Assembly (NCBI GenBank): GCA_026415355.1 | Contig: JAOAHF010000016.1 | Location: forward strand, 1 to 40,203 | DNA length: 40,203 nt | Direction of reading: 5' to 3' | Source of the DNA: Brevinematales bacterium | GTDB taxonomy: Bacteria; Spirochaetota; Brevinematia; DTOW01 | In this document: in pieces, positions 1 to 40,203 of the stretch | Numbering within the stretch: position 1 is the first letter of the stretch | Layout of the letters: each line of letters begins with the position of its first letter | The notes under the pieces: generated by a model | The model's input: only the letters and a program-made list of their open reading frames with translations | Told to the model about the DNA's origin: nothing | Databases searched by the model: none | Made by a program: the position numbers and the translations under genes

Positions 1-822
1 GGGATTGAAACGCCAAGAAATCGAATAGACCCATGCACGAATTATGAGTTTTTACCTACCCTTTCAGGGATTGAAACTCACTCTTGCTCTAGTTATGTCG
101 TAAGGCCCAAAAGCGTTTTTACCTACCCTTTCAGGGATTGAAACATCAGATACCTTTTCAAGGTTTTGACTACAGCAAATAGGTTTTTACCTACCCTTTC
201 AGGGATTGAAACGCTATCTTTAGCTTGAGAGCTTCATCAAAATCATCTAGTTTTTACCTACCCTTTCAGGGATTGAAACTCACTGATAGAAGGAGGTAGC
301 AAGTCTTCATCATAGGTTTTTACCTACCCTTTCAGGGATTGAAACAAGCAAAAAAAGAAAAGAAAAAAAAAAGAAAAGGACAGTTTTTACCTACCCTTTC
401 AGGGATTGAAACCGAGAGATCACTATGAAATCCCAGTGGTATGCATAGGGTTTTTACCTACCCTTTCAGGGATTGAAACACCTCGCTGAGCTTCCCGCTC
501 AGCCCTGATACCTTGGTTTTTACCTACCCTTTCAGGGATTGAAACCTAGGTTGCTGACGACCTGATACGTTTTTTCGTCTATCCTGTTTTTACCTACCCT
601 TTCAGGGATTGAAACTACTCCTCCTATGTGGTTTGTCGGGGCCGAGGTAGATGTTTTTACCTACCCTTTCAGGGATTGAAACGCATAGCAAGCAAGAGAG
701 GGTTGAAAGTAGAGAAAGAGTTTTTACCTACCCTTTCAGGGATTGAAACGAAATTGAATAGGTCCCAAAGCCCTCCTTGGGGGCGGCCCAAGGTTTTTAC
801 CTACCCTTTCAGGGATTGAAAC
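1..822 (+). CRISPR. CRISPR array, 13 repeats (first one partial), 12 spacers
   Basis: A 30-bp repeat beginning GTTTTTACC and ending GGGATTGAAAC occurs at 48, 115, 183, 250, 316, 383, 450, 516, 586, 653, 720 and 793. The last 11 bases of a further copy open the window. All complete copies look identical. Spacers are 36-40 nt except the last, which is 43 nt (750-792). Each repeat holds a short CCCT-TTC-AGGG hairpin followed by ATTGAAAC, the usual Cas6 site plus 8-nt 5' handle of type I/III systems. From this I infer left-to-right transcription with the leader and cas genes left of the window. The array stops after the intact copy at 793-822. Spacer 346-382 is almost pure purine, and the spacers at 480-515 and 750-792 contain perfect 7-bp hairpins. 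No cas gene is visible, so the subtype cannot be named. Confidence 0.98.
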
Positions 823-874
823 AATGCTCAACAGAAACTATCCAAACTACTACAGACTTTAGATAGTCCATAAG

Positions 875-903
875 TTGAAAACAACAAACGAAGTATTTAT
901 ATT
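875..903 (+). promoter_or_regulatory. Sigma70-type promoter of the decarboxylase gene
   Basis: TTGAAA (875-880), a 17-nt spacer and TATATT (898-903). Transcription would start near 910, leaving a leader of about 25 nt that includes the GGAGG ribosome binding site at 921-925. The promoter lies just past the last CRISPR repeat. Confidence 0.6.
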
Positions 904-934
904 ATTACGCAAATTATAATGGAGGATAAAAATA

Positions 935-2095
935 GTGGAAAAAGGAACGTCGAAAAAATCAGAAGCAAGAATTTTTACAGAAAAAGTATTCAAAAAAATT
1001 AAGCACGCAATCCCAAATCTTCTTCTAGAACATAAACCTCCTTTCCTAATAATCGATTCCTACACCATAAAGAAAAAATACTACGAACTTGTAAAAAATT
1101 TTCCAGACTTTAAAATCTATTACGCAGTCAAAGCAAATGATCATATAGAAGTGCTAAATGTCCTCGCTAGCATAGGAGCAAACTTTGAAGTAGCATCTGT
1201 TTCTGAAGTACTAAGATTAATAGAAATAGGCGTAGGCGGCAATAGAATGATAACAAGTAATCCTGTCAAGCCACCAGAGTTTATAGAAGTTTGTAGACAA
1301 GTAGGAATAAAATACCTATGCGTAGATTCAAAAGAAGAAATAGATAAAATAAAATACCTATTTCCAGAAGCAAACCTATACCTAAGATTAGAAATCGATA
1401 ACCCCGAAAGTACATGGCCACTAAGTGGTAAATTTGGCCTACTCATGGACGATGTTGAAGAACTAATATCATATGCAAAGAAAAGAAAAGTCAAACTAAT
1501 AGGATTAACATTCCACGCAGGATCTCAAAATAACTCACTTGAAAGTTTCGAAAAAGCACTAAAACTATCAAAACAAGTATTCGAAATAGCAGAAAAATAC
1601 AAAATACATATGAAACTACTAAACATAGGTGGAGGATTCCCTATTGATTACACTACAAAGTCTAAAAAAATAAAAGACTTCAAAAATAAAATATACAACC
1701 AACTAAAAATGTTTGGGAATTACAAAAACTTAATCCTACAAATGGAACCCGGTAGAAGAATAGTAGGTGAAGCTGGAGTACTAGTCTCAAGAGTCATAGG
1801 AAAAGCAACAAGAAATAAAGAAAATTGGATATATCTAGATGTAGGTGTATTTAACGGACTCATGGAAACAATCGGAGGAATAAATTATACCTTCAGAACA
1901 AACTCTAGAAAAAAAGAAAAAGTATGGAATATCGGAGGACCTTCTTGCGATAGCATGGATGTAATAGCAAAAGAAGTAATATTACCAGAACCAGATGTCA
2001 GCGACATAATCTACATACTTTCAACAGGTGCATACACAACAGTTTACGGCGCTCCTTTCAACGGATATAAAGTCCCACACGTAGTAGTTATATAA
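935..2095 (+). CDS. PLP-dependent ornithine/diaminopimelate-type decarboxylase, probably ornithine decarboxylase
   Basis: A 386-residue fold type III (alanine racemase-like barrel) decarboxylase. K66 in YYAVKAND is the Schiff-base lysine. H194 in FHAGSQ would stack on PLP. GGGF (232-235) and EPGR (271-274) bind the cofactor phosphate. The C-terminal GPSCDSMD (336-342) supplies the active-site Cys (338) and Asp of the ornithine decarboxylase branch; diaminopimelate decarboxylases usually have CE there. The likely reaction is ornithine to putrescine for polyamine synthesis, in the cytoplasm. Length fits eukaryote-type bacterial ODCs. The start is GTG at 935, set by GGAGG at 921-925. It stands alone, downstream of the CRISPR array and convergent with the PPDK-like gene. 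Lysine or carboxynorspermidine decarboxylase activity cannot be excluded from sequence alone. Confidence 0.85.
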   Translation: MEKGTSKKSEARIFTEKVFKKIKHAIPNLLLEHKPPFLIIDSYTIKKKYYELVKNFPDFKIYYAVKANDHIEVLNVLASIGANFEVASVSEVLRLIEIGVGGNRMITSNPVKPPEFIEVCRQVGIKYLCVDSKEEIDKIKYLFPEANLYLRLEIDNPESTWPLSGKFGLLMDDVEELISYAKKRKVKLIGLTFHAGSQNNSLESFEKALKLSKQVFEIAEKYKIHMKLLNIGGGFPIDYTTKSKKIKDFKNKIYNQLKMFGNYKNLILQMEPGRRIVGEAGVLVSRVIGKATRNKENWIYLDVGVFNGLMETIGGINYTFRTNSRKKEKVWNIGGPSCDSMDVIAKEVILPEPDVSDIIYILSTGAYTTVYGAPFNGYKVPHVVVI

Positions 2096-2240
2096 CCACA
2101 CTCGACTACTTGATAATCTTTCAAAAAACCCTAAACTTTAACCATTCACAAAACTTCAGTCATAAGAAAATGTAAATACCACGTTATCCATAAAATTACA
2201 AAATACTCACAACAGTACACTTATGTCAACAAATAATACT

Positions 2241-4835
2241 TCAAGATTTCAAAGCATTTATCTTTGCTATCGCTAGCTTAGCAAGTGGAATACTATATGG
2301 AGCAACAGAAACATAATCAAGACCTACATTTTTCAGAAATTCTATATTCCTCGGATCAGCTCCATGCTCTCCACAAAGCCCTATCTTCATATCAGGTCTA
2401 ACCATACGAGATCTCTGAACAGCAATAACTATAAGCTCTCCTACTTCCTCACCTAGCACCTTAAATGGATTATCATCAAGTATATCCATCTCCGTATAAT
2501 CAGGTAAGAAAGATGATATGTCATCTCTTGATAATCCATAAGTAGTTTGGGTAAGATCATTAGTACCAAAACTTATAAACTCCGCAAACATTGCTATCTT
2601 GTCAGAATGTAACGCAGCTGAAGGTATTTCTATCATCGAACCATATTTAACCGGTATATCTAATCCACTATTTGATATTATTTCATCAACAATTTCTTTT
2701 ATACCCCTTATCCTTCTACCTTCCATATACTTACCATAAATCGCAAAACTCAACTCTCTATAGTTCATAACAACAGGAATCATAATTTCAGGAATTGGCT
2801 CATAACCATTCTTCTTCACCTCTACTGCAGCTTCAGCTATAGCACTTGCTTGCATTTCATATATATCAGGATACGTTATGGCAACTCTTACACCTCTATG
2901 CCCTAACATCGGATTAACTTCCTTCTTAAGATTACATATTTCCTCTAGTTCCTCTAGGGTTATTTTATACTTCTTTGATTTCAGAAACTCATACAATTCC
3001 CTTAACTCCTTGTCATTATGAGGTAAAAACTCATGTAACGGTGCATCAAGCAACCTAATAGTAACAGGTTCCCCACTCATTGCTACGAATAAATCCATAA
3101 AATCCTTCTTTTGGAATTCCTTAAGGATTGAAAGTATTTCCTTTCTTTTCTCAGGGCTATTAGATATTATAAGTTCCTGGAATATAGGTAATCTTTCCTT
3201 ATCAAAAAACATATGCTCAGTTCTACAAAGTCCAATACCATTTGCGCCGAGTTTTCTTGATAACATAGCTTCTCTTGGCTGATCTGCGTTAGCCCTAACT
3301 ACAAAGTTAGGATATATATATTTATCAACTATTTTAAGCACATCCATAAGACCATTTCTATCAAAATCAGGCTCAACCGTTTTAACTTCACCAAAATAAA
3401 TCTTTGGAGACTCATAAAACGGAACTTCAAGCGTTATATAATCTCCCTCCTTAACTACTATACCATCAATTTCAAAACTATCAGCATTAAGCTTTATCTT
3501 AGGATTTACCAAACTAACCTTACCCAAAGACCTAGCAACGACAGGAGCATGAGATGCATACCCACCCTCCGTTGTTAAAACTCCTTGACCAACTTCTATT
3601 GCTTTGACATCTTCAGCATAAGTAGCTGGCATAACCAATATAAGCCTATTGTCTAATCCCATCTTCAAAGCCCTATTATACTCATCCATAAGCCTTTCAG
3701 TTGAAAAGAAAACTCTACCTGTCGCAACACCTGGTGACCCTGCTATCCCACCCGAAACATATCGAACCTTGTTCTTCTTTATCCATTCTATATCAATAGT
3801 TTTGTGAAGCAACTCAACAAGATGCCCAGGATTTATCCTATCTATTATGAATTTCTCATCAATTATCCCCTTCTTCAACAAATCCATATAGAGTTTTATA
3901 TCAGCCTGAGAAGATTTATTTTGAACAGTGTCTTGCTCTATAACCCAAACTTTACCCATCTCCCTGACAACCATAACATACCTTATCTCCTTGTACCTCT
4001 CCTCCAAAAGTCTTGCATACTTGTGTAACTCATCAACTGTCTCCTTATCTAAAGTGTTAATATCAATTCCAGTACCTTCATCATCTCTTATAAAGTAATC
4101 CTTAATAAAAGCCTTACCCTGAATAGTCGGATCCCCAGTAACTATATTCCTAGTGAAAAAATATCCAGTAAAAGAACTTGGAGAATAATTACCTAAAACC
4201 ATATCTTGAACCAAAACACCCATGTCAACATCAGTATTTATCTTAGCTATAGCAGATATCTGCTTTAAAACATATGATATCCTCTCTTCAAGATCACTAG
4301 GAATATTCTTTTCAATACCTTCCTTATCGTGCTTAAGCCTCTCCTTAAGCTTATCAAGAGAAAGAGTTTTAAGATCATCAGGTTCAGGAAGAGATGTAAA
4401 AATATCAGGCCTATACTCAGCTCCAAATCTGGCCATCTCCTCCAAAAATGAACAGTACGCAATATAAGCAAACTTTTCATCAACTCTTTCCTTTAGCAAT
4501 TCAAATGTTTCATCATTTATACCTATAAACCTAACACCCGGGAATTTAACTAATCTTAAATCAGGACTCACAACTAACTTAAGAAATAACGGAGCTTCTG
4601 GATCCCCAAGTTTCCTACCAGTTATTTTCGATATGTCCTTCACATATTCAAGTATTAAATTTATAGTCTTAACATCAAGAGACTTAACCCTCTCACTATC
4701 TATTATAAATCCAGGTGGTATCGGCATCTTTGAATCAACAAGTTCCTGTATCCTTTGACCTCTAATACCTATTTTTGAATCAGAAGTAGGTTTAGTCTTA
4801 AAACCATCTTGACTAAAAAAATATATACCACTCAT
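2241..4835 (-). CDS. ppdK: Pyruvate phosphate dikinase-like protein with a degenerate ATP-grasp site
   Basis: The 864 residues align along the whole length of PPDK (usually about 875). The swivelling phospho-His domain is intact (GGYASHAPVVAR, His429). So is the PEP/pyruvate barrel: GIGLCRTEHMFF at 534-544, GHRG at 645, FGTNDLTQ at 756-763 and the catalytic Cys821 in CGEHGADP. The N-terminal nucleotide-binding domain keeps fold markers (LVQDMVLGNYS, FFTRNIVTGD) but not the nucleotide-binding residues. The usual GGKGxNLAEM reads GIRGQRIQEL, the SVRSG arginine motif reads KLVVS, and the LQTRNG segment reads IEQDTVQ. It is therefore recognisable as PPDK, but ordinary ATP-driven chemistry is doubtful. 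It is monocistronic, with GAGGAA upstream of the ATG. It may serve as a PEP-linked phosphocarrier or use another donor; that is inference. Confidence 0.85.
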   Translation of the reverse strand: MSGIYFFSQDGFKTKPTSDSKIGIRGQRIQELVDSKMPIPPGFIIDSERVKSLDVKTINLILEYVKDISKITGRKLGDPEAPLFLKLVVSPDLRLVKFPGVRFIGINDETFELLKERVDEKFAYIAYCSFLEEMARFGAEYRPDIFTSLPEPDDLKTLSLDKLKERLKHDKEGIEKNIPSDLEERISYVLKQISAIAKINTDVDMGVLVQDMVLGNYSPSSFTGYFFTRNIVTGDPTIQGKAFIKDYFIRDDEGTGIDINTLDKETVDELHKYARLLEERYKEIRYVMVVREMGKVWVIEQDTVQNKSSQADIKLYMDLLKKGIIDEKFIIDRINPGHLVELLHKTIDIEWIKKNKVRYVSGGIAGSPGVATGRVFFSTERLMDEYNRALKMGLDNRLILVMPATYAEDVKAIEVGQGVLTTEGGYASHAPVVARSLGKVSLVNPKIKLNADSFEIDGIVVKEGDYITLEVPFYESPKIYFGEVKTVEPDFDRNGLMDVLKIVDKYIYPNFVVRANADQPREAMLSRKLGANGIGLCRTEHMFFDKERLPIFQELIISNSPEKRKEILSILKEFQKKDFMDLFVAMSGEPVTIRLLDAPLHEFLPHNDKELRELYEFLKSKKYKITLEELEEICNLKKEVNPMLGHRGVRVAITYPDIYEMQASAIAEAAVEVKKNGYEPIPEIMIPVVMNYRELSFAIYGKYMEGRRIRGIKEIVDEIISNSGLDIPVKYGSMIEIPSAALHSDKIAMFAEFISFGTNDLTQTTYGLSRDDISSFLPDYTEMDILDDNPFKVLGEEVGELIVIAVQRSRMVRPDMKIGLCGEHGADPRNIEFLKNVGLDYVSVAPYSIPLAKLAIAKINALKS

Positions 4836-4870
4836 ATCTTTTCCTCACTTAAAATTTTTCTAATATCTAA

Positions 4871-4899
4871 GTTTTAAACAAAAGTCCCATAGATTTCAA
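4871..4899 (-). promoter_or_regulatory. Promoter of the PPDK-like gene
   Basis: On the minus strand, TTGAAA (4899-4894) and TAAAAC (4876-4871) are 17 nt apart. The start would fall near 4864, about 30 nt before the ATG at 4835, with a GAGGAA Shine-Dalgarno in between. Confidence 0.45.
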
Positions 4900-5146
4900 T
4901 AAATTCTGAAAACTACACCAAATTACCACTGAGAGTACTCAAAAAATGTTTATGATGCTTATGAGTACCTGTATCCTGATGTGTACATCTTTGCAAGTGT
5001 TGTAAAAATATAAAAAAATTCTTATTTCTATTCTCCATAAACATTACAAAATCTAACATCCCCATCACAACCACTACCTATCAATTTCTATATACCCCAC
5101 TTCTAACCATCTTATCATACAACATTTGAAATTACCCATAAACTTC

Positions 5147-5480
5147 TCAAAACTCCATATCTAATTGATACCTGTAATTCCCAAATCCTCCTAACACCTC
5201 ACTCAAAGAATACTTAACCTCTTTGCCTATTCCACCCATCAACCACCTCTCAACCTTTTTCAAAAAATACATCACCTCAAACATCACACCACCAATCCCA
5301 CCTCTCATCTCACCTAAATTCTCAACACGATAATGTATGCTTGATACACTTGTCAATTATTCTTTTTCTCGTTGTATATCTCTTTAACAACTCTCAAGAA
5401 AAATATCACATCAGAATTATTATTCTAACCTACTTTCACAAACTCATTCTTCTTCCTACCTAATCTCTAAAGATATACAG
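5147..5480 (-). pseudogene. Possible decayed gene remnant in a 700-bp gene-poor stretch
   Basis: The interval 4836-5543 has no convincing intact gene. The minus strand from about 5480 down to 5147 reads as coding-like peptide pieces broken by stops: RLGRKKNEFVKVG, stop, then NSDVIFFLRVVKEIYNEKKNN, stop. A final 55-60 residue piece contains GGIGGVMFEVMYFLKKVERW and ends GGFGNYRYQLDMEF at 5147. The only start for the last piece is a TTG without a ribosome binding site. Strong strand asymmetry (G-rich minus strand) supports former coding. I do not recognise the family. The rest of the interval (about 4900-5146) is AT-rich, and nothing else is seen in it. Confidence 0.3.
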
Positions 5481-5506
5481 CGATTTTTAGAACACTCTCA
5501 TACTAC

Positions 5507-5535
5507 TTGAAACTTAATCTAGAATTTGTTATAAT
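5507..5535 (+). promoter_or_regulatory. Strong promoter giving a leaderless mRNA
   Basis: TTGAAA (5507-5512), a 17-nt spacer and a consensus TATAAT (5530-5535). The ATG at 5544 lies only 8 nt after the -10 box. Transcription should therefore begin within one or two bases of the start codon, leaving no room for a Shine-Dalgarno site. Confidence 0.7.
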
Positions 5536-5543
5536 AATTCTGT

Positions 5544-5885
5544 ATGGCTGTGGAGAGAGTAAACTTAAATCCCAACATAAATTCAAACATAGTTTCAAAT
5601 GTAGTCCCAGAACCAAACAATAGAAGAGAAGCAAATAACCAAAGACAAACCCAACAAGCTCAGCAAGAAGTTATAGTAGATATAACAAAAACCCAGCAAA
5701 ATAACGAAGAAATGAAAAATTTGGCTTCAACCTTCGAAAAAGCAGGTAATGCTTATGAACAAATGTCAAGACCACAAAGTGCTATAACAGCATACCAAAC
5801 TTCTTATACTCTAAATCCCTCACCAGACATTGTTCAAAAAGTCGATGATCTAGCAGCTAGGATTTCTAGCGAAGGAAAAGTATAA
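5544..5885 (+). CDS. Small hypothetical protein, Asn/Gln-rich N-terminus with TPR-like C-terminus
   Basis: This 113-residue protein is not recognised by family. Residues 7-55 are rich in Asn and Gln and look disordered. Residues 56-110 form an amphipathic helical pair (ASTFEKAGNAYEQMSRPQSA, then TSYTLNPSPDIVQKVDDLA) that resembles one and a half tetratricopeptide repeats. There is no signal peptide or membrane segment, so it is probably cytoplasmic and perhaps a protein-binding adaptor. It starts at the ATG 8 nt after a strong -10 box and ends 6 nt before nnr, so the two are likely one transcript. The coding prediction is supported by the promoter and the tight junction; the function is unknown. 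Confidence 0.7.
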   Translation: MAVERVNLNPNINSNIVSNVVPEPNNRREANNQRQTQQAQQEVIVDITKTQQNNEEMKNLASTFEKAGNAYEQMSRPQSAITAYQTSYTLNPSPDIVQKVDDLAARISSEGKV

Positions 5886-5891
5886 AACTTG

Positions 5892-7517
5892 ATGAAAATT
5901 CTCTCAACTGAAGACGCAAAATTTATCGACATTACATTGTCTAATTCCTACTCCATCAACGAATTAGTACTAATGGAAAATGCAGGTAACGACGTCTACC
6001 ATATTATCAAAAGTATTCTAGGTGATAACTTATCCAATTACCTGTTTCTAGTATTTTGTGGAGTTGGAAATAATGGAGGAGACGGTTTAGTAGTCTCTAG
6101 AAAATTACTAAAGGATACTAATAATGTATTCACTTTCATAATAGGTGATGTATCACGTTTCACAAACTCAGCAAAAACAAATTACAAAATACTATCAAAA
6201 ATCACAAATAACATATGGATCCTCAAAAATAAAACTACCACAAAACAAAACAAAGAAGATCATAATTCTCAAAATGAAACACTAAGTCATAATAACATTA
6301 GTAGATCATTGGAAAACAATATCAAGAATCTCATCTACAACTATGGTATCTCTCTAAAGACTATAGTCATAGATGCTTTAGTAGGTATAGGAATAAAACA
6401 ACCTTTAAGAGAACCAATTTTGAGTACTGTCAGATTCATAAATAGCCTTAAAGAAAGGGGTGCTATAGTATTTAGTATTGATGTACCTTCAGGTTTTATT
6501 GCATCCTTGGATAAAGGAGATATACTATCAACTAAAGATATCGTAAACGCTGATTATACTATAACTTTCTTTTCTCTGAAAGCAGGAATGTTTTTACCAG
6601 AAATAAAACAAATAACGGGACAAATTATAGTATCAACCCTTGGATTTAGAGAAGAAATTATAGATAGTATATCAAATAGCAAAATTAACTACCTTAAACA
6701 TACCTACCCCCTACCTAAAAGACCCATTTCTAATAACAAAAGTAGCAACGGCAGAGTTATAGTAGTAGGCGGTAGCGACAAGTACTTTGGTGCAGCTATG
6801 TTAGCAGTAAAAGGAGCAACAAAAACTGGTGTTGGCTATATAATAGCAATAGTACCCGAAAAGTTTAACTCAACTATTAAATCATTCACACCAGATATAG
6901 TATCAATACCAGTCCCTTCCCAAAATAGAAGTCACTTCTCAAAAGAAGATCTCAAATTCATCCTAAACTCTAACATCATAAAAAAACAAGATGTAATCAT
7001 ACTAGGAAATGGTATAGATCAAAATGAAGATACCATAGAGTTTGTAAAAGAGTTTCTACTCAATATCCCAAACACCATAGTCCTAGATGCAGATGGAATA
7101 AACATAATTGCCAGAGATAGGAATTTGCTAAACAAAATCAAAGGTAGAAATAACATAATTATCACACCACATCTCCTTGAGTTTTCAAGAATATTAGATA
7201 CTGATATATCAGAAGTATTGAGTAAACCATTTTCTTACGGTAAAAAATTTGTAGAAGAATTTAAGATAAATCTAGTACTAAAAGATAACGTAGAGTATAT
7301 CTTCTTCTACGATGGAGAAATATGGATCTACGATGGTAACACCACCTTATTAGCTAGAGCAGGAACAGGAGACATCCTAGCAGGACTAATAGGTGGCAAC
7401 GTAGCATTCACAAAAAACATAAAAGAAGGAGTTAAGTTAGCAATCGTAATGCTAGGAGAAATATCAAAAAGATGGAATGATAACATCTTATACCCTAGCC
7501 CACTAGATCTAATCTAA
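5892..7517 (+). CDS. nnr: Bifunctional NAD(P)H-hydrate epimerase / ADP-dependent NAD(P)H-hydrate dehydratase
   Basis: A two-domain metabolite-repair enzyme of 541 residues that restores NAD(P)H from its damaged hydrates. The N-terminal YjeF_N epimerase domain shows ENAGNDVY (29-36), GVGNNGGDG (57-65), DALVGIG and SIDVPSGF. The C-terminal ribokinase-like dehydratase starts around residue 275 (GRVIVVGGSD) and carries ILGNGID, VLDADGINI, ITPHLLEFSRIL and the signature GTGDILAG near residue 490. A Lys/Asn/Gln-rich insert around residues 110-150 makes it a little longer than usual. An upstream TTG at 5889 is in frame, but the ATG at 5892 is the simpler start. It follows the small unknown gene and probably shares its promoter. 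Confidence 0.93.
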   Translation: MKILSTEDAKFIDITLSNSYSINELVLMENAGNDVYHIIKSILGDNLSNYLFLVFCGVGNNGGDGLVVSRKLLKDTNNVFTFIIGDVSRFTNSAKTNYKILSKITNNIWILKNKTTTKQNKEDHNSQNETLSHNNISRSLENNIKNLIYNYGISLKTIVIDALVGIGIKQPLREPILSTVRFINSLKERGAIVFSIDVPSGFIASLDKGDILSTKDIVNADYTITFFSLKAGMFLPEIKQITGQIIVSTLGFREEIIDSISNSKINYLKHTYPLPKRPISNNKSSNGRVIVVGGSDKYFGAAMLAVKGATKTGVGYIIAIVPEKFNSTIKSFTPDIVSIPVPSQNRSHFSKEDLKFILNSNIIKKQDVIILGNGIDQNEDTIEFVKEFLLNIPNTIVLDADGINIIARDRNLLNKIKGRNNIIITPHLLEFSRILDTDISEVLSKPFSYGKKFVEEFKINLVLKDNVEYIFFYDGEIWIYDGNTTLLARAGTGDILAGLIGGNVAFTKNIKEGVKLAIVMLGEISKRWNDNILYPSPLDLI

Positions 7518-7574
7518 ATACAAAAATTTACTAACACAAAATAACAAAAATTCATATTATATTTTTGTAAATAT

Positions 7575-7604
7575 TTGAAAAAATATAATTTTTTGTTTTA
7601 GAAT
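7575..7604 (+). promoter_or_regulatory. Promoter of the sulfate-assimilation run
   Basis: TTGAAA (7575-7580), an 18-nt spacer and TAGAAT (7599-7604). The start near 7611 leaves a leader of about 16 nt with GAGG at 7618-7621 before the cysH ATG. No riboswitch fits in so short a leader. This is the only obvious promoter before 14718, so cysH through cobA-hemD is probably one transcript. Confidence 0.6.
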
Positions 7605-7626
7605 ATTTTACCAACTTGAGGTAGTT

Positions 7627-8328
7627 ATGAAAATAGATTTTGAGTCTCTAAAAGCAGATGAGGTTATAAGGTGGGCTTTGAATGAATTCAAAGACAAGGT
7701 AGCTTTATCATCGAGTTTTAGTGCAGAAGATGTAGTTATAATAGACATGATGATAAGTATAGGTGAAGAGTTAGGTTTAAATCCTAATATCTTTACAATA
7801 GATACCGGAAGACTACCCAATGAGACCTATGAAATTATTGATAGAATTAGAGACAGATATAAAATCGAGATTAAAGTTTACTTCCCTAACTATAAGGAAG
7901 TTGAAGAAATGGTTAATAAATACAGAATGAATTTATTTTACGAAAGCATTGAAAAGAGAAAATTGTGCTGTGAAATAAGAAAGGTAAAACCTTTAAAAAG
8001 AGCACTCGAAGGATTAAATGCTTGGATTACTGGGCTAAGGAGAGAACAATCCATAACAAGAAAAGATATAAAAAAAGTAGAAATAGATGATATTCACAAT
8101 GGTATATACAAAATAAATCCTATTGCTGACTGGTCTGAAGTGATGGTATGGAATTACATCAAAGAAAAGAAACTTCCCTATAATACCCTTTATGACAAAG
8201 GGTACACTAGTATAGGATGCGAACCATGTACTAGAGCTATAAAAAGAACGGAAGACATAAGAAATGGAAGATGGTGGTGGGAATCTCCAGAACACAAAGA
8301 ATGTGGTATACACACTAAGAAATTTTAG
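7627..8328 (+). CDS. cysH: Adenylylsulfate (APS) reductase, thioredoxin-dependent, [4Fe-4S] type
   Basis: The 233 residues match the CysH family, which reduces activated sulfate to sulfite in the cytoplasm. The PP-loop-like site is SSSFSAEDVV (28-37), followed by FTIDTGRLPNETYE and ITGLRREQS. The paired cysteines C114-C115 and C198-x2-C201 form the CC...CxxC [4Fe-4S] signature of enzymes that use APS rather than PAPS. Cys226 in KECGIH is the redox-active C-terminal cysteine. No APS kinase (CysC) is seen, which agrees with direct APS reduction. It is the first gene of the run, 8 nt before cysD, with GAGG ahead of the ATG. Confidence 0.93.
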   Translation: MKIDFESLKADEVIRWALNEFKDKVALSSSFSAEDVVIIDMMISIGEELGLNPNIFTIDTGRLPNETYEIIDRIRDRYKIEIKVYFPNYKEVEEMVNKYRMNLFYESIEKRKLCCEIRKVKPLKRALEGLNAWITGLRREQSITRKDIKKVEIDDIHNGIYKINPIADWSEVMVWNYIKEKKLPYNTLYDKGYTSIGCEPCTRAIKRTEDIRNGRWWWESPEHKECGIHTKKF

Positions 8329-8336
8329 GAGGATGT

Positions 8337-9242
8337 ATGAAAAAGCACATAGACTATCTCGATTACTTAGAGTCTGAAGCTATATACATACTAAGAGAAG
8401 TAGCTGGACAATTTCAAAAGCCTGTTTTACTATTTTCTGGTGGCAAGGATTCTATAGTTCTGGTTCATTTATCCTTGAAGGCATTTAGACCTGGCAAATT
8501 CCCATATCCTTTATTACATATTGACACAGGACACAACTTTCCAGAAACAATAGAGTTCAGAGATAATCTCGTCAGAGAAATTGGAGAAACACTAATAGTA
8601 AGATACGTTGAAGATACTATTAAACTACGAGGTCTTGAAGATGCTACAGGTAAGTTACCAAGTAGGAATACATTACAAACGTACACATTACTTGATACCA
8701 TTCAAGAATTTGAGTTTGATGCTTGTATAGGTGGAGCTAGAAGAGAAGAAGAGAAAGCAAGAGCAAAAGAAAGAATATTCTCAATTAGAGATGAATTTGG
8801 TCAATGGGATCCTAAAAAGCAAAGACCTGAGCTTTGGAACATACTAAACGGTAGGATAAAAAAAGGAGAAAACGTAAGAGTATTTCCTTTGAGTAACTGG
8901 ACAGAAATCGATATATGGAATTACATACTAAGAGAGAACATAAAACTACCTTCTATATATTTTGCTCACTACAGAGATTGTATTGAATACAAAGGAAAAC
9001 TCGTAGCAGTATCAACTTTTATCAAGATCGATCCAAATGACAAAATAGTAAGGAAAAAAGTAAGATTTAGAACTGTAGGTGATATGACTTGCACTGCTGC
9101 TATTGAAAGCAACGCAGACACTATTGAAAAAATAATTGAAGAGCTACTCTCAACAAACACAAGCGAAAGAGGAGCAACAAGACTCGACGACACGATATCT
9201 GAAACAGCAATGGAAGACAGAAAAAAAGTTGGTTACTTTTAG
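8337..9242 (+). CDS. cysD: Sulfate adenylyltransferase subunit 2
   Basis: The small, catalytic subunit of ATP sulfurylase, which makes APS from ATP and sulfate together with the CysN GTPase. The 301 residues match the usual length (about 302). The ATP-pyrophosphatase loop SGGKDS is at 35-40. Further family blocks are HIDTGHNFPETIEFRD, CIGGARREEEKARAKER, PLSNWTEIDIWNYI and the C-terminal AMEDRKKVGYF. The ribosome binding site GGAGG sits 4-5 nt ahead of the ATG. It is flanked by cysH and cysN with gaps under 10 nt, so the three should be co-expressed. Confidence 0.96.
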   Translation: MKKHIDYLDYLESEAIYILREVAGQFQKPVLLFSGGKDSIVLVHLSLKAFRPGKFPYPLLHIDTGHNFPETIEFRDNLVREIGETLIVRYVEDTIKLRGLEDATGKLPSRNTLQTYTLLDTIQEFEFDACIGGARREEEKARAKERIFSIRDEFGQWDPKKQRPELWNILNGRIKKGENVRVFPLSNWTEIDIWNYILRENIKLPSIYFAHYRDCIEYKGKLVAVSTFIKIDPNDKIVRKKVRFRTVGDMTCTAAIESNADTIEKIIEELLSTNTSERGATRLDDTISETAMEDRKKVGYF

Positions 9243-9251
9243 GAGGGGTAT

Positions 9252-10490
9252 ATGCTAGAAGTTCTAAAATTTTTTACTTGCGGAAATGTTGATGACGGCA
9301 AAAGCACACTTATAGGTAGATTATTATATGATAGCAAAGCAATCTCTGTTGATATAATCGAAGCACTATCAAAAAGAGGTAACAAACCTCCTAACGCAAC
9401 CATCGATCTTGCTTTGATAACTGATGGACTTAAAGCAGAAAGAGAACAAGGAATAACAATCGATGTAGCCTATAAGTACTTCTCTACAAGCAAAAGAAAA
9501 TTTATGTTGGTTGATACTCCAGGACATCTTCAGTATACAAGGAATATGATAACTGGAGCATCTGGATGTGATCTTGGAATAATACTCGTTGATGTAAGAA
9601 ACGGAATGACAGAACAGACTAAAAGACACATGATAATATCATCCATACTTGAAATACCACACCTTCTAATATGTGTCAATAAGATGGATTTAGTTGGCTA
9701 TGATAAAGATGTTTTTGACAAGGTATCATCTGAAATAGTTGAGTTTTTTAGAAAAATTGATAAACACGAAATTACACTAATACCTATTAGCGCTTATCTC
9801 GGTGATAACGTTGTTAAAAGATCTACTAACATGCCTTGGTACAAAGGTCCTACAGTCTTAGAACTACTCGAGAATATCGAGATAGAATATGAAAACTTCG
9901 AAAAATCAAGATTTCAAGTCCAATACATCATAAGACCTAACAACATACAAGATTACAGGGGATACGCAGGAAGAGTTATTTCTGGAGTTTACAGAATCGG
10001 AGATAAAGTTAAAATACTACCAAACAACTATATTACAAAGATTATAAGAATAGAATCAAACCTTAAGGACGTTAACGAAGTAATCTCACCTTATAACTGT
10101 ATTATACACTTAAAGGATGACTACGACATACCTCGTGGAACATATATAGTAAAAGAAGGAGAAGAACCAATAGTGAGTAATGAGTTCGTATCATACATAT
10201 TTTGGATGGATGAAAGAAAAAAATTAGTCGAAGGTGACAAGTTGATTATCATGATGGGCACTTTAGTAAGCAAGTGTGTTATCAAAGAAATAATATACAA
10301 AGTAGATATAAACACTCTTAATGAAATACCTAGCAAAGAAATATCATCTAATGAAATAGCAAAAGTTATCATCAAAACTGCCGATCCAGTACCTTACGAC
10401 TACTATTCAGACCATAGATGGACTGGTTGTTTTATACTGATTGATGAAATAACAAACAACACAGTTGCCGGAGGAACAATCAATGGATAA
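9252..10490 (+). CDS. cysN: Sulfate adenylyltransferase subunit 1 (GTPase)
   Basis: An EF-Tu-like GTPase of 412 residues that drives APS formation by CysD. G-motifs are clear: GNVDDGKST (11-19), the switch region REQGITID, DTPGH (88-92) and NKMD (143-146). Beta-barrel domains follow (FQVQYIIRPN, YRGYAGRVISG). It is shorter than the E. coli protein (475) and has no fused APS kinase, which fits an APS-reducing pathway. AGGAGG precedes the ATG. Its last 8 bases overlap the next gene, suggesting translational coupling to the transporter. Confidence 0.95.
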   Translation: MLEVLKFFTCGNVDDGKSTLIGRLLYDSKAISVDIIEALSKRGNKPPNATIDLALITDGLKAEREQGITIDVAYKYFSTSKRKFMLVDTPGHLQYTRNMITGASGCDLGIILVDVRNGMTEQTKRHMIISSILEIPHLLICVNKMDLVGYDKDVFDKVSSEIVEFFRKIDKHEITLIPISAYLGDNVVKRSTNMPWYKGPTVLELLENIEIEYENFEKSRFQVQYIIRPNNIQDYRGYAGRVISGVYRIGDKVKILPNNYITKIIRIESNLKDVNEVISPYNCIIHLKDDYDIPRGTYIVKEGEEPIVSNEFVSYIFWMDERKKLVEGDKLIIMMGTLVSKCVIKEIIYKVDINTLNEIPSKEISSNEIAKVIIKTADPVPYDYYSDHRWTGCFILIDEITNNTVAGGTING

Positions 10491-11481
10491 ACATGTTATA
10501 GATACACTTCTAATTATTTTCTCTTCGTTGTGGGCTATAAACATGGGTGCATCCGGTTTTGCAGTTTCTTTCGGAACGCTTTATGGAACTAAAAAAGCAT
10601 CGTTTTTGGTTTGTGTTATTTTTTTCACTATCTTTATTGTAATTGGAGCAGTTTCCGTCGGTGAATATGTAGCAAAAACATTATCTTCAAAGGTCATACC
10701 TAAAGAAGTAATATCAAAAAATAGTTGGATTATTACTGTTGTATTATTTTCTGCAGGTATCAACTTACTCATATCAAACCTATTAAAAGTTCCATCATCA
10801 ACAAGCATAATAATCATGATGTCATTTCTTGGTGCAGGACTGTACTTATCCAGCTTGATATGGGAAACTTTTCTATTATCCATAGTAGTTTGGATTGCTT
10901 CTATGTTAATAACATACTTTTCAACACTCTGGATTACCAAACTATTCTATCCTCCAAGGTACGATAACCTTTGGTTATATCAAAAATTTGTAAATAGAAA
11001 GCATTTCTTATTCTGGATCGTCCTCGTGGTATCAATTTACAATGCCTACTCTTTAGGAACAAATAACGTAGCAAATGTAGTAGGTCCTTTCATTGCAATA
11101 TTTAATGTTGACATGTTTCTAGCTTTTGTATTGTTCTCTCTACTCTTTGGTGTAGGAGCATTAGTTCTTGGAAAGGGTGTAATAAAAACTGTTGGAGATG
11201 AAATAATACCAATAGGATTATGGTCTGCTACCATCGTATCAATTGTCACATCTACATTAACAATAGTTTCATCACTTTTAGGCTTACCATTTCCAACAGT
11301 AATAGTCGTTTCTTCATCTATAATAGCAATAGGAATAGTAAAAAAAGAAGTATCTCATTACTATTCCTTCAAAAACCCAATAACTAGAAAAATCCTAAGA
11401 GTATGGCTATTCTCATCTATATCTCCAACTATATCCACCTTTCTTATTTGCTTGATAATAGACATGGTATTTGGGTTATGA
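10483..11481 (+). CDS. cysP: PiT-family transporter, probable sulfate permease CysP
   Basis: A polytopic membrane protein of 332 residues with about ten hydrophobic segments in two homologous halves, typical of the PiT (inorganic phosphate transporter) family. The half-repeat signature reads GASGFAVSFGTLYGT in the first half and GTNNVANVVGP in the second; the first copy lacks the usual Asn-Asp pair. CysP of Bacillus subtilis is a PiT-family sulfate permease, and the place of this gene between cysN and a sulfite-reductase paralog favours sulfate over phosphate; that is inference. The ATG at 10483 is chosen over an upstream TTG because GGAGG (10470-10474) lies 8 nt before it. It overlaps cysN by 8 nt and the next gene by 4 nt. 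Confidence 0.85.
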   Translation: MDKHVIDTLLIIFSSLWAINMGASGFAVSFGTLYGTKKASFLVCVIFFTIFIVIGAVSVGEYVAKTLSSKVIPKEVISKNSWIITVVLFSAGINLLISNLLKVPSSTSIIIMMSFLGAGLYLSSLIWETFLLSIVVWIASMLITYFSTLWITKLFYPPRYDNLWLYQKFVNRKHFLFWIVLVVSIYNAYSLGTNNVANVVGPFIAIFNVDMFLAFVLFSLLFGVGALVLGKGVIKTVGDEIIPIGLWSATIVSIVTSTLTIVSSLLGLPFPTVIVVSSSIIAIGIVKKEVSHYYSFKNPITRKILRVWLFSSISPTISTFLICLIIDMVFGL

Positions 11482-13355
11482 AGAACAGTAACATCATCAC
11501 TGAAATAGAAAACTACATAAATCAAAGAACATCTCTAGAAAACTTATTGAAAACAACAAAGAAGTATAGAATACTATATAATGAAAACAAAAATACCTTC
11601 ACTGTAAAAATACCAACAAAATTCGGTAGGATCGAAGCTAATAAATTCCAAGATTTAGTTGTTTCATTACCACCTTCAGTAAACTTTATACACGTAACTA
11701 CTAAACAAAATATAGAAATACAAAACTTGTATATCATCAACCTTCTTGACTTTATCAAGAAACTAACTACTTTCAGAATCTTTCCTATACAACAATCAAT
11801 ATACGAATTTGTCAATGTCAGCTATCTATCAGGAATAAATCCGAAAGGACTATTCGACGTCATAGAATTTAGTAATAGTTTAGTTAGGATAATTGAAAAT
11901 AATTTAAGCTACTCATCCCTACATCCAAAATTTAGAATAGGAATATCAGACTCAGAAGAAGATTTAGCACTTGCTACAGTTAGTGATGTAGGATTAATAG
12001 CCAAAATTGATAAAGGTGTTAAAGGATTTGAGGTACTGATTGGTGGTAGCCTCGGTGAAATACCAACCAGAGGTAAAACAATCTACAAGTTCGTTGAATA
12101 TGATGAATGCATAACTAAAGCAGCAAGTCTTGTAATATATGCTTCAAAGGAAGGTAAAGTCAGGTTTAAAAATATACTATCTGAAAAAAGTATAGAAAAC
12201 ATTATACACAAATTAAGTAGCATCGAGAAAAGCTTAAAGATAAATATTACCAACTCAAACCAAAATGACTACAATTCCATAGGTAACTATCATAAAAATT
12301 TTACAATTAGACTACCTGAAAAAGAAATTAATACATTTAGAGTAAAAATTTTACTACAGAAACAGCTAGATAAATTTAGTATTGAATCAATAGCTAACAA
12401 TGGAGACATAGATGTAAACTTTGCAAAATTACTATCACACTTGAGTTTAAAGTTTGGAGATGGTAACATTATTTTTACAAACAGGCAAAATATTATCGTA
12501 CCTAACATAAGAAAGGATAAGATGAATAAAGTAATTAACATTCTTCGAATATTTAACATAAGAATAGATGATGATCCAAATTCCTATAGTATCGTGTCTT
12601 GTACAGGTACGTTCTCTTGTAATATAGCTATACTAAACTCAAAAATGCTGTCTGACATAATATCAAGAGAAATAGGAAATACAAGCAATTTAAGAATAAA
12701 CATATCAGGTTGTCCTAACTCTTCAGGACATCACCACTTAGGTGATATAGGAATTTTTACCATTTCTTACAGAAGAAATAAAATAAAAGTTCTATGTGTC
12801 GTAGTATTTAGTGGCTATGGTAAAAATGTAAAACTACCTATTGGAAGATCTTTTGCTTTAGTTGAGCCTCACATAGTACACAAAATTGTCAAAAACATAG
12901 TTGAAATGTATGAAAAATCTGACCTTAACTCGTTCCAAGATTTTGTTAAAAATAACTGGAAAGATATAAAAAAGCATATCTTCGAGCTTACCTTAAACTC
13001 GATGAAACACAAAAATACTTCTAACAACCTTATTTCTAATTCCCTTCCCATTAGAAAAGGAAGTAGTATTGATGAAATTTTTTTCACCTTGTTCGAACTA
13101 GAAATATTACTATACCGAAGTAAGATTAGAAATATAAAAAGTTCTTTTGTTTTAAACGCTATAAAAAAAATAACAAACAGATTTGTTAGAGATCTACCTA
13201 TTAAAGTAGAGTTAGATCTCGATGGTTTAAACGAGCAAGATATGCTAGAGAAACTGTTTGAGATTGAGGATATAATACAAAACAATATCGATATACTAGT
13301 TAACATGAATTTATCGGAGGTAAAAAATGAAAGGAATAGTATATATAGTTGGTAG
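11478..13355 (+). CDS. Sulfite/nitrite reductase paralog lacking the siroheme-bridging cysteine
   Basis: The 625 residues follow the two-half ferredoxin-like plus [4Fe-4S] layout of assimilatory sulfite reductases. The first cluster pair is present (C375-x5-C381, SCTGTFSC). The second reads GCPNSSGHHH, so C412 is kept, but the fourth ligand, which normally bridges the cluster to siroheme, is Ser416. Other active-site positions also differ from the full-length copy at 16012-18231: TTRQ is TTKQ (K76), the NTVRN arginine motif is lost near residue 113, and KFK is KFR. The reading frame is intact and tightly coupled by an ATGA overlap with cysP, so it is probably expressed. It could be a non-catalytic partner subunit. 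The C-terminal helical tail weakly resembles that of the other reductase. Confidence 0.85.
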   Translation: MKNSNIITEIENYINQRTSLENLLKTTKKYRILYNENKNTFTVKIPTKFGRIEANKFQDLVVSLPPSVNFIHVTTKQNIEIQNLYIINLLDFIKKLTTFRIFPIQQSIYEFVNVSYLSGINPKGLFDVIEFSNSLVRIIENNLSYSSLHPKFRIGISDSEEDLALATVSDVGLIAKIDKGVKGFEVLIGGSLGEIPTRGKTIYKFVEYDECITKAASLVIYASKEGKVRFKNILSEKSIENIIHKLSSIEKSLKINITNSNQNDYNSIGNYHKNFTIRLPEKEINTFRVKILLQKQLDKFSIESIANNGDIDVNFAKLLSHLSLKFGDGNIIFTNRQNIIVPNIRKDKMNKVINILRIFNIRIDDDPNSYSIVSCTGTFSCNIAILNSKMLSDIISREIGNTSNLRINISGCPNSSGHHHLGDIGIFTISYRRNKIKVLCVVVFSGYGKNVKLPIGRSFALVEPHIVHKIVKNIVEMYEKSDLNSFQDFVKNNWKDIKKHIFELTLNSMKHKNTSNNLISNSLPIRKGSSIDEIFFTLFELEILLYRSKIRNIKSSFVLNAIKKITNRFVRDLPIKVELDLDGLNEQDMLEKLFEIEDIIQNNIDILVNMNLSEVKNERNSIYSW

Positions 13356-14718
13356 TGGACCTGGAGACAAAAATTTGATAACTGTCAAAGGCGCTAAAAT
13401 TTTAGCACAATGCGATGTTGTAGTTTACGACTACTTGTGTGGTACAGATGTTTTAGAGCATTGCAAAGAAGAGTGTGAAAAAATATGTGCTGAAAGCTTC
13501 AGCAGAAATCACTCAGGTGATAGAATAACAAAAATGTACAAATTTATAATAAGCAAGGTAAAAGAAGGCAAGAAAGTTGTTAGACTAAAAGGAGGAGATC
13601 CATCAATATTTGCAAGACTTACTGAAGAGGAAAAAATACTTCTAGAAAACAAAATAGAATATAGAGTTATACCAGGAGTAACTGCAGGTTTAGCATGCGC
13701 TTCCTATTACGGTATATCACTTACTAGTAGACACAACTCTCCTAAAGTCTCATTTATCACGGCACATGAATCTCAAGAAAAATCAATAAGTTTCATTGAA
13801 TGGAACAAGATAGGTACTAACGAAACATTAGTTATATACATGGGTGTTGAGAAAATAAAAGAAGTTTCAGAAAACCTAATAAAAATATCAAAACTATCCC
13901 CCAATACGCCTGTACTGGCAATATCAAATATATCAAAACTAAACCAAAAACACATAATATCTTCCTTAGATAATATACATCTAGATGTTACCAACCACAA
14001 TATAAAGCCTCCCACTATATTCATAGTAGGAGACATAGTAAAAGATGAAGAAATATTAAACTGGTATAAAAGGCAAAAAAAAATCATCTTTACAGGAATA
14101 TCTGAGGAAAGATTCTTTGAAGAAGGAATAATTTTCCATATACCTATGGTAAAGATTGTTCCCTTGGATGATTATTCTGAACTTAAGATGTACATAACTA
14201 GAGTATCAAAAGGAGAATTCGACTGGATTGTTTTCTGTAGTAGATACGGTGTTCTATACTTTTTTAAATCTTTACTTGAAATGGGCTTTGATTCAAGGAC
14301 TTTAGGCTCGGTAAAAATATCAGCAATAGGAATGTCAACCGCAAATGCTTTGAAAAACCATGGAATAATTCCAGATCTAGTACCCCAAAATGAATCTTCA
14401 GAAGGACTTCTTGAAGCATTTAGAAATGTACCTAGGGGAAGAATATTTATGCCAAGATCAGATCTATCAGACAAAGGTCTAGGTAATGGTTTTAAAAACC
14501 TAGGGTTTGAAGTTGAAGAATGTATAGCATATAGAAATATAATGCCACAAGGTCTACCTGACATAGAATTCTCATTGATCGATGAGATAATATTCACATC
14601 TCCTTCAACAATAAGAAACTTTATCAAAAGGTATAATAAGATACCTGAAAATGTTAACATCAGGTGTATAGGCCCTAAGACAGAAAATGAACTAAGAAAA
14701 ATTTTACCTAATTTTTAA
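13327..14718 (+). CDS. cobA-hemD: CobA-HemD fusion: uroporphyrinogen-III C-methyltransferase / uroporphyrinogen-III synthase
   Basis: A 463-residue fusion for the middle of siroheme synthesis. The N-terminal SUMT domain (about 1-245) has VGSGPGD (8-14), VVRLKGGDPSIFAR, VIPGVTAGLACASYYGI and LTSRHNSPKV, and would methylate uroporphyrinogen III to precorrin-2. The C-terminal HemD domain (about 248-463) shows IIFTGIS, DWIVFCSRYGV, GRIFMPRSD, VEECIAYRN and EIIFTSPSTIRNF, and would cyclise hydroxymethylbilane. The fusion order is known in other bacteria. There is no precorrin-2 dehydrogenase/ferrochelatase domain. GGAGG at 13316-13320 sets the ATG; the start lies within the end of the preceding gene (29-nt overlap). 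It is convergent with hemL. Confidence 0.93.
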   Translation: MKGIVYIVGSGPGDKNLITVKGAKILAQCDVVVYDYLCGTDVLEHCKEECEKICAESFSRNHSGDRITKMYKFIISKVKEGKKVVRLKGGDPSIFARLTEEEKILLENKIEYRVIPGVTAGLACASYYGISLTSRHNSPKVSFITAHESQEKSISFIEWNKIGTNETLVIYMGVEKIKEVSENLIKISKLSPNTPVLAISNISKLNQKHIISSLDNIHLDVTNHNIKPPTIFIVGDIVKDEEILNWYKRQKKIIFTGISEERFFEEGIIFHIPMVKIVPLDDYSELKMYITRVSKGEFDWIVFCSRYGVLYFFKSLLEMGFDSRTLGSVKISAIGMSTANALKNHGIIPDLVPQNESSEGLLEAFRNVPRGRIFMPRSDLSDKGLGNGFKNLGFEVEECIAYRNIMPQGLPDIEFSLIDEIIFTSPSTIRNFIKRYNKIPENVNIRCIGPKTENELRKILPNF

Positions 14719-14735
14719 GACATGTAAGTTTATCA

Positions 14736-16031
14736 CTAAAAGTCTAATGAGAGCACTACATCAAGGGTTTTTTGTATATCTTTTCTAGTATGCGAGAAAG
14801 AAATAAAAAAAGTTTCGAACACAGACGGAGGTATGAATACCCCATTCTTCAGCAAATGATGAAAGAATTTTGAAAATAATCCTTTATCTGAATTTCTAAC
14901 ATCAGAGAAGTTCTCTACAGACTCACCCTGAGAAAAAAACACTGAGAAAAGACTTCTAAACCTATTAATTACTACCTTAGTATTTGAGTTTTTGAATTTC
15001 TTTGACAATATATCTCTAATACCCTCTACTAGATCTACTGAAATCGACTCAAGATATCTATAGTCTAGTTTTTTCAGCAATTCTAGAGTTTTAATACCCG
15101 CGACTACAGCAATAGGGTTTCCTGAAAGAGTACCAGCTTGGTATACTTCCCCCAATGGTGCTAATAATTTCATTATATCCCTTCTTCCACCAAAGCAAGC
15201 CAAAGGAAACCCTCCACCAATTATCTTACCAAGGCAAGTAATATCCGGCTTTATACCAATTATGTCTTGTACACCACATAAACCAAATCTAAAACCAGTT
15301 ATAACCTCATCAAATATCAGAAGTATATTTTTCTCTTTACATACTCTTTGTAAAGTTTCCAAAAATCCTTTCTTTGGTATAACTACCCCCATGTTAGCTG
15401 GAATTGGTTCTACTATAATACACGATATACCATCTTCTGTCTCAACTGTATTAAGAAACTTTTCTACATCATTAAACGGTAATACTATAGTATCTTTTAT
15501 TAGATTCTCTGTAACACCTCTACTTGAAGGTACTTGCAAATTCGCAACCCCAGAACCAGCTGAAACTAAAAAGTAATCTGCATGACCGTGATAACAACCT
15601 TCAAACTTTATTACTTTACTTTTTCCAGTAAATGCTCTAGCTAGTCTCACCGCACTCATACATGCTTCAGTCCCTGAATTGACAAACCTTATCATTTCCA
15701 TAGAAGGAATACACTCTGATATTGTTTTTGCAAGTATATACTCTATTTCCGTCGGAGCACCATAAGTTGTACCATAATAAATTTGTTCTTTAACTGCACT
15801 TATTACATCACTATTTGAATGTCCCAATATTAGCGCTCCCCAAGACATTACATAATCTATATACTCTTTACCTTCTATATCGTATATTTTGGATGACTTA
15901 GCTCTACTCACAAAAAAAGGAACCCCACCAACTTGATAAAATGATCTAACGGGGGAAGACACTCCACCTGGAATATATTTGTTTGCTAATTCAAATGCCT
16001 CAATATTATTTTTAGCCCATCTTTTCATCAT
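14736..16031 (-). CDS. hemL: Glutamate-1-semialdehyde 2,1-aminomutase
   Basis: A PLP enzyme that makes 5-aminolevulinate from glutamate-1-semialdehyde in the C5 route, acting after HemA. The 431 residues fit the family. Family blocks include YIPGGVSSPVRSF, NSGTEACMSAVRLARAFTG, KFEGCYHGHAD, IVEPIPANMGV and the cofactor site FDEVITGFRFG. The Schiff-base lysine is in CLGKIIGGGFPL, about residue 269. The 3' end is cleanly convergent with cobA-hemD. The start is uncertain: tandem GTG, GTG and ATG codons lie at 16040-16026. I chose the ATG at 16031, which overlaps the end of the sulfite reductase gene, so translation is likely coupled to it. Confidence 0.94.
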   Translation of the reverse strand: MMKRWAKNNIEAFELANKYIPGGVSSPVRSFYQVGGVPFFVSRAKSSKIYDIEGKEYIDYVMSWGALILGHSNSDVISAVKEQIYYGTTYGAPTEIEYILAKTISECIPSMEMIRFVNSGTEACMSAVRLARAFTGKSKVIKFEGCYHGHADYFLVSAGSGVANLQVPSSRGVTENLIKDTIVLPFNDVEKFLNTVETEDGISCIIVEPIPANMGVVIPKKGFLETLQRVCKEKNILLIFDEVITGFRFGLCGVQDIIGIKPDITCLGKIIGGGFPLACFGGRRDIMKLLAPLGEVYQAGTLSGNPIAVVAGIKTLELLKKLDYRYLESISVDLVEGIRDILSKKFKNSNTKVVINRFRSLFSVFFSQGESVENFSDVRNSDKGLFSKFFHHLLKNGVFIPPSVFETFFISFSHTRKDIQKTLDVVLSLDF

Positions 16032-18231
16032 CTTCACCACTATTTCTTAAGGCTTCTATTTTAAGTTCTGGAGTTAACCTTAGAAATGCTTTATCTACAT
16101 CTCTCACAAACAAAGAGACTTTATTCAATACCTCATTTGCTTTATATTTGTCAATCTTGTTTACATTCTTTATCCATTCTATCACATCTTCAGTAATGCT
16201 ATCGTACTCCCTAGGTAATATCCTATCAGGAATAATCAAATTCTTGTAGTTATCGATAATTTCTTCAGGAGTACTCAAATCAAGACCTTTCAAATACAAC
16301 AATGCTTTCATGCATCCTAAAACTGCATTAAATGACTTCTGGACAACTGTAGAAAAGTCTTCATCCTGTAAGTACTCTTCTGCTTCGTATACTTCCCTCA
16401 ATGACTCAAATATTGATATAGAAATTATATCAAGTAGACTACCTGCGCATTCTCCCCTTTTTGCTGCCTCCAAAACAAAATCTTTATTCTGTCCCCAGTC
16501 TCGGTAAAGCTCAGGATCCTCCGATTTAGGGTTAACTTTCGTAAGTGGTGATATTTCTCTTTTTATTACTTCAATATCAAATCTCTTTAGGAAATCTCTA
16601 AAGCTTTCTCCATCATTCCTATTAGATTTGTAAATCTCAAGTATTCTTTTCACTGCCATAGGAACTCTCTTCGAAGGAATCTTTAAAACAGCATTCCCTA
16701 TTATAGTATTCTCCTCATAAGGGTATCCACCTAAATACATAAGATAAAATGGAATAGTTCCATCACTACTATTCAAAGAATTTCCACTGAATCCAATATC
16801 ACCTATATGATGTTGCCCACAAGAGTTAGGACATCCCGATATATTTATCCTTATACCCATGAGATCATTAATCTCCTTTGATATAGTTTCTGCTAAATTA
16901 TATGGGTACGTTACAGCAAGTTTACACGAATACGCCCCAGGACAAGAAGTTATAAGAGGTAACGTAGAATCAGCCAATAAACCATATTCTTTAAGTTTAC
17001 CAAAAACAGCAGGCAAAAATTCATACCTAACCCAAGGTAATAAAATATCTTGTCTCTGTGTCATAACAACATAACCAGCACCAAAATCTTCAGACATTCT
17101 AGCTATATTTCTTAAATCATCAGGCTTAAGATTACCTAAAGCAATTCTAATAAAAACAGCATTATATCCTTCTTGTCTTTGTTCACATACATCATTCGCA
17201 AACCAATTCGAGTACTCAGGAGTTGTCTTTAGGGATCTATATTCACTAACAAAGGAATAATCAATATTCTGAACTTTTTTACCACCTTCCCTACCATTAA
17301 CAAATGGCGCAGGATGAGGAAAATTTGATATATAATTCTCAAGATCATCTTTTATGTTTATATGTCTCCTTACTCTTTCATACTCTTCAAAAACACGACT
17401 TCTAAACTCATCAATACCTAGCTTTGCTACCAAGAATTTTATCCTAGCCTTACTTCTTAATTTCCTTTCCCCTTCCCTATGGAACACTCTTATAACAGCC
17501 TCCGATAAATAATAAACGTTTTCTGTATCAACAAAATCTGTCAATACATAAGCTGGCATAGGTATCGCTCCCAATCCACCACCAACATAAACCTTAAATC
17601 CCTTAGTCTCTTTACCATCTATAACTTTCTTCTGCGCTATAAAACCAAGATCATGAATTCTTACCATACCCCAATCCTTCTCAGACTCAGACCACGCTAT
17701 CTTGAACTTCCTAGGTAATGTCAATGTAAGTGGATGCCTTAAAAAATACCTCGTCATATACATAGCATAAGGTAAAACATCAAATATCTCATCTTTAGAG
17801 ATACCAGTAAAAGGAGAAGCTGTTATATTCCTAACAGTATTACCACAAGCTTCCTTCGAAGTTAAACTTACCCTAGCCATATCTCTAAAAAGACTTGGTA
17901 TATCTTCAAGCTTTACATAATGTAACTGCAAATCTTGCCTTGTAGTAATATGAGCTACCCCACTTCCAGCATATCTCTCAACCATTGTAGCTACAGCTCT
18001 TAGCTGATTAGAATTTATTATACCTTGAGGTAATTTTATCCTAATCATATGCATACCTTCTGGATAGTGTCTCACACCATATATACCATGCATCAACCTA
18101 AACGAAAGAAATTTTTCCGGACTCATATTACCCGATAAAAACCTATTTATAACAGCCTCCAACTCCCTTATCTCAGACTCAATATCTGCTCCTTTATGTA
18201 TGTCAAAAATATCTATGTAATCCTCAACCAT
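16012..18231 (-). CDS. Sulfite reductase (ferredoxin-type), catalytic, with C-terminal helical extension
   Basis: The 739-residue siroheme/[4Fe-4S] reductase would turn sulfite into sulfide. Substrate-site residues are present: R98 in ITTRQD, R134 in GNTVRN, and K175/K177 in PRKFKIA. All four cluster ligands are present: C430, C436 (SCPGAYSC), C467 and C471 (GCPNSCGQHH), the last bridging to siroheme. The core ends near residue 570. A roughly 165-residue, mostly helical tail follows (blocks ECAGSLLDIISISIF, NAVLGCMKALLYLKGLD); similar HEPN-like tails exist on some reductases, but the match is by eye. There is no flavoprotein partner nearby, so ferredoxin is the likely donor. GAGGAGG precedes the ATG. 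It shares a minus-strand transcript with hemL. Confidence 0.93.
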   Translation of the reverse strand: MVEDYIDIFDIHKGADIESEIRELEAVINRFLSGNMSPEKFLSFRLMHGIYGVRHYPEGMHMIRIKLPQGIINSNQLRAVATMVERYAGSGVAHITTRQDLQLHYVKLEDIPSLFRDMARVSLTSKEACGNTVRNITASPFTGISKDEIFDVLPYAMYMTRYFLRHPLTLTLPRKFKIAWSESEKDWGMVRIHDLGFIAQKKVIDGKETKGFKVYVGGGLGAIPMPAYVLTDFVDTENVYYLSEAVIRVFHREGERKLRSKARIKFLVAKLGIDEFRSRVFEEYERVRRHINIKDDLENYISNFPHPAPFVNGREGGKKVQNIDYSFVSEYRSLKTTPEYSNWFANDVCEQRQEGYNAVFIRIALGNLKPDDLRNIARMSEDFGAGYVVMTQRQDILLPWVRYEFLPAVFGKLKEYGLLADSTLPLITSCPGAYSCKLAVTYPYNLAETISKEINDLMGIRINISGCPNSCGQHHIGDIGFSGNSLNSSDGTIPFYLMYLGGYPYEENTIIGNAVLKIPSKRVPMAVKRILEIYKSNRNDGESFRDFLKRFDIEVIKREISPLTKVNPKSEDPELYRDWGQNKDFVLEAAKRGECAGSLLDIISISIFESLREVYEAEEYLQDEDFSTVVQKSFNAVLGCMKALLYLKGLDLSTPEEIIDNYKNLIIPDRILPREYDSITEDVIEWIKNVNKIDKYKANEVLNKVSLFVRDVDKAFLRLTPELKIEALRNSGEDDEKMG

Positions 18232-18264
18232 AAAATTCTACCTCCTCAGATTAATCATGAGAGT

Positions 18265-18293
18265 ATTATAAAAAATATATTTTACATTTTCAA
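18265..18293 (-). promoter_or_regulatory. Promoter of the sulfite reductase-hemL transcript
   Basis: On the minus strand, TTGAAA (18293-18288) and TATAAT (18270-18265) are 17 nt apart, followed by GAGGAGG and the ATG at 18231. It faces away from the tusA promoter within a 148-bp AT-rich divergent region, so both transcripts may share control. Confidence 0.65.
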
Positions 18294-18321
18294 ATTTTTT
18301 ATCTTTTATTTTTTGTAAAAT

Positions 18322-18351
18322 TTGATTTTTCAAAAAATCCTTTATTAAAAT
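18322..18351 (+). promoter_or_regulatory. Probable promoter of tusA-hemAC
   Basis: TTGATT (18322-18327), 18 nt, TAAAAT (18346-18351), then GGGGGAT and the ATG at 18380. It is weaker than the divergent minus-strand promoter. Confidence 0.4.
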
Positions 18352-18379
18352 TTTTAAATGTTGATTTTGGGGGATATAT

Positions 18380-18616
18380 ATGAACTCTGACATAACTGAA
18401 AGACTTGACCTAAAAGGGGTAAAATGTCCTTTCAATTACGTCAAAGCAAAAATAAAACTTAGTGAAATGAAAATAGGAGACGTACTAGAACTATACATCG
18501 ACGATGGAGAACCTATTAGAAACGTACCTAAAAGTTTAGAACAAGATGGTCATGAAATACTAGGGCTACAAAAGATAGATAACTTTTTCAGAGTAGTTGT
18601 GAAAAAAAGAGCTTGA
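18380..18616 (+). CDS. tusA: TusA/SirA-family sulfur carrier protein
   Basis: A 78-residue two-layer fold protein of the TusA family. The sulfur-accepting cysteine C16 lies in LDLKGVKCPFNYVKAKI, which is the family Cys-Pro motif at its usual place near the N-terminus. The C-terminal half (IGDVLELYIDDGEPI, FFRVVVKK) fits the second strand pair. TusA proteins relay persulfide sulfur. Here it sits divergent from the sulfite reductase and 1 nt before hemA-hemC, which suggests a role in handling reduced sulfur or in the assimilatory pathway rather than only in tRNA thiolation; that is inference. A GGGGG ribosome binding site precedes the ATG. Confidence 0.88.
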   Translation: MNSDITERLDLKGVKCPFNYVKAKIKLSEMKIGDVLELYIDDGEPIRNVPKSLEQDGHEILGLQKIDNFFRVVVKKRA

Positions 18617-18617
18617 T

Positions 18618-20480
18618 ATGTATTTTATCTTCGGTATAAGTCATAAAAGTGCAAGCATTGAAGTTAGGGAAAAATACTCAACAACTTCATCATTACTTGA
18701 TGAATACTATAGTAGGTTAAGTTTCATTGACGAGGTAGTTATTTTAAGTACATGTAATAGATTAGAAATCTATGGATATCTCAAAGGATTAAGCACTAAT
18801 AAAATTGATAACTTAAGATACAATCTATTTAGGATTTTTAACGTACCAATAAATGATATGAAAAACTTCTACTTACTCGTAGAAAACAACTGTATCCAAC
18901 ATCTATTTGAAGTAACAACAGGAATTGACTCAAAAATATTAGGTGAAACACAAATATATGATCAAGTCAAAAAATCTTACTATAAATCACTCAGTATGAG
19001 AAAAACTGGTTACTTCCTTAACAAACTTTTTCAAAGAGCATTATTTGTAGCTGGTAAAGTAAGAAATAAAGTATGCTTAAACGAAGGTAAAATATCTTTA
19101 GCAAGTGTTGTCAAGCAACTCATTTTAGAACATCTCAAAACCCCAAAAATTCTCATCATTGGAACTGGAGACATTGTACTCAATATCATCCCTTACATCA
19201 ACCAAATATCAAAAGAAATTTACATATCCTCAACAAAACATCATGACAAAGCAACTGAAATATCGAAGAAATTTAACACTAAAGTCTTAAAATTTGAAAA
19301 CATAAAAAATAGCTTAACCAACTTTGATATTGTAATAACTGCAACTAATTATCCTTTCCCCATAATAAGTGATGAAGATCTGAATAACGTTAAAAATAAA
19401 CTTCTAATTATTGATTTAGCAGTACCTAGAAACGTAAAAACAAGAGCTACTAAAAATAATTTAATCATCTACAACATCGATGATATTCTACGAGACATAG
19501 ATAAAAACTCTCATTCTAGAATTAACAAAATGTATTTAGCCAAAGACATAATTTGGCAGGAGGTTAACAAATTTATGTACAATCTAAAATGTGATCTAAT
19601 GAAAAGAAATATAGTAATAGGTAGTAGATCAAGTACCTTGGCCAAAAGACAAGTTGAAGAATTTCTTGAGAAATTAAAACTTAAAGTTCCATCTTTGAGA
19701 GTAAACTTCACAACTAAGTATTTTAACACAAGTGGTGACATAGATAAAAATACTCCTATATACAAAATCGAAGGTACAGATTTTTTCACCGATTTTATAG
19801 AAGAAGCTTTAATCAAAGGTGAAATTGATATAGCAGTTCATAGCGCTAAGGATCTACCAGATGTACACAAAGATGAAATCATAACGATCGCTCTAACAAC
19901 ATCTGAGGATAAAACTGATTGCCTAGTACTCAGAGAAGATTTAAGAGGATACAATATATATACTCTTCCAAGTGGCTCTATAATAGGAGTCTCAAGTAAA
20001 AGAAGGATAGATCAAATAACTTACATCAGACCAGATCTTATAACAAAAGACATAAGAGGAAATATTGAAGAAAGGTTAGAAAAACTTGATAGAGGCAAGT
20101 ATGATGGCATAATAATGGCTACAATAGCATTAAAGAGATTAAATCTTGAAAACAGAATTTCCCAAATAATATCAACCAATATTTTTGATACACATCCACT
20201 TCAAGGATCTCTTGCCATACAGATAAGAAAAGAAGATATCAAAAAGTTTTCATTCTTTATGAAAATAGATTCAAGGAAAAAAATAGCTTTTGACACAAAA
20301 AATATAGATCTTGAAAAAAAGCTCGTTGATTTTGTCAATAAGTATCTTTGGCAAAATTTCATAGCATTCTCAAGAGATTTCCTAAAAACACCAGACAAAG
20401 TTATCAAAGTCGATATTGATAATACTCAAGAACTTGATGTTGTTAAAACCAGAGACTACATACTAAATGTTATAGGTTAA
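18618..20480 (+). CDS. hemA-hemC: HemA-HemC fusion: glutamyl-tRNA reductase / hydroxymethylbilane synthase-like
   Basis: A single 620-residue frame joins two tetrapyrrole enzymes. Residues 1-325 are glutamyl-tRNA reductase: FGISHKSA, the catalytic C46 in LSTCNRLEIYGY, GETQIYDQVK (109-118) and a Rossmann domain (ILIIGTG, 178-184). The C-terminal dimerisation domain of normal HemA (about 420 residues) is missing. Residues 331-620 are HemC-like: IGSRSSTLAKRQ, VHSAKDLPDV with the catalytic D412, GVSSKRR and DIRGNIEERL. The third HemC domain is divergent. There is no GGCxxP and no cysteine after residue 435, so the usual attachment site for the dipyrromethane cofactor is absent. The gene begins 1 nt after tusA and has no clear ribosome binding site, so it is probably translationally coupled. 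Confidence 0.88.
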   Translation: MYFIFGISHKSASIEVREKYSTTSSLLDEYYSRLSFIDEVVILSTCNRLEIYGYLKGLSTNKIDNLRYNLFRIFNVPINDMKNFYLLVENNCIQHLFEVTTGIDSKILGETQIYDQVKKSYYKSLSMRKTGYFLNKLFQRALFVAGKVRNKVCLNEGKISLASVVKQLILEHLKTPKILIIGTGDIVLNIIPYINQISKEIYISSTKHHDKATEISKKFNTKVLKFENIKNSLTNFDIVITATNYPFPIISDEDLNNVKNKLLIIDLAVPRNVKTRATKNNLIIYNIDDILRDIDKNSHSRINKMYLAKDIIWQEVNKFMYNLKCDLMKRNIVIGSRSSTLAKRQVEEFLEKLKLKVPSLRVNFTTKYFNTSGDIDKNTPIYKIEGTDFFTDFIEEALIKGEIDIAVHSAKDLPDVHKDEIITIALTTSEDKTDCLVLREDLRGYNIYTLPSGSIIGVSSKRRIDQITYIRPDLITKDIRGNIEERLEKLDRGKYDGIIMATIALKRLNLENRISQIISTNIFDTHPLQGSLAIQIRKEDIKKFSFFMKIDSRKKIAFDTKNIDLEKKLVDFVNKYLWQNFIAFSRDFLKTPDKVIKVDIDNTQELDVVKTRDYILNVIG

Positions 20481-20662
20481 TCCTATGGCTATGAATACTA
20501 AAAATATATATGTAGATACTCATAATTTTTTAATTCACTCTAAAACTACTTAGGAAGTTTTAATCTGTATTAAATATGGAGTTATTCTGCAAGATTAAAA
20601 ATGTGTTAATTATACTTTACATCTTCAAACAAACCTTCTCCCTGAAAACAATCTCTACACAA

Positions 20663-21619
20663 CTAAATCCAGCCAGGTAAATCCTTTGCCCAGTAAGATA
20701 TTATTATATCTGCTCCTGCTCTTTTTATCGACATCAATATCTCAAGAGCGGTTTCTTTCTCATTCAATATACCACATTGAGATGCAACTTTTACCATTGA
20801 ATATTCTCCACTCACACTATACGCCGCTAAAGGAATATTGAAGGTATTTTTCACCTCTCTGATTACATCAAGATAAGCTAAAGCAGGCTTTACCATCACG
20901 ATATCAACACCTTCTTGAATATCCCTCTCAACCTCAACTAAAGCTTGTTTTATGTTTCTGTAATCCATTTGATATGTTTTTCTGTCACCAAATTTTGGAG
21001 AAGAATTAGCAATATCTCTAAAAGGCCCGTAGAAGTTTGATGAGTATTTTGCGGAATATGACATTATAAGTGTATTATCAAAACCATTTTCATATAATAC
21101 CTTTCTTATCTCTCTTACTTGAAAATCTGCCATGGCCGAGGGTGCAACTATGTCTGCTCCCGACTTAGCATAATTTAGGGCAACTTTAGATAGTATTTCA
21201 ACAGTTTTACTATTATCTACTATTCCATTATCAACAATTCCACAATGGCCACTAGAAGTATAACTACATAAACATACATCAGAAATAACAATAACTTCAG
21301 GTACCTTGTCCTTAATTAACTTTATTGCCTTACAAACAACATTATTATCTCTAATAGCATAAGATCCTAAAGCATCTTTATTACATTCATCCACAACACC
21401 AAAAAGTATAACAGACTTTATACCAAGCTCCCATATTCTCTTAATCTCTTTAACAAGATTATCAACACTATACCTAAATATACCTGGAAAACTACTTATT
21501 TCTTGTATAATATTATTACCCTCAACCACAAAAAAAGGCATTACAAAATCATCTAAGCATATCTTAGTTTCTGCTATCAAATCTCTTATCCCGGAATTTC
21601 TTCTCAATCTTCTCATCAT
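20663..21619 (-). CDS. hemB: Porphobilinogen synthase (delta-aminolevulinate dehydratase)
   Basis: The 318 residues match HemB, which condenses two 5-aminolevulinates to porphobilinogen. The zinc-site cysteines C116, C118 and C126 are in DVCLCSYTSSGHCG. The Schiff-base lysines are K191 in SYSAKYSSNFYGPFRD and K244 in MVKPALAYLD. The C-terminal VSGEYSM and the IISYWAKD block are also typical. It uses the zinc-dependent cysteine triad rather than the Mg-type aspartates. It completes the set HemA, HemL, HemB, HemC, HemD and CobA in this region, which points to siroheme for the sulfite reductases. Two ATGs lie in tandem with no Shine-Dalgarno. The -10 box ends 9 nt upstream, so the mRNA may be leaderless. 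Confidence 0.95.
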   Translation of the reverse strand: MMRRLRRNSGIRDLIAETKICLDDFVMPFFVVEGNNIIQEISSFPGIFRYSVDNLVKEIKRIWELGIKSVILFGVVDECNKDALGSYAIRDNNVVCKAIKLIKDKVPEVIVISDVCLCSYTSSGHCGIVDNGIVDNSKTVEILSKVALNYAKSGADIVAPSAMADFQVREIRKVLYENGFDNTLIMSYSAKYSSNFYGPFRDIANSSPKFGDRKTYQMDYRNIKQALVEVERDIQEGVDIVMVKPALAYLDVIREVKNTFNIPLAAYSVSGEYSMVKVASQCGILNEKETALEILMSIKRAGADIIISYWAKDLPGWI

Positions 21620-21628
21620 ACATCATAA

Positions 21629-21657
21629 ATTCTATATGATCTTGTATCATTTCACAA
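21629..21657 (-). promoter_or_regulatory. hemB promoter, near-leaderless
   Basis: On the minus strand, TTGTGA (21657-21652), 17 nt, TAGAAT (21634-21629). Only 9 nt separate the -10 box from the ATG at 21619, so the expected transcript begins about 2-3 nt before the start codon. Confidence 0.5.
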
Positions 21658-21836
21658 ATTCAAATTTTTACTTTTTAAACTTGAAGTCAAAAATACAAAT
21701 ATCACAAGACCTATCAAAGTTTTACAATTAAACGATAATGCCACCAAGTATGCTATTATTCATAAGTAACGATTACATAAAATCTACTATATTTACTCAT
21801 GCGAAGACTCAGAAAATATCTACAAGTTTTCAAAAA

Positions 21837-22670
21837 TTATTCTTTAACAGCACCTAATGTTACACTTTCAACTAATTCTTTCCTTATGTACATAAACAAT
21901 AAGACCACTGGTACTGATACTAAAACTACTGCTGCTGAGAAACCTGCTATATCATTATTATCTAGCATTGATTTTATGCCTGGTGGCAAAGTATAAAGAC
22001 TGACATCTGAAAGGAATATAAATGATATAGCATACTCATTCCAACAAGTTATAAACGAAAATATAAACGATGTTGCCAAAGCTGGTCTTGCTATTGGTAT
22101 AAGAATGTATGATATGAGCTGGAATAAATTAGCACCATCAACTTCTGCAGCTTCTTCCATATCATGCGGTACAGTATCAAAAAATCCCTTAAGTATCCAA
22201 ATAGAGAATGGTAATGTTGTTGCTAAGTAAGCAAGAGATAATCCGTGTAGTGTACCTATAATACCTAGTATAGATGCTATAACAAGAAACGGAACTATCA
22301 TCATAGCAATTGGGAACAACTGAGTTGCCAGTAGGGAAATTAAGAAAGGTTTTTTGCCTGGGAAATTATATCTAGAAATACCATATCCTGCCATAAAACC
22401 TATAAACGTACTTACAAATGCAACTCCACTTGCTACTATAGCACTATTTAAAACCCATCTCAAAAAGTTAGGATCACTTAATATGTAAGTATAATTGGAT
22501 AAAGTTATATCACCTAAATGAAAGTTACCTCTCAATATTTCGGAGAAAATCTGTCTTATTACATCTTTTGAGTAAAAAGATATAAGTAAAATCCAAAAAA
22601 CAGGTAAAAGTAATACCACTATAGAAACAACTAAAAGGATTTGAAGCAAAACATAATTAACTTTTCTCAT
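21837..22670 (-). CDS. malG: ABC sugar transporter permease, MalG type
   Basis: The 277 residues form a typical binding-protein-dependent permease with about six membrane segments, the first at 9-31. The cytoplasmic EAA loop that contacts the ATPase reads MEEAAEVDGANLFQLISYIL and is followed by IPIARP. The segment IWILKGFFDTVP just before it is characteristic of the MalG/CUT1 carbohydrate group. Length matches the family. It lies 13 nt downstream of the malF-type gene on the same strand, so the two make a heterodimeric channel. No binding protein or ATPase gene is in the window, so the substrate (maltodextrin or another glycoside) cannot be fixed. Confidence 0.9.
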   Translation of the reverse strand: MRKVNYVLLQILLVVSIVVLLLPVFWILLISFYSKDVIRQIFSEILRGNFHLGDITLSNYTYILSDPNFLRWVLNSAIVASGVAFVSTFIGFMAGYGISRYNFPGKKPFLISLLATQLFPIAMMIVPFLVIASILGIIGTLHGLSLAYLATTLPFSIWILKGFFDTVPHDMEEAAEVDGANLFQLISYILIPIARPALATSFIFSFITCWNEYAISFIFLSDVSLYTLPPGIKSMLDNNDIAGFSAAVVLVSVPVVLLFMYIRKELVESVTLGAVKE

Positions 22671-22683
22671 AACTACCCTCCAA

Positions 22684-24798
22684 TTAATAACTTCTCTCCG
22701 TAAGTTTTGTTACTCTAGCAAAAGCTAGTATATACATAAGCAATATAGCAAATACTAAAACTGAATACGCTGAAGCATATCCGTAAGTGAATACCCTCAA
22801 ATCAGGTCTTGATACAAAGTCGTATATTCTAGTTATGAGTATATCATAAGCATCATTACCACCTGTATAAAGGAAAACTATATTAAAGTTGTTAAATGTC
22901 CATATTGAAGATAAAAGTACAGAAGGTAATAGTGTTGGTCTTATTAGCGGTAAGTATATTGAAAACAATCTTGTAAACCAATTTGCACCATCAATCAATG
23001 CTGCATCTTTAACAGAATCTGATATTCCCTGCAATCCACTCAAAGCAACTATCATTATAAACGGAAATGCATACCATGCACTAACAAAACATATTGACAA
23101 GAAATAAACTGTACTATTCGAATACACATTAAACCCTTCTAGACCTATTGTGTCAAAAAGTTGTTTAAAAACACCATATTGACCTAGCGCTTCTCTCCAT
23201 AGCAAAGCACTTATGTACGTAGGTATAACCCAGGGTAATATAAGTAAAACTTGATAAATACCCCTTAACTTGACTTTGCTATCATTAAGTATAACAGCAA
23301 ATGTTATACCAAAAACTAACTGAAATATAACCGAGATTAAAGTATACACGAATGTGTTTACTAGAACATCGTAGAAACTACCAAAATTCCTGACAAAAAA
23401 CTTTGATTTTTCAACTGCTTCTTGGGCGAAATCAAATCCTACCCTAGCAAGGATATGATTAAGATTAAGTATATCTTGGTAATTGAGTGTCCCAACAAAT
23501 TGTCTTGCTAGATTCAAGTCAGATAGATATCGAGATAAAGATGTAAAACTCATCACTATCGTAAATACAAATGGAACTCCTATAAGAATTATAACCAAAA
23601 GTAATGCAAATATTATGAATGTATACACAAGACTATAATTGTAAAAAGCATTCAACCATTTTTCAAAACCACCTTTTGAAAAGTAATAGTATATACCTAC
23701 ACTTGCCAGTAATATGAATACATACATGATGCTAAAAGTATTCTCAAAAATTCCAAGGTAATAAGAAAGTGAAGTTGTCTCAACCACATAACTCCCATCT
23801 TCTTGTACGAAAACTAAAGGTTTTACATCGCCTACAGGTTGAGATATTTTCTCGAAAAATTCCTTCTCACTAACATCAAATCCCTTACTTTTCATGATGT
23901 CTAAAAGATCCCTAGCCACTACCTGAGTGTAGCTAGTACTCTCTCTTACCAAAGAGTCAATAGTCGTCAAATAAACCATCCACACTAAAATACCAATCAA
24001 AATAATTACAACACTACCAATGATAGGTCTAAATTTCTCTGGAACAAATTTTAACAACAGGAAAGGTAAAGACAATACAACAGCTAGGGCAATAAGAATA
24101 CCAAAAGCATTAAAAGGTATTATAATAGGCTTTTCTATGTATCCTACCGCTACTGTCAAGTCTAAATTTTGAAATGTAAAAGCTTTTATAACTTTATCAT
24201 AATCCAAGAAAAATCCTCTTTTTCTCTCTTCAACAACAAAGTTATTTTCTGTAGACTCTTTTTTAACTCTAAAAAGGTTGTTTATTGATATTGTTGTAGA
24301 ATTAGGATCAGAAGAAGATATAAGTTTTTCTCCAGATATCATTTCTATAACCCATAAATTCCTACTATTCAAGTCTTGTTCATCTCTCGGTAAACCATAC
24401 TTTTTTACAAGCTCTTCAGTCACTTTTGAAAAATCACTAACTTTTGATGAATCAGATTGTTTTTGTGTTTCTTTATTCTTTTGCTTCGTTGATTTTTTAT
24501 CCTTTTCACCAAACAAATCAAAACCAAACTGAGAACTCTCCCCTTCTTCATCTAGTATAGAAAGCCATGACTTAGGTCCATCTGTTGTTTTTAAATCAGT
24601 ACCAAATTTTTCATACACCATTTTTGAAGCATTCATTATTAAGCCAACAACTGTTTCTGTTTTAAAATTTTCAATACTATTTACAATTATAGAAAAATGA
24701 ATACCAATCAACAAAAACAAAAAAATCATAGATGAAAGCCCTGCTATCAATACCCTTTTTGTAGGAGAAAAATCATATTTCTTAACAAAGAACTTCAT
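22684..24798 (-). CDS. malF: ABC sugar transporter permease, MalF type with very large N-terminal extension
   Basis: The C-terminal half (about residue 390 on) is a CUT1 permease core: NYSLVYTFIIFALLL, IGVPFVFTIVMSFTSLS, and the EAA loop KDAALIDGANWFTRLFSIYL followed by PLIRP. The total of 704 residues is far above E. coli MalF (514). The extra N-terminus has a membrane segment at 16-37, then an exposed region of about 190 residues with a Lys/Gln/Ser-rich stretch (KDKKSTKQKNKETQKQ), then further membrane segments around 230-275 and 350-370. Similarly enlarged MalF proteins occur in Thermotoga-type bacteria, as far as I recall. AGGAGG precedes the ATG. It forms an operon with malG. Confidence 0.87.
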   Translation of the reverse strand: MKFFVKKYDFSPTKRVLIAGLSSMIFLFLLIGIHFSIIVNSIENFKTETVVGLIMNASKMVYEKFGTDLKTTDGPKSWLSILDEEGESSQFGFDLFGEKDKKSTKQKNKETQKQSDSSKVSDFSKVTEELVKKYGLPRDEQDLNSRNLWVIEMISGEKLISSSDPNSTTISINNLFRVKKESTENNFVVEERKRGFFLDYDKVIKAFTFQNLDLTVAVGYIEKPIIIPFNAFGILIALAVVLSLPFLLLKFVPEKFRPIIGSVVIILIGILVWMVYLTTIDSLVRESTSYTQVVARDLLDIMKSKGFDVSEKEFFEKISQPVGDVKPLVFVQEDGSYVVETTSLSYYLGIFENTFSIMYVFILLASVGIYYYFSKGGFEKWLNAFYNYSLVYTFIIFALLLVIILIGVPFVFTIVMSFTSLSRYLSDLNLARQFVGTLNYQDILNLNHILARVGFDFAQEAVEKSKFFVRNFGSFYDVLVNTFVYTLISVIFQLVFGITFAVILNDSKVKLRGIYQVLLILPWVIPTYISALLWREALGQYGVFKQLFDTIGLEGFNVYSNSTVYFLSICFVSAWYAFPFIMIVALSGLQGISDSVKDAALIDGANWFTRLFSIYLPLIRPTLLPSVLLSSIWTFNNFNIVFLYTGGNDAYDILITRIYDFVSRPDLRVFTYGYASAYSVLVFAILLMYILAFARVTKLTERSY

Positions 24799-24921
24799 AC
24801 TCCCTCCTATAAACTTTTAAAAATTATTTAGGAACTATTGTATAAATTCAACAATACAAACCTGAAGTTTGTTCAAGAGTTTGGTATTTTTTGTAGGAGA
24901 GTATAGAAAGTTTTTGATAAG

Positions 24922-24947
24922 ATGATCAATATTCTTTTATTGATCAT
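24922..24947. repeat. Perfect inverted repeat between the malF and tRNA-Gly genes
   Basis: ATGATCAAT and ATTGATCAT form perfect 9-bp arms around an 8-nt loop (ATTCTTTT). The element lies in the 248-bp divergent region, about 125 bp upstream of malF and 56 bp upstream of the tRNA promoter. No T-run follows on either strand, so an operator is more likely than a terminator. The bound protein is unknown. Confidence 0.5.
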
Positions 24948-25002
24948 TCTCCCTTACTATTAACTTTTACTAAAACTCTACACAAACTTCTGTTTCAAAA
25001 GA

Positions 25003-25031
25003 TTGAAAGCAAACAAAGTTACTTATATAAT
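25003..25031 (+). promoter_or_regulatory. Promoter of tRNA-Gly(CCC)-ferredoxin
   Basis: TTGAAA (25003-25008), exactly 17 nt, TATAAT (25026-25031). The start near 25038 is about 9 nt before the mature tRNA 5' end. Confidence 0.75.
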
Positions 25032-25046
25032 CATTACACAGAAAAT

Positions 25047-25119
25047 GCGGGAATAGCTCAGTTGGTAGAGCATCGGCTTCCCAAGCCGAGGGTCGCGGGT
25101 TCGAGTCCCGTTTCCCGCT
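25047..25119 (+). tRNA. tRNA-Gly (anticodon CCC)
   Basis: A complete 73-nt cloverleaf: acceptor GCGGGAA/TTCCCGC, D arm GCTC/GAGC, anticodon stem TCGGC/GCCGA with loop TTCCCAA (anticodon CCC), T arm around TTCGAGT and discriminator T. The 3' CCA is not encoded (TCA follows). It differs from the tRNA at 32912 by only two bases, positions 32 and 34. The ferredoxin gene begins 14 nt downstream with no room for its own promoter. Confidence 0.97.
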
Positions 25120-25133
25120 CACAGGAGGTTTTT

Positions 25134-25394
25134 ATGCCAAGAGTAATCACACAAGCTTGCATAGGCGTTAAAGACGCCGCTTGTACACAAGTATGCCCAG
25201 TTGACTGTATACACCCAAGACCAGATGAAGCAGATTATGCCAATGTTGATCAACTTTTCATAAACCCAGACGATTGTATAGACTGTGGAGCTTGCGAACC
25301 AGTCTGCCCAGTAAGCGCAATATATCCTGTTGAGGATGTACCAGATAATCTGAAAAATTTTATTGAAATAAACGCCAACTATTACAAAAAATAG
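25134..25394 (+). CDS. Seven-iron type ferredoxin ([3Fe-4S] + [4Fe-4S])
   Basis: An 86-residue soluble electron carrier. Cysteines are at 9, 17, 21, 25, 48, 51, 54 and 58. By comparison with Thermus and Azotobacter 7Fe ferredoxins, C9, C17 and C58 would hold the [3Fe-4S] cluster and C21, C48, C51 and C54 the [4Fe-4S] cluster, with C25 free. The start PRVITQACIGVKDAAC and the end block YPVEDVPDNL are typical of that family. The ATG at 25134 is set by AGGAGG (25123-25128). It appears to be transcribed from the tRNA-Gly promoter, so tRNA 3' processing would leave an mRNA with a 14-nt leader. It could feed the sulfite reductase, although no linkage shows this. Confidence 0.93.
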   Translation: MPRVITQACIGVKDAACTQVCPVDCIHPRPDEADYANVDQLFINPDDCIDCGACEPVCPVSAIYPVEDVPDNLKNFIEINANYYKK

Positions 25395-25398
25395 ATCA

Positions 25399-25419
25399 TA
25401 GGGCCCCTCGTGGGTCCTA
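25399..25419. terminator. GC-rich hairpin between converging ferredoxin and prepilin genes
   Basis: TAGGGCCC and GGGTCCTA pair as an 8-bp stem (one G-T pair) with a 5-nt loop. It sits 5 nt after the ferredoxin stop and 3 nt after the prepilin stop. A T-run (ATTTTTT) follows at a distance of 6 nt only on the minus strand. It probably ends both transcripts. Confidence 0.6.
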
Positions 25420-25422
25420 AAC

Positions 25423-25791
25423 TTAATACACAGTAGTTATAAAACTAAAATTGTTTTTTTCGTTAGTAAATCTAATAAACACGTCATAAGCTGGTGGGTT
25501 TGTTGAGTAGATTTTGATCACTCTTATCTCAGCATGACATCCTTGAATATTAGTCTTTAGCGATCCTACTTTGTAGAAATCCTTATCCTCTAAAAGATGT
25601 AAGTATAAGTTCTTAGAGTTTTCAAATATATCTTTTAAGTCTCTAGCTTTTAAACTAGCGAAAACTACATATCTATATGCTTCAACAACAGAAAATATTA
25701 CAACAGATATAATAAACACAGCTACTATTACTTCAATAATTGAAAAACCCTTTCTATTTTCTAAAAGACGTCTTATAAATTTCATCAACAT
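25423..25791 (-). CDS. Type IV prepilin-like (pseudopilin) protein
   Basis: The 122 residues begin with a short basic leader ending in RKG, followed by FSIIEVIVAVFIISVVIFSV. This is the class III signal of type IV pilins and pseudopilins, with cleavage after Gly15 and the conserved Glu at mature position 5. The remaining roughly 85 residues are a small soluble head without recognised motifs, with one cysteine (HAEI block preceded by GC). It would be processed by a prepilin peptidase and assembled in the inner membrane. The start overlaps the GlgA-like gene by 38 nt, with AGGA just ahead of the ATG. No other pilus genes are in the window, so a minor pilin of a pilus or secretion system is the most that can be said. 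Confidence 0.82.
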   Translation of the reverse strand: MLMKFIRRLLENRKGFSIIEVIVAVFIISVVIFSVVEAYRYVVFASLKARDLKDIFENSKNLYLHLLEDKDFYKVGSLKTNIQGCHAEIRVIKIYSTNPPAYDVFIRFTNEKNNFSFITTVY

Positions 25792-27268
25792 AAGTCCTAG
25801 CAGTTCTAACCCAAGAAAAATCAGATTTCATAGCAGTCTCCATAATCTTTTTCCATCTCTTCGGATTCTTGTAATACATATCAATAACTTCCAAAACCTT
25901 ATCCCTAAAATCACTCGGAGTGTATTCATAAAACTTAAAACCATTTATTTTATCCCTAACAATATCGTTCAATATACCCACACCCCTAACCAAGGGAAGC
26001 GATCCATACAACATCGAAACCATATGTAATATGGTACCTGGTTCCACAGTAGAAGGTACCACAACAACATCAGATGCCCCTATGTACTCAGAAATTTTCC
26101 TAACATCAAAATTCTTTATCCAACAAACCTTACCAGGATTCGACATAGCCATTTCATTTATAGCAATTTCTCTAAAACCATCACCTCTTCCAATAATGAT
26201 AAGAGAAATGTTATTTTTATTAACCAAATCACTAAAAACTTCATAAACTAAGGATATCCCCGTTCTCTCCGTAAACTCACCAAAAAACATAAATAGAATT
26301 CTACTCTCATCAAAATTCAGTTTCTTGCACACAAGAGATTTTAACTTCAACTTCTTGTTTAGACCATCTCTTGAGTAATTAAGGCCAATACTTGAAAGAT
26401 GCTGATCTGTATCAGGCAAAAAAGAAGTACTAACACCAGGCAAAACTGATTTTATTTTTCCTTCACTCAACATCTGTATTATTAAGCCTTCAAGACCATT
26501 TCCAAACTCCTCTCTCTTAAGCTCATCAATATAAGTAACGCTAGTAAAAGTAACAAGATTACTAAATATTATTGCACCTTTTATAATGTTCACTTTGTTA
26601 TAAAACTCTAGATAGTCGTAACTATAGTACTTCCAATCTATACCAAGGAGTGAATATTGTTCAGGTACAAACACAGGTTGACCATCAAGCGAAGGTGGAG
26701 TAAAAATAACTCCAGATTTTCTAAAAAAATTGTCATACTTATAAAGTGTCCTTAAATAAATTGAAGCTATACTAGCCCATTTACCTATTACATGAACAAC
26801 ATCAGGCCTAAAAGGTATAACTTTTAGCGATTCTAAAGCAGACCTAGAAAATATTGCAAAACGATGCAGATTATCAGGATAAAAAAGTCCATTATTAGGA
26901 TCATATATAAAACCATCTCTATCAAAAATAAAAGGATCTCTAACAAAAATGAAAACTAATCCCAAAAATTCATAAAAACAAATCTCGATCTCTCTTTCAT
27001 CTTTTCCTTCTCTTTCAGATATTACAATCTTTTCACTTTTCTGAAAAACCATATTTTGAGATACAAAATTCTCATCTATACTTCTATGCCAAGGTAAAAC
27101 AACAACTACATTATTTCCTAAGTCCCTCAAAGAACTAGCAAAGTTAATTAAAAAATACTTCTCAAAGTCAAAAATATTAAAATCATCCTCTACCAACCAA
27201 TTTATGTTGTCAGATACTAAAGCAATGTTTAAAGGTTTTACGTCCTTATATCTATTCCTAAAAAACAT
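25754..27268 (-). CDS. Glycogen synthase-like (GT5 family) protein with lost catalytic motifs
   Basis: About 504 residues align along bacterial GlgA. Shared blocks (numbered from a GTG 18 nt upstream) include LHRFAIFSRSALE (140-152), RPDVVHVIGKWAS (160-172), GNGLEGLI (262-269), SVLPGVSTSFLPDTD, VVVPSTVEPGTILHM (408-422) and LPLVRGVGILNDIV. The ADP-glucose loop, usually KTGGLADV near the start, reads NWLVEDDF. The conserved Arg/Lys pair of the SRLTSQKG block is replaced in GEFTERTG. The HDWH histidine is also gone. Glu415 of the EP motif is kept. A changed donor or a non-catalytic role is therefore likely. The ATG at 27268 follows GGGGG by about 7 nt. It is coupled to the prepilin gene. Confidence 0.75.
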   Translation of the reverse strand: MFFRNRYKDVKPLNIALVSDNINWLVEDDFNIFDFEKYFLINFASSLRDLGNNVVVVLPWHRSIDENFVSQNMVFQKSEKIVISEREGKDEREIEICFYEFLGLVFIFVRDPFIFDRDGFIYDPNNGLFYPDNLHRFAIFSRSALESLKVIPFRPDVVHVIGKWASIASIYLRTLYKYDNFFRKSGVIFTPPSLDGQPVFVPEQYSLLGIDWKYYSYDYLEFYNKVNIIKGAIIFSNLVTFTSVTYIDELKREEFGNGLEGLIIQMLSEGKIKSVLPGVSTSFLPDTDQHLSSIGLNYSRDGLNKKLKLKSLVCKKLNFDESRILFMFFGEFTERTGISLVYEVFSDLVNKNNISLIIIGRGDGFREIAINEMAMSNPGKVCWIKNFDVRKISEYIGASDVVVVPSTVEPGTILHMVSMLYGSLPLVRGVGILNDIVRDKINGFKFYEYTPSDFRDKVLEVIDMYYKNPKRWKKIMETAMKSDFSWVRTARTYVDEIYKTSFRK

Positions 27269-27316
27269 ACGAAAACCCCCTATCACTCAGTAAACTACAA
27301 TTATAAAATAAAAACA

Positions 27317-28510
27317 CTACTTCCCCCAAATTAACTTTATCTCAACTCTACGATTTTTAGCCCTATTTTCATCAGTTGTGTTAGGCAGTATAGGTTTATC
27401 TGGTCCGTATCCTCGGTAAGAAACCCTATCACTCTTTATACCACTTTGTATAAGAATATTAGCGACTGCTTTCGCCCTATTTTCAGACAGAGTAATATTA
27501 AAATCCCTAGTCCCTCTATCATCAGTATGCCCTTCAACAACCACATCAACCTCATTATACTGCTTAAGTATATTTGCTAAATTAACAATCATATCTCTAT
27601 AACTTGGCTTAATACTAAAACTACCAACATCAAAAAGTATATCAGATATACTAACTTTTATTTCATTATCCTCGGGTGGAGATACAGAAACATCAGAACC
27701 TAGCTTTTCAATCTCCCTAGCAAGTTTATATTGCTTAGCAATATTTATTGGTACAACTTCCATGATTCCAACGGAACTCCCCTGATGTCTTGTTGAGTTA
27801 TAACTGTATCCTGGAAGGTATGTCTTTGTTATATCAAAAATCTCTCTATATTCAGAAAAGATACCTTCCAAAACATCCCAATTATACTTAGTTGATGATT
27901 TAAAGTTTATATCCTTTACATACTTACCTGCCGGATTGTTAAACATAAAACCATAATCAGCATTAAAAATAGCAATATTCCTTCCATTTTTCATTACTAT
28001 ATCATCAATAGAGTAGTTGACTACACTCTTTATTCTAACTATTTCATCCCTCTCTGTTATAATATCCTCACCAACAGATTGCCATTTCATACCTTTCGCA
28101 ATAGGAGATCTTACAAATGAAGGTATACTCCTCCTAGGTGGCAAATAACTATCACTAAGTACAATCATATTACCAACTTCGTTTATCAAGTAATCAACCT
28201 CATCAACCCTTGAAAGTCTATATTCAACATCAACACTCTGTTTCTTAGTTAGGTAATAAAACATATATTTAACAACAATATAATCTTCCCCATTATATTT
28301 GCGATAACCATAAGGTTGCATAGTTATTTTTGACATAGCTTCAACAGTTCTAAAAAACAAACCATCTATATAAATATCCTGCCTAGTATAAACTTTGAGT
28401 CTATATATGTTATTAGTTGAAAGTTTATAAGAAAGAATAAAAGGATAAGAGCTAAAACTAAACATCAAAAACAAAGTAATTATGAAAACTACTCTTATAA
28501 CTACACTCAT
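27317..28510 (-). CDS. OmpA-family outer-membrane/peptidoglycan-associated protein
   Basis: A 397-residue exported protein. An N-terminal hydrophobic signal (IRVVFIITLFLMFSFSSYPF) leads into about 250 residues of unrecognised, Tyr- and charge-rich sequence. The C-terminal 110 residues are a clear OmpA domain: FDVGSFSIKPSYRD, VVVEGHTDDRGTRDFNITLS (peptidoglycan-binding block), SENRAKAVANIL, YRGYGPDKP and the ending NRRVEIKL. It should link the outer membrane or periplasm to peptidoglycan. It lies downstream of a near-leaderless promoter, divergent from rplT. The GlgA-like and prepilin genes follow on the same strand after about 50 nt and may be co-transcribed. The N-terminal domain is not assigned. 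Confidence 0.85.
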   Translation of the reverse strand: MSVVIRVVFIITLFLMFSFSSYPFILSYKLSTNNIYRLKVYTRQDIYIDGLFFRTVEAMSKITMQPYGYRKYNGEDYIVVKYMFYYLTKKQSVDVEYRLSRVDEVDYLINEVGNMIVLSDSYLPPRRSIPSFVRSPIAKGMKWQSVGEDIITERDEIVRIKSVVNYSIDDIVMKNGRNIAIFNADYGFMFNNPAGKYVKDINFKSSTKYNWDVLEGIFSEYREIFDITKTYLPGYSYNSTRHQGSSVGIMEVVPINIAKQYKLAREIEKLGSDVSVSPPEDNEIKVSISDILFDVGSFSIKPSYRDMIVNLANILKQYNEVDVVVEGHTDDRGTRDFNITLSENRAKAVANILIQSGIKSDRVSYRGYGPDKPILPNTTDENRAKNRRVEIKLIWGK

Positions 28511-28520
28511 ACATAACTTT

Positions 28521-28550
28521 AGTATAGAAGGATAACATAAAGCATTTCAA
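28521..28550 (-). promoter_or_regulatory. Near-leaderless promoter of the OmpA-family gene
   Basis: On the minus strand, TTGAAA (28550-28545), 18 nt, TATACT (28526-28521). The ATG at 28510 is 10 nt beyond the -10 box and there is no Shine-Dalgarno. Confidence 0.5.
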
Positions 28551-28590
28551 GTTGAATCTAAATGAAGTAAGAAATGTAAAATCAAAGAGT

Positions 28591-28618
28591 TTGAAATTGT
28601 TTGGCATAATTCTATAAA
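28591..28618 (+). promoter_or_regulatory. Promoter of rplT-rplS
   Basis: TTGAAA (28591-28596), 16 nt, TATAAA (28613-28618). The leader of about 20 nt holds AGGAG before the rplT ATG and is too short for the L20 autoregulatory structures known elsewhere. Confidence 0.5.
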
Positions 28619-28645
28619 ATTACAAGCACATTTAGGAGAAATACT

Positions 28646-28990
28646 ATGAGAGTAGTTTACTCAGTACCATCCAGGAAAAGAAGAAAGAAAATACTAAAGG
28701 CAGTAAAAGGGCATAGAGGAGCAAGAAATAGAAGATACAGAGCTGCAAAAGAATCTTTAATGCATGCTCTTCAATACGCATGGGAGCACAGAAGATTAAA
28801 GAAAAGAGATTTCAGAAAATTATGGATTATCAGAATCGGCAACGCTGTGAGAGAATACGGCTTAACATACAGCAAATTTATGGGATTGCTTAAAAAACAT
28901 AACATAAAAATAAATAGAAAAGCATTATCAAATATGGCTATAGAGAATAAAGAAGTTTTCAAAAAACTAGTCGAGTTAGTGTCCAAATAA
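28646..28990 (+). CDS. rplT: 50S ribosomal protein L20
   Basis: A 114-residue, highly basic protein that binds 23S rRNA early in large-subunit assembly. Family blocks: [52 protein letters not shown], the [13 protein letters not shown] region and [14 protein letters not shown]. Length is normal (about 115-120). AGGAG lies 7 nt before the ATG. It is followed after 10 nt by rplS. The usual neighbours infC and rpmI are not upstream, so the standard infC-rpmI-rplT operon is broken here. Confidence 0.97.
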
Positions 28991-29000
28991 GGAGGAGTAT

Positions 29001-29351
29001 ATGTCTAAACTAATAGAATATGTCAACAATAAGTTTTTATCCAAAAAAGAATATGATGAATTCAGAGTCGGAGACCAAGTTAGAGTACACCAAATAATAA
29101 AAGAAGCAGACGGTAAAGACAGGATACAGATATTTGAAGGGTTAGTAATAGCAATAAAAGGTTCAGGTCTATCAAAAACTTTCACTGTTAGAAAAATATC
29201 ATATGGTGTAGGAGTTGAGAAGATATTTCCATACTACTCTCCTCTCATAGCAAAAGTTGAAGTTGTTAGAAGATTTAAAGTAAGGAGAGCCAAACTATAC
29301 TATCTGAGGGACAAGATAGGAAAAGAAGCAAAACTCAAAGAGATAAAGTAA
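29001..29351 (+). CDS. rplS: 50S ribosomal protein L19
   Basis: A 116-residue protein at the subunit interface of the ribosome. Typical blocks are [60 protein letters not shown] and [25 protein letters not shown] precedes the ATG. It forms a two-gene unit with rplT. Its stop codon (29349-29351) abuts the converging pheS stop with no base between. Confidence 0.97.
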
Positions 29352-30383
29352 CTAAACACCTAAAAACTGTCTTAGGAATCTTACATCATTTTCATAGAAA
29401 AGCCTAATATCTGTTATGTTATATCTGACCATTGCTATTCTCTCGATTCCCATGCCAAATGCAAAGCCTTTTACTTTGCTTGGATCATATCCTGCGTTTT
29501 CAAAAACCTTAGGATGAACCATACCACATCCCGCTATCTCAAGCCACCCTGTATAAGAACAAACATTACATCCATTACCACTACACCCCGGGCAAGTTAC
29601 TGCTAACTCCGCACTAGGCTCAGTAAATGGAAAGAAATCAGTTCTAAACCTAGTTTTTGTTTTAGGACCAAACATTTTTTTAGCAAACACATCCATAACA
29701 CCTTTTAAATCAGAAAACCTAACATCTGTATTAACATACAACCCCTCTATTTGATGAAAAGTATGAGAATGTCTTGCATCAACAGTATCCCTTCTATAAC
29801 ATCTACCAGGAGCAACAATAGCAACAGGATATTCGTATTTCTCCATAACTCTCACCTGGACGGGTGATGTCTGAGTTCTCAAAAGATACTTTTCAACTAT
29901 ATCCTTTGAATTTAAATAAAAAGAATCATGATCTGCTCTAGCAGGATGATCAGGAGGAATATTCAGCTTATCAAAATTATAACTATCAAGTTCAATCTCA
30001 GGCCCCTCTACAACACTAAACCCCATCTCCGAAAATATCCTAGAAATATCCTCTTTCACAATACTAACAGGATGCTTTACTGGTAGAATATCATAAAGCC
30101 TAGTAAGAGATAAATCCACCCATTCAGATTTTAACTTTTCCTCAATTAACTTTCTTTTTATCTCATCATATTTTTCTTTTATCTTGTTCTCTATATATTC
30201 TTTCAATCGATTAACCTTCTGACCATACTCTTTTCTTTGAGATGGTTCAACATTTTTTATACCATTCAAAAGGTTTTTTATAACACCCCCTAAATATTTC
30301 GACTTAATGCTAGTAATATCTTGTTCCTTTTCAACCTCCAAAATCTCCTCATTAAACCTCTCTAAAATCTCATCCAAATTCAT
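29352..30383 (-). CDS. pheS: Phenylalanyl-tRNA synthetase alpha subunit
   Basis: The catalytic subunit of the alpha2-beta2 class II synthetase, 343 residues, normal length. An N-terminal coiled-coil arm (about 1-90, rich in Glu and Lys) is followed by the class II core. Core blocks are LPVKHPVSIVKEDI, PPDHPARADHDSFYL, YRRDTVDARHSHTFHQIEGL and RTDFFPFTEPSAELAV. A Cys-rich CPGCSGNGCNVCSYTG precedes WLEIAGCGMVHP, and motif 3 is GMGIERIAMVRY. The ATG at 30383 follows GAGGTG; an upstream in-frame GTG is less likely. pheT is not adjacent, which is unusual because pheST is normally an operon. Confidence 0.97.
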   Translation of the reverse strand: MNLDEILERFNEEILEVEKEQDITSIKSKYLGGVIKNLLNGIKNVEPSQRKEYGQKVNRLKEYIENKIKEKYDEIKRKLIEEKLKSEWVDLSLTRLYDILPVKHPVSIVKEDISRIFSEMGFSVVEGPEIELDSYNFDKLNIPPDHPARADHDSFYLNSKDIVEKYLLRTQTSPVQVRVMEKYEYPVAIVAPGRCYRRDTVDARHSHTFHQIEGLYVNTDVRFSDLKGVMDVFAKKMFGPKTKTRFRTDFFPFTEPSAELAVTCPGCSGNGCNVCSYTGWLEIAGCGMVHPKVFENAGYDPSKVKGFAFGMGIERIAMVRYNITDIRLFYENDVRFLRQFLGV

Positions 30384-30534
30384 ACAACACCTCACTAAAC
30401 AAAACTAAAAATATACTACCATCTCTGCAAAATCCTTCTAATTACCATACATTTACACCTCTCTAAACAAAATCTAACCTTTTCCACAAAAAAATCTATT
30501 TCAGAGAGCAATTACAAGCCTAAAACCTATATCA

Positions 30535-30564
30535 TTGAAAGTTAGAGGATTTTTAATTTAAAAT
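30535..30564 (+). promoter_or_regulatory. Promoter of the CHAD-HD gene
   Basis: TTGAAA (30535-30540), 18 nt, TAAAAT (30559-30564). The ATG at 30580 is 15 nt downstream of the -10 box and no Shine-Dalgarno is present, so the leader would be under 10 nt. Confidence 0.45.
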
Positions 30565-30579
30565 GATGTATGAATATTT

Positions 30580-32103
30580 ATGCTAAAATCAACTAAAAAC
30601 CAAATAGAAAACGCACATTTAGACATAAAAAACATCCTCTTAAAGGACTCTGAAGTCCTGATATACAACTTAAAAAGGTTTATTGATACCTACAGAGAAA
30701 TAGGCAACGTATCTCAACAAACAGTCCATCTAATTAGAACAAGATCTCTAAAACTTTCTTCACTGGTAAGATCTCTATACAAATTACACAATATAAGTAT
30801 TCTAAAAAGGTTTTATATTTACACATATCAAATAGCCAAAAGCCTTGGCAAGGTAAGAGACATGGATACAATGATAGGGCTATTAAACAACGAAAAGTCT
30901 CCAAGATCTCTAGTAAAAGATTTTTCAACCAAAAGACACAAATACATGAAAGAAGCATACAAAAAGATATCCCACTCACTCGATAAGTATGTAGAAACAG
31001 TAAATCAACTATTAGATGAACTAGAAAATCCTAAATATAAAATACGATTTAAAGACATATACAAGATATATAAGATAATCACAAATGAATACCAATTCGC
31101 AAAACTATCATTTATGCTAGAACCTAGTTACGAATTATTTAACAGAGCAAGAGCAAAAGTTAAAAACATGAAATATGCTTTCTGGCTTCTTAAAATATTT
31201 TTCTCACACATCGATGAAAAAGGCTTACATTCAGAGATAGAAGAAAACTTAAAGTTTATAAACGACTTTCAAAAGAGCTTAAGCTACTTTAGAGATGTAA
31301 TAACACTAGTAAGTATACTTTCAAAGACTAGTTTAAGAGTTTCAAGAAAAAAAGATTTTGTTGAATCTTTCTTGAACAATAGAAGGAATATATGGAAGGA
31401 CACCATAGAAAACTTTAAGGATAGACACATAAGAGTTGATTATAGAATTAACAATATACAGAGAGAACTCAACAAAATCGATGAAAGCCTACATCCACCA
31501 GAAATAGAACGATATGAAAGAATAACTAAATATATCGAAGAATTTGTTGTATCTCATGGGGGAGAAGTTGAAAAATCAAAAGTCATGGCAGAAATAGCCG
31601 TTAACATCTATAGGAGTTTTGATAAGCTCAATTTACTAGTTTACGAACCCGTCGAGGAGTTTATCATTAAAGGATCATGTTTGATACATGATATTGGGAA
31701 GGTCTCATCTAAAGAAATCTACCACAAAGCTTCTATGGAAATATTCGCCAATGCAGAAATACATGAAATAAAAACAAAAGAAAAGCTACTTATAGCAATA
31801 GTAACAAGATATCATACCAGATCAATACCAAAGTATTCTCACAAATGGTACACTAATTTAAAAGATCACGATAAAATGTTAATAAATAAACTCTCAGGAT
31901 TTGTCAGATTAGCTTTTGCAATATGTAGTGCTACAAACTTCAATTCGAAGTTTGTTGATGTTGAGTTTACAAGAGACAGGATCAACATATTTCTATGTTG
32001 TGGAAATGAAACAAAAGAACTAATAGTAGAAGATATGGACAAAGCATTACTAGAGAAATTTGTTGGAATTCCAATAAATATAATCTTAAAGCCATATAAC
32101 TAG
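30580..32103 (+). CDS. CHAD domain fused to a Ppx/GppA-type HD domain
   Basis: The 507-residue protein has two parts. Residues 1-300 form a helical CHAD domain in two halves: HLIRTRSLKLSSLVRSL (50-66) and AKSLGKVRDMDTMI (86-99), then NRARAKVKNMKYAFWLLKIF (188-207) and SLSYFRDVITLVS. CHAD domains bind polyphosphate through basic residues, and these helices are rich in Arg and Lys. Residues 320-507 resemble the C-terminal HD domain of Ppx/GppA phosphatases: CLIHDIGKVSS (H370, D371), YHKASMEIF (H382) and TRYHTRS (H412). No actin-like Ppx domain is present. The pairing suggests polyphosphate or (p)ppGpp-related turnover; that is inference. It is monocistronic, facing away from pheS. Confidence 0.8.
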   Translation: MLKSTKNQIENAHLDIKNILLKDSEVLIYNLKRFIDTYREIGNVSQQTVHLIRTRSLKLSSLVRSLYKLHNISILKRFYIYTYQIAKSLGKVRDMDTMIGLLNNEKSPRSLVKDFSTKRHKYMKEAYKKISHSLDKYVETVNQLLDELENPKYKIRFKDIYKIYKIITNEYQFAKLSFMLEPSYELFNRARAKVKNMKYAFWLLKIFFSHIDEKGLHSEIEENLKFINDFQKSLSYFRDVITLVSILSKTSLRVSRKKDFVESFLNNRRNIWKDTIENFKDRHIRVDYRINNIQRELNKIDESLHPPEIERYERITKYIEEFVVSHGGEVEKSKVMAEIAVNIYRSFDKLNLLVYEPVEEFIIKGSCLIHDIGKVSSKEIYHKASMEIFANAEIHEIKTKEKLLIAIVTRYHTRSIPKYSHKWYTNLKDHDKMLINKLSGFVRLAFAICSATNFNSKFVDVEFTRDRINIFLCCGNETKELIVEDMDKALLEKFVGIPINIILKPYN

Positions 32104-32343
32104 ATACAAATTCACCTAGGTTAACTAAATAAAAATATTATATGTTAAAAAATCCTAATTAAAAATTACCAAAAAGATACTGCTGATTTCAAGCTATATA
32201 CGTCAATTTTGTTCAAGAAAAATATATATTACAACTACCTTATAAAAAACACTGAACCTTATTGATATTACATTATCAATTATTTTGTCAATAACCATTT
32301 ACATAGTGGTATTTTTTAAAAACTCTAGAAACAAACTATGAAA

Positions 32344-32808
32344 TTAATCTATTAATTTAACTAAATTTGCCATCTCAACAGCAGATAATGCAGCTTCAAT
32401 ACCTTTATTACCCATTTTCATACCCGCTCTATCTATTGCTTCTTCAGGTGTATTTGCAGTTATTATACCAAAACTAACAGGTGTTTTATGTTTTACCGAT
32501 AAATCAACTATGAGTCTTGTAACATGAGTAGCTATATAATCAAAATGCGGAGTTTCACCTTTTATCAAAGTACCTAAACAAACAACGGCATTAAATTTAC
32601 CTTTCGAAAGTATCTTTTCTAAAGTAATTGGGATCTCAAAAGTACCAGGAACCCAAAAGATTTCTATATCATCTTCTTCAACACTAACTTGTCTGAGAAG
32701 ATTCAAAGCACCATCAAGTAATCTTTCAGTTATCAATTTGTTAAACTTACTTACTATTATCCCTACTTTCAAACCTTTTCCAGAAATTTTACCTTCAAAA
32801 CTCTTCAT
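32344..32808 (-). CDS. ribH: 6,7-dimethyl-8-ribityllumazine synthase
   Basis: The 154-residue cage-forming enzyme for the next-to-last step of riboflavin synthesis. Blocks: VGIIVSKFNKLITERLLDGAL, VPGTFEIPITLEKIL, VVCLGTLIKGETPHFDYIA (with the catalytic His), TPVSFGIITANTPEEAIDRA and GNKGIEAALSAVEMANLV. The length is typical when started at the ATG at 32808, where AAGGA lies directly upstream; an in-frame TTG at 32838 gives an atypical extension. It stands alone, without ribD, ribE or ribBA. The 240-bp gap before it (32104-32343) shows no gene. Confidence 0.97.
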   Translation of the reverse strand: MKSFEGKISGKGLKVGIIVSKFNKLITERLLDGALNLLRQVSVEEDDIEIFWVPGTFEIPITLEKILSKGKFNAVVCLGTLIKGETPHFDYIATHVTRLIVDLSVKHKTPVSFGIITANTPEEAIDRAGMKMGNKGIEAALSAVEMANLVKLID

Positions 32809-32867
32809 ATTCCTTAATTTTAAGTGAACTACCTCCAATCTTTAAACATATTTAGCAAAATTGGAAT

Positions 32868-32897
32868 TTGAAAAAAAAGAAAATGTAAATTCATAAT
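32868..32897 (+). promoter_or_regulatory. Promoter of tRNA-Gly(UCC)
   Basis: TTGAAA (32868-32873), 18 nt, CATAAT (32892-32897), 14 nt before the tRNA. Confidence 0.5.
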
Positions 32898-32911
32898 TAA
32901 GTCGTAATCTC

Positions 32912-32984
32912 GCGGGAATAGCTCAGTTGGTAGAGCATCGGCCTTCCAAGCCGAGGGTCGCGGGTTCGAGTCCCGTTTCCCGCT
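32912..32984 (+). tRNA. tRNA-Gly (anticodon UCC)
   Basis: A 73-nt cloverleaf identical to the tRNA at 25047 except in the anticodon loop, which reads CTTCCAA (anticodon TCC). CCA is not encoded. The next gene starts 85 nt downstream and may be read through from the same promoter. Confidence 0.97.
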
Positions 32985-33068
32985 CATTACTCGCTCAGAT
33001 ATTGCCTATCGGTTACCAATCAATTCAAACCTAGAGATATTAAATCAACTTCCGAATATTACAAGTGT

Positions 33069-33872
33069 ATGAAGAAAATACTACAAATCGTAACACTAAT
33101 AATGTTGTCTACTCAAACATTTGGAGGAGTTATAAAAAACATATCAACTAACTCATACATAGACTGGACTAAAGGAGTAATAGTAATAGACTATATCTCT
33201 ACCGAAAATTTCTTAGTTAGCAGAACCTTCGCCGAAGATATCAATAGGCTAAAATATACTATCAAAAGGAAAATAGTTTCAGAAGCTCTTAACAACATCT
33301 CTGGTATAACGTTCGACGAAAACAGAAAAGTTGAAGATATCTTAACAATATTCCCAGAAAAGAGAGAAAACATAATATCACTTTTGGAAAAAACTGAAAT
33401 ACAAAATTTTAGATACTTCTCTGGCAAAGTCATGTCAAGATATACAATAGATATATTCGGAGAAAAAGGTATATTCGAAATCCTAAAATTACCATCAATT
33501 CCAAGAAACTACAAGGAATTCCTAAATTTATCTGAACCCAAAGAATATACAGGTATCATAATATCAACCAAAAAACATAAGCTAAATCTAGCTTTATCAA
33601 TGAAAATAGTCTCAAAATCTGGTAAACTTATATACAGTTACGCAGACTATAAAGGTAAAGAAAAGTATATAAATGTCTTCAAATCTCTGGAAGAAGCCAT
33701 AAAAAGTGAAATCTTCGGAGATAATATCTTACTTATCTTTCCAGTCGAAATAGCTGGAGAAAATAAAACAGACATAGTAGTCGAAGACAGTATAATAGAG
33801 AAGATATTATCAAGTGATGAAAATCATAACATTCTATACAATGGTAAAATAGGTATAATCGTTGAAGATTAA
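33069..33872 (+). CDS. Exported protein of unknown function
   Basis: The 267 residues open with a signal peptide (MKKILQIVTLIMLSTQTFGG). The mature part has a helical block (FAEDINRLKYTIKRKIVSEA, then NNISGITFDENRKVEDIL) that vaguely recalls LPP20 or FlgT N-terminal domains. Mixed strands follow, including YTGIIISTKKHKLNLALSM and DNILLIFPVEIAG. There is no cysteine at the cleavage site, so it is not a lipoprotein. I do not assign a family with confidence. It lies downstream of tRNA-Gly(UCC), and its TAA overlaps the converging nfi stop through a shared TTAA. Confidence 0.75.
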   Translation: MKKILQIVTLIMLSTQTFGGVIKNISTNSYIDWTKGVIVIDYISTENFLVSRTFAEDINRLKYTIKRKIVSEALNNISGITFDENRKVEDILTIFPEKRENIISLLEKTEIQNFRYFSGKVMSRYTIDIFGEKGIFEILKLPSIPRNYKEFLNLSEPKEYTGIIISTKKHKLNLALSMKIVSKSGKLIYSYADYKGKEKYINVFKSLEEAIKSEIFGDNILLIFPVEIAGENKTDIVVEDSIIEKILSSDENHNILYNGKIGIIVED

Positions 33873-34558
33873 ATCTTTTTCCTTTCTTCTTTCGAAATCT
33901 TGTCAGCAATCATAGACACAATCGGAAGCCTACAATCATCTAAATCAGAAAGTTTTTTAACTATCTCAACCGATTGTTTCAAGTTAATATAATTACCAAT
34001 TGAAACAAAAACTGGCTTTGAAGAAACTTTTGTCCTAATAACCTTGCCTATAATCTCTTTTGTAGAAGGATCAAAAATATCTCCTTCAGATCCTTTTACG
34101 TTAGGTATATCAACATACTGACCATATAGCAAAGACTTTGCTACCCCTATGGTAGGTTTCTGAATAATAGTCCCTAAATGAGTTGCTATCCCCACCCTAC
34201 GAGGATGGGCAAAACCTTGCCCATCAACTATTACAACATCAGGTACTTCAGACACTAAGTTAAAAGTATCAATAATAATAGGAATTTCTCTAAATGCCAA
34301 AAAACCTGGTATGTAAGGAAAACTAACTTTGCTTTTACTAACTAATATATCAATAACTTTATACTCTTTAGCATCAACTATAACTAAAACACCTATACCA
34401 TAATCATCTTTATAACTAACATCTACCCCACCTATAGTTTTCACAGAAGAAATATCTATCTCCCTTTCTTCGATAAGGTCTTTTATCATAAGTTGAACTC
34501 TCTTACATTCATCTATACTTCTCGCAGAAAGAGTTAAGTTCAAAATTTCAAAATTCAT
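33869..34558 (-). CDS. nfi: Endonuclease V (deoxyinosine 3'-endonuclease)
   Basis: The 229-residue repair nuclease cuts next to deoxyinosine in DNA. The metal-binding acids are present: D46 in GGVDVSY, E91 in YIPGFLAFREIP and D112 in VDGQGFAHPRRVGIATHLG. K141 in GVAKSLL is also conserved. Length is typical (about 220-225). The 3' end overlaps the converging exported-protein gene by 4 bp. No Shine-Dalgarno is seen upstream of the ATG at 34558, which agrees with the weak-leader trend of this genome. Confidence 0.95.
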   Translation of the reverse strand: MNFEILNLTLSARSIDECKRVQLMIKDLIEEREIDISSVKTIGGVDVSYKDDYGIGVLVIVDAKEYKVIDILVSKSKVSFPYIPGFLAFREIPIIIDTFNLVSEVPDVVIVDGQGFAHPRRVGIATHLGTIIQKPTIGVAKSLLYGQYVDIPNVKGSEGDIFDPSTKEIIGKVIRTKVSSKPVFVSIGNYINLKQSVEIVKKLSDLDDCRLPIVSMIADKISKEERKKI

Positions 34559-34724
34559 GCAATTAGTATGAATGATATATAGAAATTACATTCAATTAGT
34601 AACAAAATAAAAATCTATAGTATAACTCAAACTCCCAGATAGGTATATTTTATACATTACTTAAATCCCTTCTTGCTTTATTTTCCTAGCAATTTTACAA
34701 TTCATCTAAACTCTTCTTTCTTAG

Positions 34725-34751
34725 TTGACAATATAAAAAGTTATGTTTAAT
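34725..34751 (+). promoter_or_regulatory. Possible promoter of the marR-hisIE run
   Basis: A consensus TTGACA (34725-34730), the only one noticed in the window, with TTTAAT at 34746-34751 (15-nt spacing, short). A second AT-rich TATAAA at 34764 lacks a good -35 box. Confidence 0.3.
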
Positions 34752-34786
34752 AATTTTTCATGTTATAAAATTTTCGGAGGTCCAAA

Positions 34787-35146
34787 ATGGAAAATATATG
34801 CCGTTTGAGGAGAATATTTTCAACAGTTTATAGGTTGGAAAGAAATATAAAAAAGAGATTCGGGATAACCGCTAACGAAATAATGGTTTTGTGTCTGCTA
34901 AACGTTGTAAAACTCTCAGCTGGAGAATTATCAAAGGAAATGGGTATTTCAGAATCAAGGATGTCAAAAATAATAGACACTCTTGAAAAAAATGGATTTA
35001 TAATTAGGGAAGTAGGAAAAGATGATAAAAGAAAGATGTTGTTCTCAATAACAGAAAAAGGTAGAAAAAAAGTAAGAGAGTTTGCCGAGTCGGACTTTGA
35101 GGTTCCTGATATTGATATAGAGAAGTTATCTAATTTAATATGCTAA
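34787..35146 (+). CDS. MarR-family transcriptional regulator
   Basis: A 119-residue winged-helix DNA-binding protein. Core: [66 protein letters not shown]; the recognition helix is around [14 protein letters not shown] and the wing is [11 protein letters not shown]. It is shorter than usual (about 140-150) because the C-terminal dimerisation helix is reduced. A GGAGG site precedes the ATG. It lies 4 nt before hisIE and may be co-transcribed with it. The ligand and targets are unknown. Confidence 0.9.
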
Positions 35147-35150
35147 AACT

Positions 35151-35774
35151 ATGGTGAGTATAAATTTTCTTTTGGAAGAAGTTAAATTTAACGAGAAAGG
35201 ATTGATACCTGCTATTATACAAGATCAAACAACAGGAAGTGTATTAATGTTAGGATACATGAATAAAAAAGCTTTAGAAAAAACGATTGAAACAGGTAAA
35301 ACTTGGTTTTGGAGTAGATCTAGAAATAGTTTATGGAACAAGGGTGAAACATCTGGCAACTACCATATTGTTGAAAGTATAACACTTGACTGTGATAACG
35401 ATACATTACTAGTAAAAGTAAAACCTGTAGGACCTACCTGTCATACAGGTAACTATAGTTGTTTTTATAAAAACAACGAAGAAGTAAAAGCTTCACCAGA
35501 AATAATAAACGAAATCTACGAAGTCATAATAAACAGAAAAAGAACAATGCCCGAAAATTCCTATGTAGCCAAAAAAATGAAAGAAGGTATTGACAGAATC
35601 CTTAAAAAAGTAGCTGAAGAGGCAGGTGAATTCATAATTGCCTCAAAAAACGCAAATGAAAAGGAAATAATATACGAAATAGCAGATCTCATATTTCACT
35701 CACTACTAGTACTAGGATACTACGAAATACCAATTCACAAAATTTATGAAGAACTTAAATCAAGGAGGAAATAG
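35151..35774 (+). CDS. hisIE: Bifunctional phosphoribosyl-AMP cyclohydrolase / phosphoribosyl-ATP pyrophosphatase
   Basis: The 207-residue fusion catalyses steps 2 and 3 of histidine synthesis. The HisI part (1-115) has [51 protein letters not shown] and [15 protein letters not shown], with the metal-binding Asp and Cys residues. The HisE part (120-207) has [29 protein letters not shown] and [12 protein letters not shown]. Length fits. No other his genes are adjacent. It overlaps rnpA by 29 nt if the ATG of rnpA is used. Confidence 0.96.
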
Positions 35775-36141
35775 TCTCAAGTTTCCAGTGAAATTTCACA
35801 GGATAAGGAAATTAAAAGATTTTAGGAATCTACTACAAAATGGAAAAATCATAAAATCACAATTTTGGATAGTAAGATTTATTCGAAACAATCAAAACAT
35901 GCTTCGCATAGCAGTATCGATAAGTAAAAAAGTTAACAAGAAATCAACTAAAAGAAACAGAATTAGACGTATAACAACAGAAGTATTACGTTTAAATCAA
36001 CATCTCTTAAAAGGAATAGACATATGGTTCCAAATAAAACTAGATCCTGGACAAAGTGAAATAAAATCAAAAATAGAAAATGTAATAAATGAAATCCATA
36101 GTAGATTAACGAACAATCAAAGAAAAGAACCCCTTGACTAA
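35746..36141 (+). CDS. rnpA: Ribonuclease P protein component
   Basis: A small basic protein partner of the RNase P ribozyme, 131 residues from the ATG. Family blocks: [40 protein letters not shown] and the RNR motif [15 protein letters not shown]. The start is puzzling. A strong AAGGAGG (35762-35768) lies inside the frame, but no ATG, GTG or TTG follows at the proper distance. The choices are the ATG at 35746 inside hisIE without a ribosome binding site, or the GTG at 35788, 19 nt past the AGGAGG, which gives a protein starting at the family's usual place. rpmH, its usual neighbour, is absent. Confidence 0.9.
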
Positions 36142-36391
36142 TATCCACTGGAAAATCTTATCTAAAAATTACACTTTCAGATAAAAATTAACAAACAATC
36201 TAGTGATACAAAGCTCTAAAGAATAAGGAAAGGTAAAATACCGATACCAAACCCTTTTAAACACACAATTTTTAAATTACCCTCAGGGAAGAGAACCCAA
36301 AAATCCTCAAGAGATAACGTACTTCATCATTCTCCTTTATTTTCCTTGAGATACATTACTATACCTAATTAAAATCAAGCAAAAAAATCAG

Positions 36392-36411
36392 AAGGGGGAT
36401 CATCTCCCCTT
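36392..36411 (-). terminator. Rho-independent terminator of the lipoprotein/porin transcript
   Basis: AAGGGG and CCCCTT pair around a short loop. Read on the minus strand, the hairpin is followed by GATTTTTTT and begins 3 nt after the lipoprotein stop codon. The rest of the 273-bp gap to rnpA has no recognisable gene. Confidence 0.85.
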
Positions 36412-36414
36412 AGC

Positions 36415-36855
36415 TTACTCGTTTATAATCATAACAGAGTTATATCCTCCAAAACCATCGTTTTCCTTGAGTGGGTTTGCCTGATCCTCAGACCAAACAA
36501 CACCACCATCTATAACATACTTATATTGCCATCTACCAGGCTTAACTTTCCATTCTACTGTCCAATAACCAGTCTTTTCATCTCTTTTCATTTCTATTGG
36601 AACATTATCAGTACCTGGAGTACCTTGAGATGGGGGAGCAGTCCAATTATTAAACTGACCAGCTAAATGAACAGTAGTAGCAGCAGGCCTATCAAACGTA
36701 AACCTCACTATAAGTTTACCACTTTCAGGATCCTTACCAACTACTTCATAAGGGATATATCTATCTTTAAGAACATCCCATAGTAAGCAAGAAGTCAAAA
36801 ACATACTCAAAACGATCACCACAAGCATTACAGGAACCACTTTTAGGCTTCTCAT
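36415..36855 (-). CDS. Lipoprotein with CBM48/AMPK-type glycogen-binding domain
   Basis: A 146-residue protein with a lipoprotein signal ending in the lipobox LTSC (Cys23). The mature part is an immunoglobulin-like early-set domain: FTFDRPAATTVHLAGQFNNW, then a loop, and GYWTVEWKVKPGRWQYKYVIDGG. FNNW and YKYVIDG are the hallmark of CBM48/AMPK glycogen-binding modules. It probably sits on a membrane in the periplasm and may bind alpha-glucans. GGAGG precedes the ATG. It is the last gene after two outer-membrane barrel genes, which suggests a joint role at the envelope. No enzyme domain is attached. Confidence 0.85.
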   Translation of the reverse strand: MRSLKVVPVMLVVIVLSMFLTSCLLWDVLKDRYIPYEVVGKDPESGKLIVRFTFDRPAATTVHLAGQFNNWTAPPSQGTPGTDNVPIEMKRDEKTGYWTVEWKVKPGRWQYKYVIDGGVVWSEDQANPLKENDGFGGYNSVMIINE

Positions 36856-36880
36856 AAACTACCTCCATTTTAATACATTA

Positions 36881-38680
36881 CTAAAAACTAATTTTCAAGT
36901 CAACATAAATTCTAGGCAAGTTTTGCAAAACATACCAACCATATATACCCTCAAACAGATTATTTTGATTTTTGTAGAAATTCATTTCTAGAGAATCTGA
37001 AATAATACCGTAATCTATATCATAAGTATCTCCCAAGATAGGATAACCATAACCTACCCTAACCAATACATAATCACTAGGCTTATAAACAACATTAGGA
37101 GAAATAGCATAATACATTAAGTTCAAGTCTTTCTTAACAGTACCAGGTACGAATCCTTTGGATGTCAAATCATCACTCCACATGAATATTGCACCTCCCA
37201 AGTTAATTGTAAAACCTTCTACTACTTCAATTCCCAAATTAGCTCTTGAAGAAATTCTCGTAATATTCCCTATTTTATTTTTGTCAACTACATTGTTAAC
37301 AACAGGATTGAAATAAATAGACTCATAAGCACCTAAAACAGATACACCTATAAAATTCAGTAAATCGTAAACTCCAATTCCTATCTTACCAATCATTCCA
37401 CCATTTATAAAATACGTTGAAGAAACGTTAAAGTATGGAAAAACATTGTACCTATTTAGTAAGTCTTCCATGAAGTAAGTAAACTCACCCACAAAATTAA
37501 AATATCCACCAAATAGTAACTCATAACTACCGCTAACCTTAGAAAAGAAATCAATTCTAGAAGCAGCTTCAGGTTTCACACTTATATTCGTGTTCGTAAA
37601 TAGTCTATAACTAGAATAACTACCCCCTAATTGTATCAAACTACCTTCTATTATATCTGAAAATACTCCTCCACTAATCCTGTAACCATCTCCCTTAAGT
37701 GCTTCATTAAAAGTCATATTATTTAGCAATTGTCCTTGAGAATTTAAAGTAAACTTAACATACAAATTAAAATAATCAGTATCACATTCTATATATCCAC
37801 CATAATTATACAAAGCAGCAAAAGACCTCATATTCGGAATTGTATAAATATAAGCATTCATTATCTCAAAATTATTCAGAGAAGCTCCTGAAAACCTATA
37901 GAAATCTCCAATAAGTCCTAAGCTGATCTGGGCAATATCCTCAATTTCAAAAACATCCAGTCTAACATTGGCACCACCTGATAAGTTAAGAGCTCCTTCA
38001 CTCCCATCTATAAAGTAAGACCCCAAAAATATCTGCCACATATATCCTTTTGCTCTTTGCTCTGCATAAAATCCACCCAAATCTCTACCTACAAGTGAAA
38101 GGTTAGTAGTATCCTCAGCCATACCAGGCATAGCAACAATAGTACCATCCATAAATTCAACAGGCCTTAAAATGTATGGTATTCCACCAGCTTCAGCGAG
38201 AGATGAAGAATCAACATAAAATCCATCATTATCAACTTTACTATTTGTAATATTACCTACTCCAAAAACACTAGAAGAAATAACCCAAGAATTAAAATAT
38301 TTTATACTATTTTCGGGATCATAGAATCTAGCAACCCTATATCTATAAAAAGGCACTATCTTCACTTTCGAAGCTTTTTGTAAATAATTTATCATCAAAC
38401 TGTCAATGGTAGCATGCTTAAACTTTGTGGTAGGCTGTACAATAACATTAGCAATTCCATAAATATCAGAAGTCAATTCGAGTAATACCCTAAAATTAAC
38501 TATAAATTCAACATTATCAAGCCCCAAGTATGAGTCAGTTGGAACATTATTATACACATAGTTAGATTGCATGTACTTAAAATCACCTATAGTAATCAGA
38601 TCTCCCTTAAACTTGACAGCACCAAATGACACAGGAATAAGCACCACAATATTAATCAAAAGAAATAAAAACCTTTTCAT
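36881..38680 (-). CDS. Outer-membrane beta-barrel (porin-like) protein
   Basis: A 599-residue exported protein with an N-terminal signal (MKRFLFLLINIVVLIPVSFG) and long runs of alternating polar and apolar residues ending in an aromatic C-terminus (YVDLKISF), as for outer-membrane barrels. No named family is recognised. A block at about 170-195 (PVEFMDGTIVAMPGMAEDTT) recurs as PVEFIDGSVETFSTAREDTT in the neighbouring gene, showing that the two are paralogs. GGAGG precedes the ATG. Together with the glycogen-binding lipoprotein it may form a surface carbohydrate-handling unit; that is inference from position. Confidence 0.8.
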   Translation of the reverse strand: MKRFLFLLINIVVLIPVSFGAVKFKGDLITIGDFKYMQSNYVYNNVPTDSYLGLDNVEFIVNFRVLLELTSDIYGIANVIVQPTTKFKHATIDSLMINYLQKASKVKIVPFYRYRVARFYDPENSIKYFNSWVISSSVFGVGNITNSKVDNDGFYVDSSSLAEAGGIPYILRPVEFMDGTIVAMPGMAEDTTNLSLVGRDLGGFYAEQRAKGYMWQIFLGSYFIDGSEGALNLSGGANVRLDVFEIEDIAQISLGLIGDFYRFSGASLNNFEIMNAYIYTIPNMRSFAALYNYGGYIECDTDYFNLYVKFTLNSQGQLLNNMTFNEALKGDGYRISGGVFSDIIEGSLIQLGGSYSSYRLFTNTNISVKPEAASRIDFFSKVSGSYELLFGGYFNFVGEFTYFMEDLLNRYNVFPYFNVSSTYFINGGMIGKIGIGVYDLLNFIGVSVLGAYESIYFNPVVNNVVDKNKIGNITRISSRANLGIEVVEGFTINLGGAIFMWSDDLTSKGFVPGTVKKDLNLMYYAISPNVVYKPSDYVLVRVGYGYPILGDTYDIDYGIISDSLEMNFYKNQNNLFEGIYGWYVLQNLPRIYVDLKISF

Positions 38681-38691
38681 AAAACACCTCC

Positions 38692-40203
38692 TTAATACTT
38701 AATATACATATCAAACCTTATGGCAGGCTCTACAGCAAGCTTGTATTCACCAGTATTTAACATCTTTCCATCAGAGTAGACAGTAGAACTTATATTATCA
38801 GGCATTATTAAACCACTGCTAAAATCTTTAGCTCCGTTATACATTATGACAATCGCTTCTAATCCTCTTCCTAAATCTAAATCATTAACACTAATCATGC
38901 CATACCACCCATATGAAATAGTAATATAGGAATCTACCTTCGGTATTTGATACCATATACCTATATATGGAGTTAAAAATACATTTTCTCCAACATTACC
39001 AACGTTAACGTTACCCACTTGAACAAAGCTTCTACCTCCAACTTTAAGCCACAGATTATCTCCTATTTCCCTTCTAGTCTTACTGTCAAATAGTGAAGAA
39101 AGCCTATATCCAGTATACAACCTCAAATCACTGTAAAGGATGTTTGTCGATAGAGAGATTACTGAGTCCCATATAGAACTATTGTTAATGTAACCTAATA
39201 AATCAATAGATACATCTCCTCCGAGATATCCAACGTTACCTATACCAACAACAGTAGTAACTGATTTTGAGGGCTTTTCAAGCTTGTTATCCCTCAAACT
39301 CAATTTTAGCAATGTCTTAACTTCATCTTCATCAGTAATAATGGAAATATTGTAGTATGTATAAGACTTAAAATCAATACCTACCATTGTTATATTTGAA
39401 GGATTTTAAGGCAAAACTGCTAAACCTGAAATTTCAGCCTTGATACCTTCTATACCTTTAAACATCAAACCACCAACAGCATATATACTACCTATTTCCG
39501 TCCTATTCGTTCCAGTATATATCAAATTTCTGATAACTCCTCCTTCAAGACCTAGATATGCAAGATTTACTATATCAAAAGAAATATATCCTCCTATAAA
39601 AGCGTAGGAAGCAGGAAACACGGCTATGTAGGGCAAAGAAACAGTATAGTTATTACTACTATTAACTGGTAACGGATAAAACCACCTATAGTCGCTTGTC
39701 TTTATTAAGTAACCTAGGTTATTCGTAGTCATCTCTCTATATAGAGCTCCAATATATATATCTCCAATACCTACATTACCAGCACCACCTATTTTAAAAC
39801 CTCCGAAGTTACCAGTAGTAAAAAGACTGAAAAACGATGAATTTTGAAAATCTCCAATACTACCATATATATTCTTTGCAAAATATCCCTCTATATCAAT
39901 AATACCATCAAAATAGCTTACATACATTCCATAGTAATCTTTTCCACCATACACTAAGTTGGTAGTATCTTCTCTGGCAGTTGAAAAAGTCTCAACTGAA
40001 CCATCAATAAATTCTACTGGGTATAGGAAGTATGGAACAAACCAGTGTGCTCTTGAGAATGTTGAAGAGAAAAGTTGGAGAGATGGAAGATAACTAAAGA
40101 ACATCTCGGAATGTGAATTTCTAAACTTAATCGCTCTATTCTTGAAGAATCCCTTGACAGTGAATATTTCATCAGAATATCCGACCACTCCACTGTTTAT
40201 ATC
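38692..40203 (-). pseudogene. Second porin-like gene, interrupted by one in-frame TAA and cut by the window edge
   Basis: The minus strand is open from the window edge (40203) to a TAA at 39408-39406, then open in the same frame to the true stop at 38692. Only six codons (NPSNIT) separate the TAA from the next ATG. The joined product reads continuously as barrel sequence (KAEISGLAVLP, stop, NPSNITMVGIDFKSYTYYNI) and ends DMYIKY, like its paralog's aromatic end. The N-terminus lies outside. The block PVEFIDGSVETFSTAREDTT matches the gene at 36881-38680. A single nonsense change, a sequencing error or stop read-through would all explain it. The absence of further damage implies a recent event or continued use. 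Confidence 0.75.

Follow-up and report, generated by a model that had tools for sequence, protein, structure and literature searches.

The HemC protein encoded in the stretch of Brevinematales DNA analysed here (contig JAOAHF010000016.1, positions 1 to 40,203; hereafter the window) is fused to HemA and, as judged from profile searches, has lost domain 3 itself, beyond the mere loss of its cofactor-binding cysteine. It is probably the sole hydroxymethylbilane synthase (HMBS) of the organism, serving mainly the siroheme of the neighbouring sulfite reductases and working with no thioether-tethered dipyrromethane cofactor. In the textbook HMBS, porphobilinogens are condensed onto a dipyrromethane tied to a cysteine (Cys242/Cys261) (PMC8561815, PMC7242693). 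Movement of the tether cysteine makes room for the chain and is thought to drive elongation (PMC8561815), and the anchor of the human enzyme, Cys261, is intolerant of mutation (PMC10577081).

The fusion gene is composed as follows (window positions):

18618..20480 (+): HemA-HemC fusion gene, 620 aa; TIGR01035 and TIGR00212 both above cut-off
18618..19595 (+): HemA (glutamyl-tRNA reductase) part with the STCNR motif; TIGR01035
19611..20240 (+): HemC domains 1-2; PF01379
19779..19781 (+): Asp388, E. coli position 60, Gly in canonical HemC and invariably Asp in the domain-3-less clade
19851..19853 (+): Asp412, equivalent to catalytic D84 of E. coli by alignment
20193..20279 (+): end of domain 2 and linker, HPLQGSLAIQIR...IDSRK, by alignment
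20274-20276 (+): Arg553 of the clade-conserved D-x-R motif, in the linker after domain 2
20280..20477 (+): genus-specific tail without Cys, neither domain 3 nor recognisable CobA by profiles and structure prediction

The reading frame is open throughout, with no frameshift. The fusion scores 239 bits with the HemA model TIGR01035 (cut-off 209.55; residues 2-355) and 202.3 bits with the HemC model TIGR00212 (cut-off 164; residues 332-555), under which its automatic label is hydroxymethylbilane synthase. Pfam recognises GlutR_N, Shikimate_DH and Porphobil_deam (PF01379, E 1.5e-58, residues 332-541), and no match to Porphobil_deamC (PF03900) was found in the 620-residue protein. A preliminary description of this DNA had reported that domains 1-2 retain D412, SSKRR and DIRGNIEERL; all were found there, D412 corresponding to E. 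coli D84, and equivalents of R11, K83, S129, R131, R132, R149, R155 and R176 are kept as well. It was also right that no cysteine follows HPLQGSLAIQIR (20193-20228), the remaining 83 residues of the open frame containing none. The cysteine-less region had, however, been taken for domain 3, and this identification fails: PF03900 does not match, a profile comparison of the tail with spirochaete and E. coli domain 3 gave no support, and the domain is missing as a whole.

Two ways out had been proposed: a new mode of cofactor binding, or the existence of another HemC. The latter is contradicted by the genome to which the window belongs (1.76 Mb, 96.8% complete), in which a six-frame search placed PF01379 at a single locus, the window HemC, and yielded nothing for PF03900 at E<=10, so there is no free domain 3; the 13 further genomes described below gave a like result. 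As a positive control, the PF01379 and PF03900 searches matched in 11-12 of 14 control genomes. A frameshift concealing the GGC motif is ruled out by the identical layout in three species of the genus. The former proposal is taken up, in a wider form, with the residue comparison below.

When modelled alone, the tail is predicted to form a beta-beta-alpha-beta-beta-alpha unit (pLDDT 76), for which no PDB match with E<=0.001 was found. AlphaFold, given only two aligned sequences, modelled the HemC half poorly (pLDDT 40), and no meaning attaches to the PDB matches of that model. The tail is 46-57% identical among the three congeners, one of which (L008) has a single Cys near its extreme end, in PDCANIK and outside any GGC motif. 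A remnant of CobA or a degenerate domain 3 was considered as the source of the tail and found no support in profile comparison.

To place the window protein among its relatives, 393 spirochaete genomes, most of them draft assemblies, were surveyed with the NCBI 241-position HMBS model, and the HemC frames were extracted and read. A HemC is carried by 116 of the 393, and nearly all of these proteins have domain 3 with its G-C motif cysteine. Domains 1-2 only are found in 14 genomes from eight family-level groups, three of them single-contig assemblies (G006, G023, G062), and PF03900 was found nowhere in any of the 14. The HemA-HemC fusion with a Cys-poor tail recurs in two congeners (G002/L008=L025 and G003/L007). 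In ten cases HemC is joined straight to CobA-HemD (L012, L033, L030, L013, L015, L017, L016, L018, L020 and L028; PF01379-PF00590-PF02602 architecture confirmed by Pfam for L028, L013 and L020), CobA beginning directly after the D-x-R motif, and in L038 the short HemC is followed by other sequence. Since two congeners and 11 more genomes are without domain 3, this layout is neither chance nor sequencing error.

In a tree of domains 1-2 with 109 rows, a single branch (SH-aLRT 96) separates the short sequences from the rest, and a careful tree of 39 rows gives the short clade a bootstrap of 98 and an SH-aLRT of 94; the tree is unrooted and its deep branches, being weak, do not fix the point at which the clade attaches. 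Because most other HemCs have domain 3, its loss is the simpler reading of this unrooted tree. Within the genus, HemC domains 1-2 are 74-78% identical among the three congeners with pN/pS of 0.20-0.27, compared with 47-52% and 0.38-0.41 for the fused HemA part, dS being near saturation so that the pN/pS values are indicative only. Constraint on the fusion is thus strongest in domains 1-2 of HemC, which are under purifying selection. That a domain found in nearly all HemCs should be missing might point to a decaying gene or an assembly artefact, which we consider extremely improbable given that the same structure, under strong constraint, occurs in 14 genomes (three single-contig) that form one clade.

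Several further loci were seen in the survey. G162 alone among the short-HemC genomes has an extra HemC paralogue: beside its short HemC stands a second, full-length HemC-like protein (L128; contig C10, minus strand, frame from 304) without the HSxKD catalytic motif and without the cysteine loop, which looks like a degenerate or repurposed copy. Outside the short clade, a HemC-HemD protein of G028 (L011) reads GIG, not GGC, in its domain-3-like stretch, and PF03900 is not recognised in it; it has possibly lost the anchor independently or uses a nearby Cys (VPCAGQG). A scan of viral contigs gave nothing, a scan of genome contigs returned a single congeneric locus as its only match, and among plasmid records the best matches, going by their annotation, were hemC genes and adjacent hemC-cobA genes with separate annotations.

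The 14 short sequences were aligned with 15 canonical spirochaete sequences and that of E. coli. Residues R11, H80, S81, K83, D84, S129, R132, R149, R155, R176 and Q198 are invariant in short and canonical proteins alike, and Q19 is likewise kept by the short clade without exception. Specific to the clade are G60D, M82A and G173A (each 14/14), further changes being Y22E (13/14), T154E (12/14) and G197L (13/14), and 13 of the 14 carry the D-x-R motif just after domain 2 (R222). K59 is missing in all short sequences and R101 in 13, while R131 is replaced in 5 of the 13 readable there (L013, L015, L016, L018 and L038; L017 is masked). In the human enzyme, Ser75 and Lys74 (E. coli 60 and 59) touch the acetate group on ring C2 of the cofactor, Ser75 doing so in ES2 (PMC7907807), and E. 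coli R131L or R132L variants are unable to bind cofactor (PMC3945110). In human HMBS a salt bridge links Arg116 (E. coli 101) with Glu250 (PMC10577081), a residue beyond domains 1-2 which by numbering equals E. coli 231 in domain 3. The loss of R101 therefore fits that of domain 3.

No cysteine is common to the short clade, some members having one in domains 1-2 at unrelated positions, which argues against any one clade-wide replacement anchor; a replacement private to the window genus, in KCDLM or TDCLV, would be compatible with the alignment. For the same reason the proposal of a new binding mode needs widening, to include a cofactor that is bound non-covalently or one that the enzyme can do without. 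We regard it as rather unlikely that the cofactor is still covalently attached to another residue, for instance the KCDLM Cys before the HemC domain, that of TDCLV, or the carboxylate of a residue like Asp60. Both cysteines are shared by all three congeners, the cofactor-binding arginines are retained, and Asp60, invariant in the clade, stands where human Ser75 reaches the acetate of the cofactor in ES2 (PMC7907807), but such an attachment has to contend with the lack of a clade-wide Cys, the loss of K59 and the loss of R131 in a sub-branch. An anchor provided in trans or by a replacement domain, i.e. the tail, CobA or HemD, or an unrecognised small protein, seems very unlikely to us. CobA-HemD does occupy the exact place of domain 3 in relatives, and the tail of the window genus is conserved and predicted to fold (pLDDT 76); against this, the tail has no Cys, shows no sequence relationship to CobA or domain 3 and matches no PDB fold, and the 14 genomes are without PF03900.

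The probable role of the short HemC as sole HMBS is suggested by its surroundings in the window:

7627-11481: sulfate-assimilation genes, assigned by reading
11403-13355: siroheme-reductase-like protein with two NIR_SIR halves
13327..14718 (+): CobA-HemD fusion (uroporphyrinogen-III synthase and methyltransferase), the step after HemC
14736..16040 (-): HemL
16012..18231 (-): siroheme sulfite/nitrite-reductase-like protein with two NIR_SIR halves
18380-18616: TusA-family protein (PF01206, E 2.4e-19)
20663..21619 (-): HemB (porphobilinogen synthase), the step before HemC

The cluster thus supplies the steps on either side, HemB before and HemD after, and leaves a gap that only the short HemC can fill; it is the only protein seen that could bridge the two. 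From this we infer that the short HemC is catalytically active as a hydroxymethylbilane synthase. HemB and NIR_SIR are each present in all 14 short-HemC genomes, one or both of them on the hemC contig in 12, and NIR_SIR was found in none of 20 HemC-less relatives, one of them a congener (G001). As the UROD family was not found in 11 of the 14 genomes, nor CbiD in 13, siroheme is the only visible use of uroporphyrinogen III in most of them. An enzyme that is no longer an HMBS, putting porphobilinogen to another use or making a short oligopyrrole while the tetrapyrrole is formed otherwise, would agree with the M82A, G173A, L169 and A172 changes, which lie among the pyrrole-chain contacts seen in simulations (PMC3945110). 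We give this little credence, given that HemB upstream and HemD downstream in the cluster leave a gap for the short HemC alone and that its presence tracks the siroheme reductases.

The two siroheme-reductase-like proteins (11403-13355 and 16012-18231) differ from each other, and each scores far under the cut-offs of the NirA/CysI models. The TusA gene lies directly upstream of hemA-hemC and beside a sulfite reductase gene. One short-HemC genome encodes a strong uroporphyrinogen decarboxylase match (G381:C29:8259-9275, E 5e-122), and its short HemC might also feed heme synthesis.

If the short HemC acts as an HMBS with no thioether tether, four porphobilinogens would be joined in the cleft between domains 1 and 2 on an untethered primer. 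This could be a free di- or tetrapyrrole tightly bound by the retained arginines. Alternatively, the first porphobilinogen might itself be the starter, Asp60 possibly pairing with its aminomethyl end, and the product, an aminomethyl- or hydroxymethylbilane, would be passed on to HemD. The tetrapyrrole would in either case be handed to HemD, which in most relatives is on the same chain as HemC, and such a fusion would suit an unstable, untethered intermediate. A slow enzyme would presumably suffice, siroheme being needed in small amounts. Only tentatively do we propose the stronger form, in which no covalent dipyrromethane is needed at all and the chain would start on free porphobilinogen or a loosely held oligopyrrole, with Asp60 gripping the aminomethyl group. 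The loss of R101 in 13 of the 14 and the replacement of R131 in five speak for an enzyme with no tether. R132, R149 and R155 are kept, and R131 too in the window protein, so that a dipyrromethane may still be bound; this counts against the untethered reading in general, as do the mutational intolerance of human Cys261 and the presumed part of tether movement in elongation.

Compared with canonical HemC (TIGR00212; PF01379 and PF03900; E. coli, B. megaterium and human structures), the window protein shares domains 1-2, the core catalytic and substrate-binding residues and the place in the pathway between HemB and HemD. It differs in having no domain 3 and no GGC cysteine, two features that define the family, and in its fusion to HemA, and its clade in G60D, M82A and G173A and the absence of K59 and (13/14) R101. 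The 241-position HMBS model of the survey, NF002202 (PRK01066.1), which we take to be built on chlamydial proteins, ends where the window HemC domains end (matched over 16-235 of 241); with 191 bits the window protein falls short of the curated cut-off (251) and is not a member, and it adds HemA and the tail. Within the phylum, most of the sequences that score highest with NF002202 belong to the short spirochaete clade. Bifunctional HemC-HemD proteins of spirochaetes, presumably of the Leptospira type, belong to the same phylum and likewise join HemC to another pathway enzyme; unlike the window protein, the longer HemC-HemD frames of the survey (e.g. L019, L021) keep domain 3 and a GGGC cysteine. 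Given that NF002202 stops at this very point, databases probably contain short HemCs already; what is new is the recognition that HemCs without a cofactor anchor form a coherent clade. No description of an HMBS lacking the cysteine or domain 3 was found in the literature searched, mostly outside subscription journals.

To our knowledge, all cells are described as counting four porphobilinogens by means of a covalently tethered dipyrromethane. If the tentative cofactor-free form of the enzyme is correct, the tethered-primer rule would have its first working exception. A natural tether-less clade would make it testable whether the tether serves the chemistry, the counting to four, or only speed, and it may provide a minimal two-domain enzyme for making tetrapyrroles.
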